Assembly: GCA_025354985.1 (NCBI GenBank)
Contig: JANXLU010000081.1
Location: forward strand, 1 to 64,000
Direction: 5' to 3'
Length of the DNA stretch: 64,000 bases
Source: Chloroflexota bacterium
GTDB taxonomy: Bacteria > Chloroflexota > Anaerolineae > J036 > Brachytrichaceae
Below the pieces are notes generated by a model, which searched no databases, had not been told where the DNA came from, and was given only the letters and a program-made list of their open reading frames with translations. Positions 1 through 64,000 of the stretch are shown here, in pieces. Both the position numbers and the translations under genes were made by a program. Each line of letters begins with the position of its first letter. Position 1 is the first letter of the stretch.

Positions 1-101
1 CCCTGTTCCCGTCGCCTGGATTATGGCGGGCGCGGATCATCTTCACAATCGACGGGGTTCCCGATTTTGTCACACTGTTATCGGTGGATGTGACTAAATA
101 A
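1..101 (+). CDS. C-terminal end of an unidentified protein (partial)
   Basis: Reading from base 3, an open frame of 32 codons runs in from the left edge and stops at TAA 99-101. The tail has alternating hydrophobic and polar residues (..RIIFTIDGVPDFVTLL..), which suggests the last beta-strands of an exported or beta-rich domain. The other two plus-strand frames are also open over most of this short stretch, so the frame choice rests on this pattern and on the hairpin that follows directly. The family cannot be named from so little sequence. Confidence 0.35.
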   Translation, partial: LFPSPGLWRARIIFTIDGVPDFVTLLSVDVTK

Positions 102-131
102 AAAGCGGCGTTTCAATTGAAACGCCGCTTT
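102..131. terminator. Perfect-palindrome intrinsic terminator, bidirectional
   Basis: Bases 102-131 form a perfect inverted repeat (AAAGCGGCGTTTCAA and its complement). On the minus strand the stem is followed by a T-rich run, so it ends the tRNA-Asn transcript. On the plus strand it lies immediately after the partial gene's stop codon and could serve that gene too. Confidence 0.8.
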
Positions 132-135
132 AACA

Positions 136-207
136 CTCCTCGATCTGGATTCGAACCAGAAACCTACCGGTTAACAGCCGGTTGCTCTGCCGTTGAGCTA
201 TCGAGGA
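136..207 (-). tRNA. tRNA-Asn (anticodon GTT)
   Basis: Read on the minus strand, the 7-bp acceptor stem pairs TCCTCGA (207-201) with TCGAGGA (143-137), leaving a G discriminator at 136. The D-arm, the anticodon arm CCGGC-TGTTAAC-CGG type with GTT in the loop, and the T-arm with GGTTCGAATCC are all present. The 3' CCA is not encoded. A terminator lies directly downstream at 102-131. Confidence 0.95.
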
Positions 208-264
208 ACAACAGACACCAAATTATACACAAGTGAAGATTTTTTTCGCGGGCAATTAGCCATT

Positions 265-1005
265 CTATTTGACCGGTACAGAAACCCCCAACATCCTAAG
301 CAACCGATCACTCAAACTTCGCACTTTGGCCGCGCTTGGTGGTAGTGGAGGTGACTTTGGTGCTTCGGCTTGAGATCGGTTTAATGACGGAGGTGGTGGC
401 GGGTGGGAGGCCCTGCTCGCGGTCGCACCCCGCACGCTTTGCGCTGCGCCCGTCGTCGGAGAGGGCGGGGGCGGTGGTGAGGCATAGGTCGGCTTCTTGA
501 ATGGGACGCTCGACCCCTGCGCACCCGGCGGGCGTGGACGCGATGCCGAACGCACCGATCCATCCACCACAGCCGCGCCCGCCGGCAACGTCAGAATTGT
601 CTCGGTCGGGGTCGGCGCGGGTTGCTTTGGCGCAAACGTCACCTCGGAGGTGCGCAGGGTGACCGTGGCGCCATCCTTCAAACCAACCAGCGCCGCGGTG
701 ATCTGCTTGATCTCATTGCGCAGTTGCTCGTTGTCCAGGGCATTTTGCTGCCGCAATTCCGCGCTCATCCGGATCATCCCGGTATGCACGGTCGCCAGCG
801 CTGCGTGGGTTTGGGCCAGCTCATCACGTAACTGCCTCGTTTCCTGTTCGAGGCTCTTAAACCGCTGATCCAACAAGCCGTTCAACGTGGCAAGCGGGAG
901 GCGCACCCACGCGGACCCATCGCGTGAGCTGACGTCTTCTGCCTGCATCGTTTCCGCCATTTTCAGCACATAAGTATAATGCGCTACTTTGATCGGATCG
1001 CGCAT
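265..1005 (-). CDS. Unidentified protein with coiled coil and Pro-rich linker
   Basis: This protein of 246 residues matches no family I recognise. An N-terminal segment of about 30 residues is followed by a predicted coiled coil with many Gln/Glu/Leu heptad-like positions, then a low-complexity region rich in Pro, Ser and Ala with runs of five prolines, and a short basic C-terminus (..SLSDRLLRMLGV..). There is no signal peptide or membrane segment. The frame remains open to 1080, but that start would overlap the divergent (p)ppGpp synthetase gene beginning at 1061, so the ATG at 1005 is preferred. The two genes would then share a 55-bp divergent promoter region. The role is unknown; scaffold-like or partner-binding is only a guess from composition. 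Confidence 0.6.
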   Translation of the reverse strand: MRDPIKVAHYTYVLKMAETMQAEDVSSRDGSAWVRLPLATLNGLLDQRFKSLEQETRQLRDELAQTHAALATVHTGMIRMSAELRQQNALDNEQLRNEIKQITAALVGLKDGATVTLRTSEVTFAPKQPAPTPTETILTLPAGAAVVDGSVRSASRPRPPGAQGSSVPFKKPTYASPPPPPSPTTGAAQSVRGATASRASHPPPPPSLNRSQAEAPKSPPLPPSAAKVRSLSDRLLRMLGVSVPVK

Positions 1006-1060
1006 GCGATTCGTACGCGCGTGCAGAGAAGCATCAAACGCCAAGTGAAACGTACCCGTT

Positions 1061-3532
1061 ATGGCCGATGACCCTGCCACCCGCGACGTTCGTGATATTC
1101 ACGAACTGATGCAACTGGTGGCGCCTCGTAGCGATGCCGACGCCCGGCATCTGATTCTGCGCGCCTATGAGTATGCCGAGCACAAGCATCGGGGCGTGAC
1201 GCGCACAAGTGGTGAACCCTACATCACACATCCATTGGCGGTGGCCGGCTCGCTGGCCACGCTGCGTCTGGATGCCGCCACCATCGCCGCCGCGCTGCTT
1301 CATGATGTGATTGAAGACTGCAACGTCACGCTTGAGCAAATGCGCGACGAGTTTGGCCCGGAAATTACCCAACTGGTTGATTCGGTCACCAAGCTCAGCA
1401 AGCGCGAAGGGCTGCAACGGGAGCTTGCCCATGCAACGGACCCGTCCGCAATTGCAGCTATAAGTGAGGGTTCATCGCTGGCCTTCAAGACAAACCGCGA
1501 GGCCGAAAGCCTGCGCAAGATGTTTTTAGGTATCACCAAGGACGTTCGCGTGGTTCTGATAAAGCTGGCCGACCGCATGCACAACATGCGCACCATCGCC
1601 GCGCTAAGACCCGAAAAGCGCGCCAGGATTGCCCGCGAAACACTTGAAATTTTTGCCCCGCTTGCAAACCGGCTTGGGATGTGGGATTGGAAACAACAGT
1701 TGGAGGAGATGGGCTTTCACTGGTCCAAGGAGGACGTCTACAACGATCTGGCCAACCGGCTGGACGAAGGGGCGGCCGAGCGGGATGCCACGGTGAACAG
1801 GCAAATCGCCCGGCTTCGCGGTGAACTCGCGGATCGTGGCATTACTAATGTGTACATCACCGGGCGTGCCAAGCAAATTTACAGTATCTGGCGCAAGATG
1901 CAACGCAAGAAATGCACCTTTGACCAGATCATGGATTTGCGTGCTATCCGGGTTATTGTCGAGGATGACGAGGCTGGAGTGGTCCTTCCCGCTGATCTGG
2001 ATCAGGACCCGCCTACCGATGACCTTGGCCTGCCAAGCATCCCACTTCCTCCATCAGACCAGACGGCTGCGGAAGAGTCTGAGGCGGCGTCCGTGGAAAC
2101 CCAAAAGGCGCAACGCCGGCGCGATATCGCCGCAATGCAGTGCTACAACGTCCTTTACGTGGTCCACAACATGTGGACGCCAATTGCCGCAGAGTTTGAC
2201 GACTATATCGCCAAGCCAAAGGACAACCACTATCGCAGCCTGCATACTGCGGTGATCGCCGATGACGGCAAAAGCCTTGAAGTGCAAATCCGCACCCGCA
2301 GCATGCACCGTGCCGCCGAGTTTGGCGTTGCCGCCCACTGGCTGTATAAGGAAAGCGCCGTCCTCACAGCCGACTATCAACGCTACCTGGATGCCTGGCG
2401 TGAAGACCTGCGCGCTATCAGCAACGCCGAAGATGATGCCAGCGAGTTTGTAAGTTCGGCCATGCGCGAGAGCGAGCTGGATGACAATATTTATTGCTTC
2501 ACCCCAAAGGGCAAGCTGATCGAGCTCCCGCGTGGCGCCACGGTGTTGGATTTTGCATTTCATGTGCACACGGATTTGGGTTATAAATGTCGCGGGGCCT
2601 ATGTAAACAGCCACTATCAACCAATCAGCCACAAGCTCAAGAACGACGACCAGGTGGATGTAGTCACCCGCAACGACAGTGCGCCAGCGCGGGATTGGTT
2701 TTATCGAACCGATGAATATGTCGCCACCGCCTCGGCCAAGGCCAAAATAAAACTGTATTTCAAGCGCCTGGACCGCGCGGTGAATATCGTGGATGGGCGT
2801 GAATTGATCGATCGCGAAATCCGCAGGATGGGGGCCGAAACCGAGCTGAAGTTTGACGACGTGCTAAAGCTCTATAAGGTTGAAACAAAATCTGCCGAGC
2901 GTGTGGATGACTTTGTGGCCAGTGTCGGTGCGGGAACTGTCACGGTGCGAAGCATCAGCAGTCGTATTCTTGAGGAGCTAAACAGACGCGAGCGCGAAAA
3001 GCTGAAGCAATCCCCGGTCGGCTACCTGCCCAATTTGCTTCGACGCAAACCCGCACCAAATGGTCAGCACCAAAAGGCCGGCTTCTTTCTACAAGGTTCA
3101 TATGACATTCCCGCGCAACCAGCATCGTGCTGCACACCGCTACCGGGCGACGATGTCATTGGCTACGTCACCATTGGCCAGGGCGTCAAAGCCCACCGCA
3201 GTGATTGCAAGAACATCGCCTCGCTGGACAGCAACCGAATTATCGCGGTTGAATACATCGGCGAAATGAGCGAAACTTACCCGATTCAATTTTTGGTTAG
3301 CGCGGTGGATCGCCCGGGTCTGCTAAATGAACTCTCGGGCGTGCTCAGCGACAGCAATATCAACATCATCGCATGCAACATTCTGAACCGAAATCAAAAA
3401 CTTGGTGAAACAAATATTTGGTTCAAGGTCGAAATGCGCAACGCGGGCGAAGCCGTCACCACAATGAGCAAGCTGCAACGCGTGCGCAACGTGTTTGAAG
3501 TCACGCGCGTCACCAGCGCCAAACCCCGGTAG
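1061..3532 (+). CDS. rel: Bifunctional (p)ppGpp synthetase/hydrolase (RelA/SpoT, Rel)
   Basis: This 823-residue cytoplasmic protein makes and degrades the stringent-response alarmone (p)ppGpp. The HD hydrolase domain lies near residues 35-200, with the metal-binding HD pair at 81-82 in ALLHDVIED and the conserved LIKLADRMHNMRT. The synthetase domain runs from about 265 to 430 (KQIYSIWRKM, DLRAIRVIV, DYIAKPKDNHYRSLHT, EVQIRT). A TGS domain follows near 470-530 and an ACT domain at the C-terminus. The HD signature residues appear intact, so both activities are plausible. Two insertions are unusual: about 24 residues in the HD domain near 118-142, and about 55 acidic/Pro-rich residues at 303-358 inside the synthetase domain. 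It is transcribed divergently from the gene at 265-1005. Confidence 0.95.
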   Translation: MADDPATRDVRDIHELMQLVAPRSDADARHLILRAYEYAEHKHRGVTRTSGEPYITHPLAVAGSLATLRLDAATIAAALLHDVIEDCNVTLEQMRDEFGPEITQLVDSVTKLSKREGLQRELAHATDPSAIAAISEGSSLAFKTNREAESLRKMFLGITKDVRVVLIKLADRMHNMRTIAALRPEKRARIARETLEIFAPLANRLGMWDWKQQLEEMGFHWSKEDVYNDLANRLDEGAAERDATVNRQIARLRGELADRGITNVYITGRAKQIYSIWRKMQRKKCTFDQIMDLRAIRVIVEDDEAGVVLPADLDQDPPTDDLGLPSIPLPPSDQTAAEESEAASVETQKAQRRRDIAAMQCYNVLYVVHNMWTPIAAEFDDYIAKPKDNHYRSLHTAVIADDGKSLEVQIRTRSMHRAAEFGVAAHWLYKESAVLTADYQRYLDAWREDLRAISNAEDDASEFVSSAMRESELDDNIYCFTPKGKLIELPRGATVLDFAFHVHTDLGYKCRGAYVNSHYQPISHKLKNDDQVDVVTRNDSAPARDWFYRTDEYVATASAKAKIKLYFKRLDRAVNIVDGRELIDREIRRMGAETELKFDDVLKLYKVETKSAERVDDFVASVGAGTVTVRSISSRILEELNRREREKLKQSPVGYLPNLLRRKPAPNGQHQKAGFFLQGSYDIPAQPASCCTPLPGDDVIGYVTIGQGVKAHRSDCKNIASLDSNRIIAVEYIGEMSETYPIQFLVSAVDRPGLLNELSGVLSDSNINIIACNILNRNQKLGETNIWFKVEMRNAGEAVTTMSKLQRVRNVFEVTRVTSAKPR

Positions 3533-3600
3533 TGCCCGGGCCATCGCTGCACATCGTGCCCGAATCATGAGTATCACATTTGGAAAGGTGCTGACAATCC

Positions 3601-4695
3601 GTGACAACGCCTGAACCGCCCGATTACCGACACTATGACATCCAGGGCAGCCATGCCAATCTGGGGACCCAGCTTGGCATGGCTGATGGCCCGTTCACCC
3701 GGCAACCTTGGTGGGCTCACACTGCTGATTTGCACATGACCCGTGAATGTGCACGTGTGGTGCATGACTGGCATCCGCAGTTGATTGAAGAGATAGCCGC
3801 CTATGCCGATGCACAACAGATCATGTTTGACAGTCTTTGGCAGGTTTGTTGCCGGGTTGATCTTAAGGCCCGCCTCCGTGCCCAGGCAGTGGATGCAGAA
3901 GGTTGCTCATCGTTTGCCTATGCCATCGGAACATCCATGCTCATCGGGCGCAATTATGACTACTGGCCGTTACAGACGCGTCGGCAACGCATTCGCTTCA
4001 CCTCAGTCACATCGGCTGGCGCGTCGGAATCCCGGCCATTCGCCAGCATCGGTGCGCGCGGCGGTGTGCCCTGTGGGCGTTACGATGGGATGAATGAACA
4101 CGGAGTGTTCATCGCGCTACACGTGGTGATGACCGATTCGCCCGCGCCTGCCGAAATCCAACCCGGTATTCCATTTCATTTGGTCTCACGCATCATCCTT
4201 GAGCACAGTGCCAGCGCTGCTGCGGCCTGCGACCTGCTAATACGGATGCCGCATCTAAGCTCGCTAAACTATCTTGTAGCTGATGCACACCACGCGTTCG
4301 TGGTCGAGGCCGATCCGCGCGCAGTACGCCTGCGACCACTCACCACCGACCAAATTGCCGCGGCTACCAACCATTTTGAACATCCTGATATGCGGCGATT
4401 TGCTGGGCGACGCATCACCGAAAATTCATGCCGCAGGCTGGATTACCTGTTGCAACCCTGCATGCTTCCGCGCGCCACGCGGGACCAAACCACCGACGGC
4501 TTGCTGGATCATGCCCAAAGAATCCTGGCTGATCGCACCGTTCCCATATGCGGCAAATCCGGTGCGTTGACTACGTTATGGGCATGTGTGGCCGAGCTAA
4601 GCACCCGGACGATTCGCTATTGTGCGGGTGCTCCGGGCGATGCGCCGTTTGAACCGTGCCTGGCACCGGCTATCATCGACCCACTGACGGCATGA
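3601..4695 (+). CDS. C45-family Ntn-hydrolase (acyltransferase/acylase-like)
   Basis: This 364-residue protein resembles peptidase family C45, the group of isopenicillin N acyltransferase and related linear amide hydrolases that mature by self-cleavage to expose an N-terminal Cys. The probable nucleophile is the Cys of AEGCSSFAYA near residue 102, followed by the typical GRNYDYWP and, later, NEHGVFIALHVV. Members act on amide bonds of varied substrates, so the substrate here is unknown. The start is GTG at 3601. The stop codon overlaps the ATG of the next gene by 4 bp (ATGA), which suggests translational coupling with the glycosyltransferase. No signal peptide is visible. Confidence 0.75.
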   Translation: MTTPEPPDYRHYDIQGSHANLGTQLGMADGPFTRQPWWAHTADLHMTRECARVVHDWHPQLIEEIAAYADAQQIMFDSLWQVCCRVDLKARLRAQAVDAEGCSSFAYAIGTSMLIGRNYDYWPLQTRRQRIRFTSVTSAGASESRPFASIGARGGVPCGRYDGMNEHGVFIALHVVMTDSPAPAEIQPGIPFHLVSRIILEHSASAAAACDLLIRMPHLSSLNYLVADAHHAFVVEADPRAVRLRPLTTDQIAAATNHFEHPDMRRFAGRRITENSCRRLDYLLQPCMLPRATRDQTTDGLLDHAQRILADRTVPICGKSGALTTLWACVAELSTRTIRYCAGAPGDAPFEPCLAPAIIDPLTA

Positions 4696-6809
4696 ATCGC
4701 ATAAAATTCCTCAAAAAGCTCGCGCCCTATTTCATCCTGCTGCTGGCACTCGCGATAAGACTATACCGACTCGATCTCTCGCGTTATTCCCACGATTCGG
4801 CCATCCCATTTAGCTATGGGATTCGGATTGTCGAAGCGATCGCCGATAGAAACTGGAAAGATATCCCCTTGCTCAGCCTGGTGAGCGGCGTCCGCGTGCA
4901 AAACCCGGTTGGAGCCAGCTTCTTCTGGGCGCTGGTGGCGTACTTTGATCGCAGCCCCTATAGTGGGACGGTCATCAGCGTGCTGCTAAATGTGCTGGGC
5001 GTGGCCATGCTCTATGACCTCGGGCGCAAACTGCTCGGCGCCCGTGCTGGAGTCATCGCAGCAATGTTGATGGCCACCAGCATCTACAGCATTTATATCA
5101 GTCGGGCGACCTGGATTCAGGGTCAGCTCGAATTCTGTTGCGTGTGTGCCGCCTGGCTGATTATGCCCGCGCTCGCGGAGCACCGACCGCGGCGGCTGCT
5201 GGCCGGGTTTGTGTTCACCAGCTTCGCCATGCAGACGTATCTGGCCGCCATGGCAGTGGCGGTTCCAGTCACCTTGTGCACCGCCACGTCGTGCCTGCTG
5301 AGCCCAACATTGCGCCGAGCCGCACGGAAGCCGTTTGCGATTGGATTCGCAGCATGCGTTGTAAGTGTGCTCTTTTTCGCCGCCATCCTGCTCGCACAAG
5401 GTGCATCCAGCGTGCAGGATTTTTCCGCGGTATATGCGCAGGAAAATGCCCCACCTCCGCCCGTCCAGCGGACGGATCGTCGAATAGACCTGGATGCCAT
5501 TACCTACGCGCTGCAAATTGCCGGAGGTGTCGACTTTGACTTTAGCAAGGAGCTTATGGGCTTTTGGGTATACGGGCCCGACACCCTCGCCCCAAACCTC
5601 AACCGAATCTACGTCACAATTGTGGCAGCGCTGGCGATGATAGGGGCGATTCGGCTCGCATCGTCGGTCTTCAGGATAACTGGACGCCGCAAGTACGTCG
5701 GGACTGGCGATGGTAACGAGCATCTGGCTGCCAGTTCCATTTTGATCTGGTTTTTTTGGGGGATCGTTCTCAGCATAATCCTGGTCCTGGTCTTGCCCAG
5801 GTTGGAGGTCCGCCCACAATATATGCTTTTGACTGCGCCAGCCGGCTACCTGCTGGCGGCAGCGGCGTTCATCCCACGTGGGCTACCCTCGTCCACCCTT
5901 GAACCAAATCGGGAGACACAGCTGGTTCCTGCCCGCGCACTAAGCTATGGCGCGGTGACGCTGTGTGCGCTAGCAGCATTAAATGGAATTCCACGCGTAC
6001 TGGCAAACTATGGTGCAATCCAAAAGAACCTGTTTGTTGATCGGTTGGACTTCCTGCCGATCGGTGCACAAGTCCGGCTCGCACGCGTGTGGCGTGCCGA
6101 TTGCATCGAGATTGCGAATCCACAATTACAATTTTGGACCGCCGCCTCGTTCCAAACCGCAAAAAACATCCGGTTTGCTGGTGCAGAAAATGACGCTCAA
6201 AGCGATGTGTGGATCGTGCGCAATGCGGGCGGCACCTGCACCAGCCGCATCTCGACCGAAAGCGCACCGGTACTGGCAGACGTCATCCCGGTGCAACTCA
6301 GCCCAAACACGCTCGTTAACGTCTATCGCAGCGCGCCCATAAATGAGGCCACGCTCGCCAGCCAGCTCGGTGCGCCAAATTTTAGACCGCTGCATCTGAA
6401 CCTGGAATGGACCCTGCTGGCCCAATCCGTGCCCAAAACCGCACATGCGGGTGAGACCATTTCAGTTACGCAGGCATGGCGCATCGATTCCTTACCCGCT
6501 GATCTGAACCTGGATGCCGTTCACTTCACCCAGTTTGTGGATCTCAAATATCCCAATGGCACGAGCGCGCGCCTTTTAAGCAATGGTCATCTGACCTATG
6601 GACGGCTGTGGCGGCCCGGCGACTTTGTGCTTGGCCGTTTGACGCCAACACTACCAGCAGATCTGCCTCCTGGCAACTACGAGCTGAGCCTGAGCCTCTT
6701 CGATGGCAAGCTGCAAAAAAATGCAGTCTATTTTGACCTAAACGAACGCGGAGAACCGATTTGGGACAAACCCATGATCGCCATCACGCGACCACTTGTA
6801 ATTTTGTAA
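4692..6809 (+). CDS. GT-C membrane glycosyltransferase (GT39/PMT-like)
   Basis: This 705-residue polytopic membrane protein starts at the ATG that overlaps the previous stop codon by 4 bp. About 10-12 hydrophobic helices fill residues 10-430. An acidic motif in the first external loop (SRYSHDSAIPF) sits where GT39/PMT and ArnT-like enzymes carry their catalytic Asp. After the last helix a region of about 260 residues is predicted to be extracytoplasmic and beta-rich. Such enzymes transfer sugars from polyprenyl-phosphate donors on the outer face of the membrane; donor and acceptor are not predictable. Three further GT-C genes lie nearby (7672, 19879, 25592). Confidence 0.75.
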   Translation: MNRIKFLKKLAPYFILLLALAIRLYRLDLSRYSHDSAIPFSYGIRIVEAIADRNWKDIPLLSLVSGVRVQNPVGASFFWALVAYFDRSPYSGTVISVLLNVLGVAMLYDLGRKLLGARAGVIAAMLMATSIYSIYISRATWIQGQLEFCCVCAAWLIMPALAEHRPRRLLAGFVFTSFAMQTYLAAMAVAVPVTLCTATSCLLSPTLRRAARKPFAIGFAACVVSVLFFAAILLAQGASSVQDFSAVYAQENAPPPPVQRTDRRIDLDAITYALQIAGGVDFDFSKELMGFWVYGPDTLAPNLNRIYVTIVAALAMIGAIRLASSVFRITGRRKYVGTGDGNEHLAASSILIWFFWGIVLSIILVLVLPRLEVRPQYMLLTAPAGYLLAAAAFIPRGLPSSTLEPNRETQLVPARALSYGAVTLCALAALNGIPRVLANYGAIQKNLFVDRLDFLPIGAQVRLARVWRADCIEIANPQLQFWTAASFQTAKNIRFAGAENDAQSDVWIVRNAGGTCTSRISTESAPVLADVIPVQLSPNTLVNVYRSAPINEATLASQLGAPNFRPLHLNLEWTLLAQSVPKTAHAGETISVTQAWRIDSLPADLNLDAVHFTQFVDLKYPNGTSARLLSNGHLTYGRLWRPGDFVLGRLTPTLPADLPPGNYELSLSLFDGKLQKNAVYFDLNERGEPIWDKPMIAITRPLVIL

Positions 6810-6819
6810 ACCGAATCCA

Positions 6820-6848
6820 TTTAAATCCTGTTTAACGTATCGTAAAAT
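6820..6848 (+). promoter_or_regulatory. Candidate sigma-70 promoter for the phosphoesterase gene
   Basis: A -35-like TTTAAA (6820-6825) and a -10-like TAAAAT (6843-6848) are separated by exactly 17 bp. Transcription would start near 6855, about 97 bases before the GTG start at 6952. The rest of the gap 6810-6951 shows no other clear feature. Confidence 0.4.
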
Positions 6849-6951
6849 CGATTCTTGAGGCCACGTAATCCGAGCCAGAACGCCCGCTTCACCCATGAAG
6901 TGTGTGCGTTGCTGGCTCTAACTTTGCTTTTATGGCCCCTCATTAATTATT

Positions 6952-7635
6952 GTGCGCACGCTGGTTGTTGGAGACATACATGGTTGCCATCGCGAACTGT
7001 TGTTGCTGTTGGACAAGGCCGGTCTCTCATCGACGGATGAGATCGTGACGCTGGGCGACATGGTCGATCGCGGTCCGGCGACCGGCAAAGTCATTGACTT
7101 CTTTCGCAGTCACAAACGCGCGACCTCGGTGCTGGGCAATCACGAGCGCAAACACTTACGCTGGACGGCTGGCATAAGCCGACCCACGCCCTCGCAGCGG
7201 ATCACACGCAAGATGCTTGGTGCAGACTACCTTGACGCACTCACCTATATGCGCACTCTGCCAACCGTGATCAACCATGCTGAAGCCGTGCTGGTGCATG
7301 GCTGCATGGAGCCCGGAATCCGGCTTACCAAGCAATGGGAAAGCGTGCTCACCGGGGCGACCACTGGCGAGCAGTATCTGCATGACCGATATACACAACC
7401 CTGGTATGAACTGTATAAGGGGCGCAAGCGGGTCATCGTCGGTCACAAGAATTTCCTCAATAACGGTCAACCATTTACCTACAACGACACGATATTCGGT
7501 ATTGACACGGGCTGTGTACGGGGTGGCTGGCTCACCGGGATCGTGCTGCCCGAATGGCGCATCATCAGCGTCAAGTCGCGCGCGGATTATTGGACGCGTG
7601 AACAGACAAAATTCATGTTTGCGAAGGGCGGCTAG
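6952..7635 (+). CDS. Calcineurin-like metallophosphoesterase (PPP-type)
   Basis: This 227-residue protein has the phosphoprotein-phosphatase signature in order: GDIHG near residue 8, GDMVDRG near 36, GNHE near 61, and later His residues in LVHGC and IVGHKN. These bind the two metal ions. The size and layout match bacterial PrpA/ApaH-like serine/threonine phosphatases or nucleotide phosphatases, so the substrate could be a phosphoprotein or a small molecule. The start is GTG; no ATG gives the complete first motif. It lies between two GT-C glycosyltransferase genes on the same strand, but a functional link is only suggested by position. Confidence 0.85.
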   Translation: MRTLVVGDIHGCHRELLLLLDKAGLSSTDEIVTLGDMVDRGPATGKVIDFFRSHKRATSVLGNHERKHLRWTAGISRPTPSQRITRKMLGADYLDALTYMRTLPTVINHAEAVLVHGCMEPGIRLTKQWESVLTGATTGEQYLHDRYTQPWYELYKGRKRVIVGHKNFLNNGQPFTYNDTIFGIDTGCVRGGWLTGIVLPEWRIISVKSRADYWTREQTKFMFAKGG

Positions 7636-7671
7636 ACCGATTCACGACACGGACCCCTACAATTGCGTCTG

Positions 7672-9654
7672 ATGCGATTGGTTCGTTCAACATGGTTTTG
7701 GCTGCTGATTCTGACCGCCTTGGCGCTGGCCATCCGCCTGCCCTATTGGCGCACCATGCCCTCGGACTATGACGAGATCAATCAAATGGTCTTTTCATGG
7801 CGCATCGTCACCGGTGCATCGCTGCCGCTCACCGGCAACGATGCATACACCGGACCATTTTTTAGCTACGTCATTGCCGCATTGATCAGTCTTGGGGTGC
7901 GCGAGCCTTTTGTAGGGAGAATTATCATGTTGGCGTGCGGCACGCTGACCGTCCCTGTCACCGCGCTGTTGGTATTGGCGCTGTGCAAGTATGTGGGCGC
8001 GACGGACGGGCGTCTGGCCGCCGTTGTTGCCGGGGTGATCGTTGTTTGTAACTTGCATCTGGTGTTGCTAAATAGTCACATCGGAGGCGCAACCTATACC
8101 CTGCCGTTGTTTACAACCGCGTTTCTATGGCTGGCAACCTCCGCCCTGACCACTGGCGACGTGCGGCGTTGGATTGCCGCGTGGTGCTGCGCCGGGTTGG
8201 CACTGCAAGCCAATCCAATCGCAGTCTTTCTCCTGGCCGGCTTTGCCGGCGCAGCATGCCTTACTTCCAACCATGCCCCGCGTCGGCTATTCACTTGGTT
8301 GGGCCTCGCAGCATTTGTCATCGCGCTCACCTACAGCCCGGTGATTGTGGCCAACCTTCAAAGGACCGCGCACAGCGTGGACGTGGCGGTTGCCCGAGAC
8401 TATCTTTGGCAACCAGACCCCACGCCAGCTTCGTATGTCGCCAATAGTACTCGACTGCTGCTTCAAGTGGCACGCCAAACGGCAAGCGCATGGCAAGCCA
8501 CTGAAACCATGACTGATCTGACACCGGTCACGCTGGCGTTCGTGACGTTCGCCCTCGCAGGAATTGTATTTTCTCCCCGAAGAGTCGCGATTATCTTGAT
8601 GGGCTGCGTCCTGCCCTATATCCTGATCGTGCCTTGGTTTGCCCGCCACTATGGTGCACTGGACCCGGCACGATTTACCACGTTTATGGTTCCAGTATTC
8701 GCTGCAGGGATGGGCCTGCTGACGGCGCGCATCACCACTATCCCAAAAACAACCTGGTTACGTACAGTACCGCTGGTCGTGTTGATCGTCATGGTCGCGG
8801 AGAATGCAGTGATCCAGCTCGTCGGCTTTTATCGCGCCACCGAGCCCACCACCCTGAATGGCGCCACGATCAATGATCTGAGCGCGGAAATGGTCCGGTT
8901 GAACCATGGCGAGCCTGTGTATATTGGCTTGAGCGACACTATGCTAAATATTCGCGGCCAACCCCGCGTCCCGATTGGGTTCGCAACCATGTCGCAAATC
9001 GGAACTGATTTCATCCCAATTGATGAAGTCATCCGGCGGCTGTATGAGTTCCCGGGGCCGGCCACCATGATGCTGGCAAACATAGATGCCGAGCGTGTGA
9101 ATCAAGTTGCCCCGTTGGCACGCGTGCAAACGCCAGCAACGGCTCGGGCGGTGGATCACGGCTACGGCCTGTTTCAGCGGGATGATTCAAAGCCAATGGT
9201 AAAACCCGACTTCGTGCGCACCGGCTCGTCCGCTGCCATAACACCGAGCGTAGTGCTTAATACCCGGGTCGGCACAGGTCTGGAGCTAATCGGCTATGAT
9301 CCGCCTGAACACCCGTCCGCAGGTAACAACCTGGTATTTACGCTATATTGGCGACGCAGTGCGCCCATGCCGATCGCCCAATACATGGGCTACGTCCACG
9401 TAGTGGACGCATCGACCAATGCTCTGGTCGCCCAAAAAGACCAGCGCCTGGGCGCGGACCGCTATCCGGTTAATGCCTGGCAGACTGGTGAAGTAATCGT
9501 GGAAACATATGTGTTTCCGCTGCCACCCGGTTCCCCGGCCTCCAACTATGTCGTGCGCGCCGGGGCCTACACTTTCCCAGACCTGACCAGACTCACGGTC
9601 CCAGGCAACCCCGACAATTTTGTGGCGCTACCTAGTTTGGCCGTAGCACGATGA
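7672..9654 (+). CDS. GT-C membrane glycosyltransferase (GT39/ArnT-like) with C-terminal beta-sandwich
   Basis: This 660-residue protein has an N-terminal helix, then the motif PSDYDEINQMV in the first external loop. The Asp/Glu pair there matches the catalytic acidic site of ArnT/PMT-type transferases. About 10-12 membrane helices follow to roughly residue 380. The C-terminal 150 residues form a predicted external beta-sandwich with LVFTLYWRR and a Tyr/Val-rich strand pattern, a fusion I associate with Chloroflexota glycosyltransferases. The ATG at 7672 was preferred over an in-frame TTG at 7663; neither has a strong ribosome site. The final codons form part of a long terminator stem (9640-9692). 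Confidence 0.78.
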   Translation: MRLVRSTWFWLLILTALALAIRLPYWRTMPSDYDEINQMVFSWRIVTGASLPLTGNDAYTGPFFSYVIAALISLGVREPFVGRIIMLACGTLTVPVTALLVLALCKYVGATDGRLAAVVAGVIVVCNLHLVLLNSHIGGATYTLPLFTTAFLWLATSALTTGDVRRWIAAWCCAGLALQANPIAVFLLAGFAGAACLTSNHAPRRLFTWLGLAAFVIALTYSPVIVANLQRTAHSVDVAVARDYLWQPDPTPASYVANSTRLLLQVARQTASAWQATETMTDLTPVTLAFVTFALAGIVFSPRRVAIILMGCVLPYILIVPWFARHYGALDPARFTTFMVPVFAAGMGLLTARITTIPKTTWLRTVPLVVLIVMVAENAVIQLVGFYRATEPTTLNGATINDLSAEMVRLNHGEPVYIGLSDTMLNIRGQPRVPIGFATMSQIGTDFIPIDEVIRRLYEFPGPATMMLANIDAERVNQVAPLARVQTPATARAVDHGYGLFQRDDSKPMVKPDFVRTGSSAAITPSVVLNTRVGTGLELIGYDPPEHPSAGNNLVFTLYWRRSAPMPIAQYMGYVHVVDASTNALVAQKDQRLGADRYPVNAWQTGEVIVETYVFPLPPGSPASNYVVRAGAYTFPDLTRLTVPGNPDNFVALPSLAVAR

Positions 9655-9692
9655 CGACCGCCCTTCAGGGGTGGTCGTCATCGTGCTACGGC
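9640..9692. terminator. Long convergent hairpin overlapping a stop codon
   Basis: Two perfect 20-bp arms (9640-9659 and 9673-9692) flank a 13-base loop. The left arm contains the last codons and the TGA of the upstream glycosyltransferase gene; the right arm ends 8 bases from the hppA stop codon. There is no long T run on either strand, but the position between converging genes suggests a bidirectional terminator or RNA-stabilising hairpin. Confidence 0.75.
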
Positions 9693-9700
9693 TCCCCAAT

Positions 9701-11992
9701 TTATACTGGCTGCGTCGCGTCGCGCTTACTTTGCCATACCGCCCAGACAAAAGCGCCAATCAGCACAAATGCAATCGCACCCGTTACAAGGTCGTTGGTA
9801 GCGGTAACAATGATTGGGGCGATGATCACCGATACCAGGTTGATCACCTTGATCATTGGGTTTAGCGCCGGTCCGGCCGTGTCCTTAAGCGGATCACCAA
9901 CCGTATCACCCACGACGGCGGCCTTGTGACGCTCGCTCCCCTTGCCGGTGTTGTTCTCCTTGCTGCGGGGCTCGTCTTCAATGGTCTTCTTGGCATTGTC
10001 CCAAGCCCCGCCGGCATTGCTCATATACACCGCCAACAGCTGACCGCTCAATATCACGCCCGCCAAGAACCCGCCTAGCGCTTCGACTTTGAACAACAAG
10101 CCAACAATAATGGGCGAACTAATCGAAATGATGCTGAGCGTGAGCAACTCGCGCTGAGCCGCTGCGGTGCTGATATTTACCGCGCTGGCGTAGTCCGGCT
10201 CAATCTCGTAGCTCATGATCTTGGGGTTCTTAAATTGCCTGCGCACTTCGTTTACGATCAACCCGGCCGCCCGTTCGACGGCCTTGATGGCAATGGACGA
10301 GAACAACCATGGGATGGTTCCGCCGATTAAGAAGCCAATAAACACCCGCGGATCGGCCACGTTGATACCCGTGATCACCGGCAGGCCCTGGGCTTTCTGT
10401 GCCAGTCCTACATCTGTGAGAAACGAGCCAAACAGCGACACCGCCGCGATCACGGCCGAACCGATGGCCACACCCTTGGTGATGGCCTTGGTGGTGTTGC
10501 CCACCGCATCCAAGTCGGCCAAAATTTGGCGGGTATTTCCGGTGGTCACATCTGCAAGCTCGGCCACACCATTGGCGTTGTCGCTGATCGGGCCAAAGCT
10601 GTCCATGGCCACGTTGTTTCCAGTCAGGGTGAGCATGCCGACGCCGGTCATGGCCACTCCGTAGAGCACGTAGGCGGCCTGTTCTGCCGCGTTCTTGCCT
10701 GCACCACTCCAAATAACCACACTTGCGAAAATGGTGGCTGCAATGGTCAGCGTTGCCCAAACGGCGCTCTCTTTGCCAATACTTATCCCGCTCAAAATCG
10801 TAGTGGCCGGGCCGCCGCTGGTCGCCTTGGCGATGTCCTTAACCGGCTTGAAGTGCGTATCCGTAAAGTATTCCGTGACACGGTCGATTACGATAGCAAG
10901 CACCACGCCGATAGTGACGCTCAGGAATGGGCGCCATTCAATCCCGCCCGTTGGCGTGCGCATGTAAAACGCTGTCATACCCGCAAACACCAGCGCCGAC
11001 ATCGCCGCACTTGACAGAAACCCGCGGTTGATGGCCTGCATAGCGCCACGCGCAGTATCGCTGGTCACGCGCACCAGATACGTCCCAACAATGCTGCTCA
11101 GCACTCCAATGCCGCGCACCACGAGCGGGAACACGATCCATTGCACCTGACCTGTTAGCGCAACGAGTGCCAATCCCAGGATCAAGCCGGACACGATCGT
11201 CACCTCATAGCTTTCGAAGATGTCGGCCGCCATGCCAGCGCAGTCACCGACGTTATCACCGACAAGGTCTGCGATCACTGCGGCATTGCGCTTGTCGTCT
11301 TCCTCAAGGTTTTGCTCCACCTTGCCAACCAGATCCGCGCCAACGTCGGCAGCCTTGGTAAAAATACCACCGCCCACGCGCATAAACAACGCCAGCAGCG
11401 TGCCGCCAAAGCCAAAGCCCAACAACGCATCGGGCGCAGCCTTGCCAAACAAAATAAAGATGATCGTGCCACCAAACAGCCCCAGGCCGTCGGTGAGCAT
11501 GCCCGTCACTGTGCCTGCGCGATAGGCAATCCGCAAGGCGCCGGCAAAGCTCTTGCGCGCCTCCGCGGCCGTACGCACGTTGGCTTCGACGGCAATGCGC
11601 ATACCCAACTGACCCACCGTTAGCGAAAACAACGCGCCCATGATAAAGGCGATAGCCCGACCCACCGCCACAATCAGCGTGACCTGAGCCGGGCTTTTGA
11701 AGCCCAGCGAGCCAAAGTGTGCGGTGGCCTCGGCGCTTGGCGGCACCACATACACGCTCAAAAACAGAGCAACCGTTAGCACGGCAATCAGCGGAACGAT
11801 GCTCCGGGCCTGCTTGCTCAAATACGCCAGCGCACCAGTCTTAATGGCGTTCCACACCCGTTGCATTTCCGGGGTCCCCTTATCCTCGCTCAGCACCTGC
11901 GCCCGCAAAAATAGCGCATAGCCAAGACCGGCAAAGCTGATCAATAGCACCAGCCACACCATCGTTTGTTCGAGGCCGTTCAAGTCTTGCAT
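9701..11992 (-). CDS. hppA: K+-independent membrane-bound proton pyrophosphatase
   Basis: This 763-residue integral membrane protein couples hydrolysis of pyrophosphate to proton pumping across the cytoplasmic membrane. The pyrophosphate/Mg site is seen in ADVGADLVGKVE and in DLVGDNVGDCAGMAADIFE near residue 245, and again in NAGGAWDNAKKTIED and GDTVGDPLKDTAGPALN. About 16 membrane helices are expected. In GNTTKAITKG the Lys at 502 occupies the position that is Ala in K+-dependent enzymes, so this is the K+-independent, H+-pumping class. A GGAG ribosome site lies about 14 bases before the ATG. The gene is preceded by an unusual leader (11980-12164) that may control it. Confidence 0.97.
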   Translation of the reverse strand: MQDLNGLEQTMVWLVLLISFAGLGYALFLRAQVLSEDKGTPEMQRVWNAIKTGALAYLSKQARSIVPLIAVLTVALFLSVYVVPPSAEATAHFGSLGFKSPAQVTLIVAVGRAIAFIMGALFSLTVGQLGMRIAVEANVRTAAEARKSFAGALRIAYRAGTVTGMLTDGLGLFGGTIIFILFGKAAPDALLGFGFGGTLLALFMRVGGGIFTKAADVGADLVGKVEQNLEEDDKRNAAVIADLVGDNVGDCAGMAADIFESYEVTIVSGLILGLALVALTGQVQWIVFPLVVRGIGVLSSIVGTYLVRVTSDTARGAMQAINRGFLSSAAMSALVFAGMTAFYMRTPTGGIEWRPFLSVTIGVVLAIVIDRVTEYFTDTHFKPVKDIAKATSGGPATTILSGISIGKESAVWATLTIAATIFASVVIWSGAGKNAAEQAAYVLYGVAMTGVGMLTLTGNNVAMDSFGPISDNANGVAELADVTTGNTRQILADLDAVGNTTKAITKGVAIGSAVIAAVSLFGSFLTDVGLAQKAQGLPVITGINVADPRVFIGFLIGGTIPWLFSSIAIKAVERAAGLIVNEVRRQFKNPKIMSYEIEPDYASAVNISTAAAQRELLTLSIISISSPIIVGLLFKVEALGGFLAGVILSGQLLAVYMSNAGGAWDNAKKTIEDEPRSKENNTGKGSERHKAAVVGDTVGDPLKDTAGPALNPMIKVINLVSVIIAPIIVTATNDLVTGAIAFVLIGAFVWAVWQSKRDATQPV

Positions 11993-12132
11993 GAGTTGTT
12001 GTAGTTCTCCTTTGATGAAATTGTTTTGGTTGACTTAAAAAGAGTGCGCCCCAAAAGGCGCACTAAAACACCACGTGCTGCGCGCGCTAGGCGCGGAGAT
12101 CGCGGGAAAATACTTGGGATGATCGACATCAT
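11980..12132 (-). CDS. Possible leader peptide ORF upstream of and overlapping hppA
   Basis: A 50-codon open frame begins with two consecutive ATG codons (12132 and 12129) directly after a GGAAGGAA purine run, reads through the terminator hairpin at 12043-12064, and stops 13 bases inside hppA. The encoded peptide has an Arg-rich middle (PRSPRLARAARG). The Shine-Dalgarno-like run is itself paired in a hairpin (12134-12153). This arrangement would let ribosome movement alter the hairpin and link translation to hppA. Whether it is translated is unknown; it could be a chance frame in a structured leader. Confidence 0.3.
   Translation of the reverse strand: MMSIIPSIFPRSPRLARAARGVLVRLLGRTLFKSTKTISSKENYNNSCKT
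12043..12064 (-). terminator. Intrinsic terminator just upstream of hppA (possible attenuator)
   Basis: On the minus strand AGTGCGCC pairs with GGCGCACT around a 6-base loop and is followed by CTTTTTAAG. It lies only about 50 bases before the hppA start codon. It may simply end the transcript of the large secreted-protein gene whose stop codon is at 12225, or act as an attenuator in the hppA leader. Confidence 0.7.
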
Positions 12133-12133
12133 A

Positions 12134-12164
12134 TTCCTTCCTCAAGGAAGGAACGTACATTGTA
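12134..12164 (-). promoter_or_regulatory. hppA leader: hairpin and -10-like box
   Basis: On the minus strand a TACAAT box (12164-12159) is followed within a few bases by TTCCTTCC pairing with GGAAGGAA (12153-12146 and 12141-12134) around a 4-base loop. The second arm is the Shine-Dalgarno-like run of the small ORF. Just upstream, GACGCC-N11-GGCGTC (12167-12189) forms another inverted repeat. No convincing -35 element was found at the usual spacing. No known riboswitch class was recognised. Confidence 0.35.
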
Positions 12165-12224
12165 GCGACGCCTTTTATTTTGTGGCGTCAAAACGACAAT
12201 ATATACCGATTGACCGCATGCTGC

Positions 12225-15200
12225 CTATTTGCTGCTCACCATGGGCAGGAACACCATCGTAACGCTGCCAAGACCGTTGAGGGCAAGCGGGGAGCTTGAA
12301 TCCAATACTGTCGCTGACGAGGAATCCGTGACCACGGCCCACAGCACGCCATCAGAGAGCCCCGACACACGGGCCTGGTTGACAGTTAATGCACGCACAA
12401 GTTCCACGGCGCTCTGGCTACTGGTGATTTGCATCGTCTGCAGTAGCACTGGCGCTAATTGATCTGCTGCAGCGCTCCAGTAAAGCGCAATGGTCAGCTG
12501 CTGCGCGATCGGGATATCCATCGTGTTTACGCCAACCAGCCGCGCCAACGAGCCAGTCTGCGATGCAAGGACGATCACCGCGTCAGCGTTATTCAACGGG
12601 TTGGCGTCCATTCCATGAATGCCATCATCGCGAATCCTGGCCACAGACACGATTGCCGACACCCGTCGGGTGGATGCCACGGAGCGCACATGCAACACCT
12701 GAGTCCCGGATGCGCCTATTGTCAGCATGCCGACTGGCAACGTGCAAACCGTAGCAGATGCACCGCCGCAAACCCAGCCCGCGGGTTGGCTTGCGGCCAA
12801 CAGGCGCACCCGTGCATTAAGACGCACGGTTATCGTGACGCCGCTGGCGTCTGCGCCTGTGTTGGTATAGGCCACCGCGAACGTCAATGATTCACCATAA
12901 CCGACCAATGGCCGGTCCGCCGCGAGCGTTATGGCCAGATTTGGCCGCGCCGTACCAGGCGTGCCCGCCACAGTCGGGGTCGCGGCTACCGTGGGTGGCG
13001 CCATGGTGCTCGTTGCTATCAGTGTGCTGGTCGTCGTTGGCAGTTGTGTAGCAGTTGCGGTCGTCGTCGGGTTCGAGGTCCCGCTGGCACTGGCGGATGG
13101 CGTTGGTGTCAACGGTTTCACGGTCGCCGTCTCGCTCGGCGTCGGCGTGCTTGTCGGCGCACGTGTTGGCGTCACCGTTGCCGAAGCCGTCACTGTAGCT
13201 GTCGCAGTTGGCGTGAGCGTCGTAGTCGGGGATTCTGACGCCGTTGCTGATGGCGACTGCGTCTCGGTGGTGCTGGGTGTATTCGTCAGTGTCACCGTAG
13301 CGGTCTCTGTTGGTGTCGGCGTCTCGGTGGAGGTTTCTGTTGGTGGCGTTGTTGGTGTCACTGTGTCAATCGGAATTTTGGTTTCCGTTGGCGTAGAAGT
13401 TGGCGTCTCGGTCGGTATCGGTGTCTCCGTCGGTGTCTCCGTCGGTGTCGCCGTTTCTGTCGGAGTTGCGGTTTCTGTTGATTCCGCGGTTGGAGTTTCG
13501 GTCGGTGTCGGGGTTTCGGTTTCCGTTGGCGTGGCGGATGGTGTCTCGGTTTCGGTTGGCGTGGCAGTCGGTGTCGGAGTTTCGGTTTCCGTTGGCGTGC
13601 CAGTCGGAGTTTCAGTTACGGTCGGGGTTTCTGTCGGAGTCGCAGTCTCGGTTGGTGTGGTCGTGATGGTTGGTGTCGCCGTTTCCGTCGCGGTCTCGGT
13701 TGGCGTTAGTGTTGGCAGTGATGGGTCAATGGTCGGGGTTGCCGTCGGCGTTTCGGTCTCCGTAGCAGTTACGGTTGGCGTAAAGGTTGGCAATGATGGA
13801 TCCGTCGTCGGCGTAGCGGTCGGGGTTTCGGTTTCGGTAGCCGTTTCAGTCGGAGTCGCCGTGTCGGTAGGCGTGGGCGTTAGAGTCTGCGTTGGCGTTT
13901 CAGTGGTCGTCGCCGTTGGCGTGCGCGTCGCCGATGGAGTACGGGTTACGGTAGGCGTGCGTGTGCTCGTGCTGCTTGGCGTACGAGTTACTGTTTGGGT
14001 TGCTGTTTGTGTAGCCGTCGAGGTTGGCGTCGGTGTTGGGGTGCTTGTTGTTGTAGGTGTACGCGTGGCAGTGAACGTTTGTGTACTCGTTGCGGTTGGC
14101 GTTACCGTGGGTGTGCGCGAAGGGGTTGTCGTCGGCGTCCTTGTGGAGGTCGGTGTCACCGTTGGTGTGTTCGTCGCCGTTGCCGTGGGCGTGTTCGTAT
14201 TCGTCGCGGTAACTGTCGGAGTTAACGTGGCGGTTTGAGTTGTGGTTGCCGTAAAGGTTGGTGTTCTTGTTAAAGTTGGCGAGGGTGTTGCTGTTGGCGT
14301 ATTAGACGGGGTCACGGTTGGCGATGGCGTATCAGTCGTCGTGGCAGTCGGAGTGTTGGTAGCAGTAGCCGTGGCGGTCGATGTGGACGTAGCGGTCATC
14401 GTAGGTGTCGCGGTTGGTGTGCGCGTTGCCGTTAAGGTTGCGGTGTTGGTTGGTGTGGCGGATACAGTGGGCGTTTGGGTAACCGTTGCAGTCGCGGTGT
14501 TCGTCGGCGTCCGCGTGATGGTTGGCGTTTGCGTATTGGTGCCGGTCACGGTCGGTGTGCGCGTCAGCGTTGGCGTATTCGTTTTGGTTGGCGTCTGGGT
14601 CGGTGTTTGGGTTGGCGTGCGCGTAGGCGTTGCTGTGTTGGTGGCTGTGCTGGTCGGTGTGGCGGTTGGGAAAACAGCAACGCACGGACCGGTGAGCCAC
14701 GGGCTAAATGAAACCCGCGAGCTGACATCGCTTCCCAACCCGCTCGGGTTCGATGAGGCGTTATATGGCCCGCTGCCATCACCCCACCACGTATTCCGCG
14801 CGTTCACCGTGGCAGAGCCCTCATTGTCGATGCCGAGCGTCGCTGTCAACAAATTATTACAGGTCAGTTGCGGTAGAGCAGACCCCGTTACAAAGACATC
14901 CGGGCTGCTGGTTTGAATCGTATTGCGCTGCAGCGTTGGTGTGATCCCGCTGCCGCTCACCTGAATCCCGGCCGCCGCGTTTTGCCGAATTGTGCAGCCG
15001 TCGACGGTTACATTGGACGAACGAACCGTAATGGCGGCAGCGCCCGAGGCGCCCGCGCCCTCGACTACGCAATTGGCGATTCGCAATGTGCCCGTCCCGG
15101 CAACACTGATTCCGGCCCAGTCGCCTGGCTGCGGCGCCGCGGAACTGCTCGTAAAGGTGATTGGCAACCCCGCCACGCCGCTGATGTTCAGACTTCCGGT

Positions 15201-16448
15201 GATAACCATCGATCCGCCAGAATTAAACGTGACTGATACACCCGGCTCGATCGACAACGTGGCGCCCGAGTTTACGATGATTTTATTGACTACATACGGG
15301 CTGCCCACCAGCGTCAGGGTTGTGTTGGTGATTATGGTGAGGTTGCCATCTACCGCTGTGCCGATGGCGCAGCCACTTACGGAATTGCTCCACTCCTGCT
15401 GGATGATGTACGGGTTGCCATTCAATACGACATTGCTTCCGTCACCAGCAATCGTGCCATAGTTGTAGGCGCATTTGTCCCCGTTTTCGTCCAACGCGCT
15501 GTCATACCAGGCTGTGCCAAATGGATCCGTCGCCGATTCAAAATGCTCGTGAGAGGCCGTCGAAATCTCAATGTCGGCATCAAGATTTGCGTTTGGCGAT
15601 ACCGAAAATGCAGTACAGTTCGCCGGCCACGTGGCACCATATGGCATATTCGAGTAGATAATGTCGCGCCCACCGCTGACAAAATCGCTGTGATAGGCGC
15701 AATAAGTTGGGTGACTGGTGCCCACAGTGCAATTCAGCGCATCCGCGCAGCTCTCTATCCCCTTCGCAGTAAATACGACAAACTGCGCCGTGCCGTCCGC
15801 CACCCAGCCATTGGCCGCGATGGCGCGGCTCACCGCAGCCTGCACATCAGCATCCAATAACGGGTTGGCAACGCTCCCACGCCCGCCGGGATACGCCGTG
15901 GTATCGGTCCAGGTGCCGCCAAACGTTGACACGTTTTTCATATAGACGCGGCTCGCGCTACCCTGGTAATACTGGGTGTTAAGGTTGTAAAACGCGCTTG
16001 CGTTTATGTCGGTGTAGTAACGGTTCAGCAGGGTCTGATAGCCCGGCGCCATATAGAAACCGCTTGGTTGCCAGAAAATCGTATAAACAACAACCTTCTG
16101 CATTATGTCGCCACCGTGATAGATAAGATTTAGCACGGCGGGCGCCGTACCCACATTCGCAGCCCGGTGAAATCGAATGTTTCCGCCGTTGCGCTCGCTT
16201 CCTTGCACACCAGCCCGTTGCGGGTCTGGCTGATGCGAGTTTAAATGCGTGTAATCGGGCTCCTGTGCCCTTGGCGGTGGCGGCGCATGGTTGTTTGCCA
16301 GGTCAGTCTGTGCCGACACATCCGTGCTTGCACCTGGCACTTCGGGCGCAACCGAGGCCGCCCGGGCAGACGGCGCACGACCAAGCAAAGTTGCAAGCAC
16401 CATGAGCACGACGAGCGCGACCAACCGGGTAGCGTTGATGATTTTCAT
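12225..16448 (-). CDS. Secreted multidomain protein: putative metallopeptidase, beta-helix, long Thr/Pro linker
   Basis: This 1407-residue exported protein starts at the ATG directly before a classic signal peptide ([15 protein letters not shown].. ending in ARA). Residues about 65-385 resemble Exordium/PHI-1-like secreted proteins and carry [11 protein letters not shown] near residue 300 followed by ENGDKCAY, a pattern typical of putative zinc peptidases. Residues 390-585 read as a right-handed beta-helix (repeated short beta-strands with N and G turns). Then comes a Thr/Pro linker of roughly 570 residues (590-1163), a DUF11-like beta domain ([18 protein letters not shown]), and a tail ending VFLPMVSSK. 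It is probably attached at or released from the cell surface. An in-frame ATG at 16517 would add 23 residues without improving the signal peptide. Confidence 0.8.
12960..14676 (-). repeat. Thr/Pro low-complexity repeat tract (about 1.7 kb)
   Basis: The tract encodes about 570 residues of imperfect T-P, T-x-T-P and T-E-T-P repeats inside the secreted protein. Repeats are degenerate at the DNA level, with many synonymous changes, so the protein pattern seems to be selected rather than newly duplicated. The complementary strand is open for long stretches as Val/Gly-rich frames, which are shadows. Confidence 0.95.
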
Positions 16449-16658
16449 CCGTGTTTCTGGTGATCGTCCGGTGCTTCCTGCGTGTTCCGTGTGACCTCCT
16501 AGCGTATCCGAGATCATCTTTAATATAGTGAAGGTATTCTACGGAAAATCTACCGGATTTATCATTAGCATGCGCGTCGTTAGGACACAAAAAGTCACGT
16601 CTTTCGACCTATGTGCGCGGCTTGTACGCGACAGATTGGTGCCCGTCTAAGAATCCAA

Positions 16659-16838
16659 ATGCAAAACACCACACTACTGACCGAGGAGCAACCGAAGAGT
16701 GGCACAGCCGCCGATTTGCTCCGCATTTTCCTGAAGTTGCCAACACTTGGCGAACTGGATGGCAAACTCTTGGACGAAGTGATCGCTGGATTCCGTGAAC
16801 CGGCGCATTACAAAGATACTAGGACAGCATATCTGTGA
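16659..16838 (+). CDS. Small hypothetical ORF in a gene-poor gap
   Basis: The gap between the large secreted protein and the M24 peptidase (16449-16983) holds no clear gene. This 59-codon frame starts at an ATG and encodes an acidic, helix-rich peptide (..GELDGKLLDEVIAG..). It overlaps a second 50-codon frame (GTG at 16835 to TAA at 16987) by 4 bases (GTGA). The pair layout recalls small toxin-antitoxin or remnant loci, but neither product resembles a family I know. The upstream part of the gap (about 16505-16600) is AT-rich and probably carries the promoter of the secreted-protein gene, with a TATATT box. Confidence 0.25.
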   Translation: MQNTTLLTEEQPKSGTAADLLRIFLKLPTLGELDGKLLDEVIAGFREPAHYKDTRTAYL

Positions 16839-16983
16839 CCGCGCTGAATCCGAAAACCTACGTCCAACAATCCGCAGTCTTACTGCCCATAAAGTGTTAC
16901 GCTTTGATAGATCCAAATTTTATGAGGAATTGCACGAACCGTTTTCTAGTTCCGAGAGGTTGTGACTTCGTAATCGCTAGTTT

Positions 16984-18234
16984 CTAAATCTTGATGATAA
17001 GCTCACGATCCACATCCGTCAATTTGTGCATTGTGCCGGCTAGGTCAAACCAATAGTCGTCTTCAAGCCTGACGCCCCAACCGCCGCGCGGGTCGTAGGG
17101 GTAATACAGACCTGGCTCATTGCAAATGATCGTGCCGGGCTGGATCAATTCATCCGGGCGCATGCCCTTGAGAGACATGCTCGGCGATTCATGCACGCTC
17201 AGGCCGAAGCCATGCCCCAGACCGTGCATATACCCACTCGTGATCGCCTGTCCATCCAATTGGGTCGGGTGACCCATCTCACGGAACATCTCGCATGCCG
17301 CCTCGTGAAATTCATGACAATACCGACCCACCGCAAACATGCCCTCGACCGTGTCATGCACGTTGCACACCTGCTCATACGCCTGCAGCACATGATCGGG
17401 TGCATAGCCCACGCACCAGGTGCGGGTGATGTCGGCGTAATACCCGCCCAATTGCCTTGGGAAAATGTCGAAAATAATTGTCTCACCGAGCCTGATCACG
17501 TCCCCAGGCTTGCCCCGGCTGTGCGGCACTCCCGCATCCCGCCCAATGGCCAGAATTGTGTGGTCTTCTTCAAGCTCCAGTTCGCAGCAGCGCAACCGGA
17601 CAAATCGCTTGAGGTCACCAATAGTGAGCGGCGCGCCATCGGCCTTGGCCATAACGCGATCCTTTGGCGTGTGCGCGCGAATGAAGTCTTTGGTCAGGCC
17701 AATGACCTCGCTGGTCAGGTCACAGGTACGCCTGATCTGCGCGGCTTCCTCGTCATCCTTGGTCATCCGCGCCTCGGTGATCACGTCATTCTCAAACTCG
17801 ACCACCACCTCGCACAGCTCTTCGCGGCGCACCCGATCCAACACGGCCAGCGTCCGGTTCTGCGCATCCACACCATAAAACCCCACCCGCGCGCTGCCAT
17901 CATCCGGGATCCCCACATGATTAAAAATGCGCCGCAACAGTTCCACTTCGGTTGCGAGCCGGTCGCCATTTTGTTCCTTCATGATGGCCGGCACATTAAA
18001 TTGCTCGCGGTTTATCAGTTTCAGCCCGCTGACAGCGGCCTCATCACGCTCCATCGTCCGGTGCAACAAGTAAATTTCTCCGCTGACCTTGACGATCACG
18101 GTTCCGTTGATATCCCGCGCCGGCGCGATCAAATAGTTATACGCTGCGTTGCTTTGCGACAGCCCATCCGGGCCATTAACGATCAGCGCATCAAGCCCGC
18201 GCAGACGCATAAGGTTGGTGAGGTCTGCTTTCAT
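16984..18234 (-). CDS. M24-family metallopeptidase (Xaa-Pro aminopeptidase-like)
   Basis: This 416-residue cytoplasmic protein has the creatinase/prolidase N-terminal domain and a pita-bread C-terminal domain. All five metal ligands of M24 enzymes are visible: two Asp in IIFDIFPRQLGGYYADITRT, His in GLGHGFGLSVHE, Glu in CNEPGLYYP, and Glu in RLEDDYW. It likely removes N-terminal residues before proline, or cleaves X-Pro dipeptides; creatinase-like alternatives cannot be excluded. The start codon lies 4 bases after the serA stop, so the two are probably co-transcribed. Confidence 0.88.
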   Translation of the reverse strand: MKADLTNLMRLRGLDALIVNGPDGLSQSNAAYNYLIAPARDINGTVIVKVSGEIYLLHRTMERDEAAVSGLKLINREQFNVPAIMKEQNGDRLATEVELLRRIFNHVGIPDDGSARVGFYGVDAQNRTLAVLDRVRREELCEVVVEFENDVITEARMTKDDEEAAQIRRTCDLTSEVIGLTKDFIRAHTPKDRVMAKADGAPLTIGDLKRFVRLRCCELELEEDHTILAIGRDAGVPHSRGKPGDVIRLGETIIFDIFPRQLGGYYADITRTWCVGYAPDHVLQAYEQVCNVHDTVEGMFAVGRYCHEFHEAACEMFREMGHPTQLDGQAITSGYMHGLGHGFGLSVHESPSMSLKGMRPDELIQPGTIICNEPGLYYPYDPRGGWGVRLEDDYWFDLAGTMHKLTDVDRELIIKI

Positions 18235-18238
18235 AGTT

Positions 18239-19840
18239 TCATAGCACCATCTGGATCGCCGAGACCACCTCGGGTAGATCCCGAATGGCCTTCATCGCGT
18301 AATCCGGAACATCACCATCGAGGTTGATAAAGTTCAGCGCGCGGTCACCGGGCGCGGTACGACCCAACCGAAACTCCGCGATGTTGACGTAATTGGCGCC
18401 CAGAATGGTTCCCAGCCGACCAATGACCCCGGGCATGTCTTTGGATGACACAATCAGAATGTTACCCTCGGGCACCGCGTCGATCCGGAAGGAGTCCATT
18501 TGCACAATTCTCGGCTGCGACCCGGCAAATAAGACCCCGGCCACAGTGTGCGCGTCCTTTTGGTTTTCGCCAGTTACCCGGCACACAATCAGGTTTGTAT
18601 ATTCGCTATGCCCAAGATCCTGTATCTGGCTGACCACGATATTGCGCTCTTGCGCAATAAAAGGCGCGTTTACATAGTTTACGCTGTCACGACCCAGCTG
18701 GGCGGCCAGCAACCCGCGCAACAGTGCCACCGTGATCGGCTTCCCATGCGGTGTAATGTCATCACCCCGCAGCTCCAATTCCACCGTGCGGATCGGGCCG
18801 TTCATCAGGTTTGCCTGCAGACCACCCAGTTTCTCGGCCAGGCCCAAGTATGGTCGCAATGCCGGGAGCGCCGCCGGGTCAATAGGGGGGAAGTTCACGG
18901 CATTGCGCACGTCCCGGTCATGCAGCGCGTCCAAAATCTGCTCGGCCATCTGGATGCTCACATCCCGCTGGGCCTCCACCGTACTCGCGCCCAGGTGTGG
19001 CGTCACCACCACGTTAGGCAGCTTAAACAGCGGATGATCGCCGGGTGGCTCCTCTTCAAACACGTCAATGGCCGCGCCGGCGATGTGACCGCTGATCAGC
19101 GCCTCCTGCAACGCTTCCATGTCGATGAGTGCGCCCCGCGCCACGTTGATCACCCGGGCGCCCTTCTTCATCTTGCTGATTGCCTCGCGGCTGAGCACGC
19201 CCTTGCTGCCTGCAATAAGCGACGCATGCAAGGTGACAAAGTCACTGGTGGCCAGCAAATCCTCAAGCGAGAGCAGCCGCACCTTGTTGGCACGCGCCAC
19301 CTCCTCGCTTACAAAAGGATCATAGGCCACGATCTCCATCCCAAAGCTCTGGGCCCGACGCGCCACCTGCGTGCCAATGCGCCCAAACCCAACCACGCCC
19401 AAAATCTTGCCCTGCAGCTGCACCCCGTTAAATTTGTTGCGGGTCCATTCCAGTCGGCGCACGCTCGCGTCACCCTGTGGAATGTAGCGCGCCAACGCCA
19501 GCATCATCGCCATGGTATGTTCGCACGTGGCGGTCGTGTTGGCCTGTGGCGTGTTCATGACGATCACGCCGCGGCGGGTGGCGGCATCCACATCAATGGT
19601 ATCAACGCCGATTCCGGCACGTCCGATCACCCGCAGCTTGATACCGGCGGCGATCACGGCCTCGTCCACCTTGGTTTCACTTCGCACAATGAGCGCGTCA
19701 TAGTCGCCAATTTGGGCCAGCAACTCCGCGCGCGGCAGCTTCTTGGCCAGGTTGAGGGTGACCTCCGGATCGGAGCGCAAGATGTCCAAACCAGCGGTGC
19801 TAAGGTCGTCGGGGATCAAGATTTTGTAGGCTTTGGTCAT
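18239..19840 (-). CDS. serA: D-3-phosphoglycerate dehydrogenase
   Basis: This 533-residue enzyme catalyses the first step of serine synthesis, NAD-dependent oxidation of 3-phosphoglycerate. It is a long-form SerA: substrate and nucleotide domains (GVVGFGRIGTQVARRA), an intervening ASB domain near 320-450, and a C-terminal ACT domain (NILIVSSKDMPGVIGRLG) that may give serine feedback control. The catalytic Arg (NVARGALID), Glu (AIDVFEEEPP) and His (TPHLGAST) are present. The length matches the family. The M24 peptidase gene follows with a 4-base gap; a GT-C gene ends 38 bases upstream on the same strand. Confidence 0.96.
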   Translation of the reverse strand: MTKAYKILIPDDLSTAGLDILRSDPEVTLNLAKKLPRAELLAQIGDYDALIVRSETKVDEAVIAAGIKLRVIGRAGIGVDTIDVDAATRRGVIVMNTPQANTTATCEHTMAMMLALARYIPQGDASVRRLEWTRNKFNGVQLQGKILGVVGFGRIGTQVARRAQSFGMEIVAYDPFVSEEVARANKVRLLSLEDLLATSDFVTLHASLIAGSKGVLSREAISKMKKGARVINVARGALIDMEALQEALISGHIAGAAIDVFEEEPPGDHPLFKLPNVVVTPHLGASTVEAQRDVSIQMAEQILDALHDRDVRNAVNFPPIDPAALPALRPYLGLAEKLGGLQANLMNGPIRTVELELRGDDITPHGKPITVALLRGLLAAQLGRDSVNYVNAPFIAQERNIVVSQIQDLGHSEYTNLIVCRVTGENQKDAHTVAGVLFAGSQPRIVQMDSFRIDAVPEGNILIVSSKDMPGVIGRLGTILGANYVNIAEFRLGRTAPGDRALNFINLDGDVPDYAMKAIRDLPEVVSAIQMVL

Positions 19841-19878
19841 GCGGTGGGGATTATATGTTAATCTGACACTAACTAGGT

Positions 19879-21420
19879 TTATTGCCGCTCAAACAGCGTC
19901 ACGATCACGTTATAGAACTCCGCGCGTTGGACCACGCGCCAGCCTAGTTCCATCCAGGCCCGGGTGACCCCGCGCTCGTCCCATAGGGCCGCCTCACTCT
20001 CAACCAGCCAGGCGCGCTGCGCGCCCGCCAGCCGGGGGGTCAGATAATTACCAACCTGTCCGCCGTCAAGGCGGTTATTTGTAAAAGGTCCGTCGATCAC
20101 TACTGCCGTGCGAACCATATAGTGTTCAAAGGCAAACACCGTATAAGGTATCTGATAGACCACGGCATCTTGTGGCCCGATTTGGGAGCGCATAAAACCC
20201 GCCGCCCCACGCAGATCCGGTCGGATTGGGTGACTCCATTGCATGCCATCGCCGACCAGCGCGATGGCCGACACCAAAACAAGCAGACCGTATCCGGATG
20301 TCAGTTGCAACCGCACGCGTTTGCCACGAACTTGCAATAGTGCGGCCAGCGCGCCGCCCAGCAGCAGATACAACGCGGGTGCGCACCACAACACATAGCG
20401 TGGCTCAAACACCGGTGACCGCAGCGAGATCGCATACAACATGACCGATGGCAAAAACAGCCACGCTAACAAGGATGCTATGACCCGTGCCGATGACCCG
20501 CTAACAAGAGCTGTGCGATCCGCAGCCGGCGTGCTTAACCGACCAAGTGCCTCATCGACCCGAAATAGACCGAGACAAAGCGGTGCGGCCAGCCAAAAAA
20601 TCCCGACCAACCACCACACACTAACGCCTTCCACCGGCAAAAATCCGTGCAGTCCATAAGACCAATTCAACGCAAGCGTTTGCGCGAGTGCTTCAAAACC
20701 ATAGGCCGCGTGCCCGGTGGATCGTCCTTGCAGCACGATGGGCAACTGCCAAACCACCAAGGGCAAATAAGGAACGGACACCAGTCCAAAGGAGATCAGA
20801 GCACCCCGCCCAAACATGCGGTTTGCCGGTGCCCGCCACAACGCAAGAGCAATCCCGGCCACGGGGAGAAAAAGCGGCGAGAGCAAATGGGTGTAATAGC
20901 TTGCGCTGGTCGACACCACGAACAGCGTCCACCAGCGCCATGAGCCTCTACTCCCGAGAATTCGCTGCGCCGCAACTGCCCGGTATAGCCCATACAGCGC
21001 CAACCCGAGCAGCAGCGGTTGAAGCGTATACATCTTGCCCTCACCGCCATACCAGAGCTCAACCGGCGCGATCGCGCACAACCACATTGCCAATAAACCC
21101 GCGCGTCGGCGCAACAACGCGGTCCCAAGAGCATACACGACTGGAGCCAAAATCACGCCACACAACAGCGAGCTGTAGCGCAAGGCGAAGTCACTCGTGC
21201 CACTCAGAATCAGCCAACCGCGCATTATCAGCAAATACAGCGGGCCGTTAAACTCGGCTTGGGCAAACCCACCCAGTATCGCCGCCAACCCCGGTGGATC
21301 AAGCGCAAAACGGATGGTGTCCACTTCATCCCGCCACAGGCTCTCGATGGGCAGGGTATATGCGCGCAGCGCAAACGCACCAAGCACAACCAAAAGTGGC
21401 ATCACACGCCTAGTCAACAC
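19879..21420 (-). CDS. GT-C membrane glycosyltransferase (GT39/PMT-like)
   Basis: This 513-residue polytopic protein carries LWRDEVDTIRFAL in the first external loop after helix 1, the acidic motif expected for the catalytic site of GT39/ArnT-type transferases. About 11 helices follow, and only a short soluble C-terminus of about 110 residues ends the protein, unlike the other GT-C proteins in this window. The start is GTG at 21420, with an alternative ATG at 21402. Substrate and acceptor are unknown; an envelope polysaccharide or protein glycosylation role is likely. Confidence 0.75.
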   Translation of the reverse strand: MLTRRVMPLLVVLGAFALRAYTLPIESLWRDEVDTIRFALDPPGLAAILGGFAQAEFNGPLYLLIMRGWLILSGTSDFALRYSSLLCGVILAPVVYALGTALLRRRAGLLAMWLCAIAPVELWYGGEGKMYTLQPLLLGLALYGLYRAVAAQRILGSRGSWRWWTLFVVSTSASYYTHLLSPLFLPVAGIALALWRAPANRMFGRGALISFGLVSVPYLPLVVWQLPIVLQGRSTGHAAYGFEALAQTLALNWSYGLHGFLPVEGVSVWWLVGIFWLAAPLCLGLFRVDEALGRLSTPAADRTALVSGSSARVIASLLAWLFLPSVMLYAISLRSPVFEPRYVLWCAPALYLLLGGALAALLQVRGKRVRLQLTSGYGLLVLVSAIALVGDGMQWSHPIRPDLRGAAGFMRSQIGPQDAVVYQIPYTVFAFEHYMVRTAVVIDGPFTNNRLDGGQVGNYLTPRLAGAQRAWLVESEAALWDERGVTRAWMELGWRVVQRAEFYNVIVTLFERQ

Positions 21421-21578
21421 GCCAGGTATTTTAGGCGGCGAGCAACATGGCGGAACGTGGATTAACAGGTTGGGCAGGATAAAAAGAATCGTGTGGCAAA
21501 AGCTTTTTCATCCTCTTCCATCCCGAAAATCTTGAAAACCCGCGTGCGGTTCTCTCTTCTCAGTTACACTACTTGCCG

Positions 21579-22499
21579 ATGAGCACATCAATCGCGATTG
21601 TCGGGGTCCCAGTTGACCTTGGAGCCGGGAGGCGTGGCGTGGATATGGGGCCGAGCGCCGTACGCTATGCCGGTCTAAAGAATCGGCTTATGCGTCTTGG
21701 TCACCCGGTGCGTGATGCGGGAAACATATCAGTGCCGGGCCTGGATGAGCTGCCGCTCCCTGACGCCAACGAGAAGCTTCGCTACCTGGAACCAATTGCC
21801 TCTATGTGCCGCACGCTGGCGAAAATAACGCGCGGCTGTATGGTCCAGGGTGAATTCCCGTTGGTGATCGGAGGTGATCACAGCTATGCGATTGGCTCGG
21901 TCAGTGGCGTGGCTGCGGCTCTGGCCCCCAAGCGTGAAAAGCTTGGCCTGATCTGGTTGGATGCGCATGCTGACTTCAATACGGCCGAAACCACTCCGAG
22001 CGGCAATATCCACGGTATGAGCCTGGCCGCCCTTTGTGGCCACGGTCACAAATCGCTTACCCGTGTGATCGATGATCTGGATCCCGCCGTGGATGAACAT
22101 AACTGCGTCATCATTGGCGCGCGTGATCTGGATGATGGTGAACGACGCCTACTTAGACAGTTTGGCGTGCATGTCTTCACAATGCACGACCTTGACCGCA
22201 GGGGCATGGCCGATGTGATGACCGATGCCCTGCTTTTCGCCGGCAATGGTACGCACGGCATCCATCTGAGCCTGGATTTGGACAGCCTGGACCCGGCCGA
22301 GGCGCCCGGCGTCGGCACACCGGTGCCCGGCGGTCTCACTTACCGCGAGGCCCATCTTGCCTGTGAAATGGCATTTCAGCATGGATCGCTTGTGAGTATG
22401 GATTTGGTTGAGTGCAATCCGATTCTGGATCAACACAACAAAACGGCGCAGCTTGGTGTTGAATTGATTTGCTCCGCGCTTGGTCAGTCCATTTATTAG
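21579..22499 (+). CDS. rocF: Arginase
   Basis: This protein of about 306 residues is a ureohydrolase that converts arginine to ornithine and urea. Metal ligands are seen in GGDHSYAIGS, LIWLDAHADFNT and SLDLDSLDP. The sequence TPSGNIHGMSLAAL together with VGTPVPGGLTYRE is typical of arginase rather than agmatinase or formiminoglutamase. The ATG at 21579 is used; an in-frame TTG six bases earlier is less likely. No other arginine-catabolism gene is in the window. Confidence 0.92.
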   Translation: MSTSIAIVGVPVDLGAGRRGVDMGPSAVRYAGLKNRLMRLGHPVRDAGNISVPGLDELPLPDANEKLRYLEPIASMCRTLAKITRGCMVQGEFPLVIGGDHSYAIGSVSGVAAALAPKREKLGLIWLDAHADFNTAETTPSGNIHGMSLAALCGHGHKSLTRVIDDLDPAVDEHNCVIIGARDLDDGERRLLRQFGVHVFTMHDLDRRGMADVMTDALLFAGNGTHGIHLSLDLDSLDPAEAPGVGTPVPGGLTYREAHLACEMAFQHGSLVSMDLVECNPILDQHNKTAQLGVELICSALGQSIY

Positions 22500-22588
22500 G
22501 GCAAAATGTGCACTGCTTCGAGGCTGTTGCGCGCAGTTTGGCGAAAGCCGACCGTTGACAAGATCGCCCGCATGGCTACACTCAGTTC

Positions 22589-22837
22589 ATGGCTGATTCA
22601 GGATATATTGGCAAGGTCGAGAAGGCACAACGATACGCGGCGGAACCCCAGCGGTTCAAATTCCTCAATTTCCAGGTAGTGGTACAGGGTGACAATGGCG
22701 ACCATCTGGTCACATATGACCACGGTGAGTGGCGTTGCAATTCCGACTACTTCAAAAATCACGGTTATGACAGCCACACTATGGCAGTCGAACGTCTGCT
22801 AGGCGGCATGCTCGAGGAGAAAAAAGCAGCGCTGTAG
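22589..22837 (+). CDS. Small SWIM-like protein with degenerate zinc ligands
   Basis: This 82-residue protein has an N-terminal helix (GKVEKAQRYA), a beta-hairpin with DNGDHLVTYDHGEWRC, and a final helix containing SHTMAVERLLGGML. The layout resembles a SWIM-type zinc finger (CxC...CxH). Only two of the four ligands remain: Cys50 and His63. Ser52 and Asp61 stand where Cys would be expected. I recall Chloroflexota relatives with the full motif, which is memory rather than evidence from this sequence. It ends 2 bases before the GDPD gene and is probably in the same operon. Confidence 0.6.
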   Translation: MADSGYIGKVEKAQRYAAEPQRFKFLNFQVVVQGDNGDHLVTYDHGEWRCNSDYFKNHGYDSHTMAVERLLGGMLEEKKAAL

Positions 22838-22839
22838 TC

Positions 22840-23607
22840 ATGAATCACTGGTTGCGAAACCATCCCCGCGTTCTTGTCCTGGGGCATCGCGGAGCGTGCG
22901 CCCATTACCCGGAAAATACGCTCGGTTCGCTCAACTTGGCCCATGCGCAAGGCGCGCACGGAATCGAATTTGACGTCAAGCGTTGTGCCACGGGTGAAGT
23001 GGTGCTCATGCACGATGTCGACGTGCAACGCACCACTAATGGCACCGGAAAAGTGCACGAACTGACGCTTGCCCAGCTGCGTGCTCTTGATGCAGGTCAG
23101 GGCGAGCAGATCCCCACGTTGGATGAGGTGTTTGACCAACTTGGTGGCCTGGCTCCTGCCATCTTCGACGCACTTTCGGAACCGTTGCCGTTTCTGTTCA
23201 ACATCGAGGTAACTAACTACGAAACACAAGGGGACGGGTTGGAAGCTGCTGTTGTGGACGTCATCCGCCGTCACAGTATTTCGTCACAGGTGATGTTTTC
23301 CTCATTTAGTCCGGCCACCCTTAAACTGTTGTTGGGTTTGGAACCTGGCCTGCCCCGCGGATTTTTATATCACCAACAATTCCACAACGGATTCCATGGC
23401 ATTGATCTGTCTGCACTCAAGCTCAGCTTTCGCCACCCGCACTACAGCATGGTCACCCCGGAGATTGTGGCCAACCACAAAGCGGAAGGCATTGGAGTAC
23501 AGGTCTGGACCGTGAACGAACCCGCCGACATGATGCGCATGGCCGCATGTGGTGTTACCGGAATCATGGGCGACTCGCCCAAAACCATGCGAAAGACCCT
23601 TCGTTAA
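22840..23607 (+). CDS. Glycerophosphodiester phosphodiesterase
   Basis: This 255-residue GDPD-family enzyme hydrolyses glycerophosphodiesters such as deacylated phospholipids to sn-glycerol 3-phosphate and an alcohol. The signature is complete: LGHRGA with the catalytic His, YPENTLGSL, IEFDVKRC with the metal-binding Glu/Asp, and VVLMHDVDVQRTTNG with the second His. There is no signal peptide, so it acts in the cytoplasm (UgpQ-like). The C-terminal QVWTVNEP is also typical. The gap 23608-23826 after it, before the convergent acetyltransferase, shows no gene or clear terminator. Confidence 0.93.
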   Translation: MNHWLRNHPRVLVLGHRGACAHYPENTLGSLNLAHAQGAHGIEFDVKRCATGEVVLMHDVDVQRTTNGTGKVHELTLAQLRALDAGQGEQIPTLDEVFDQLGGLAPAIFDALSEPLPFLFNIEVTNYETQGDGLEAAVVDVIRRHSISSQVMFSSFSPATLKLLLGLEPGLPRGFLYHQQFHNGFHGIDLSALKLSFRHPHYSMVTPEIVANHKAEGIGVQVWTVNEPADMMRMAACGVTGIMGDSPKTMRKTLR

Positions 23608-23826
23608 CAGTAACTTAGTTCGCGTCGTGCGGACTGCCGCCAGACCGTGGCGTGTAAAACGTAGAAACATATGTGTTTAAAAGCCCCGCCAATTGGACCG
23701 GGTCGCGTCCGCGGTCGCTAAGCGGTGCCGACACTGCTGGCTGGGTGAGGTAGTCCACGCCTACCGGGCCGCCTATGACTCCAATCAATCAGCGATTCGG
23801 TCCTCACTGCCATGCCCGGCCGGGAT

Positions 23827-24336
23827 TTACAAAACCCGCTGCATTTGCACACTATCCAACCAGCGGTCAAATTTGTAACCAACGTTCTTAAACGTCGCAA
23901 CGTGTTCAAATCCACAGGCCCGATGGAGCCTGATTGAGCCGACATTAGCGCTGTCACCAATCACCGCGATCACGTGCTTGTAACCGGCCGTGGCGCAGGC
24001 TTGCAACAGATGGTTGAGCAACACCCGTCCGATGCCCAGACCGCGATAATCTTCGCGCACATAGATCGAGTCCTCAACGGTAAACCGATACCCGATCCTT
24101 GATCGCCAGCTGCTGGCATATGCATATGCCACTACGGCACCCATCTGCTCAGCCACAAAATACGGGAATCCGGCGGCCAGGATGCCTGAAACGCGCGTTG
24201 TCATCTCGATTAGTGTCGGGGGATCGTATTCCCATGAGGCGGTGCCGGTTAGCACTTGATCGGCATAAATCGCGTGAATGGCTGAGACGTCATCCACAGC
24301 CACGCGGCGAAGCAGAAGCTCACCCATTACCGCCAC
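23827..24336 (-). CDS. GNAT N-acetyltransferase (phosphinothricin/methionine-sulfoximine type)
   Basis: This 169-residue GNAT protein resembles the Pat/Bar/MnaT subgroup: LRRVAVDDVSAIHAIYADQV, then TASWEYDPPT near 40, SSWRSRIGYRFTVEDSIYV, and the acetyl-CoA loop YRGLGIGRVLLNHLL. It would transfer acetyl groups to the amine of a small amino-acid analogue. The GTG start overlaps the stop of the upstream PfkB gene by 1 base; an ATG at 24327 is an alternative. Real substrates of this subgroup vary, so a resistance function should not be assumed. Confidence 0.85.
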   Translation of the reverse strand: MAVMGELLLRRVAVDDVSAIHAIYADQVLTGTASWEYDPPTLIEMTTRVSGILAAGFPYFVAEQMGAVVAYAYASSWRSRIGYRFTVEDSIYVREDYRGLGIGRVLLNHLLQACATAGYKHVIAVIGDSANVGSIRLHRACGFEHVATFKNVGYKFDRWLDSVQMQRVL

Positions 24337-25277
24337 TAGGTCGCTACCAACCCGCGCTCAACCATCCGAGTGACATCGGCGACGCTGGTGGCAACCGGCG
24401 CGAGATGTGTGCATTTAAGCGAAGCCGTGGCCACCGCGAACCGCAGCGCACTGGCAAAGTCCCGACCGGTTGCGTGCGCGTAGATAAAACCTGCGCTAAA
24501 CAGCGCACCGGCGCCGATCGTGCCGACTACATCGATCTTTGGCGCGTCGATCTGGGTGCACCTGCCAAAGGCATCCACACCCAACGCACCGAGAGAACCA
24601 CGCGTCACCAGGGCCTCGCGCGCCCCCGAAGCGCGAACCGCCTCAGCCCGGGCACAGGCGTTCACCTCGGTATCATCATCATTAACCCATGTCTGCACAA
24701 ATGATGTTCCCGGAATCAGGTGATGAAACGCATCGACCTCGGGTGAAAACTCCACATTCAGATACACCGGCACGTTGCTTTCGCGAGCAATCTGCAGTGC
24801 ACGGGCCACAACTGGCTGCGCCGCATACCAGTCTATATACAACAGGCTGGCCGTGCGAATCCCTTCAAGCTCGGCATCATTTATGGTGTTAAAAATATCC
24901 CAACGTTGCTCAACAAACCAGGTGCGCGTGCCCGCGCGATCACATACGTCCATTTCAAGCGGCGTGGTGAGGTTTTTGCGCAGGACAATATTGTGGCTCA
25001 CGTTGCACCGGTTGAGTGCCGAGACCGCGGCGTTGCCCAGTTCGTCATCACCGAGTGCGTTGGTGATCAATTGCACCGGCATACCCCAACCGCCAATCGC
25101 TTGGGCGATCATGGGCGCGTCGGCGCCAAGATAGCGTTCAATTTTTGATACAAATGCCCCATCATTTGCGGCGGGATAACGGTCAACAGCCAGCGCCAGA
25201 CCTGATACCGCCGGGCCCAGGCAAACAATGTGGTGATTAGAGTTCAAGATACGCGCACCAATTTTAGCCGACCACAC
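24336..25277 (-). CDS. PfkB-family sugar-kinase-like protein lacking the catalytic Asp
   Basis: This 313-residue protein has the ribokinase/PfkB fold: an N-terminal strand (HIVCLGPAVSG), a GIG-type region around 62-66, and a C-terminal GAG anion hole. In active kinases the C-terminal motif is DTTGAGD, with the final Asp as catalytic base. Here the corresponding stretch is GTIGAGALF, with Ala258 in place of Asp. The protein may be inactive, use another base, or have a binding or regulatory role. The start is GTG at 25277 (or TTG at 25247). It lies between a zinc-ribbon gene and the GNAT gene with almost no spacing, so all three are probably one operon. Confidence 0.7.
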   Translation of the reverse strand: MWSAKIGARILNSNHHIVCLGPAVSGLALAVDRYPAANDGAFVSKIERYLGADAPMIAQAIGGWGMPVQLITNALGDDELGNAAVSALNRCNVSHNIVLRKNLTTPLEMDVCDRAGTRTWFVEQRWDIFNTINDAELEGIRTASLLYIDWYAAQPVVARALQIARESNVPVYLNVEFSPEVDAFHHLIPGTSFVQTWVNDDDTEVNACARAEAVRASGAREALVTRGSLGALGVDAFGRCTQIDAPKIDVVGTIGAGALFSAGFIYAHATGRDFASALRFAVATASLKCTHLAPVATSVADVTRMVERGLVAT

Positions 25278-25297
25278 GGGTCAGACCTCCCGACCTA

Positions 25298-25495
25298 TCA
25301 GGTTTGGGGTCGGGGAAGTTGCGCCTTACACAGCTTGCAGACCAGATCGCCATGCGGGGTTTCGTCCAGTTCCGCCAGCCCGCGACAGGTCTGGCAATTT
25401 TCATACGCATCCCAGTCAATTTCAGGAATAAATTCGCCCTTCTCCGTGTCAAGGCGAAATCGTTGGGATTGTTTGAACGAACGTTCTAAATTCAT
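25298..25495 (-). CDS. Small zinc-ribbon protein
   Basis: This 65-residue protein has two CxxC knuckles (CQTC and CKLC) separated by 15 to 20 residues, which should form one zinc ribbon in its C-terminal half. The N-terminal half is charged and contains RFRLDTEKGEF. The frame extends back to 25615, but that segment is AT-rich, basic and overlaps the divergent gene start, so the ATG at 25495 is preferred. It is placed 20 bases upstream of the PfkB-like gene. The function is unknown. Confidence 0.6.
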   Translation of the reverse strand: MNLERSFKQSQRFRLDTEKGEFIPEIDWDAYENCQTCRGLAELDETPHGDLVCKLCKAQLPRPQT

Positions 25496-25591
25496 GTTGC
25501 GTGTAAGGGTTGTTAGGATACACGAGAACAATGAGTTTGAGGGCAAATTTCTAAGTTTTTTGAGCCGCTTCTGTATAATGATTTTTCGCTC

Positions 25592-27277
25592 ATGCTTCAA
25601 ACGCATATAGTACACCGTGTCCGATCATTGGGTGGTCGGGGTCTGGCACTCGCGGTTACCGCTATCGTCGCCATCCTGGCCCGCACGCGTTTTTTTGGCT
25701 TCACCTCGGTTGATTACAATTTTTTTCTCAGGCCCTGGTACCGTTTTATCCAGGTCTTTAACGGCTGGCCAGCGTTGCGGTTTGAATTTGCAAACTATTC
25801 GCCTCCCTATTTGTATTTGCTGACACTTATACAGACGCAGGCGCCGGCGCTGGAACCATTGGTTGCCATCAAGCTGATCTCAGTGGCCTTTGACGTGTTG
25901 CTTGCCGCCGCTTGCTTCCTGCTCATTCGTGCCGCCCGCCCCGGATTTGGCTATGCATGGGCTGGGTTTTCAGCCGTGCTGTGTTGCCCAACTGTGTTCG
26001 CAAACAGCGCGGTGTGGGGCCAGGCCGACCCAATCTACACAAGCTTCTGCATACTCGCAGTGTGGCGGCTTGCAAAGCGCGACACAACTGGCGCCCTGGT
26101 CTGCTATGCCATCGCGTTCTCGTTCAAGCTACAGGCGATATTTCTCCTGCCATTGTTCGTCTTTCTAACAGTGAGGCGACAGCTAAGCTGGCGGACGTGG
26201 ATGATCCTGCCCACCGTATTTGCACTGAGTGGTGTGCCTGCCATGGCTCTGGGTCGGCCCGGTCTAAGCCCGTGGTCGGCATATTTCACTCAGGTGAACA
26301 TCCATGAACAACTGACCAACCTGGCCCCGAATCTATTTCAATTGTTGCCAACCGAACCGCGGGCCCCTTTGACCATGGTCGGGATTGTGCTGGCGGGTTC
26401 ATTTGTTGCGCTGCTGGGTCTTGCAATTGTCCGGTTTCAAGTCGATGTCATGGATCACAGTGCGCTCATCGCCTGTTTGCTTTTTATGGGCGTGCCTTTT
26501 TTGTTGCCGCGAATGCATGATCGCTACTTTTACCCGGCAGACGTGCTCTCAATCGTCGTGGCTGCAACGCACCCTCGTTTGCGTTGGCTCCCCCTGTTGG
26601 TTGTGGGTGCATCCTGGCTGGCCTACATCACCTATTTGTATGAGTTTAATGCCATCCCGTTATGGGTTGGCACCGGTCTATTGGCACTCGCTCTTGGAGG
26701 CACAGCGAGATACGCATTCAACTTGTGGCGAACCAAGCCCAAGACCGTGGAACCCGCAATAGCACGCTCAATTTCACTAGCCGCAACTTTGGCAACGGTT
26801 GGCGCAACCGCCGCCGCGCTGATCGGTGCCAGCATGATTGGGGCGGCGGTGCGCAGTAGTATCGATGAGCGAACCTTTATGGCAACATTCACAAATGGCG
26901 AAGCAAGAATCAACGCCTATCTGGCCGGCGCGGTCGTTTGTCGCGATCAGCTGGCGCTGCGCATCGTATGGGACACGCCCCACGGTATGCAGGAAGAGCG
27001 CACGGTGTCGACTTTTGTGCACGTCCTGGATGCCACCGGGGCGAAGATTGCGCAGGCCGATGGCTATATCGATGGCATCCTTGGGCTAAACCTGCTCCAA
27101 AATGGCCGCGTGGATGAACGGCGCATTCCTTTGCCAGCGGGCTCCAAGCCTGCTACGGTTGTCTTTGGCGCTTATTTTGAGCAAGGCGTGGAGCGATTCC
27201 AGGCCACGCGCCTAAATGGAAGCCCTTTGCCTGATGATTCCGCATCCGTTCCGGTGACGGAAAAAACGTGCCCTTAA
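25592..27277 (+). CDS. GT-C membrane mannosyltransferase-like protein (GT87/Gpi18-like)
   Basis: This 561-residue polytopic protein has about 10 helices, then a C-terminal beta-rich external region of about 130 residues. The motif LLPRMHDRYFYPADVL near residue 305 matches the conserved segment of Gpi18-like and actinobacterial polyprenyl-phosphate-mannose-dependent transferases. Those enzymes add mannose from lipid-linked donors outside the membrane. Acceptor and exact sugar are unknown. The start is ATG at 25592. The 3' end is followed by the promoter and gene for tRNA-Leu, not by another protein gene of the same type. Confidence 0.75.
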   Translation: MLQTHIVHRVRSLGGRGLALAVTAIVAILARTRFFGFTSVDYNFFLRPWYRFIQVFNGWPALRFEFANYSPPYLYLLTLIQTQAPALEPLVAIKLISVAFDVLLAAACFLLIRAARPGFGYAWAGFSAVLCCPTVFANSAVWGQADPIYTSFCILAVWRLAKRDTTGALVCYAIAFSFKLQAIFLLPLFVFLTVRRQLSWRTWMILPTVFALSGVPAMALGRPGLSPWSAYFTQVNIHEQLTNLAPNLFQLLPTEPRAPLTMVGIVLAGSFVALLGLAIVRFQVDVMDHSALIACLLFMGVPFLLPRMHDRYFYPADVLSIVVAATHPRLRWLPLLVVGASWLAYITYLYEFNAIPLWVGTGLLALALGGTARYAFNLWRTKPKTVEPAIARSISLAATLATVGATAAALIGASMIGAAVRSSIDERTFMATFTNGEARINAYLAGAVVCRDQLALRIVWDTPHGMQEERTVSTFVHVLDATGAKIAQADGYIDGILGLNLLQNGRVDERRIPLPAGSKPATVVFGAYFEQGVERFQATRLNGSPLPDDSASVPVTEKTCP

Positions 27278-27292
27278 ATCAGGCGGACGTGC

Positions 27293-27298
27293 TATACT
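27293..27298 (+). promoter_or_regulatory. -10 element for tRNA-Leu
   Basis: TATACT lies 11 bases before the 5' end of tRNA-Leu, so transcription would begin a few bases upstream of the mature tRNA. The -35 region is weak (no clear TTGACA at 16-18 bases). Confidence 0.45.
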
Positions 27299-27309
27299 TT
27301 GTTGTGCTT

Positions 27310-27392
<83 letters not shown>

Positions 27393-27399
27393 TATCGGG

Positions 27400-27436
27400 C
27401 ATCGCCCCGCTTACAGTGAATGTGAGCGGGGCGATG
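27400..27436 (+). terminator. Strong hairpin after tRNA-Leu
   Basis: Arms of 16 bp (27400-27415 and 27421-27436, one G-T pair) enclose the loop GTGAA. The stem is GC-rich (CATCGCCCCGCT). No T run follows, so it may be a processing or stability hairpin, though its place right after the tRNA suggests termination. Confidence 0.65.
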
Positions 27437-27471
27437 TGCTGAATGGCATAATTCACACGCGTTCAAATCGT

Positions 27472-27834
27472 ATGCAAACCAAGCTTCAACCAGCCTTGAG
27501 CACCGGTGCGGGAATTTTGCGCTGGCTGCCAGCCATCATGCTGCTCGTGATGTCGGTATCGATGCTAACTGCGGTTTTTACCCAACTGCCGGGCTACTTC
27601 AATACGAAACGACAAATCGATGTTCAGACGGTTGCCGTTGCAAAATTGGAGCACAAGGTCAACGGGTTGAAAGAGGCGCGCGAATATGCCAAGACCGAAG
27701 TGTTCACCGAATATTGGGCGCGCGTTGGTCAGCGCTGGGGTCGCCCAAATGAACACGCGGTGGTTGTGGTCGGCCCGCAGCTGATCAAGGACCAGCGCAA
27801 CTCAAATTGGCTTGACGACTTTGTGGCAGAGTAA
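27472..27834 (+). CDS. DivIC/FtsB-like septum-formation initiator protein
   Basis: This 120-residue protein has one membrane helix (LPAIMLLVMSVSMLTAVF) near residues 18-40, followed by a short coiled coil (VAVAKLEHKVNGLKEAREYAK). The C-terminal segment VGQRWGRPNEHAVVVV resembles the end of FtsB/DivIC-type proteins, which scaffold the divisome at the septum. Sequence conservation in this family is low, so the call rests on size, topology and its place beside bactofilin. The ATG at 27472 removes an unlikely N-terminal extension encoded in the tRNA hairpin region. Confidence 0.6.
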   Translation: MQTKLQPALSTGAGILRWLPAIMLLVMSVSMLTAVFTQLPGYFNTKRQIDVQTVAVAKLEHKVNGLKEAREYAKTEVFTEYWARVGQRWGRPNEHAVVVVGPQLIKDQRNSNWLDDFVAE

Positions 27835-27846
27835 ACTTGCAACACT

Positions 27847-28368
27847 ATGTTTGGAAGAGACAAGCAAGCGAACCCCCAGACGACACAGCCTTCATCAGCA
27901 TCTAACTCTGCACCCAATCAAACCTACGCGCCACCCATGTCCGCGGTCAAGCCGGGTGCATCTCCGAATGCCTCAAAAATGGAAACAATAATCGGAGCAA
28001 ACTGCCAGATGAGCGGCGTGCTCAAGAGCGATGGCGGAATTCGCATCGAAGGTGTATTCGATGGTCAGATTCAGACCGCCGGCAACTTGGTCATTGCTGA
28101 TACGGCCAAGGTATTAGCCGATATTCAGGCCTTTAACATCGTGGTATCGGGAACGGTTAAGGGCAATATCACCGCCAACAAACTCGAAGTCACTGAGACC
28201 GGCAGGGTCTTTGGCGACCTCAATATCAACAGCTTGATGCTGGCCGAGGGCGCCTATATGCGCGGCCAGACCAACATGACCGGTGACGTGGAACCGCCAA
28301 TGATCGAGGCGCCCAGGGTCACGCCAGTCCGCCCAGCAATAGCGGAAATTGAAGCCCCGAAAGCGTAG
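27847..28368 (+). CDS. Bactofilin (polymer-forming cytoskeletal protein)
   Basis: This 173-residue protein has a disordered Pro/Ala/Ser N-terminus (about 40 residues), then the bactofilin beta-helix (METIIGANCQMSGVLKSDGG, IRIEGVFDGQI, VSGTVKGNITANKLEV), and a Pro-rich tail. Bactofilins polymerise into filaments that localise envelope-shaping and division proteins. The gene starts 12 bases after the DivIC-like gene, and its stop codon overlaps the gatC start, so a combined cell-shape and translation operon is likely. Confidence 0.9.
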   Translation: MFGRDKQANPQTTQPSSASNSAPNQTYAPPMSAVKPGASPNASKMETIIGANCQMSGVLKSDGGIRIEGVFDGQIQTAGNLVIADTAKVLADIQAFNIVVSGTVKGNITANKLEVTETGRVFGDLNINSLMLAEGAYMRGQTNMTGDVEPPMIEAPRVTPVRPAIAEIEAPKA

Positions 28369-28664
28369 TGCTTACCCCTGCTGAAGTTGAACGTATCGCG
28401 CACCTGGCTCGGCTGACCATTACCGACGATGAGAAGGTGCTGTATGCAAGGCAGCTGTCCCAGGTACTGGCATACGCCGAGCAATTGGCATTGGTAAACG
28501 TTGATGGCGTTGCCGCTACCGCAACTGTGTTGCCGGTTCACTCTATCCTGCGCAGCGGCGACCGGGTGTCTCCCAGCCTGTCACGCGAAGACGCATTGCG
28601 CAACGCCCCGCGCACGGATGGCATCTCGTTTGAAGTGCCCGCGGCGCTGACCGATGAGGATTGA
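28368..28664 (+). CDS. gatC: Aspartyl/glutamyl-tRNA amidotransferase subunit C
   Basis: This 98-residue protein is GatC, the small structural subunit of the GatCAB amidotransferase that converts misacylated Glu-tRNA(Gln) or Asp-tRNA(Asn) to the correct form. The pattern LTPAEVERIAHLARLTITDDE and the C-terminal region with LREDRV-like residues (here ILRSGDRVSPSLSREDAL) fit the family. The start is GTG, overlapping the bactofilin TAG by one base. The gene for GatA follows; GatB is not in the window. Confidence 0.92.
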   Translation: MLTPAEVERIAHLARLTITDDEKVLYARQLSQVLAYAEQLALVNVDGVAATATVLPVHSILRSGDRVSPSLSREDALRNAPRTDGISFEVPAALTDED

Positions 28665-28671
28665 CGCATCC

Positions 28672-30153
28672 ATGATCACGTCTCTCAATCCTGCAAGCCA
28701 CACTCTGTCCAACCACACCGTTCAAAGCGCACGCGCCGGGTTGCAGAGCGGCGCATTTTCCGCGGTCGAGCTAACCACCGCTTATCTTGAGCGCATCCAC
28801 GGTCTAAACCCACGACTAAACGCTTTCATCACGGTTGCGGACGAAGCCGCGCTGGCCCAGGCGCGCGCGGCGGATCAGCGCATCGCACGGGGCGACACCT
28901 CGCCGCTGCTCGGTATTCCACTCGGGCTCAAGGATGTACTCAGCACGTCTGGATTGCGCACCACGGCGGGCAGCAGAATTTTGGAGAATTACATCCCGGT
29001 TTGGGATGCCACGGTGGTTGCGCGATTGCGTGCCGCCGGGGCGGTCTTTGTGGGCAAGTGCAACACCGATGAGTTTGCCATGGGCTCGACCACCGAGAAC
29101 AGCGGCTATGGCGTAACCCGCAACCCGCATGATGAAAGCCGTGTGCCCGGCGGATCATCTGGTGGGCCGGCGGCGGCCGTTGCCGCTGATTTGTGCGTCG
29201 CAGCAATTGGCACCGACACGGGTGGAAGCGTGCGCACGCCCGCCGCCTTTTGTGGAATAACCGGTCTCAAGAATAGCTATGGTCGGGTCAGCCGTTATGG
29301 TGTGCTGGCCTACGGCTCTTCGTTGGACTCCGTGGGTGTGCTCGCCCGAAATGCCATGGATGCGGCGCTGGTCAACGGCATCATTGCCGGGCACGATCCC
29401 AGCGACGCAACCTGCGTCGACATACCCGTGCCCAACTATGCGGGCGAGATTGAAACTTCGACTAATCTTCGCGGTCTAAAGGTTGGCGTGCCAAGGGAAT
29501 ACTTTGTAGACGGATTGCAACGCGAAGTGCGAGACGGCATTCAAACAGGCATCAAGCAACTTGAAGCGTTGGGCGCCCGAATTGTCGAGGTCAGCCTGCC
29601 CAACACCTCGCTTGCGCTTTCTGTGTATTACATGATCGCTCCAGCCGAGGTGTCATCCAACCTGAGCCGGTTTGATGGCGTACGGTATGGCCTGCGGGTG
29701 TCCGGTCATGACCTTGTTGACATGGTTTGCAACACCCGAACTCAGGGGTTTGGCCCTGAAGCCAAGCGCAGAATCATGCTTGGAACATACGCCCTGAGCG
29801 CGGGATACTACGATGCCTATTACACCCGTGCACAAAAGGTGCGCACGCTGATAAAGCGGGATTTTGAACGCGCGTTTGAGCAGGTAGACGTCATGGTTTC
29901 GCCCATAACCCCAACGACTGCGTTCAAAATCGGCGAGAAGGCGGATGACCCGATCACAATGTATTTGACCGATGTCTTTACGGTCTCAATGAATCTGGCC
30001 GGCACATGTGGCCTGAGCGTGCCATGCGGCAAGGATGACGCCGGTTTGCCCATCGGCATGCAAGTGATGGGGCCATGGATGGGTGAATCGACGGTGCTCA
30101 AGGTTGCACAGGCGTTTCAACAGGCCGTCGGCTACGGCTCATATATAGTTTGA
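28672..30153 (+). CDS. gatA: Aspartyl/glutamyl-tRNA amidotransferase subunit A
   Basis: This 493-residue amidase-signature enzyme releases ammonia from glutamine for the GatCAB reaction. The Ser-cisSer-Lys triad is present: Lys in GLKDVLST, the cis-Ser and nucleophile Ser in VPGGSSGGPAAAVAADLC and TDTGGSVRTPAAFCG. A GAGGA ribosome site 11 bases upstream supports the ATG at 28672 over the ATG at 28654. Compared with the usual GGSVRQPA and LKPTYGRVS, this protein has GGSVRTPA and LKNSYGRVS, small changes near the active site. Confidence 0.95.
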   Translation: MITSLNPASHTLSNHTVQSARAGLQSGAFSAVELTTAYLERIHGLNPRLNAFITVADEAALAQARAADQRIARGDTSPLLGIPLGLKDVLSTSGLRTTAGSRILENYIPVWDATVVARLRAAGAVFVGKCNTDEFAMGSTTENSGYGVTRNPHDESRVPGGSSGGPAAAVAADLCVAAIGTDTGGSVRTPAAFCGITGLKNSYGRVSRYGVLAYGSSLDSVGVLARNAMDAALVNGIIAGHDPSDATCVDIPVPNYAGEIETSTNLRGLKVGVPREYFVDGLQREVRDGIQTGIKQLEALGARIVEVSLPNTSLALSVYYMIAPAEVSSNLSRFDGVRYGLRVSGHDLVDMVCNTRTQGFGPEAKRRIMLGTYALSAGYYDAYYTRAQKVRTLIKRDFERAFEQVDVMVSPITPTTAFKIGEKADDPITMYLTDVFTVSMNLAGTCGLSVPCGKDDAGLPIGMQVMGPWMGESTVLKVAQAFQQAVGYGSYIV

Positions 30154-30220
30154 GCCATATGGATGCCCAACTCATCACCGTGCTCAGATCGCACTGTGAC
30201 GGATTGCGCAGGTGTTTATC

Positions 30221-31219
30221 ATGAAAGTCATCATTCTTCTTGCCGGATACGGCACGCGGTTGCGACCGCATACATACACCAAGCCAAAGCCGCTCATCAA
30301 CGTAGCCGGCAAACCGGTTTTGGGGCACATCCTGGACAAACTGATTGCCGCGGGCGTCAATGACGTCACGTTTGTAGTGGGATATCTCAGCGAACAGATC
30401 CAGGATTATGTGCATGCCACCTATCCAAAAATCAACGGCACGTATGTCGAACAACGCGAGATGAATGGACAAGTGCCGGCCATCCTGCTGGCGGAGCAGC
30501 ATGTAACGGAAGGACCGACCTTTGTCGTGTTTGGTGATACCCTGGCCGAGGTCGATCTCAGTGTCATTGGAAAAACCGATGCGGATGGCGTAATCTATAC
30601 CAAGGCCGTGGAGGATCCGCGGCGCTTTGGCGTAGTCAAGCTCGAGCCCGACGGCACCATTACCCGCCTTATTGAGAAGCCATCTGAAATGACCGACAAA
30701 CAGGCGGTGATCGGTTTGTATTTCGTCCGCGACGCCGCCAAACTTATGGCCGCCTGCCACCATCTGGTAGAGCGCAAAATCCAAACCAAAGGCGAGTTCT
30801 ATCTTGCGGATGCGCTGAACCTAATGATCGAAGACGGGGCGCGGCTGCGCTCGGAAGCCGTGGATGTGTGGCTGGATGCGGGCAAACCTGATGCCGTGTT
30901 GGAAAGCAACCGATACCTCCTTAGCCATGGTCACGACAACAGTAAGCATTGGTTGTATCGCGGGTTTATCGTGGTGCCGCCGGTCTACATTCATCCCAGC
31001 GCAAAGATCGAGGCCAGCGTCATTGGCCCAAACACCACCATTGGCGAGGGTTGCCACATCAGCAATAGCGTCATCCGCGAGAGCATTGTGGATGCAAACG
31101 CCGAGGTGATCGACAACGTGCTGGCTAATTCGTTGATCGGTCGGGATGCCATATTGCACGGCCGACCCAGAAAGTTCAACATTGGCGATAGCAGCGTCGT
31201 CGGGTTTGATGAAGAGTGA
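30221..31219 (+). CDS. Sugar-1-phosphate nucleotidyltransferase (RmlA/GlmU-like)
   Basis: This 332-residue protein has the nucleotidyltransferase N-terminus (MKVIILLAGYGTRLRPHTYT and KPKPL) followed by a GDTLAEVD metal site and a C-terminal left-handed beta-helix (VIGPNTTIGEGCHISNSVI). It should activate a sugar phosphate with a nucleoside triphosphate, giving a nucleotide sugar for envelope glycans. Specificity (glucose, mannose, GlcNAc) cannot be read from sequence. An ATG at 30221 is preferred over a GTG nine bases earlier. It may supply precursors for the GT-C glycosyltransferases in the window. Confidence 0.85.
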   Translation: MKVIILLAGYGTRLRPHTYTKPKPLINVAGKPVLGHILDKLIAAGVNDVTFVVGYLSEQIQDYVHATYPKINGTYVEQREMNGQVPAILLAEQHVTEGPTFVVFGDTLAEVDLSVIGKTDADGVIYTKAVEDPRRFGVVKLEPDGTITRLIEKPSEMTDKQAVIGLYFVRDAAKLMAACHHLVERKIQTKGEFYLADALNLMIEDGARLRSEAVDVWLDAGKPDAVLESNRYLLSHGHDNSKHWLYRGFIVVPPVYIHPSAKIEASVIGPNTTIGEGCHISNSVIRESIVDANAEVIDNVLANSLIGRDAILHGRPRKFNIGDSSVVGFDEE

Positions 31220-31260
31220 AACTCCAGTAAATCCGCGTTCCATTATTAGCTCTATTGACT

Positions 31261-32433
31261 ATGTCCAACACCGAAAGATTTATCTCCAAACGCGTTGCCG
31301 CAGTGCCCCCCAGTGGCATACGAAAGTTCTTCGACATCGCCGCGCAAAACCCCAAGGTGATCTCCCTGAGCATCGGCGAACCGGACTTTGTAACCCCCAA
31401 ACCGTTTATCGACGCCGCCAAAGCTTCGCTGGATCGTGGCGAAACCGCCTACACCTCAAACAGCGGCACCCTGGCCCTGCGGAATGCCATCAGCCGCAAA
31501 ATAAGTGCTCTGTATGACGTGACCTATGACCCGGACACCGAGATATTTGCGACGGTGGGCGTGAGCGAAGGCATGAATGCGGTTGCCAACGCAATGTGCG
31601 ATTTTGGTGATGAAGTGATCGTGCCGCAGCCGTGCTTCGTGGCATACACCGCGGCCGTCCAATTTGCCGGTGGCGTGGCAGTGACGGTGCCGACCAGTGG
31701 CATCAATGGTTTTCAAATCGACGGGGAGACCATCGAGCGCTACATCACAGTGCGCACCAAGGCCATTCTGATCGGTTATCCAAACAATCCGACCGGCGGG
31801 GTCAACAGCATGGAGAACATGCTGAGCATCGCCCGGGTGGCCGAGAAACACGATTTGATCGTGTGGAGCGATGAGGTCTATGACCGACTGATATACGGCA
31901 GCGCGAAGCATGTGTGCTTTGCATCCCTGCCCGGGATGCGCGAGCGCACCATCATGTTTGGCGGGTTTTCAAAGGATTACGCCATGACCGGCTGGCGCTT
32001 GGGCTACGTTTGCGGTCCCAAGACCCTGGTCGATGCGGCAAAGAAGGTGCACCAGTACATTATTATGAGTGCACCCACAATGAGTCAGGCGGCAGGAGTG
32101 GCCGCCCTCGAACAGGGCGAGCCGTTTGTTGCCAGCATGGTCGCGGAATATGACCGACGCCGCACCCTTCTAGTGCGTGAGCTAAACAACATGTCACTGG
32201 ATTGCTTTGAGCCTCGTGGCGCGTTTTACGCCTTCCCAAATGTGTCCAAGAGCGGCATGAATGGCGATGCCTTTGCCAACGCGCTTCTTGCAGAAGAGGA
32301 AGTGGCACTGGTGCCTGGTGGTGCCTTTGGCGACTGTGGGCGCGACCACGTGCGCATTGCCTACGCCCAAAGCTACGAAAAAATTGAGATCGCGCTTGAA
32401 CGCATGTGGAAATTTATGCGCCGTCACGGCTGA
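31261..32433 (+). CDS. PLP-dependent class I aminotransferase
   Basis: This 390-residue fold-type I aminotransferase has the PLP-binding pattern NPTGGVNS, SDEVYDRLIYG and the Schiff-base Lys in GGFSKDYAMTGWRLGYVCGP. It resembles the AspC/alanine/aromatic aminotransferase group (subfamily I-gamma). The usual substrates are aspartate, alanine or branched/aromatic amino acids; which one is not clear. ATG at 31261 is used rather than TTG at 31255. It ends 12 bases before the convergent uxaC gene, and no terminator hairpin was recognised there. Confidence 0.88.
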   Translation: MSNTERFISKRVAAVPPSGIRKFFDIAAQNPKVISLSIGEPDFVTPKPFIDAAKASLDRGETAYTSNSGTLALRNAISRKISALYDVTYDPDTEIFATVGVSEGMNAVANAMCDFGDEVIVPQPCFVAYTAAVQFAGGVAVTVPTSGINGFQIDGETIERYITVRTKAILIGYPNNPTGGVNSMENMLSIARVAEKHDLIVWSDEVYDRLIYGSAKHVCFASLPGMRERTIMFGGFSKDYAMTGWRLGYVCGPKTLVDAAKKVHQYIIMSAPTMSQAAGVAALEQGEPFVASMVAEYDRRRTLLVRELNNMSLDCFEPRGAFYAFPNVSKSGMNGDAFANALLAEEEVALVPGGAFGDCGRDHVRIAYAQSYEKIEIALERMWKFMRRHG

Positions 32434-32445
32434 TCCCAAGCCACA

Positions 32446-33861
32446 TTACAACCGATACGCGTCTTTCGCGAGCCCGTAACATAGCGCCTGGCAAAGCTCG
32501 TGTGCATCATCGCGGTCGATAATCCCGCGTGAGACCTGACCAGCCAACCAATTTGCGCTGGCGCGCCGCCAAACGTCATGGCGTGCCGCTATCGAGCAGA
32601 ATGCCCGGGTGTCGTCGTTAAAACCGGCGGTGTTATAGACACCCGCGGTCTCCATGACCCCGTCAAAGAACCGGGTGATGCCGTTGAAGCTGTCATGGAA
32701 CCACCACGGCGGGCCCAGACGAAGTGCCGGGTAGTGACCGGCCAGCGGCGCCAGTTCGCGCGCATAAGTGCTCTCGTCCAACGTAAACAAAATAAGGCGC
32801 ATCCGGGCATCCGAGCCAACTGCATCCAGCAAGGGCTTGAGATTTCGCGTGTACTCTGCCGCGATCGGGATGTCGGCGCCCATGTCCCGGCCAAATCGAG
32901 CATATACCGATGGATTGTGATTCCGCAGCGAGCCCGTGTGCAGCTGCATGACCAGTCCATCTTCGCAGCTCATGCGCGCCATTTGTATCAGCATGTGCCC
33001 GGTGAACATCTGCGCATCAGAAAGCGACGCCGTACCGGCAAGCGCACGCTGAAAGATCGCACCTGCCTCGGCATCGGACAGTTGAACCGTATAAGGCGAT
33101 AGTGCTGCGTGATCCGTGGCCCGGGCACCCATCTGCTTAAAAAAGGCCCGGCGTTGCTCCAGTGCAGCGATGAACGAGTGATAGTCGTGAACCGAAACGC
33201 CACTGACCCGGCCAAGCGCCTGTATGTTGTCCGACCAGCCATCTCCGTCAATATTTACCACCGCATCAGGGCGGAACGTGGGAATAATACGGCCCGTCCA
33301 AACGCTCGCATGAATGGCGGCGTGTTGCGTCAATTCATCTGTCGCGGCATCAGTCGTGGCCAGTACCTCGATATTGAAGTGCTGATACAGCGCACGCGGC
33401 TTAAACGCCGGCGTGGCAAGTTTTTCCACAATCTGATCGTAAATGCGCTGGGCCGAGTCGGCCGTGAGTTTTTCGCGTATCTCGAACAACTCAAAAAATT
33501 CATGGTTCAACCAGGCACCCGTCGGCGTGCCGCGAAACAGCCCAAATTTCTCGGCAAAAAGTTGCCAAATCATTCGGTGGTTCCGCTCAACCGACGAACC
33601 ATCCCGCGCAGACACACCCAACTCGTCGAGCCCAACGCCTTGCGACACCAACATGCGCGTGACGTAATGATCCGGAATGATAAAGAGATCGACCGGAGAA
33701 CCAAACAAGTAATCAGGTTCGGCAAACAGCCGCGGATCAACATGGCCGTGCGGGCAGATCAAAGGCAACGCCCGTACCTGTTCATACAGCGCGCGCGCAA
33801 TCGCTTTGCGCGCCGCGTCACCTTCAAAATAGCGGTCTGGTGCGAGCTGCAGAGTGCTCAT
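32446..33861 (-). CDS. uxaC: Uronate (glucuronate) isomerase
   Basis: This 471-residue amidohydrolase-superfamily enzyme converts D-glucuronate to D-fructuronate and D-galacturonate to D-tagaturonate in the cytoplasm. The N-terminal LICPHGHVDPRLFAEP contains the metal-binding His pair, and LHTGSLRNHNPSV and FNDDTRAFCSIAARHD are typical of UxaC. The ATG at 33861 overlaps the SDR stop by 4 bases (ATGA). It is the last gene of the uronate operon; the isomerised product is the substrate of the preceding SDR gene product. Confidence 0.94.
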   Translation of the reverse strand: MSTLQLAPDRYFEGDAARKAIARALYEQVRALPLICPHGHVDPRLFAEPDYLFGSPVDLFIIPDHYVTRMLVSQGVGLDELGVSARDGSSVERNHRMIWQLFAEKFGLFRGTPTGAWLNHEFFELFEIREKLTADSAQRIYDQIVEKLATPAFKPRALYQHFNIEVLATTDAATDELTQHAAIHASVWTGRIIPTFRPDAVVNIDGDGWSDNIQALGRVSGVSVHDYHSFIAALEQRRAFFKQMGARATDHAALSPYTVQLSDAEAGAIFQRALAGTASLSDAQMFTGHMLIQMARMSCEDGLVMQLHTGSLRNHNPSVYARFGRDMGADIPIAAEYTRNLKPLLDAVGSDARMRLILFTLDESTYARELAPLAGHYPALRLGPPWWFHDSFNGITRFFDGVMETAGVYNTAGFNDDTRAFCSIAARHDVWRRASANWLAGQVSRGIIDRDDAHELCQALCYGLAKDAYRL

Positions 33862-34679
33862 ACTCCGCTCCAGGCAGAGAATCCACCATCCACCGGTACT
33901 ACAATCCCGGTGACAAAGGCGCTGGCTGGTGAGGCCAGCCAAAGCAGTGTGCCAATCAGATCTTCGGCCTCGCCAAGCCGGGCCATTGGTGTGTGCGCCA
34001 CAATGGTCTTGGCACGCGCGGTAAATGCACCAGTTTCCTTGTCGGTCAGCAAGAATCGGTTTTGCTCGGTTAAAAAGAATCCCGGGGCGATCGCGTTAAC
34101 CCGAATCCCCGGTCCATATTCCTGGGCCATGTAGACGGCTAGCCAGCGCGTCAGGTTATCCAGCGCCGCCTTTGCCGCGCTATAGGCGCTCACCCGCGTG
34201 ATCGCGCGCGCCGCAGCCATGCTGCCGATATTGATGATGTTGCCCTGTTTGCGCTCGGCCATGGTCCGGCCAAACGCCTGCGAGGCATAAATTGCGCCCA
34301 TTAAATTTAGGTTGAAGACTTTGTTGAGTGATGGTGCATCCAGTTGAAAGAAACTTTGGGTGGCCGTGGTGGTTGCGCCAGGCGCATTGCCTCCTGCACC
34401 GTTGATCAAGATGTCAACCGGCCCCCAGGCTTTTTCGCACTGTTCAGCCGCGTGCCACATGGCGGCCGGGTCTGTCACGTCTGCTGCCAAGCTCATGGCG
34501 GTTCCACCCGCGGCAGTGATGCCTGCCGCCGCTGCCGCGCCGGTTTGCTCACGTGAACTGATGATCACCACCCGCGCACCAGCCCGCGCCAGCCCGCCCG
34601 CCATTGCACTGCCCAAACCGCCGCTACCGCCCGTCACCACCGCAATTTTTCCGTCGAGGTTGAATAAGTTGTTCATCAC
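33858..34679 (-). CDS. SDR oxidoreductase, fructuronate reductase type
   Basis: This 273-residue short-chain dehydrogenase has the Rossmann motif VVTGGSGGLGSAMAGGLA, the NAG segment ILINGAGGNAPGATT, the catalytic Ser/Tyr/Lys in INIGSMAAARAITRVSAYS and SAAKAALDN, and the C-terminal FVTGIVVPVDGGFSAWSGV. The pattern IAPGFFLTEQNRFLL is characteristic of SDRs reducing D-fructuronate to D-mannonate, a non-homologous replacement of UxuB. The start is the ATG at 34679 (or 34676). It is translationally coupled to uxaC and lies 15 bases downstream of the beta-glucuronidase. Confidence 0.88.
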   Translation of the reverse strand: MMNNLFNLDGKIAVVTGGSGGLGSAMAGGLARAGARVVIISSREQTGAAAAAGITAAGGTAMSLAADVTDPAAMWHAAEQCEKAWGPVDILINGAGGNAPGATTTATQSFFQLDAPSLNKVFNLNLMGAIYASQAFGRTMAERKQGNIINIGSMAAARAITRVSAYSAAKAALDNLTRWLAVYMAQEYGPGIRVNAIAPGFFLTEQNRFLLTDKETGAFTARAKTIVAHTPMARLGEAEDLIGTLLWLASPASAFVTGIVVPVDGGFSAWSGV

Positions 34680-34694
34680 TGCCTTTAATAATAC

Positions 34695-36476
34695 TTACTT
34701 GTTCCAACGGCTGCGCAGAAAGTGGGCCGACATTTTGGGCTTGCGATCCCGGGTAAACACGCCCTTAAAATTCATGGATGCCGTGCGCAAAATTCCCTGC
34801 GAGGTCTTAAAGTCGGCAAAATTCCAGATGTGCAACCCCGCCAAATATGGATGTGAATCAGCGTAATCCAGATGATAGCGGAGCACCTCCACCTGATATT
34901 CCTCCGACCACATCTCCGCGGGTTGGGCATGGTGACCGGGAAGCGTATCCGCGCCAAACTCACTTATCACGATTGGCTTGCCGTGCAAGGCATGTAAGGT
35001 CTCTAGCTCCTGCGCCAACGCTGTTTTGGCCGCCTCCAGCCGTCCCCCTAGGTAATACCAGCCATAGTAGCGGTTGATGCTGATAAAGTCCACTTCGGTC
35101 AGCCAATCCGGGGAAGCGCCTTGTAGATGCGCAAAACTGACGGCTCGGGTTGAGTCCAGTTTGCGCGCCAGGGAAATCAAACTATTGAGAAAATCCCGTC
35201 CCAGACTACTGATCGGGCTGCCCGGTTTCTCCGGGTTGAAAAAACTGCCTGCAACGGGTTCGTTGGCGATGCTCCAGGCGATCACGCTGGGGTGATTTTT
35301 GTCTCGCGCGATCAGCGCCGCGGTCGCGGCCAGGCACAATTCATGATGGCGATTGACCAAGTCCGCAGCCAGGTGAAACCCAAGACCGACCGCCGGTGTC
35401 TCATCCACAATCAGGATTCCCTGCCGGTCAGCCTGTTGCATGGCCTCCTCGGAATACGGATAGTGGGAGGTGCGGTAGGAATTGGCACCAATCCACCGCA
35501 ACAGATCAGCGTCCTTCATAAGCACGGGAAGATTCAGCCCGCGCCCGCTTCCGGCAAAGTCTTCGTGTTTGCCAAAACCCTTGAGCTGAATCTCCGCGCC
35601 ATTGAGCATCATGCGGTCGCCCTTGACGCCAAATGTGCGAATACCGATATCAAGATCATAGCGATCAGTGTCACCAAGCATCACTATAAGGTTGTATAGC
35701 TTTGGATGCCCGGGTCCCCACAGCGCGGCGTGAGCAATGGTCAACGAGCCTTGCGCCACACCATTGACAAACGCCAATACTGCGCGCTGACCACCGATAA
35801 GTAACGTCCCATTTCCGTCGTAATCCAATGTGGCGTTTACCCGCACCTGCACGTGACCTGTGACATCCTCGCCGGATTGATCAAACGATGTGATCACCGT
35901 CACATCTTCTATATGCACGGGCGGTAGACCGATCAACCAAACCTGACGCTGAATGCCCGCATAGGGAAAGAAGTCATAGCTCGTTAGCGGGAATCCCGCC
36001 AAAAATCCGCCATCGCCACCACCCATCCCGACGCCGCCCGGGGGCAGTCGATCCGGCTTAAGACTGTTGTCAACCCGTATGGCGATGTGATTTGCCGAGC
36101 CCCACGAGACGTGGCCGGTGATATCGAAACCAAACGCTAGGTGCCCGCCCTCGTGTGTGCCAACCTCAACACCGTTTACAAACACGCGGGCAAAATAACT
36201 GGCCGAGCCCACTCGAATCGCAATCCGTTGCCCGCGCCAACCCGCCGGCACCCAAGTGTCCAACGCTTACCATGCGGCGTCGGTATAGTCACGGAGGTCC
36301 GCGTGCTGCTCGTTCCAGCTCCCGGGTAGCGCAATATGACGGGGTTGCGGCAAAGCCGAGGCCCAACCGCTATTAATACCCGTATCGGTTGGGTCCGGTT
36401 GAAATTGCCAGATACCGGAGAGATCCAACGCATTACGACAGTTGTTTTGTTGAGGATAGAGATTCAGCGCGTTCAT
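34695..36476 (-). pseudogene. uidA: Beta-glucuronidase (GH2) interrupted by an in-frame stop
   Basis: The 593-codon frame matches GH2 beta-glucuronidase along its whole length. The N-terminal sugar-binding domain starts with NALDLSGIWQFQPDP; the acid/base Glu is near codon 405 (IAWSIANEP) and the nucleophile Glu near codon 505 (VISEFGADT). After 69 codons (..YTDAAW) codon 70 is TAA at 36269-36267, where the family has a conserved Tyr (AWY). The same frame continues unchanged (ALDTWVPAGWRGQ). One base change would create this stop. Translation could restart at TTG 36263, but part of the first domain would be missing. Otherwise it is full length, so the event is recent, an assembly error, or programmed readthrough. 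Confidence 0.85.
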
Positions 36477-36559
36477 GATTTTTGAAAATGCCTGCTACGC
36501 CAGCCGCGGTGTGATGCCGCGTGTTGCCAAACGCTGTGAATGACCAGGGTGTGGTCGCG

Positions 36560-37444
36560 CTATTCCTTTACGCCGCCAACCAGCACACCCTTTACAAAGA
36601 AGCGCTGCAGGAACGGATAGATCAGAAGAATAGGAATCGTGGCAACCATGATGATGGCATATTTGATCGTCGCGGCCACGCTTTCAACATCCCCAGCGGA
36701 TGTTCCCGCCGTCATGTTTTGCGTGTCGTTGGAGATTAATATCTGGCGCAGAATAAGTTGTAGTGGATACAGATCGACATTCCGAAAGTAAATCAATGCC
36801 GAGAAGAAGGCATTCCAATGACCAACTGCATAAAACAGGGTCACCACCGCAAGCGCGGGTAGTGACAGCGGAATGATCACGTTAAACAGGATTGACCAGT
36901 CATTTGCTCCATCCATGCGCGCGGCTTCTTCCAAAGCAGGTGGAACGCCTTCAAAGGCTGTTCGCAAAATCAACAGATTGAACGTGTTGATGGCGCCTGG
37001 CAGAATGACCGCCAGCGGGTTGTCGATCATGTTCAGGGTCTTGGCCACCAACAGGAACTGCGGGATAAGACCCCCGCTAAAAAACAGCGTAAACACGATC
37101 AGCAACGATAGTGGTCGGCGCCACAGCACATTTTGCCGCGAGAGCGCATATGCCCCGAGCGTGGTCATAAACATGTTGATCGCCGTTCCCAGGATGACGT
37201 AAAAAAGCGTATTGCGATACCCGGTCAGGATAAACGGGTTGCGAAATACGGTTTCGTAGGCGGTTATCGTGAAACCAAGCGGCGCAAACAACAATCCGCG
37301 CCAGGATTGAATCCGCCCCGGGTCGCTAAACGAGGCAAAAGCCACGTATAGGATCGGATAGAGCGTGATGATGATGACACCGACCAACAACGCATAGTTG
37401 ACGACATCAAAAATAACATCGGTTCTGGTTCTTCGGATATTCAT
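36560..37444 (-). CDS. ABC importer permease (LplC/YtcP-like)
   Basis: This 294-residue CUT1-family inner-membrane permease has six membrane helices and the EAA loop EEAARMDGANDWSILFNVIIPLSLP near residue 190. It resembles the LplC/YtcP group that imports complex oligosaccharides such as rhamnogalacturonan fragments. It pairs with the LplB-type permease upstream and the lipoprotein at 38460. No ATPase gene is next to them; this class usually shares a housekeeping MsmX-type ATPase encoded elsewhere. The context suggests glucuronide or oligouronide uptake. The 83 bp to the beta-glucuronidase show no hairpin. Confidence 0.9.
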   Translation of the reverse strand: MNIRRTRTDVIFDVVNYALLVGVIIITLYPILYVAFASFSDPGRIQSWRGLLFAPLGFTITAYETVFRNPFILTGYRNTLFYVILGTAINMFMTTLGAYALSRQNVLWRRPLSLLIVFTLFFSGGLIPQFLLVAKTLNMIDNPLAVILPGAINTFNLLILRTAFEGVPPALEEAARMDGANDWSILFNVIIPLSLPALAVVTLFYAVGHWNAFFSALIYFRNVDLYPLQLILRQILISNDTQNMTAGTSAGDVESVAATIKYAIIMVATIPILLIYPFLQRFFVKGVLVGGVKE

Positions 37445-37470
37445 GATAGGTAGAAGGCCCGCGCAAATGC

Positions 37471-38400
37471 TTAGAACAAACTTGTGCCGCCCCGCCGACG
37501 GCTTAGGGCATTTGCGGTAAACAGAAATGCCAGGTTGATCAGTGAGTTAAATATGCCAACCGCTGCCGACAGACTGTAATCTCCATTTAGCACACCGTTG
37601 CGAAAGACGTATGAAGAAATAATGTCAGCTGTTTGATACACCAGCGGGTTGTAAAGCAGGATTGTCTTTTCAGAACCAATGCTGAGAATATTGCCAATAC
37701 GCAAGATAAACAGCGTCACAATCGTCGGTGCGATGCCCGGCAACGTGATGTTAAAAATCTGGCGAAATCGTCCCGCGCCATCCACTTTGGCCGCGTCATA
37801 CAGCTGTGGATCGATACTTGAAATCGACGCCAGGTAGATGATCGAACCATAGCCAAAGGTCTGCCAGATTCCGGATCCAACATAAAGCGCCCAGTAATAG
37901 TTTGGCTCTGAAAGAAACCCGATGCGGGCGTCACCCGTGCGGCCCAAAACATTGTTCACCAGACCATCACGCGCAAAAAAGTCAATCAACAACCCAACGA
38001 TCACAACTACTGAAATAAAGAACGGCATATACGAAGTGGTCTGCACCAGGCGCTTAAATCGGATACTGGTAACCTCGTTGAGCATGATGGCGAGCAATAT
38101 CGGCGCGGGAAAGCCAAATATCACATCCAGCACGCTGATGGCCAGCGTATTCCGCAGCAGGCGCCAGAAATAGATGCCGTTAAAGAACTCCTTGAAGTTA
38201 TCCCAACCAACCCAGGTGCTGCCCTCAATGCCACGCGCTGGCACAAAGTCACGAAAGGCGATTTGCGCGCCGTACATCGGGCCATAGTGAAACAGCGCGT
38301 AATACAACACGACCGGAATGAGCATCAGATAGATGCCCTTGTTGCGCTGAAAGTCCTTCCTGATTCGCGTGCCCAGGGATGGCGGCGGAGTGCGTGTCAT
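37471..38400 (-). CDS. ABC importer permease (LplB/YteP-like)
   Basis: This 309-residue protein has an N-terminal cytoplasmic stretch, six helices and an EAA loop containing YDAAKVDGAGRFRQIFNITLP. It belongs to the LplB/YteP group of CUT1 permeases. The opening FQRNKGIYLMLIPVVLYY is typical of that group. It is encoded 26 bases upstream of the second permease and is separated from the substrate-binding lipoprotein gene by a 12-bp stem hairpin, a common way to lower permease expression relative to the binding protein. Confidence 0.9.
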   Translation of the reverse strand: MTRTPPPSLGTRIRKDFQRNKGIYLMLIPVVLYYALFHYGPMYGAQIAFRDFVPARGIEGSTWVGWDNFKEFFNGIYFWRLLRNTLAISVLDVIFGFPAPILLAIMLNEVTSIRFKRLVQTTSYMPFFISVVVIVGLLIDFFARDGLVNNVLGRTGDARIGFLSEPNYYWALYVGSGIWQTFGYGSIIYLASISSIDPQLYDAAKVDGAGRFRQIFNITLPGIAPTIVTLFILRIGNILSIGSEKTILLYNPLVYQTADIISSYVFRNGVLNGDYSLSAAVGIFNSLINLAFLFTANALSRRRGGTSLF

Positions 38401-38410
38401 ATTGAAAGTT

Positions 38411-38451
38411 GAGTGTGCAGGGGTTGTGGTCCAGCCCGGCCCTGCACACTC
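38411..38451 (-). promoter_or_regulatory. Intergenic stem-loop between binding-protein and permease genes
   Basis: Perfect 12-bp arms (38411-38422 and 38440-38451) surround a 17-base loop. The stem starts 9 bases after the lipoprotein stop codon. No T run follows on the minus strand. As in the malE-malF gap, such hairpins can protect the upstream message or partly terminate, giving more binding protein than permease. This is inference from position. Confidence 0.6.
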
Positions 38452-38459
38452 ACATGCAG

Positions 38460-40124
38460 CTAGCGCTTGGTGTAGCGCTCAAGTGCGGCCTGTTGCACCT
38501 TGAGCGCATCATCCACGCCAAGCGTCTTAAGTTCGTCCTGAAATTTGTCCCAGGTTGTCATGGGCTCGGCGCCGGTAAATACCTTGGCAAAAACTTCATC
38601 AAAGCGTGTATTGATCGCGGTCATCACGCGCGAAAAATTACGGCTCTCCTCAACGGTTGGCGCCACGTTTGGCAACAAGCGCTCGTTGGACGGTTCCTTC
38701 CAAATGGCGTAAGCGGCTTTTTGGTTTGGATACTGAAAGTATTGCTCAAGATAGCGAATGTCCTGGACAAACGGACCGCTAAAGTTGCTTCGGGCGTGCT
38801 GCGCCCAGCTTTGCGCCAGCGACAGCTTGGGGCTGTTGATGATTTCATCCTTCATCTTGGGATAACCATCCGCAGTGAGGTCATATGTCACGCCTTTCAC
38901 GCCAAAGTTAAACAACAACCCGCCTTCCGTCGAGAAGGCATAGTCCAGCCACTTGACCGCTGCTTCCACGTCCTTGCAGGCCGAGGTAATGCACACACCT
39001 GGACCAGGAAGTTCGTTATCCTTCTGACCCAGAATGGGCTTGTCGCCCGCCTTCAAGGTGGGATATTGCACGCCCATTAATTCAAATTCCTTGGGCTCCT
39101 TGCCACGCATGAGCGCGGTAAAGTTCCCAATACCGCTGCCAACAAACGTGGTCCCGCTGGCGATTTTGTTGCCGGTCATTTTGGCCGCAAAAGCCGCAGA
39201 ATCCATCGCGATCAAGTCCGGGTCGATGTACCCTTCTTTGTACCAACTGGCCATCTGGGCCAAAAATTCCTTAAATTCCGGTGTGGCCGGGCCATAGCGC
39301 ACCTTTCCGCCTTCTTGCGAGAAGCCATTCACCACTCCGTAGCTTCCCACAAAGCATGGATACCCGTTGCCATTAAAACCGCCCTTCCAGCTTCCACCGC
39401 CCCATGGGTTAAAAGGGTATTCGTCGGCAACGCCGTTCTTGTTGAAATCCTTGCCCTTTAGACCCTTGAACATCTCAGTCCATTCGCTGATCGTCGTCGG
39501 CGCCTTCAAGCCATAGGTCTGCAAAATATCCTTTCGGACATATGGTCCGTAAAACGATTGCAACCCCGGATTGCCTCGAATAAACGGGAACATAAACATG
39601 TCACCGTCATCGGTGGTGGCTTGAATGCGATACTTGGGGTTGCTGTCCAATACCTTCTTCAGATTTGGCGCCCACTTATTGATGGCGTCGTTAAGTTTGA
39701 TGATGACACCATCTTTCAAGTATTTGGCCGGGCCGCCTGGAAGCGAAAACCAGTTGCCCCAATCCAGCATGTCGGGATACTTTCCGCTGGCCACGAGCAG
39801 GTTGAACTGTTCAATGGCTTGTGGATTATCCGGCACGTGTTGAAAATCAATGTGCACGCCGGACAGTTTCTCAAGCTCCATGTAGCAGGTCATTTCGCCA
39901 TAACTTTTCAGCGTCGCTGCAACGTTGCTGGTCAGCGGCGTCCAGTAGGTAAACGTCGTGCCTTTGTTGATCACTGGTACGCCACCCGCAGTGGCGGCGG
40001 GCGCTCCAGCCGGCGCTGACGTCGGCGCAGGTGGAGGCGCCGATGGGGCACAGGCCGCGAGCGCGGCAGCCCCGGCCGTCATGCCACCAATCTTGATCAA
40101 TTTTCTGCGATTAATTTTGTTCAT
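38460..40124 (-). CDS. Sugar ABC transporter substrate-binding lipoprotein (LplA/YtcQ-like)
   Basis: This 554-residue extracellular protein has a twin-arginine-like start (INRRKLIKIGG) and a lipobox LAAC with the lipid-modified Cys at residue 25, followed by a Pro/Ala linker. The long binding domain resembles the LplA/YtcQ family for large oligosaccharides. It would present a uronic-acid-containing sugar to the permease pair downstream. The ribosome site GGAGAA lies about 10 bases before the ATG. The 131-bp gap 40125-40255 upstream contains T-rich direct repeats (CTTGGTTTTT twice) but no clear promoter. Confidence 0.92.
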   Translation of the reverse strand: MNKINRRKLIKIGGMTAGAAALAACAPSAPPPAPTSAPAGAPAATAGGVPVINKGTTFTYWTPLTSNVAATLKSYGEMTCYMELEKLSGVHIDFQHVPDNPQAIEQFNLLVASGKYPDMLDWGNWFSLPGGPAKYLKDGVIIKLNDAINKWAPNLKKVLDSNPKYRIQATTDDGDMFMFPFIRGNPGLQSFYGPYVRKDILQTYGLKAPTTISEWTEMFKGLKGKDFNKNGVADEYPFNPWGGGSWKGGFNGNGYPCFVGSYGVVNGFSQEGGKVRYGPATPEFKEFLAQMASWYKEGYIDPDLIAMDSAAFAAKMTGNKIASGTTFVGSGIGNFTALMRGKEPKEFELMGVQYPTLKAGDKPILGQKDNELPGPGVCITSACKDVEAAVKWLDYAFSTEGGLLFNFGVKGVTYDLTADGYPKMKDEIINSPKLSLAQSWAQHARSNFSGPFVQDIRYLEQYFQYPNQKAAYAIWKEPSNERLLPNVAPTVEESRNFSRVMTAINTRFDEVFAKVFTGAEPMTTWDKFQDELKTLGVDDALKVQQAALERYTKR

Positions 40125-40255
40125 CTTGGAATGTTCTCCTTCTTGGTTTTTCTTGGTTTTTCCAGACTATGTCCTGGTTACCCTGTGGGTAAAGATGATT
40201 TTAGTTACGATTCATTGTTTTGGACGGCGTGAATTTCTGGTTGCTGTCGTCATCC

Positions 40256-41347
40256 TCAAACGACCTCTTCGCTCCGGCCACTGTCCGCTGCGCGATACAT
40301 GGCATCAAACATGGATTGAATGATCAGACCACGCTCAAGCGAGGTTGTTGGCGCGCGACCATCCCGAATGGCCTCGGCAAAATCCTTGATCGGCATGCCA
40401 TGCTGCTGGGACCAATCCTCGTCTCCCTCCCAGAGCAACTCGGTCACCGTGCCCTTTGACGTGGGATGGTCAAGCCACAGTTGCTTGCCCACCTTTTCCT
40501 TCATCCACAACCTCAGCGTGCCCCGGTCACCGATGATTTGCCAGGCCTCATCCGTGGCGCTGGTCGTAAACTCGCCCCGTTCGTAGGTAAATACCGCCGG
40601 TTTGCCGTTCATGGTATCAAGGCAGTCCACGAATGCCACGATGTGTGTTTCGGCATCGCTAGCCGGGTGCACAAAGGTCGGATATGCCGCAATATTGCCA
40701 AATGTTCGCGCCATCACCCGCTTGGGCTGCAAGCGCCAGCCCAAAACGCCGAACAAATAATCGGTGTCATAGTGACCCCAATTCATCAGAATGCCACCGC
40801 CATTCAGGGCCTTGTTCAATCGCCAAATCGGGGGCGGATTAAACGGTGGAACAGGTGGCGCAGCCAAAACCGCGCGCACGCGCACAACCCGCAGGTCACC
40901 CAGCATACCGGTGGCAACGAAATCCCTGACCACTCGGGCGGACGGCAGCCCATGATAGCGACAGGAGCAACTGGCGCCGATGCGACCCGGAATTGGCGAG
41001 GTGTCCCGGGCGAGAATCAGCCGGCGCACTTCCATGGCATTCATGGCAACCGGCTTCTCAGTCAGCACGTGCTTGCCGGCGGCAAATGCGCGCACCCCCA
41101 AATCAGCGCGCAAATTGGCGGGCAGCGCGAGTACCACGCCATCCAACTCCGGATTTGCAAACAAGTCGTCGGTATTGGTATAAGCATGTGTAATGCCATA
41201 CTGCGCCGCAGTGCTCTGAACCAGCTCCGGACGGACGTCACACACACCGACAATGCTCACGTGTGGCATGCCCGCTACAACCTTGAGGTGCATCTGTCCG
41301 ATCACACCCAGACCAACCAGCCCGAGTTTTATCTTTGTCACATCCAT
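40256..41347 (-). CDS. Gfo/Idh/MocA-family oxidoreductase
   Basis: This 363-residue NAD(P)-dependent oxidoreductase has the Rossmann motif LGLVGLGVIGQMH at residues 8-20 and the family signature HVLTEKPVAMNAMEVRRLI near 93-110. The C-terminal half is the typical beta-sheet substrate domain. Members oxidise or epimerise sugars and inositols. As the first gene of the uronate operon, it may process an imported glycoside or uronate derivative. A strong TTGACA and an inverted repeat lie just upstream (41348-41388). Confidence 0.88.
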   Translation of the reverse strand: MDVTKIKLGLVGLGVIGQMHLKVVAGMPHVSIVGVCDVRPELVQSTAAQYGITHAYTNTDDLFANPELDGVVLALPANLRADLGVRAFAAGKHVLTEKPVAMNAMEVRRLILARDTSPIPGRIGASCSCRYHGLPSARVVRDFVATGMLGDLRVVRVRAVLAAPPVPPFNPPPIWRLNKALNGGGILMNWGHYDTDYLFGVLGWRLQPKRVMARTFGNIAAYPTFVHPASDAETHIVAFVDCLDTMNGKPAVFTYERGEFTTSATDEAWQIIGDRGTLRLWMKEKVGKQLWLDHPTSKGTVTELLWEGDEDWSQQHGMPIKDFAEAIRDGRAPTTSLERGLIIQSMFDAMYRAADSGRSEEVV

Positions 41348-41388
41348 ATGGTACGGCTGATGCTTGGTGCTGTCAACAACAGTTTACA
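41348..41388 (-). promoter_or_regulatory. Candidate promoter and LacI-type operator of the uronate operon
   Basis: On the minus strand TTGACA (41376-41371) is followed after 17 bases by TACCAT (41353-41348). The TTGACA lies in an 18-bp near-palindrome (41371-41388, arms TGTAAAC and GTTGACA with one mismatch), the sort of site LacI-family repressors bind. The -10 abuts the ATG at 41347, so either the message is nearly leaderless or the true -10 differs. Confidence 0.35.
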
Positions 41389-41429
41389 CATTGGCAAATA
41401 ATTGCGGCCGATGCCATAGTCCTGATTAG

Positions 41430-42138
41430 ATGAGGGCTTCGCATGCAACTGCTCCGCCACGCAAAGCGATCAGCTAGGGTGCGGTGGCGCGGCAGGCAAA
41501 TGTGTCCATCGCCACGGTATTTCGCGTGCTAAACGGCCTGCCAGGGATTGCGGATGAAGTTCGGGCCCGGGTATCAGTGAACTCATTGCCGACTGCATAC
41601 TGGTGGACAACGAGTATACGCCCCGCACGATCGTCCGGCGGTTGGTTGAATTGGGTCACCAATCGTTTGTTCGATTTGATCTCGCGTATCGCGCAACCCT
41701 GCGTAGACGTGCGAATCCCCATGCCTCTGCGCTCATGGCCGCCGGCATTTCTGAAAGTCGGATCTCCGTATTGGAAATCGGTCAGCCAAACGAGAATGAA
41801 GGATTTGAAGCGTTGAACCCCATTTTGAAAAAGCGGCCCGTGCGGTTTACTGCCTGCGTTTGCCCGACTGATGCCGTGGCGTTTGGCTGCATGCGCGCGC
41901 TGACCGAGCATGGCTACCTTATCCTGAGAAGGTGTCCATCGTTGGCTATAACGACGAGCCGCTTGCAACGCTTATGTCTCCGCCGCTGTCCACCGTGCGC
42001 GTCGACGGTGACAACATGGGCCGGGTGGCCGTGCGCCGCCTCATGGAACGGGTGGCGGTGCCCAACCTTGCGCCAATCCAAATAACGCTGGCATGCCCGT
42101 TTATTGAGCGAGCATCGATGGCGGCGGCCCCGGCATAA
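41430..42138 (+). pseudogene. Decayed LacI-family transcriptional regulator
   Basis: The remnant has a LacI HTH (VARQANVSIATVFRVLNG) starting from an ATG at 41430, but a TAG interrupts it at 41475-41477, just before the helix-turn-helix. The reading frame then changes near 41567-41603: the linker and the first half of the ligand domain (roughly 100 residues) are missing, and a second frame continues with CILVDNEYTPRTIVRRLVELGHQ. A third frame takes over near 41930 with SIVGYNDEPLATLMSPPLSTV through to the end. Three frames and a large deletion exclude function. It is divergent from the uronate operon and probably once repressed it. The canonical Ser of the recognition helix is Phe here (VFRVLNG). 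Confidence 0.88.
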
Positions 42139-42154
42139 CAGCCGGGCACTAAAT

Positions 42155-43435
42155 CTACCGGCGCTCTATTTTTGCGCCCAGGCCAAGCAGCTTCTCGTCA
42201 AATTTCTCGTAGCCGCGGTCAATCTGCTGGGCATTGCTAATACGGCTCTGCCCCTCCGCACACAGCGCAGCAATCACCAGCGCTACGCCGGCGCGAATGT
42301 CCGGGCTCTGCACCGTATCCCCGCGCAAGGTGCTGCGCCCCATCACCACCGCGCGATGCGGATCGCACAATACAATGCGCGCCCCCATGCTCATCAGGCG
42401 GTCGGTGAAATATAGACGGCTCTCAAACATCTTTTCATGGATCAACACCGAGCCCTCACATTGGGTGGCGGCGACCAGTGCCAAGCTCAACGCATCCGCC
42501 GGGAAGCCGGGCCACGGCGCATCATCGATTTTGGGGATGGCACCGCCAAAATCCGGCTCCACCCGCAACACCTGGTTGGTCGAGGCCGGCACAAAAATAT
42601 CCGTGCCGCGCGCCTCCCAGCGAATGCCAAGCTTGCCCAGCATCAACCGGGTCATGGCAAAGTGCTCCGGGCTGGCCTTCTGGATCGTCACGCCATCCCC
42701 GCATAGCGCGCTCAACACGATAAAGCTGGTCACTTCGATGTTGTCCGCGCCAACCTCAAACTCGGTCCCGCCCAGTTGGGGCACGCCGTGAATGGTCAGC
42801 GTATTGCTGCCTATTCCCTCAATATGCGCGCCCATGCGCACGAGGCACCGGCATAAATCCTGCACATGCGGCTCGCCCGCCGCGTTGCGGATAACGCTGG
42901 TGCCATGAGCCCTAACTGCGGCCATGATCGCATTTTCGGTGGCGGTGACCGAGGCCTCATCCAACATCATCTCGGCGCCAATCAATTGCGCTGTGCGCAG
43001 GTGAAAGTCGCGATCCATGGATACCTCTACACCAAGGGCTTTAAACGCTAGAAAGTGGGTGTCCAGCCGTCGCCGTCCAATGACATCCCCGCCCGGGGGT
43101 GGCAGCGTGATATCTCCGCACCGTGCCAGCATCGCGCCTGCCAGCAGGATGCTGGCACGTATCTCGCGACACAGCGCAGGGTCAAGCAGACATTGATTCA
43201 CCGTCGCCGCATGCACACGAACGGTATTTTCAGCCGGCCAGGTCACCCCCGCGCCAAGCTGTTCAAGCAGCTTCAGCAGCGTCATCACATCACGTATGCG
43301 CGGCACGTTGTGTAGCGTCACGGGCTCATCCGTAAGCAGTGCGGCGGCAATCAGTGGCAGCGCGGCATTCTTGTTACCGGAAGCGCGCACCACGCCTTTT
43401 AGGCGTGCTCCGCCCTCAATTAGAAATTCAGCCAT
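42155..43435 (-). CDS. murA: UDP-N-acetylglucosamine 1-carboxyvinyltransferase with Asp at the Cys position
   Basis: This 426-residue enzyme adds enolpyruvate from PEP to UDP-GlcNAc, the first committed step of peptidoglycan synthesis. Typical motifs are SGNKNAALPLIAAALLTDEP at the N-terminus and NAIMAAVRAHGTS. The active-site loop reads PPPGGDVIGRRRLDTHF: Asp117 replaces the Cys (C115 in E. coli) that fosfomycin attacks, while the Arg of the loop is kept. Asp enzymes are known in Mycobacterium and Chlamydia and are fosfomycin-resistant, so the same is predicted here. The length is normal. Confidence 0.95.
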   Translation of the reverse strand: MAEFLIEGGARLKGVVRASGNKNAALPLIAAALLTDEPVTLHNVPRIRDVMTLLKLLEQLGAGVTWPAENTVRVHAATVNQCLLDPALCREIRASILLAGAMLARCGDITLPPPGGDVIGRRRLDTHFLAFKALGVEVSMDRDFHLRTAQLIGAEMMLDEASVTATENAIMAAVRAHGTSVIRNAAGEPHVQDLCRCLVRMGAHIEGIGSNTLTIHGVPQLGGTEFEVGADNIEVTSFIVLSALCGDGVTIQKASPEHFAMTRLMLGKLGIRWEARGTDIFVPASTNQVLRVEPDFGGAIPKIDDAPWPGFPADALSLALVAATQCEGSVLIHEKMFESRLYFTDRLMSMGARIVLCDPHRAVVMGRSTLRGDTVQSPDIRAGVALVIAALCAEGQSRISNAQQIDRGYEKFDEKLLGLGAKIERR

Positions 43436-43487
43436 GAACGGATTGTGGCGTGTTGCGGCAGCATGTTCTGGTCGCTCACCCGCCGCT

Positions 43488-44132
43488 TCAAATACTTTCC
43501 ATCAACTTCGCACGTTTGGCATTGAACTCGTCCGTACTGATCAGCCCCTTGTTGAGCGCATCGGTCAGCTCCTGCAGGGATACGGTCAATTTGTGTTGAT
43601 CCGGCGCGGTATGACCAAAGCCGGCCTCGTGCGTCCGCAGCCTTTCCTTGGCGTCCAACATCGCAATTTTAAATTTCAAGGGATCCTGAATGTTGCGCAG
43701 CATGTTCAATCCAACATCGGAACCGGTCATAATTTCCAGGTTGCCATAACCAAAAATCCGGCCAAACAAGGATTGCGTCAGTTCAATATCGTTGATTTTG
43801 TCCAGCGATGAATCGATCGTGTGCTTGGACAAAATGCCGTCGAGCTGGATAATGCGCCGATCCGTCACAATATATTGTTCGGCGCGCCAACGAATCCACG
43901 TTGGCAGAAATATGAAAACTGGGATCAATAAAGACAAAAACGGCAGCAGGCTCAGCGGCATTGCCACACCATATTGCGGCAACAACCAAAACGTCGCCAC
44001 AATGCTCGCGGCTAAAAACACAATAGCCAGCAGGATGCACAGCAAAAAAGTAGGGCGCCATACCAGCCAGTGCCTGTGTTTTGTCAACAGTATATTTTCA
44101 CCGGCGCCAAGGAGCTTCTTTGTGTAGTTCAT
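43488..44132 (-). CDS. Membrane protein with bacterial PH domain and C-terminal SHOCT
   Basis: This 214-residue protein starts with a short cytoplasmic part, then two membrane helices (residues 27-80). A YdbT/DUF304-type PH domain follows (AEQYIVTDRRIIQLDGILSK, ..INDIELTQSLFGRIFGYGNLEI). The C-terminal LQELTDALNKGLISTDEFNAKR is a SHOCT segment. Such proteins are common in bacteria, and their role is poorly known. It lies between murA and the mannonate-dehydratase-like gene with modest spacing. Confidence 0.85.
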   Translation of the reverse strand: MNYTKKLLGAGENILLTKHRHWLVWRPTFLLCILLAIVFLAASIVATFWLLPQYGVAMPLSLLPFLSLLIPVFIFLPTWIRWRAEQYIVTDRRIIQLDGILSKHTIDSSLDKINDIELTQSLFGRIFGYGNLEIMTGSDVGLNMLRNIQDPLKFKIAMLDAKERLRTHEAGFGHTAPDQHKLTVSLQELTDALNKGLISTDEFNAKRAKLMESI

Positions 44133-44194
44133 GCCTGAAAGATTTTACAACCGCATCGGATCATTCGAGTTTAGATGAGTCACATTAAGCCCTC

Positions 44195-45451
44195 TTATGG
44201 CGTCCACAGGGTGCCATCCGGCCAGCGGCTCTGAGTCCAGGTAATTGGCTTGAACTCGATGGGATAGCGTGCTGCTGCGGTTTCATCAATATCAATCCCA
44301 AGACCAGGCTGCTCGTTTGCCCACAAATAACCGTCTTTGATAATGGGTGTACCGGGAAACACGTCATAGATCCGCTCTGAAAAGTTGATCACTTCCTGAA
44401 TGCCAAAATTATGGCAGCTCAGATCCAGGTGCAAATTTGCCGCGTGTCCAACCGGTGAGGTGTCTCCAGGGCCGTGCCAGGCCGTGCGCACACCAAAGCT
44501 CTCGCACAAGGCGGCCAGCTTGCGCGCGGGCGTGATTCCACCAATTTGCGAAATGTGCACGCGCATAAAGTCAATGAGCTGGTTGATGACCAGATTGCGC
44601 CATTCCAGCGGATGGTTAAACAACTCACCCATCGCAATAGGCGTGGCGCTCGCCGCTCGCAGCAGTTTGAACCACTCCTGATCCTCCGGCGCAAACGGGT
44701 CTTCGAGAAAAAACAGGCGATACGGCTCAAGCTCCTTGGCCATCCGCACGGCGTCGATAGGCGCCAAACGCTCGTGTATGTCATGCAATAAGAAGACGTC
44801 AAACCCGATCTTGTTGCGAACATAATCAAACAAACCGGGGATCGACCGCGCATACACATCGGGGTTGTAATAGGCGCCAGGGAATCTGGTGTCCAGCCGG
44901 TCCATGGCCTTCATCCGATGGGTAGCCTGGGCTGATTTCTTTCCCGGCTGGGCATTGCCCTTGGTGATGTCTTTAACCCGTCCACCATAACCGCCCATCT
45001 GCAGTCTGACCGCCAGCGTCCCCTTGTCCAAATATTTGTGGACGTTGTCAAGCACTTCGGCGGGTTCGCGCCCGTCCGCATGGCGGTAGATCATGGCCGC
45101 CTCGCGACTCTTGCCGCCGAGCAGGTCATATACGGGCATCTTCGCGACTTTACCCTTCAAGTCCCAGAGTGCCTGATCCACTCCGCTAATCGCATTGTTG
45201 AGTACCGGGCCGTTGCGCCAATAGCTGTTGTTTTTGCACACCTGCCAGATGTCTTCAATATTGGCCGGATCGCGACCGGTCAGCAGCGGATCAAGATACT
45301 CCGCCACGGCATTTGCCACCAGTGTCGGGCGCTGCGTAAACGTGGCGCAGCCGATACCATAGAGCCCGGGTTGATCGGTCTCCACTTTTACAATCACAAG
45401 TGCAATACCATCGGGTGCGGTGAGAATGGGGCGAATTTTTGTAATCTTCAT
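44195..45451 (-). CDS. Mannonate dehydratase-like enolase-superfamily enzyme (ManD/RspA)
   Basis: This 418-residue member of the enolase superfamily resembles the ManD/RspA group. Metal ligands are Asp224 and His226 (LLHDIHERLAP), Glu250 (LFFLEDPFAPED) and Glu276 (PIAMGELFNHP), and HGPGDTSPVGHAANLHLD follows. ManD members dehydrate D-mannonate to 2-keto-3-deoxygluconate, the step after UxaC and the fructuronate-reductase SDR; some RspA-type relatives have low activity. This fits the uronate route, but the gene is about 2 kb from the operon, 3 bases downstream of miaA. KdgK and Eda are not in the window. Confidence 0.85.
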   Translation of the reverse strand: MKITKIRPILTAPDGIALVIVKVETDQPGLYGIGCATFTQRPTLVANAVAEYLDPLLTGRDPANIEDIWQVCKNNSYWRNGPVLNNAISGVDQALWDLKGKVAKMPVYDLLGGKSREAAMIYRHADGREPAEVLDNVHKYLDKGTLAVRLQMGGYGGRVKDITKGNAQPGKKSAQATHRMKAMDRLDTRFPGAYYNPDVYARSIPGLFDYVRNKIGFDVFLLHDIHERLAPIDAVRMAKELEPYRLFFLEDPFAPEDQEWFKLLRAASATPIAMGELFNHPLEWRNLVINQLIDFMRVHISQIGGITPARKLAALCESFGVRTAWHGPGDTSPVGHAANLHLDLSCHNFGIQEVINFSERIYDVFPGTPIIKDGYLWANEQPGLGIDIDETAAARYPIEFKPITWTQSRWPDGTLWTP

Positions 45452-45454
45452 GGG

Positions 45455-46330
45455 TTACGTTTTCCAATAGGGTCTAAACCAGGCATCTTGCATGCGAATA
45501 TAGCGACGCGTGTCTTGTTTTATTTGTTCAGTTGCCTTGTCAATCGTCAGCGTGCCGGCAATCACATCGGCAAGCTCGCGATAACCCAGCGCGCTCATGC
45601 TGGGCAATGTCTTGATCGCCGAATTGTCCAACCCACGGCTATTTAGCCGTACGGTCAGTGACCGCACCTCGGCGAGCCAACCGCCATCCATCATAGCGGC
45701 GATGCGTGCGTCTGCACGCGCATAAAGCTCATCCCGGGGAAGCGCGACATTTTCGATCTGCAAATCCGTATCGTTCAAGGGTGATTTGCGTTGCAGGTCG
45801 CTCCACTTGGTGCCGGTCACTTCCATCACTTCAAGCGCCCGGATCACCCGGCGCACGTTACGTGGATCAATCGTGGTCGCAGCCTGTGGGTCACGCTGCA
45901 CCAGCTCGCGATTGAGCGCCTGAATCCCATGACGATCCGCAAGCGTTTCCCATTTGCGCCGGATCTCTTCATTTGGCGCAACTTCGGGCACCTGCCAACC
46001 CTCAATAACCGCGCGAATATACTGGCCGGTTCCACCCACCAATATGGGTGTTTTATCGCGATCCCGAATCTGCGCAATCGCACCGCGCGCCAGCTCCAAG
46101 TATTCTGACAGGGAAAATGTCTCGTGCGGTTCGCGCAGGTTGATCAAGTGGTGCGCCACGCGCTGTTGATCCGCGGGCGAGGGCTTGTTTGTGCCGATAT
46201 CCATGCCACGGTAAACATGTCGCGAATCAGCGGAAACGATCTCGCCATTAATCTGCAGCGCCAGCTCCATGGCACGCGCACTCTTGCCCACCGCTGTAGG
46301 GCCAATCACAATGATCAGTTTGGCTGGCAT
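45455..46330 (-). CDS. miaA: tRNA dimethylallyltransferase
   Basis: This 291-residue enzyme transfers a dimethylallyl group to adenine 37 of tRNAs that read UNN codons. The P-loop GPTAVGKS is at residues 9-16, followed by EIVSADSRHVYRGMDIGTNKP and VGGTGQYIRAVIEGW. The substrate DMAPP connects to isoprenoid metabolism (see the isopentenyl phosphate kinase). ATG at 46330 is used; upstream codons to 46360 do not add family sequence. Placement directly before the ManD-like gene is unusual. Confidence 0.93.
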   Translation of the reverse strand: MPAKLIIVIGPTAVGKSARAMELALQINGEIVSADSRHVYRGMDIGTNKPSPADQQRVAHHLINLREPHETFSLSEYLELARGAIAQIRDRDKTPILVGGTGQYIRAVIEGWQVPEVAPNEEIRRKWETLADRHGIQALNRELVQRDPQAATTIDPRNVRRVIRALEVMEVTGTKWSDLQRKSPLNDTDLQIENVALPRDELYARADARIAAMMDGGWLAEVRSLTVRLNSRGLDNSAIKTLPSMSALGYRELADVIAGTLTIDKATEQIKQDTRRYIRMQDAWFRPYWKT

Positions 46331-46362
46331 CACCCGATTGTAAATTGACTTGGAATGCACAA

Positions 46363-46389
46363 AGCCCGGTGGTGAAACACCACCGGGCT
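46363..46389 (-). terminator. Terminator of the Ig-repeat protein gene
   Basis: AGCCCGGTGGTG (46363-46374) and its perfect complement (46378-46389) enclose a 3-base loop. On the minus strand three T residues follow. It lies 35 bases after the stop codon at 46424 and just upstream of miaA. Confidence 0.75.
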
Positions 46390-46423
46390 CTATGTTATGC
46401 CCAAACGATCGTTAGCAGTTGTC

Positions 46424-48148
46424 TTATGGCAACAAATCTTCTAAACTGGCACCGGTAACCGGCAGCAGCGCAGAGGTAATGTTGACCGTGGCCGCACCTT
46501 CACCAAGCTTCTTTTTGTCCTTGTCAACAGACACCGCGCGCACGGTGTGTGCTCCTGCAGTTAGGTTTAGAGGCACGGCCAGTAACCAATCGCCACCTGC
46601 GCTACACGGTACGGTGCCGATCAAAGTCGTACCGTCAAAGACCTGCACCTGCGCATTTGGAACGCACTTGCCGCGCAACAATGCGCCAGCCTGCATGTTT
46701 CCACCGATGGGCGGGAGAATTGATGTCTCTGCAATTGCAACTGGCGCGGGCGTGGCTGCAGCTGCGCCAATGGTGATGGTTGCAGTACTTTCGCTTAGCT
46801 TTTTGCCATCTTTGTCAATTAACACGGCGCGAATCGTGTGCGCCCCGGCTGACAAGGTCGTGGGCAGGGCGAACGTCCAGTCACCGCCTTCGCTGCAAGG
46901 AACCGTACCAAGCAGGGTCGCACCATCAAAGACTTGAACTTGCGCATTTGGTACGCATTTGCCGCCAATTTGCGCACCCGGCAGCACGCCTGCGCCAGCG
47001 GGCACCACAATGGTGGTCGCAGCGGCCACCACGGGAACGGGCGTCGAAGCTCCAACTGAAACCGTCATGGTCGCCGTGCTCTCACTCAAAGTCTTGCCGT
47101 CCTTGTCAATCGAGACCGCACGAATCGTGTGTGATCCTGGCGCGAAGTTGGCTGGCAAATTGAACACCCAATCGCCACCCGCGCTGCAAGGAACCGTGCC
47201 GAGCAAGGTCGTGCCATCAAACACCTCAACCTGTGCACCGGGCACGCACTTCCCGCCAAGCGGCGCACCGGGTACGACGATTCCACCAATTGGGACCACG
47301 ATGCTTGTGGCGGTGGTCGGCGTCACAACGAGCTTCGGCGCGACCGTTGCAGCCGCAGCGATGACATCACCCAGCGTAAACGCAACCGGTGCGCCGACGC
47401 CGATGATGTTCCCCTTGTCATCACACTGCCGCAGGATAAACCTGTGTGCACCCGCAGCAAGTTTGGAAGCATCAAACGACCACGTGCCATCCGCTGCAGC
47501 CTTCAAGTCGGCCAGTAGCGTATTTTCATCAAACAACCTCAAGCATGCATTCGAGGCGGCAATGCCTTCGACGAGCCCGAGCTTGCCCAAGTCGATCTTG
47601 GCGCCGTCCTTCAGGCTTCCAATCATCGGAATAACAAAATCCGGAACAATCGCTTTGGCGATCACCGTGGGCACAACCACGGTGGGCACTGCAGTTGGCG
47701 GCGGCGGGGCCGGTGTCGGAGGAACAGGCGTTGGCAACGCGGCAAAGGGTGCTGCGGCAACGTTCACACTCAGTGGCGCGACGGACAATTCGCCGGCGCG
47801 ATAGCCATTGTTGTTGCCGCAAGACTTGATCGTGATACTGTGATTCCCGGCGGCAAGATCGGCCAAATACTTGAACGATCCGCCCGCATCCGCCACGGCC
47901 TGACCAATATTGCTCGGACCGTCAAAAATCAAAATACACTCGTTGGGTGCGGCCACACCGCTGATTTCGGTTGGCTTGCCGGCAATAGCCCCACTGACCT
48001 GATTCAGCCGCGCAGCGCCGGTGCCGATGCCACCCATCAGGAACGTGACAAGACAGCACAAAAGTGGTAGCAACAACAATGGAACCAACAGGGTCCAACG
48101 CCAGTAGTTACGCCATGCTGGGCAGTTTCTACACAATCTTGCTAACAT
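46424..48148 (-). CDS. Membrane-anchored protein with Ig-like repeats and LPVTG near its end
   Basis: This 574-residue protein has a membrane helix near residues 19-42 and a Pro-rich linker near 140-165. It contains at least five Ig-like or Big-type domains. Three of them, in the C-terminal half, are near copies with GKCVPxAQVxVFDG, LLGTVPCSxGGDW and HTIRAVxxDKDGKxL. Each holds one or two conserved Cys (GKCVP and VPCS), which could form a disulfide. The end is LLPVTGASLEDLLP, an LPxTG-like site without the usual hydrophobic tail. An AGGAG site lies 9 bases before the ATG. The gene starts 16 bases after the coiled-coil gene, so the two products likely work together at the cell surface. Confidence 0.7.
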   Translation of the reverse strand: MLARLCRNCPAWRNYWRWTLLVPLLLLPLLCCLVTFLMGGIGTGAARLNQVSGAIAGKPTEISGVAAPNECILIFDGPSNIGQAVADAGGSFKYLADLAAGNHSITIKSCGNNNGYRAGELSVAPLSVNVAAAPFAALPTPVPPTPAPPPPTAVPTVVVPTVIAKAIVPDFVIPMIGSLKDGAKIDLGKLGLVEGIAASNACLRLFDENTLLADLKAAADGTWSFDASKLAAGAHRFILRQCDDKGNIIGVGAPVAFTLGDVIAAAATVAPKLVVTPTTATSIVVPIGGIVVPGAPLGGKCVPGAQVEVFDGTTLLGTVPCSAGGDWVFNLPANFAPGSHTIRAVSIDKDGKTLSESTATMTVSVGASTPVPVVAAATTIVVPAGAGVLPGAQIGGKCVPNAQVQVFDGATLLGTVPCSEGGDWTFALPTTLSAGAHTIRAVLIDKDGKKLSESTATITIGAAAATPAPVAIAETSILPPIGGNMQAGALLRGKCVPNAQVQVFDGTTLIGTVPCSAGGDWLLAVPLNLTAGAHTVRAVSVDKDKKKLGEGAATVNITSALLPVTGASLEDLLP

Positions 48149-48164
48149 TTATTGACGCTCCTAG

Positions 48165-51100
48165 TTATTTGGCAATCAGAGCTTTCGCCCGTGCAATCCA
48201 GGATGCAAAGTCCGGCATTTTGGGTGGCTTGCGTGCGCCGATACAAATTTTTTCAAGCTGCTCCGCGCTAGCGGCCGCCAGCGCCTGATATGTGCAGATG
48301 CCTGCATCGTAAAGGCGCTTTTCATAGGTGTAGCCAACGCCTCCCAGCGGTTCAAAATCGTCCGGAGCAATGGCGCTCCAGATGCGCCCAACTGAATTGC
48401 TCTCGTTCGCGAGCTTGAGTGCGTCTGCGCGGGTGTCGGCAAAGGCTACCCGGATAAGATCCAAATCAGTCACGTTTAGGATGCGTCTGAAATCGGCGTC
48501 GCTTAGGTTGGCCAATTCCCAATATGTGCCGATATCGGAACTATACAACCGGGCTTCGAACACCGTGCCGATTCCCCTGACATCTGACAAATGCTGCGGG
48601 CACGCGGCTACCGTGGCGACCACGCCGGCTGGCAGGTTCGCGTTGGCGGCAACCTTGGCGGCGACCCCCGCGGCCTTCATGTCCGCGGTGCCGGTGGCGC
48701 CAAACTTGTTCGCCCCATAGGCCACGGCACTGACGACAACTGTGGGGGCAACCGAAACCAATTGATCCGGTGCGATTACCTGGGATGCAATCGTCGTGGT
48801 GACGGCGGGCGCTGCCGTTGCTGGATTCGCAACCAGCTTCATTTTCAACGCATCGCGGTCGGCCTGCAGGCTATTCACCTCGGCGCGCAGTGAACCGATC
48901 TGTGCATGCGCTTCTGCCAATGCCTTTTCACCGTCGGTTGCCTTGGTGCTCAATTCGCTTAGTTTTGTCTGCAAGATGGCCCCACCTGCAACCGCAGCGG
49001 CAAACTCCGTGGCTTTTCCGTTGAGGTCATTCTGCATTGCCGTATGCGCGTCCAGCGCGGCCAGCGCCTCCGACAGCGTTTTGGCATGATGAGCCTTGGC
49101 CTCTGCCAGCGCAGCTTCCTGTGCGCTCAAGTCGAGGTTGATTTTCTGCAGGCCGTTGACCTCGGCGCGCAGTGAACCGATCTGTGCATGCGCTTCTGCC
49201 AATGCCTTTTCACCGTCGGTTGCCTTGGTGCTCAATTCGCTCAGTTTTGTCTGCAAGATGGCCCCACCTGCAACCGCAGCGGCAAACTCCGTGGCTTTTC
49301 CTTTGAGGTCATTCTGCATTGCCGTATGCGCGTCCATCGCGGCCTGCGCATCCGACTGTGCTTTGGCATGCAGAGCCTTGGCCTCTGCCAGCGCAGCATC
49401 CTTTGCGCTCAAGTCGAGGTTGAATTTGGCGCCGGATTCCCCGGCCAGCTTGACATCTCCTTCGAGCTTGCCGATGCGTGCGCGCAGATCAGCCATTTCC
49501 ATGTCCTTGGCATTTAGCTGATTGGTCCACTTACTAGTGTCAGCCGCGAACTTCATATCCGCCTCAAGCTTCACCGCGCGATCATTTGCATCTGCCAATG
49601 CTTTGGTACTGGCATCCTTATCGCTCGTTGCGGCGCTAGTAGTCGCTTGTAACGCCGCACCGGCACCCGCGACCGCGGCTAGCGTGGCGACCGCAACTGC
49701 CGGTGAACCAGACGCAACGCTGGTCGCGGTCGCGGCGGGTGGTGCAAGGTCAGTTGGCAGCGATGAGTCCATTTGCATCGTCAAAGTCGGTGCACCTGTT
49801 GCGTGAACGGCCGCAAGCTTCGTCCTTAGTGCATCACGATCCGCCTGCACGCTGTTGACCTCGGCGCGCAGTGAACCGATTTGAGCATATGCTTCAGCCA
49901 GCGCCTTATCGCTATTTGTTGCCTTGCTGCTCACATCACTAAGTTTGGACTGAAGAATGGCCCCGCCCGCAACCGCGGCGGCAAACTCCGTGGCCTTGCC
50001 TTTGAGGTCATTCTGCGTTCCGGCGTGGGCGTTCAACGCCGTGTTCAAGTCCACCTGTACTTTCGCCAGCTGAGCCTTTGCATCGGCCAGCGCAACATCC
50101 TTTGCACTCAAATCAAGGTTATATCTGGCACTCGACTCCCCGGCCAGCTTGACATCCCCCTCGAGCTTTCCAATGCGGCCACGCAGATCGGCCAATTCCA
50201 TATCTTTGGCATTGAGCTGGTTGGTCCACTTGCCGGTGTCGCCTGCAGGCTTCAAATCCGCCTCAAGCTGCGCCGCCCGATCATTTGCAACAGCCAAGGC
50301 CTTTGCATTTGCTTCCTTCTCACCGGTAAATGCACTAATGGACGCAGTCAGCGCAGCGCCACCCACGGCTGCCGCTGCAACCTTCGCCATTTCGGCTTTC
50401 AGATCGTTTGCATGCACTTCCGCTGTCACCTTCGCGTCGGCATCGAGCTTGGCGAGCTTCGCCCGCAGGTCACTCAACTCGGAATCCTTCGCCGTCAATT
50501 GCGCGGTCCATTTGCTGGTGTCGCTGGCAATCTTCAGATCTGCCTCAACCTTGGCCGCACGAGCATTTGCGTCAATAAGTGCTTTCGAGGATGTATCACG
50601 ATCTCCCGAAAGCTTTCCGATGGTTGCGCTTAGCGCCGCGCCGCTTGCAGCTGCAGCGGCAGTTTTTGAGATCTCAATCTTCAAATCATTGGCATGCTTC
50701 TCCGCCAGCGCCTTCGCATCAGCGTCAGCCTTCGCCAAGCGGGCGCGCAAATCTGCGGCCTCGGTATCCTTAAACTTCACATCAGATGCAAATTTGAGCG
50801 TGTTGTCCGCGTGGGCAGTAAGAGCCGCTTCATGCATGGCGATCCTGCCATGGGCTTCTGCCAACGCGGCTTCCGCAGCCGCCCTCGCGGCATGCGCTTC
50901 ATTCATCTTGTGCTGCAACACCGCGCCACCCATCACCGCGGCGGCTAATTCGGCTGTTTTGGTTCCATGCGCCTGCACCGCAAACTCGTGCGCCGCAGTC
51001 AGGTTATCATGATGATGCTGAAGCTTGTTGTGCGAAAGGGTCAACGCAGCGTGCTGATCACCCAGCACTTTATGCTTGGCCTCCCATGCCGCGTGCCCCG

Positions 51101-51938
51101 CAAGCGCAGCATTGTTGTCGGCTTCCAGCTTGGCATACTTTGCGCGCAGGTCTGCGAGCTCCAGATCACGCGTCTTAACCGATGATTCAAAGGTCATCGA
51201 TTTGTCGCCATGCGTCTTGAGGTCGGCTTCAAGTAGCGCAATCCGTGCCCGCGCATCATTCAAATCTTTGAGCGAAGCAGCCTTCTCACCAGTCAGCTTG
51301 CTGATCGTCGTCTGCAACAGCGCGCCACCGGCCAGCGCAGCGGCGAGCTCACCAGCCCGGCTCTTAAGATCGCTTTGTGCGGTGGTGTGTAGCGCCAGGT
51401 TTGCACCGTGATCACCTTCAAGCTTGGCATAGCGCACCTTCCAATCTGCAATCTCGGCATCCCGAGCCTTGAGTTGAATGTCCCACTTACTGGTATCCGT
51501 GGCCGCCTTCAGGCTGGCATCCCGTTCAGCGGTAAGCCTTGCAATGGTCGCGGTCAACGCTGCGGAACCCGCCGCAGCCGCTGCGAGTTCCGCCACTCCG
51601 TTCTTCAGTTCGGTTGAAACCGACACGTGCTTGGCCTCCCAATCTTTGGCGCGCAGGGTCTGGTCTGCAGCCGTCTTTTGATGCAGCTTCAGATCGTTCT
51701 CAAGCGCCGCCCGGCCGGTGGTTGCCAGGTTAAGATCGGCCGTTGACTTGTCTAAGTTTGCACGTGCGGTCTTCAAGTCTGCCTGGGCCAGGTTTAACGA
51801 TGCTTGAGTTTCCTCATCGACATACTTTCTGCGTGCGAGGATAAAACTTATCAGCGCGTTAAGGAACCAACCCAAGAGAAAGAAGAGAATCGCGGCCAGT
51901 ATTGGAAATGTTCTGAGATAGTCGAGAAAGAAATTCAT
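48165..51938 (-). CDS. Membrane-anchored giant coiled-coil protein with tandem helix-hairpin-helix C-terminus
   Basis: This 1257-residue protein has a single membrane helix at about residues 11-35 and then roughly 1050 residues of Ala/Lys/Asp/Leu-rich coiled coil. Nine copies of an Ala/Gly motif (AAxxGGAxLxxxI) break the coiled coil at intervals of about 90-130 residues. The C-terminal 150 residues contain two related helical modules (LSDVRGIGTVFEARLYSSDI; FEPLGGVGYTYEKRLYDAGI), like DUF4332/helix-hairpin-helix units. The N-terminal anchor puts the rod on one side of the membrane; which side is uncertain. An AGGAG site and a TATAAT box lie upstream. It forms an operon with the Ig-repeat gene. 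Confidence 0.7.
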   Translation of the reverse strand: MNFFLDYLRTFPILAAILFFLLGWFLNALISFILARRKYVDEETQASLNLAQADLKTARANLDKSTADLNLATTGRAALENDLKLHQKTAADQTLRAKDWEAKHVSVSTELKNGVAELAAAAAGSAALTATIARLTAERDASLKAATDTSKWDIQLKARDAEIADWKVRYAKLEGDHGANLALHTTAQSDLKSRAGELAAALAGGALLQTTISKLTGEKAASLKDLNDARARIALLEADLKTHGDKSMTFESSVKTRDLELADLRAKYAKLEADNNAALAGHAAWEAKHKVLGDQHAALTLSHNKLQHHHDNLTAAHEFAVQAHGTKTAELAAAVMGGAVLQHKMNEAHAARAAAEAALAEAHGRIAMHEAALTAHADNTLKFASDVKFKDTEAADLRARLAKADADAKALAEKHANDLKIEISKTAAAAASGAALSATIGKLSGDRDTSSKALIDANARAAKVEADLKIASDTSKWTAQLTAKDSELSDLRAKLAKLDADAKVTAEVHANDLKAEMAKVAAAAVGGAALTASISAFTGEKEANAKALAVANDRAAQLEADLKPAGDTGKWTNQLNAKDMELADLRGRIGKLEGDVKLAGESSARYNLDLSAKDVALADAKAQLAKVQVDLNTALNAHAGTQNDLKGKATEFAAAVAGGAILQSKLSDVSSKATNSDKALAEAYAQIGSLRAEVNSVQADRDALRTKLAAVHATGAPTLTMQMDSSLPTDLAPPAATATSVASGSPAVAVATLAAVAGAGAALQATTSAATSDKDASTKALADANDRAVKLEADMKFAADTSKWTNQLNAKDMEMADLRARIGKLEGDVKLAGESGAKFNLDLSAKDAALAEAKALHAKAQSDAQAAMDAHTAMQNDLKGKATEFAAAVAGGAILQTKLSELSTKATDGEKALAEAHAQIGSLRAEVNGLQKINLDLSAQEAALAEAKAHHAKTLSEALAALDAHTAMQNDLNGKATEFAAAVAGGAILQTKLSELSTKATDGEKALAEAHAQIGSLRAEVNSLQADRDALKMKLVANPATAAPAVTTTIASQVIAPDQLVSVAPTVVVSAVAYGANKFGATGTADMKAAGVAAKVAANANLPAGVVATVAACPQHLSDVRGIGTVFEARLYSSDIGTYWELANLSDADFRRILNVTDLDLIRVAFADTRADALKLANESNSVGRIWSAIAPDDFEPLGGVGYTYEKRLYDAGICTYQALAAASAEQLEKICIGARKPPKMPDFASWIARAKALIAK
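48881..49344 (-). repeat. Recent 282-bp-period duplication inside the coiled-coil gene
   Basis: Bases 48881-49062 and 49163-49344 are 182-bp copies with only three differences, offset by 282 bp (94 codons, in frame). A more diverged third copy begins near 49862. The near identity at the DNA level shows recent expansion of the rod. Confidence 0.9.
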
Positions 51939-52039
51939 TGTTTACTCCTTACCAAGTATTTTGCGATTGCTGCTGCAAATCGACTTATGGGGGATCTTAC
52001 AACTTCTGGCGGAAATCTCACGAGAGACTCATCCAAATT

Positions 52040-52045
52040 ATTATA
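52040..52045 (-). promoter_or_regulatory. -10 box in the 300-bp gap before the coiled-coil gene
   Basis: The gap 51939-52239 has no gene. On the minus strand a TATAAT lies about 100 bases before the ATG at 51938, without a good -35. An imperfect inverted repeat (GGAAATTTTG and CAAAATTCC, 52122-52144) lies further upstream and could be an operator. No ECF-type promoter pair was recognised by eye. Confidence 0.4.
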
Positions 52046-52239
52046 GCGTCCAATCTTTACTTCTCATTAAGCTATCGTGACCAGTCCTGCAAATTTCCCC
52101 TGTGGGAGCGATGCAAAGGACGGAAATTTTGGCAACAAAATTCCAGATGAGCAATACTGTTTCGCGAAGACGTGCTTAAATAGCACTGCGTCGTGATTAC
52201 ACCAATAAACCTAAGTAGCATGGTTGACGCGCTTGTTTC

Positions 52240-55200
52240 TTAGCGCTTCACGACGGGCAAATACAGACCATTCTTGCTAGCTTGAATGTTTGCATAGCGC
52301 ACCAAGTTATTGCTGCTGTCGCCCACCACGATTCGATCCTGGGACAAATTGACAGTCACGTCAACCGGAAAATTGTAGCGCGCATCGGCGCCTTGTCCAT
52401 CCGCACGACCCGTGGCGCCAACCAATCCGGACACGGTCGCCATCTGGTTCGCAGCGACATTTATTCGGCGAATCACCTGGTTACCCGTATCCGCCACATA
52501 AGCATACCGCCCATCGGCTGTCAGTGCCACGCCATGCGGCTGATTTAGCCCCTTTGAAGAAGCAATGACAGTGCTAACCACGAAAGGAGACGCGGTCAAA
52601 TCAATTTTCAGGATCGCATTGCCAGCCGTGTCCGCAACCAGGGCAAATGTGCCATTACCCGGGATCGACACGCCATCCGGCGCGTTTAAGAGACCTCCTG
52701 AAGCAACATCCTGAATTTCGTTTGAATCGACCAACACGCGGCGCAGGCGATGCGCCAATGGCTCGGTGAAGTACACGGCCACGCCGTCCCAGCTGGCGGC
52801 CAGACCGCTTGGCCCCGACAAGCCACTGGCGATCGTGGTCACTTCCGTCGTTTTCACGTCCACCCGACGAATCGCATTGTTACCGGTATCCGCAACATAC
52901 ACATACTGTCCATCCGGGCTTACCGCCAGCCCGGCTGGGTTGTTCAGCTGTGAAGTCCCGATCAAGCCATTCTGTGCGCCTGGCGTGCCCGCCATGCCAG
53001 CAAGCGTCGTAACGACACCCGTCGTCAAATTAATCTTTCGAACAGTGTGGTTGCCGGTGTCAGAGACATAGCTAACCACGCCGTCCGGGCTGACCGCCAC
53101 CCGCGTCGGCGAGCGGAAGCCAGCGCTCCGGCCCTGGGCGTCATTGTTTCCGGGCGAGGCATCTGCATGACCCGCAATGGTGCCCATCGCGATATTGCCC
53201 GGTGTCGCATGGGGTCTATTCACCCGGAGCTTGGTTAGCGGGTCGCCAAGCAGGATGTAGGTGTTCATCGAATCACCCTTGATCGCAGCCTGTGCACCAA
53301 TATAGGCAGCGTTGACCAGCGCACCGATGGGTTGGGATTGATCTGCTGTAGTGTTTGCCCAAAGTTTGCCAAACAATCCAAAGGCCAGCCTGTTGTGATC
53401 TTGGATGTTGTCCCAACCGGACGAACCCCACACTGCCATTGCCGAGTTCGCGTTTCGGTGAAATTTTTCGTCAAGTGACGCCCCATTTGGCATTGGGCGG
53501 TCGATCCACGAAGTCGCACACGTAAATTCCAGCATGAACGGCATCCGCCCGTTGTTGTTGATCGTGTCCGGGTTATCGATGTTGTACAGCACAGGATCCG
53601 CCCAGACCGGCCAGTTTCCATGACCGCTGTAGACCGCGATTCCCTGTCCCTGACTCAGCAGTGGGCTTACCTGACTCTGAAAAACCCGCGCAGCAAGCGC
53701 TCCACCATCCGTCGCAGATGGCGGGATGACATAGTTCAGCCGGCCAATTTGAGTCCCGGCGGGCTGGCGTTGAATGATCTGCTCATTGGCTGCGGCAAAA
53801 TCGCCTGCAGAATCCGGTGTGAGATCCAAATTGTCCGCAAAGTAGCGCTGCTGAGTTCTCCATGCTCCGTTGTCAAACGAGCTCTCATACGAAATGATTT
53901 TGCCCACTACAGTGGTCAGCTGCGTCGTGTTAATGGCTGACAATCGGCCAATGTAAGCATCTGGCAGCGCATCATAGTCAATACTGCCATTGCCCAGATC
54001 ATAAATCGCGTCACAGCTCCACCGAACAAAGCAGGTATCACAGTCCGCCTCGCCAACTTCCGAGTCAACGTTTGCCAAATAGGTCGGCACATAGGTCGAA
54101 TTGACGTAGTCCACGTCATATAGGCCGGTGTTCCAGTCAAAATCACGGGTTAGGCGGTTTAGAGGATCGTAACTGCTGTCGCCCACCAGGGTCACAGCAA
54201 TCGGCTTAACAGACCATGTCGCATACGCATAGCGCAGGAAGTTCCGAATTGACTCGGCATCCAGATCCCCCGTGCCATACCAATCATACAAACGGTCAAC
54301 TGGAACGATCTGTGGTTTGTAGCCCTGGTCTTGCCTAAGTTTGCGCAACGGTTCCACCGGACCAAGCAAGCTCGCATGCGCGATATACACAGCGTTGCCG
54401 GCGCGCGGCGTCGCCAGGTCCTCCCAGTTTCCATATTTGGCCACCGTCGGAAACGCAACCGTGGAGGGAATCATGACAAAATAGTCGCGGTCACCCGGGG
54501 ACTGAAAGTCTGCCCCCACCATGCTCACCACCGTTGGACTGGCAGGATCGGTGACGTCATAGACGCTTGATCCTGTGGGCAAATTTGCAAGCCGGTAACT
54601 CGATGCGCCTGCAAGCGTATGCAGTCGAACACCTGGCGAGGTTGCGAAAAAGGACAGGTTCACCAATCGACTCCAGCGCACGCGCTGCACCAACAGCTGT
54701 TCAATTTCGCCAGCGACCGGAGGATTGTTTACGTGAATGGTTCCTGCGCTGGATGTGCTAGTGAGTGCAGCGTCAGGCATCGTCCAATTCCCTAGTCCGG
54801 ACCCGGTAAAGGTGGCAATGGAAAGCCCAACAAATACCGATACCGAATACGTGTGTATGTTCTGGCGTACGGCATCCACACTGACTGTAGTGGGTCCGAC
54901 CGCGGGTAAAACATTTGCAATGGTAAACGGGTAATCGCGAATTGAAGGGTCCGACGGTGCGACAACGTTTGCGCTGTACCAGTGATCACCAGCGGCCCCG
55001 GCGTATTTGGGATAGTACAGTTTAGTTTCACGCCAGGCACCCAATTCGTATGCAGTTGTTCTGGGCGAAGGTGCCGGAACCGTACCGCTGGCCGCCATCC
55101 GCAGACCCGCACCATTGTCAACAACCAGCCAATAGGTTGAGGTTGTATTAAAACGGTCTCCTGCGACCGGAGCGTAAAACCGCATTTGACCGCCCGAAAT

Positions 55201-56142
55201 ATCCAAAGGCACCTGATGCCCGCCACGCCAAACCTGATACAACGCCGAGTTGCCACCCGGGGCGGCGGGAAGGCTTCCAATGTCCAACCTCTGGATGCCT
55301 GGGTTACTTACGCTAATCCGCCAAATGTTTGCACGCATCGGCACATTGCTCACACTCGCCAAAAACGGCTGCATAGGCTGCGGCAGGTTGTTCGTGCACG
55401 CAAAGCTCGCATCCTGCGCGACCGCGCGCGCCAGACCCGAGCCACTCGGTGAAGACGCCGGGCTCTCGGCCCCAAACGTCGCCAAGTTGGCCAGGTTGCT
55501 CTGCTCGGCATCGGTTGGGTTGGCCGAATCGCTAAAAAGATAGCTTACGCCATTGACCCGGTAGCTAATCGACGTGGCCAGGCGCACCTCACCGCTCTGG
55601 CTAAACACCGGGCTCAGCGCTATCGATGCGATGTGTTTGCTTCCCGCCTGCCCCTCGGATTGCACAAACACTGGTGCCTCCGGAAGTTTGATCGGCATAT
55701 CCACCGTTGCTCGGGCAATCGGCAAGGCCCCCGGAAGGTCAGGTGCGTGCTGCCTCGGATAAGGTCGAATGATCGAGGCGTATGGTTCGCTTTGGATGGC
55801 ATCAATAAGCACCTGCACCGCACCACCCTGCGTCACCAGAAGCGTGACAAAGTGCGCGGGCAATTCCGCCCCGCCAATATTGGCCGTCGGCCAATCCGCA
55901 TATGCGCTTGATCCAGTCCGTCCAAGACCACCGCCGAAGCCTGAAACCCTGCCACTAATTCCTGTTGGGGTTTCAACAACGCCAAAATCTGAGACTGGAG
56001 AAGCTATTGCGGTGGGCGGTGTCACCGGCGTGGTTCCACCCAAATCGGGTTGCGTGGCCTGCACCGATCGCAGTGGAGCCGCCAAAATGGAAAGCCCGAT
56101 CAAAACTGCCGGGAGTTGCTTCTTGAAAATGCCTGGTTGCAT
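52240..56142 (-). CDS. Secreted gingipain-like (C25) protease with NHL propeller
   Basis: This 1300-residue exported protein has a signal peptide (AVLIGLSILAAPLRSVQA). An N-terminal beta-rich propeptide-like region is followed by the C25 peptidase domain near residues 540-920, with DYFVMIPS, ITLVGDSSYD-type and AVYSGHGN containing the catalytic His near 839, and FTCATSWIDRP with the catalytic Cys near 874. Residues about 980-1280 form an NHL beta-propeller (repeats such as PTRVAVSPDG, VYVADTGNNAIRRVD). The C-terminus is KNGLYLPVVKR. The fusion of a C25 caspase-like protease with an NHL propeller may target it to a surface partner. The ATG at 56142 is preferred to GTG 56151. It lies 56 bases after the FecR/LysM gene. 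Confidence 0.8.
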   Translation of the reverse strand: MQPGIFKKQLPAVLIGLSILAAPLRSVQATQPDLGGTTPVTPPTAIASPVSDFGVVETPTGISGRVSGFGGGLGRTGSSAYADWPTANIGGAELPAHFVTLLVTQGGAVQVLIDAIQSEPYASIIRPYPRQHAPDLPGALPIARATVDMPIKLPEAPVFVQSEGQAGSKHIASIALSPVFSQSGEVRLATSISYRVNGVSYLFSDSANPTDAEQSNLANLATFGAESPASSPSGSGLARAVAQDASFACTNNLPQPMQPFLASVSNVPMRANIWRISVSNPGIQRLDIGSLPAAPGGNSALYQVWRGGHQVPLDISGGQMRFYAPVAGDRFNTTSTYWLVVDNGAGLRMAASGTVPAPSPRTTAYELGAWRETKLYYPKYAGAAGDHWYSANVVAPSDPSIRDYPFTIANVLPAVGPTTVSVDAVRQNIHTYSVSVFVGLSIATFTGSGLGNWTMPDAALTSTSSAGTIHVNNPPVAGEIEQLLVQRVRWSRLVNLSFFATSPGVRLHTLAGASSYRLANLPTGSSVYDVTDPASPTVVSMVGADFQSPGDRDYFVMIPSTVAFPTVAKYGNWEDLATPRAGNAVYIAHASLLGPVEPLRKLRQDQGYKPQIVPVDRLYDWYGTGDLDAESIRNFLRYAYATWSVKPIAVTLVGDSSYDPLNRLTRDFDWNTGLYDVDYVNSTYVPTYLANVDSEVGEADCDTCFVRWSCDAIYDLGNGSIDYDALPDAYIGRLSAINTTQLTTVVGKIISYESSFDNGAWRTQQRYFADNLDLTPDSAGDFAAANEQIIQRQPAGTQIGRLNYVIPPSATDGGALAARVFQSQVSPLLSQGQGIAVYSGHGNWPVWADPVLYNIDNPDTINNNGRMPFMLEFTCATSWIDRPMPNGASLDEKFHRNANSAMAVWGSSGWDNIQDHNRLAFGLFGKLWANTTADQSQPIGALVNAAYIGAQAAIKGDSMNTYILLGDPLTKLRVNRPHATPGNIAMGTIAGHADASPGNNDAQGRSAGFRSPTRVAVSPDGVVSYVSDTGNHTVRKINLTTGVVTTLAGMAGTPGAQNGLIGTSQLNNPAGLAVSPDGQYVYVADTGNNAIRRVDVKTTEVTTIASGLSGPSGLAASWDGVAVYFTEPLAHRLRRVLVDSNEIQDVASGGLLNAPDGVSIPGNGTFALVADTAGNAILKIDLTASPFVVSTVIASSKGLNQPHGVALTADGRYAYVADTGNQVIRRINVAANQMATVSGLVGATGRADGQGADARYNFPVDVTVNLSQDRIVVGDSSNNLVRYANIQASKNGLYLPVVKR

Positions 56143-56198
56143 GAAAATCACCTAAATCCGTCAAGCCCGCCCATTCAGACCGGCTGATCTATAAACTC

Positions 56199-57167
56199 CT
56201 AACCTGTTCGCCTACGTGGAATAACCACCAACGTGCCGCGCGTCAGATACAGCGCCACTGGTAGACCGGGGTTGGCGCGCAGCAAATCCGCCAGCGACAC
56301 ACCAAATCGTTGCGAAATAATCAGCAGGTTTTCGCCCGCCTGCGCGGCATGAATGAGTACGTCCGAAGGCGCCTTCATGCGCCCGGGTGGCGCAGGTTCG
56401 GGCACAACCGGAACAAAATCGGGAATGGGTTCCGGCGTCAGCACCGCGCCTTCGGTTGCGCGCACCTGCTGACCGGCCTCGAGTGAAATTTCCTGATCAC
56501 CCATCTTTACACCGATTACGCCATGCAGTGTGGCAAAAAACGACTCGGTCTCAGATCTGGCCTCGGCGATAAACTCAGTGCCGCGCGCCGTCGCCGCTGC
56601 GCCCGGCGTTGCGACGCCAAAAAAGTCGCCCGCCACCAAAGGATTGTTGATCGTCGCCAAAGCGCGTCCGATGCTCAGCTTCAGTTCAACCAGCTTACCT
56701 GCAGCGCCCGCCGCAAACAACGTGAGGGCGGCTATCGTACCGGGCGCAAGCTCGGCTGTCTGACCCTGGTGCATGCCTACTACCACTGTGCTCGCCTGTG
56801 ACGCGATGTTATCGCCCGGGACAGTCGCTACAAATTGACCGTTAAGAACTGTCACCACTGTTGAGCCCCGGCGAAACAGCGCCTGGCCACCACGTACCAA
56901 CGCGCGCGCATAGGCCACGCGCGCCGCCACCGGGCCCGGGTCCACCACCTCATCCAGGGGCGCGGCCACCGCGTCCCGATCCAATCCCAGACGATTGACA
57001 ACCGTGCTAACCAACCGTCCAACCAACCCGCGCTCACGCTCACTAGCCAGCGTGGACTTCACGGCCGCAAGTGTTTGCGTCAACGTGCCTTCAGGGAGGC
57101 GTTCGCGTCCATGCCGCGAGGCAAAAAGCGCATCCATTGGATCGACCGGGTTGATGTTTATCGTCAC
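56199..57167 (-). CDS. FecR-like protein with C-terminal LysM
   Basis: This 322-residue protein has an N-terminal helical part of about 80 residues, then a FecR-type beta domain (about 95-255; VVVGMHQGQTAELAPGT, FGVATPGAAATARGTEF, GVKMGDQEISLEAGQQV). A Pro-rich linker leads to a LysM domain at about 272-320 (HAAQAGENLLIISQRFGV, VIP). FecR proteins normally control ECF sigma factors from the membrane; LysM binds peptidoglycan. No signal peptide or membrane helix is visible, which conflicts with a cell-wall LysM unless export is unusual. The start overlaps the sigma-factor stop by 4 bases, strong evidence for a functional pair. Confidence 0.75.
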   Translation of the reverse strand: MTININPVDPMDALFASRHGRERLPEGTLTQTLAAVKSTLASERERGLVGRLVSTVVNRLGLDRDAVAAPLDEVVDPGPVAARVAYARALVRGGQALFRRGSTVVTVLNGQFVATVPGDNIASQASTVVVGMHQGQTAELAPGTIAALTLFAAGAAGKLVELKLSIGRALATINNPLVAGDFFGVATPGAAATARGTEFIAEARSETESFFATLHGVIGVKMGDQEISLEAGQQVRATEGAVLTPEPIPDFVPVVPEPAPPGRMKAPSDVLIHAAQAGENLLIISQRFGVSLADLLRANPGLPVALYLTRGTLVVIPRRRTG

Positions 57168-57892
57168 GATGCCACCCCGATACCGGCTTCTTCCAGGGTG
57201 TCCTTCAGCATGGCGCGTGACCGGCCAAGCAGGCTCTCCGTGGCCTTATAGGTGCGGTTCAACACCTTTGCAATCTCGTCCACACCAAGCCCCTGCACAT
57301 AGCGAAGATTTAGCACGTTCCTGCTGAGCAGTGGCAGGCGGGCGAATGCCTGTCTAAAATCAAGGCTCACTTCATCTTCCGCCACGGTCAGCGAAATGGG
57401 AAGTTCAAACTCAATGCGTGTGCGCCGCCAAAAATCTACCATCTTGTTGTGTGCCAGCGTGTACAGCCAAGTTGAGAGTGCGGCATTTCCATCAAATTTT
57501 GAAATCGACTTTACGGCCGCTGCAAATGTCTCACTCAACAAGTCCTGAGCATCTTCACGCGTGGGCACATGGTTTCTCAAGTATCCAAACAACTTTGGCG
57601 TCCAATCACGTACAAGCTCTTCCCAGGCTTCGGTATCGTTGTGCTGCAAGCGCGCAACTTGTAGTTTGGTATTTGCATTGCGTGATTCAGCTGGCGCCTC
57701 CTGTCCAGCTTCCTGCTCAAAACGAGGCGTACTTACACTGATTGATCGTATGACCGCGCCGATTCCTTCGCGAACTGCGAAAAAACCATTAGATGCTCTC
57801 AGGCACACCCGGCGGAACCAATGCAACAGACTTGCCGAGTCCCAATCTGACGGCGACGAAAGTTGCAGATCAGTCGTCAGGTGTAGGCGCAT
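57164..57892 (-). CDS. ECF-family RNA polymerase sigma factor
   Basis: This 242-residue sigma factor has region 2 at about residues 84-165 (DTEAWEELVRDWTPKLFGYLRN, AQDLLSETFAAAVKSI, STWLYTLAHNKMVDFWRR) and region 4 at about 178-235 (LSRNVLNLRYVQGLGVDEIAK). The first 80 residues are an extra N-terminal extension rarely seen in ECF factors. The ATG at 57892 overlaps the moaD-moaE stop by 23 bases; a later start is possible, as no other ATG was evident before region 2. It would direct RNA polymerase to envelope genes, probably those downstream, with the FecR/LysM protein as partner. Confidence 0.9.
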   Translation of the reverse strand: MRLHLTTDLQLSSPSDWDSASLLHWFRRVCLRASNGFFAVREGIGAVIRSISVSTPRFEQEAGQEAPAESRNANTKLQVARLQHNDTEAWEELVRDWTPKLFGYLRNHVPTREDAQDLLSETFAAAVKSISKFDGNAALSTWLYTLAHNKMVDFWRRTRIEFELPISLTVAEDEVSLDFRQAFARLPLLSRNVLNLRYVQGLGVDEIAKVLNRTYKATESLLGRSRAMLKDTLEEAGIGVAS

Positions 57893-58577
57893 AATCCCCC
57901 TCTATCCAGCTTGACCCGTCCGGGCGGGTCTCCCGCTTCCAAACCGTGACGATTTGTTTAATCCGGTCAATTCCATACCGGGCCGCCTCAAACGCCCCGT
58001 CCCCGCGATGCGAGCAACTGCAGGCCACCGCCACGGTCGGTTCGCCTGCCGGCATGTGCCCAATGCGCTGCACCAGTGCGATTCCGTGAACTCCAGGAAA
58101 CTTGGCGCGCATTTCTTCGGCCACTTGGGCTAGTTTGGCCTCGGCCATAACCTGATACGCCTCATACTCCAAATGGGTGGTGGTTTCCTGACCAGTCACC
58201 TTGCGCACCGTGCCAATAAACAGCACCACCGAACCATCCAGCTCGGTGGTTACAAGCTGTTGCAGCTCATCCAGCTTGATGGCGTCATGCGTGATCGCCA
58301 AATGTGTCGGGTAGTCGCTACCCCCGCTCACCGGAGGGAACAAGGCGACCTCGTCGCCCGCCTTTACCGCGTCATCATTAAACGCAAACTCGAGATTTAT
58401 GGATACCACCGAACTTTCAACCAGCGCCGCAAGTGCCGGGTGCTGCATCGCGATCAGCTTGCGAAGTTTGCGCACGGTGGTGTGGGTGGTCGGCATGGCA
58501 ACCGTCACCGATGCCGCCCGAGCCCGCTCCTTAAGCGTGGCAAACAATTTAATACTGAGTTCGGCTGCATCGTCCAT
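57870..58577 (-). CDS. Fused molybdopterin synthase (MoaD-MoaE)
   Basis: This 235-residue protein joins both subunits of molybdopterin synthase, which inserts sulfur into cyclic pyranopterin monophosphate. Residues 1-86 are MoaD (ubiquitin fold) ending in the thiocarboxylate site SGG (85-86), directly followed by MoaE (from about 92; YPTHLAITHDAIKLDELQQ, then GTVRKVTGQ, LEYEAYQVMA, IGHMPAGEPTVAVACSC, WKRE). Free MoaD needs a terminal Gly-Gly, so cleavage after Gly86 is likely; M. tuberculosis MoaX is a known fused, cleaved example. ATG 58577 is chosen; a TTG at 58613 would overlap the moaC stop. Confidence 0.9.
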   Translation of the reverse strand: MDDAAELSIKLFATLKERARAASVTVAMPTTHTTVRKLRKLIAMQHPALAALVESSVVSINLEFAFNDDAVKAGDEVALFPPVSGGSDYPTHLAITHDAIKLDELQQLVTTELDGSVVLFIGTVRKVTGQETTTHLEYEAYQVMAEAKLAQVAEEMRAKFPGVHGIALVQRIGHMPAGEPTVAVACSCSHRGDGAFEAARYGIDRIKQIVTVWKRETRPDGSSWIEGDYAPTPDD

Positions 58578-58609
58578 TGTTGTAATTTTCTGTTGAAGTA
58601 CCGTCCGTG

Positions 58610-59110
58610 TCAAGCGCGGGCCACCTGTTCTGCGTGATATGAGCCACTAGCCCCGCCCGTCTTTGACAGCAGTTGCAAACCGTCAATGATCATGCCACGA
58701 TCCAGCGCCTTGCACATGTCGTAGATGGTGAGCGCAGCCACGCTTGCGGCCGTTAGGGCTTCCATTTCCACCCCGGTCTTTCCGAAGCATGTCACCCGGC
58801 TGCGAATTCTGACAAGGCAATCCGTTCCCTCATCTGCGCGCTCTGGCGTCACCAGCACTTCAACATTTGCAATCGCTATCGGGTGGCACAGCGGGATGAG
58901 CTCACTTGTTCGCTTGGCCGCCATTATGCCGGCTATCCGCGCGGTGCCCAACGCGTCACCCTTTTTTAGGTTGCCACGGATCAGGGCATCATACGCGCCG
59001 GCATTCAATCGCACCGTGGCCCCGGCCTCGGCCACCCGAACCGAATCAGCCTTGGATCCAACATCCACCATGTGGGCCTCGCCTGCCGCAGTTAAATGGG
59101 TGAGTTCCAT
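58610..59110 (-). CDS. moaC: Cyclic pyranopterin monophosphate synthase
   Basis: This 166-residue enzyme, with MoaA, converts GTP-derived 3',8-cH2GTP to cyclic pyranopterin monophosphate, the first molybdenum-cofactor intermediate. The N-terminus (ELTHLTAAGEAHMVDVGSK), LIPLCHPIAIANVEV and TGVEMEALTAASVAALTIYDMCKALD contain the active-site residues. ATG 59110 matches the typical start; it is 1 base after the upstream methyltransferase stop. MoaA is not in the window. Confidence 0.94.
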   Translation of the reverse strand: MELTHLTAAGEAHMVDVGSKADSVRVAEAGATVRLNAGAYDALIRGNLKKGDALGTARIAGIMAAKRTSELIPLCHPIAIANVEVLVTPERADEGTDCLVRIRSRVTCFGKTGVEMEALTAASVAALTIYDMCKALDRGMIIDGLQLLSKTGGASGSYHAEQVARA

Positions 59111-59111
59111 G

Positions 59112-59939
59112 TCAGAGCTTTTGACCAACGACTAACAACCCCGCCCCTTCATTGGGGCATTCCGTTTCATACATGCTGCGCAACGTGCGCGCCATGTGCT
59201 TTTGGGTGCGACGCGCCACCACCCCTTGGTATCCAAGTGGACGCAGCCGAGGTGACACCAGTACGTTCCACAGGCTGCGCTTGCCGATCCCATATGCATT
59301 GTTCATCCGATCCCATGCACCCGCCGCTTCGGCCGAGACATAGTACATGGCCTTTACCAAAGACAGCCCAACCTCACCAAACAATCCGCGCCACTCGTCC
59401 GGTGAGTGATAGTGATGATGTGCAAACAGCATGTCAACCCGCTTGGCATAGGCTTCAGCCTCCTGCGGTGAAGTCGCACGGGTCACACCATCCAAGAGCC
59501 CGCGAAATTTATCGCTGGGCACCGTCAGCACCAGCTGCCCGCCCTTGCGCAGCACACGACTGAGTTCAGGGAGCACCCGCTCGGGATCCGGGATATGTTC
59601 TACAACAGAGTTGCTATATACGCTCCCAAACGAACCGGTGGCATATGGGAGCGCGTGACCGTCTGCAAATTGCACCCCGTTTGCATACATCCGTTTGTTG
59701 GCGCGGGCCATGGGCAATTCGCCTGCTGCAATATCATTGCCAAACACGCCCGGCTGCACTCCAAACACCAGCTCGGTGAACATGCCGTCGCCACAGCCAA
59801 AATCCAGCATCGGCGATGGAAATTCAACGCTTGTAAGTGCACGCGCTTCAATGCTCCGCCATAACGCCACGGGCGGTGCAAACCAATATTTCTCCAAAAA
59901 AGCAGCTAGAAAGTCCCTGCCCCGATGAACCGTCAACAT
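59112..59939 (-). CDS. Class I SAM-dependent methyltransferase
   Basis: This 275-residue protein has the SAM-binding motif I (MLDFGCGDGMFTELV) near residue 43, an acidic motif II (VFGNDIAAGEL) and post-motif regions typical of UbiE-like methyltransferases (YATGSFGSVYSNSVVEHIPDPERVLPEL). The substrate is unknown; similarity to sugar or polyketide methyltransferases is possible. Its stop lies 1 base before moaC, so it is likely the first gene of the moa operon, though a link to molybdenum cofactor is not known for this class. Confidence 0.8.
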   Translation of the reverse strand: MLTVHRGRDFLAAFLEKYWFAPPVALWRSIEARALTSVEFPSPMLDFGCGDGMFTELVFGVQPGVFGNDIAAGELPMARANKRMYANGVQFADGHALPYATGSFGSVYSNSVVEHIPDPERVLPELSRVLRKGGQLVLTVPSDKFRGLLDGVTRATSPQEAEAYAKRVDMLFAHHHYHSPDEWRGLFGEVGLSLVKAMYYVSAEAAGAWDRMNNAYGIGKRSLWNVLVSPRLRPLGYQGVVARRTQKHMARTLRSMYETECPNEGAGLLVVGQKL

Positions 59940-59984
59940 TGCGGTTGATTATAGAGTGGCGGTTATAGTAGTGGTTCGATCACC

Positions 59985-60773
59985 ATGATCTTCCTAAAAC
60001 TGGGTGGCTCACTCATTACCGACAAAACCCAAAACGAAACCGTGCGGCAACAGGTCCTCGACCGCCTTGCGCGGGAGCTGGCGCGGGCGGTCGTCAACCA
60101 TGGCCAGCCAATCCTGGTGGGTCACGGTTCCGGTTCCTTTGGTCATATGGCGGCAAAGTCTTACGGCACGCGTGACGGGGTGCACACGCCTGAGGGCTGG
60201 CGCGGATTTGCCCATGTCAGCGTGGCGGCCGCCCGGCTCAATCGGCGCGTGAGCGACGCCTTGCACGAAGCGGGTGTACCAATAGTTAGCTTGCCGCCGT
60301 CGGCCAGTGTGCAGTGCTCGGACGGTCGCATTACAAGCATGGAGACGCGCCCTATCCATCTTGCCCTGCAAAGTGGTCTGTGTCCGCTGGTCATGGGTGA
60401 TGTGGCGTGGGACAGCGTTCGTGGCGGAACCATCGTGAGCACCGAGGAAGTGTTTGCCTTTCTTGCCGGCGAGTTTCCGGTCACCCGCGTGCTGCTTGCC
60501 GGCGAAACCGAAGGTGTGTGGCACGGCGCTGATCGCACCCTGGTCGAGCGCATAACGAGTGATAACTGGACCGGGCTCCTGGCCGACGTCGGCGGATCGC
60601 GCGGCGCAGACGTCACGGGTGGTATGGCCGGAAAAGTCCGCGACATGCTGTCGCTGGTGCGCGCGCACCCGCGCGTGGAGGTGCGCATATTTAGTGGATT
60701 GATCGCCGGCAACCTTGAACGAGTGCTCGCGGGCGAACCATTGGGCACCGAAGTTTCTTTTGGTGATTCATAA
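59985..60773 (+). CDS. Isopentenyl phosphate kinase
   Basis: This 262-residue amino-acid-kinase-family protein converts isopentenyl phosphate to isopentenyl diphosphate. The signature is KLGGSLITDK (residues 5-14) and GHGSGSFGH with the catalytic His54, which separates it from acetylglutamate and UMP kinases. Isopentenyl phosphate kinase is part of an alternative mevalonate route known in Archaea and shown in the Chloroflexota member Roseiflexus. No other mevalonate genes are in the window. The gene faces the methyltransferase gene divergently across a 45-bp gap. Confidence 0.93.
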   Translation: MIFLKLGGSLITDKTQNETVRQQVLDRLARELARAVVNHGQPILVGHGSGSFGHMAAKSYGTRDGVHTPEGWRGFAHVSVAAARLNRRVSDALHEAGVPIVSLPPSASVQCSDGRITSMETRPIHLALQSGLCPLVMGDVAWDSVRGGTIVSTEEVFAFLAGEFPVTRVLLAGETEGVWHGADRTLVERITSDNWTGLLADVGGSRGADVTGGMAGKVRDMLSLVRAHPRVEVRIFSGLIAGNLERVLAGEPLGTEVSFGDS

Positions 60774-60827
60774 CGAACCAAGACCCGTTTTTTCACGCCA
60801 CCAGGCGTCAGATTTTCCCGGACAAGA

Positions 60828-61465
60828 TGGGAGGGCAACTTCCCGCGTTTGCAAGAGGCTGTGTTGCAGGCAGCGCAAACAAATGGTGCCAGGCTTATTG
60901 CTGCTGAAAACTTGTATATGTATGGCGATACCGGCGGCCAACCCATTTCCGAAAAGACCTCACACAAAGCTCATACAACGCTCATACAAAGAAAGGACGC
61001 GTTCGCCAGGGAATGACCGAGTCGCTATTTGCGGCGCATAAAGCCGGTGCTGTTCGTGTGGCCAGTGTGCGGGGTTCTGATTTCTTTAAGCCGGATGACC
61101 CGATCTATGGCGAGAATGTGTTTGCTCCTGCGCGGGCGGGAAAGGCCATCAAGGCCATTGGCAGCCTGGATCAACCGCATACGTTTACATACACAGAAGA
61201 CTTTGGCGAGGCGCTGGCGATTGCCGGCACGAACGATGCAGCATTGGGCCAAGCCGGGCATGTGCCTAGCGAAAAACCGGTGACCCAACGTGACCTTATC
61301 GCGTTGATTTCCGAGGAATTGGGGCGACCCGTGAGGACGCAATTGGACACGCCAATCCTTATGCGCCTGCTGGGTTTGTTCAACCCGACCTTACGCGAGA
61401 TGGTCGAGATGATGAATGGCACCGTCCCGATCTTGCAAGACCGAAAACTGCCAGGTTTTTCGTAA
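60828..61465 (+). pseudogene. Remnant of an NAD-dependent epimerase/dehydratase
   Basis: The remnant begins inside an SDR-type epimerase: WEGNFPRLQEAVLQAAQTNG and ARLIAAENLYMYGD in one frame match the middle of the family, without the N-terminal nucleotide-binding motif. At about 61011 the frame ends (AREstop) and resumes in another frame at MTESLFAAHKAGAVRVASVR, continuing to GQAGHVPSEKPVT and the end. A missing N-terminus and a frameshift indicate a broken gene. Its original substrate is unknown. The second part (from 61013) could be read alone but lacks the active site. Confidence 0.8.
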
Positions 61466-61548
61466 ATGCCGGGCGCAGAGACAGGTTGGTCGGCCGGGCG
61501 ACCATCAACGAGCTCCGAGGCAATGTCAGTACGGAATGAAATAGTGTG

Positions 61549-62580
61549 CTATTCATTAAACGCGCGCTCAATCACATCTTCAATCGGCGGGTCTTCAATG
61601 CTTAAGTCCTGCACGGAATAATGCGCCAGAATGCGGGCGGTGACACCGGGCACGTCCGCGGCCTGCACCTGGATCAAACGCTTGCCATCATCGGTTGGGT
61701 TGGGCACAACCGTGCCAAACCCACTCAGGTCACTATCCGCACCATCATTCAGAATAATCCCGATCACCTTGTAGGGCGCGATGCGCCGGGTCAGATCGCT
61801 GATCGATCCGTCATATTTCAGCAGACCTTGATGAATAATGATGATCCGTTCACACAGCGCGGTCACGTCGGCCATGTAGTGGCTGGTCAGAATGATCGTC
61901 GCATCGGTGCGTCGGTTGTATTCACGCACAAATTCCCGAATGCGATTTTGCGAAGTAATGTCCAAGCCAATGGTTGGCTCATCCAGAAAAAGCACCTGCG
62001 GCCGGTGCAACAAACTGGCCGCCAGCTCGCATTTCATCCGCTCACCAAGGGACAAATTTCGCACCGGTTTGCGCAAAATATCCTTCATGTCAAGCAGCTC
62101 GACCAGTTCATCATGCGTCTGCCTAAATTCGGCGTCCGGAATCCGGTAAATGGCCTGATTTAGCAGAAAGGAATCCGCCGCCGGAATATCCCAACTCAGG
62201 CGATTACGTTGACCCATCACCAACGTCATCCGTCGCAAGAATGCATGATTCCGCTGCCATGGGACATGACCAAGCACGGATGCCGTGCCGCTGGTAGGGT
62301 GCAACAAACCACTCAGCATCTTCAGCGTCGTGGTCTTGCCTGCACCGTTCGGCCCCAGAAAACCCACGATCTCACCAGCGCCGATGCTAAAGCTGACCGC
62401 TTGCACCGCCTTCACATCCTTCATGCGCCGCCTAAACACGCTGCGCAGACTTGCCCCCATACCCGCTTCGCGATCAGTCACCTGATAGGTTTTGGCCAGC
62501 GCGCTAACGCTTATTGCCGGGCGACCACGATCCGCATCTCCAGTTGCCACGCTGATCGGGACCTCACTACGTGCATTCAC
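61549..62580 (-). CDS. ABC-2-type exporter ATP-binding protein
   Basis: This 343-residue ATPase has Walker A GPNGAGKTTTLKMLSG near residue 76, the signature NLSLGERMKCELAASLL and Walker B VLFLDEPTIGLD. It resembles the NatA/DrrA group, whose partners are ABC-2 permeases that export lipids, drugs or glycans. No permease gene follows: the next gene downstream is the epimerase remnant on the other strand. So the permease may be encoded elsewhere or lost. The start is GTG at 62580, 65 bases from purH and divergent. Confidence 0.88.
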   Translation of the reverse strand: MNARSEVPISVATGDADRGRPAISVSALAKTYQVTDREAGMGASLRSVFRRRMKDVKAVQAVSFSIGAGEIVGFLGPNGAGKTTTLKMLSGLLHPTSGTASVLGHVPWQRNHAFLRRMTLVMGQRNRLSWDIPAADSFLLNQAIYRIPDAEFRQTHDELVELLDMKDILRKPVRNLSLGERMKCELAASLLHRPQVLFLDEPTIGLDITSQNRIREFVREYNRRTDATIILTSHYMADVTALCERIIIIHQGLLKYDGSISDLTRRIAPYKVIGIILNDGADSDLSGFGTVVPNPTDDGKRLIQVQAADVPGVTARILAHYSVQDLSIEDPPIEDVIERAFNE

Positions 62581-62644
62581 AAGCCGCCATTATCCGCGCA
62601 AACCGCGCAAATTTTGTGCAGGGTTGCTGGTTAGAATGACTCCA

Positions 62645-64000
62645 ATGAAAGCATTGCTGAGTGTGTCGGACAAGTCCGGGTTGGTTGAGTTTGCGCAGGG
62701 TCTTCATGCCCATGCCGTGAAGCTAATCGCGAGCGGCGGCACCGCCCGTGCGTTGGCGACTGCCGGCCTGCCCGTCATGACGGTCGAAGACTTTACCAAT
62801 TCGCCGGAAATCCTTGGGGGGCGCGTAAAAACCCTGCACCCGCGCATCCATGGTGGCATTCTGGCCCGCGCCACCACAGAGGACCAGGCCGATCTTTCCC
62901 GGATCGGCTCGGACTATATTGACATCGTTGTCGCCAACCTGTATCCCTTTCAAAAGACCGTGGCAAATCCGTCCGTAACGCTAGCCGAGGCCATCGAAGA
63001 CATTGACATTGGCGGCGTCACGTTGATCCGTGCCGCTGCCAAGAATCATGCCCGCACCACCATCGTGTGCGATCCGGCGGACTACGCGACCGTGCTGGCC
63101 GATCTTGACCACGCCAAGCGCGTATCAGACAAAACCCGGACGCTGTTTGCCTTAAAGGCTTTCGCCCATACCGCGGAATATGATGCCGCCATCCGGGATT
63201 ATTTGGCGCACGCGCAACCCGATTCAGGCGACGATGTCACCCTTAAACTGCATAAGGTGCAGGGTCTGCGCTATGGGGAAAATCCCCATCAGACCGCCAC
63301 GCTCTATAGGGTGGGCGATGCACCTGCATATGGCCCGCTGGGGGGGCGCATTCTGCAAGGCAAGGAACTCAGCTACAACAACCTGCTGGATTTGGATGCA
63401 GCCTGGCGCGCCGCGCAACAGTTCACCGATCAAGCCATTGTCATCGTCAAGCATCTCAGCCCATGCGGCATCGCCAGTGGTGCCAATCAGCCCGACATGT
63501 TCGCCGCCGCGCTGGCCTGCGATCCGATCAGCGCCTTTGGGGGCGTCATCGCGCTCAATCGCGAGCTGACCGCCGAAACCGTGCGCGCGTTTGGCGATTT
63601 GTTTATCGAGTGTATCGCCGCACCATCCTATTCTGCTGAGGCGATCAGCTTGCTGGCAAAGCGCAAGAATTGCCGCGTGGTGCAAATCTCCAGTTCGCCC
63701 GCCGGGGAGCCTGTCGAGTACCGATCCATCACCGGGGGCATCCTCGCACAATCCGCCGATCATGGCGACCCTGACGGCACGCACTACAAAACGGTAAGCG
63801 CGGCGCAGCCAGATGCCGCCCAACTGCGCACGCTCCACTTTGCAATGATGTGCGCCCAGCACGTAAAAAGCAACGCAATCGTATTCGCCCGGCAACACTC
63901 GGATGGTGTGCTTGCGACTGTCGGGATCGGTGGTGGGCAGCCCAACCGCGTAGACTGTGTGCGCATCGCCCGACAGCGCGCCGGTGATGCGGCCCGGGGC
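62645..64000 (+). CDS. purH: Bifunctional AICAR transformylase/IMP cyclohydrolase (3' end beyond window)
   Basis: This frame runs off the right edge after 452 codons; the complete protein usually has about 510-530 residues. The IMP cyclohydrolase domain (ALLSVSDKSGLVEFAQ, LIASGGTARALATAG, GGRVKTLHPRIHGGIL) is complete and most of the transformylase domain is present (LRYGENPHQTA, ELSYNNLLDLDAAW, IVKHLSPCGIA). The usual KHxNPCG reads KHLSPCG here. PurH performs the last two steps of IMP synthesis. The ATG at 62645 is chosen; an in-frame ATG nine bases earlier is also possible. Confidence 0.95.
   Translation, partial: MKALLSVSDKSGLVEFAQGLHAHAVKLIASGGTARALATAGLPVMTVEDFTNSPEILGGRVKTLHPRIHGGILARATTEDQADLSRIGSDYIDIVVANLYPFQKTVANPSVTLAEAIEDIDIGGVTLIRAAAKNHARTTIVCDPADYATVLADLDHAKRVSDKTRTLFALKAFAHTAEYDAAIRDYLAHAQPDSGDDVTLKLHKVQGLRYGENPHQTATLYRVGDAPAYGPLGGRILQGKELSYNNLLDLDAAWRAAQQFTDQAIVIVKHLSPCGIASGANQPDMFAAALACDPISAFGGVIALNRELTAETVRAFGDLFIECIAAPSYSAEAISLLAKRKNCRVVQISSSPAGEPVEYRSITGGILAQSADHGDPDGTHYKTVSAAQPDAAQLRTLHFAMMCAQHVKSNAIVFARQHSDGVLATVGIGGGQPNRVDCVRIARQRAGDAARG

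Follow-up and report, generated by a model that had tools for sequence, protein, structure and literature searches.

A beta-glucuronidase gene with a single internal stop codon, probably a recent nonsense pseudogene, in a Chloroflexota bacterium

In the window, which is the whole 64,000-nucleotide stretch of DNA analysed here, a GH2 beta-glucuronidase (GUS) gene is interrupted by one in-frame TAA. We take it, with a probability of about two in three, to be a nonsense pseudogene of recent origin, part of a glucuronide-use cluster that is itself partly decaying. A single nonsense substitution would recently have struck a conserved Tyr codon, GUS translation would stop at residue 69 and yield no working enzyme. 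The loss of function had begun before the GUS stop, with a divergent LacI-type regulator whose gene is an older pseudogene with several lesions. We infer that the organism truly carries this TAA and that GUS activity has been lost.

The GUS gene and its internal stop

34695-36476, minus strand: GH2 beta-glucuronidase gene interrupted by one stop (from frame, domains and alignment)
36267-36269, minus strand: in-frame TAA at codon 70, where 48 of 48 aligned relatives have Tyr
36261-36263, minus strand: in-frame TTG, a possible but weak restart codon without a Shine-Dalgarno match

Minus-strand translation of 34695-36479 revealed one internal stop only, the TAA at 36269-36267 (protein context DYTDAAW*ALDTWVP, the asterisk being the stop). 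Codon 70 is counted from the ATG at 36476, and the frame ends with a TAA at 34695. The Tyr in the stop column of the 48 other GUS proteins is encoded by TAC in 25 and by TAT in 23, and both same-genus orthologues use TAT. This bears out the initial annotation, which had placed the TAA at a conserved Tyr (AWY). The stop sits inside a frame that relatives keep uninterrupted, as in a nonsense pseudogene.

Judged from its sequence, the frame read through the stop is a complete GH2 beta-glucuronidase. The GH2 domain order of N-terminal jelly roll, Ig-like domain and TIM barrel was present, with PF02837, PF00703 and PF02836 all above their cut-offs. The NCBIfam equivalog for beta-glucuronidase, PRK10150, gave 534 bits, just short of its 544-bit cut-off, and the best solved relatives were beta-glucuronidases or GH2 enzymes (E ~1e-119, top solved match 6ED2). 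Positions in the protein are given in the numbering of P0001, which has one extra residue before the Met, so that the stop residue is 71. In a 30-protein alignment, the catalytic Glu residues in NEP and SEFGAD (E407 and E507) were invariant, as was the NxK motif (N570 and K572). The NxK motif recognises the carboxylate of glucuronate. Together with the translation, this alignment upholds the earlier claim that frame and catalytic Glu residues are intact on either side of the stop. The genome contained no close second GUS copy; two further matches were about 30% identical and lay in proteins of more than 900 residues.

Stops were also seen in other GUS genes. A GUS gene of Membranihabitans maritimus has a single in-frame TAG at the Trp codon adjoining the window site (L051:6190-6192), with no restart codon nearby, and one of an Acetobacteraceae MAG has a single in-frame TGA at codon 120 of the match (L043:6358-6360). 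The idea that stops gather at the AWY motif was dropped, as cases were too few and no relative had a stop at the window's codon. In another genome of the class, an N-terminal GUS fragment with an in-frame TAA is followed by unrelated sequence (L129, G047:C654, 536-796); it is a truncated GUS remnant.

Relatives, constraint and the surrounding cluster

The source genome is a 4.19-Mb draft in 98 contigs and 95.8% complete. G002 and G001, two genomes of the same genus, could be equated with the Chloroflexota/Anaerolineae MAGs REEB501 and AQU-02 from the positions and identities of the matches. In each, an intact GUS orthologue with 67% identity follows immediately on the same ABC permease gene. 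Comparison with closely related genomes, a check that had been suggested initially, thus gave intact orthologues with Tyr at the stop column in both. A close GUS match was not found in a third congener (78% complete), and a search for a conspecific genome, or any genome closer than the congeners, returned none. Of 400 genomes sampled from the phylum, 19 had a GUS-like match at E 1e-60, with an internal stop in the window copy only. The window may thus have caught a patchily kept trait while it is being lost.

Identity to the G002 orthologue was 68.1% before the stop and 66.5% after it. Since both parts match the same intact orthologue, the frame is not a chance one. Synonymous sites were saturated between congeners; dating the stop by dN/dS was therefore dropped, and amino-acid relative-rate tests were used instead. 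With five outgroups, the comparison with either congener showed no acceleration of GUS (all chi-square values below 2.5). The window lineage held a share of 0.54 of the lineage-specific changes in GUS, compared with 0.68 in the intact adjacent permease, 0.46 in the oxidoreductase and 0.83 in UxaC. These tests gave no sign of relaxed constraint on GUS, which would be expected of an old pseudogene but is not required of a new one. A possible excess of changes at conserved sites was rejected as a signal: 5 of 140 sites had changed in the window protein versus 1-2 in the congeners, with a family range of 0-13. Equal conservation on both sides and the lack of acceleration imply that the stop is very recent, unreal or harmless.

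An unreal stop is the main rival to a recent nonsense mutation. The TAA would then be a consensus error or a minority base, arising from base-calling, assembly or strain mixture, and GUS would be intact in the organism. We regard this as a serious possibility, though an unlikely one. One substitution would suffice, constraint is normal on either side of the stop, and the assembly is a draft of many contigs. However, the large reading frames of the window are open, so the sequence is not generally poor, and the genes around GUS bear on the question as well.

32446-33942, minus strand: glucuronate isomerase UxaC, intact
33858-34679, minus strand: short-chain dehydrogenase, intact
36560-37444, minus strand: ABC transporter permease, intact; it lies immediately upstream of GUS, and does so in both congeners too
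37471-38400, minus strand: ABC transporter permease, intact
38460-40124, minus strand: extracellular solute-binding protein, without a Pfam match and named by its lipoprotein-like N-terminus and position
40256-41347, minus strand: GFO/IDH/MocA-type oxidoreductase, intact
41445-42159, plus strand: LacI-family regulator pseudogene, found by tblastn, divergent from the oxidoreductase gene

In the order of transcription, the cluster comprises the oxidoreductase, the probable binding protein (85% identical to its G002 counterpart), two ABC permeases, GUS, the short-chain dehydrogenase and UxaC, while UxuA-family genes sit elsewhere in the genome. It probably serves the uptake and breakdown of glucuronides. 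The share of changes in UxaC (83%) is one among three congeners, and in the congeners the gene lies on contigs other than the one with GUS; UxaC may be of separate origin.

The regulator gene is broken several times. In tblastn with the intact 362-residue LacI protein of G001, the remnant at 41445-42159 aligned in three frames with two frame changes. It has a stop at 41475-41477, lacks residues 53-163 (111 codons) at about 41573 and changes frame at about 41914-41923. The intact G001 counterpart (L126:169-1257, minus strand) sits at the equivalent position, next to the orthologous oxidoreductase gene, whereas G002 has a different regulator there, of GntR type to judge by visual inspection of its sequence. 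Thus, the regulator of the cluster changes among close relatives. The LacI protein presumably regulated the GUS cluster. Its lesions cannot be sequencing errors. Since the gene is multiply broken, the cluster has suffered a real, older inactivation, which argues against a consensus error at the GUS stop and raises the chance that this stop is real as well. Apparently, the regulator was broken first and the enzyme later. On the other hand, none of the remaining enzyme and transporter genes is broken, and the cluster cannot be called dead as a whole.

Possible routes around the stop

The initial annotation had offered three readings of the stop: a gene newly dead by a single substitution, a restart at the TTG at 36263, and read-through. 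The first is the best supported, given Tyr in every relative, the absence of rate acceleration and the decayed regulator in the cluster; a restart has little support and read-through none.

Read-through at a useful rate would yield full-length GUS and would agree with the conservation past the stop. But a tRNA search of the 98-contig draft gave 46 candidates, 45 of which could be typed (one was cut at a contig edge), and none of the 45 decodes a stop. TAA is moreover an ordinary terminator that ends 15 of 42 genes in the window and also closes the GUS gene itself, and the codon 70 column is free of stops in every other GUS gene compared. We therefore consider read-through very improbable. A change of the genetic code or a suppressor tRNA was rejected on the 45 typed tRNAs and the ordinary use of TAA.

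The TTG at 36263 lies in frame, two codons past the stop, and the three bases between them are a gap short enough for termination-reinitiation. A restart there or at a nearby GTG would give a working protein of 522 residues, alone or with the 69-residue piece. The conserved remainder after the stop would fit such a restart, and the ribosome-binding site of the native ATG is also weak. However, anti-Shine-Dalgarno pairing at the TTG reached only -1.1 kcal/mol, versus -6 to -10 kcal/mol at good sites in the window, and no relative begins at this position. An AlphaFold2 model of GUS (mean pLDDT 88.5, pTM 0.91) places the interrupted residue within strand 68-76 of the first domain. According to this model, a product started at the TTG would be without strands 16-19, 22-29 and 47-51 and half of 68-76, which belong to the jelly roll. 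It would lose 71 residues and with them about four strands of the sugar-binding domain, and a working truncated enzyme appears unlikely. Overall, we judge a productive restart improbable. A naturally split GUS, in which the 69- and 522-residue pieces formed by the TAA stop and TTG restart assemble as in LacZ alpha-complementation, seems scarcely credible. The TTG nevertheless calls for caution in annotation, since gene-calling software would start a 522-residue enzyme there and thereby mask the lesion.

Comparison with known systems

A recent nonsense pseudogene has a counterpart in the uidA gene of typical E. coli O157:H7, which a frameshift has inactivated (PMC6256406). In both cases, one small lesion affects a GH2 beta-glucuronidase gene that is intact in relatives (PMC6256406). 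In contrast to the nonsense codon found here, the lesion in O157:H7 is a frameshift; O157:H7 has a known negative phenotype, which for the window gene is an inference, and phylum and gene cluster differ. Most likely, the loss of GUS in the window is of an ordinary kind for bacterial genomes and needs no new mechanism. The window gene shares with bacterial GH2 beta-glucuronidases such as E. coli UidA (PDB 3K46) and 6ED2 the three domains, the Glu residues of NEP and SEFGAD and the NxK motif; unlike these two, it alone has a premature stop at codon 70.
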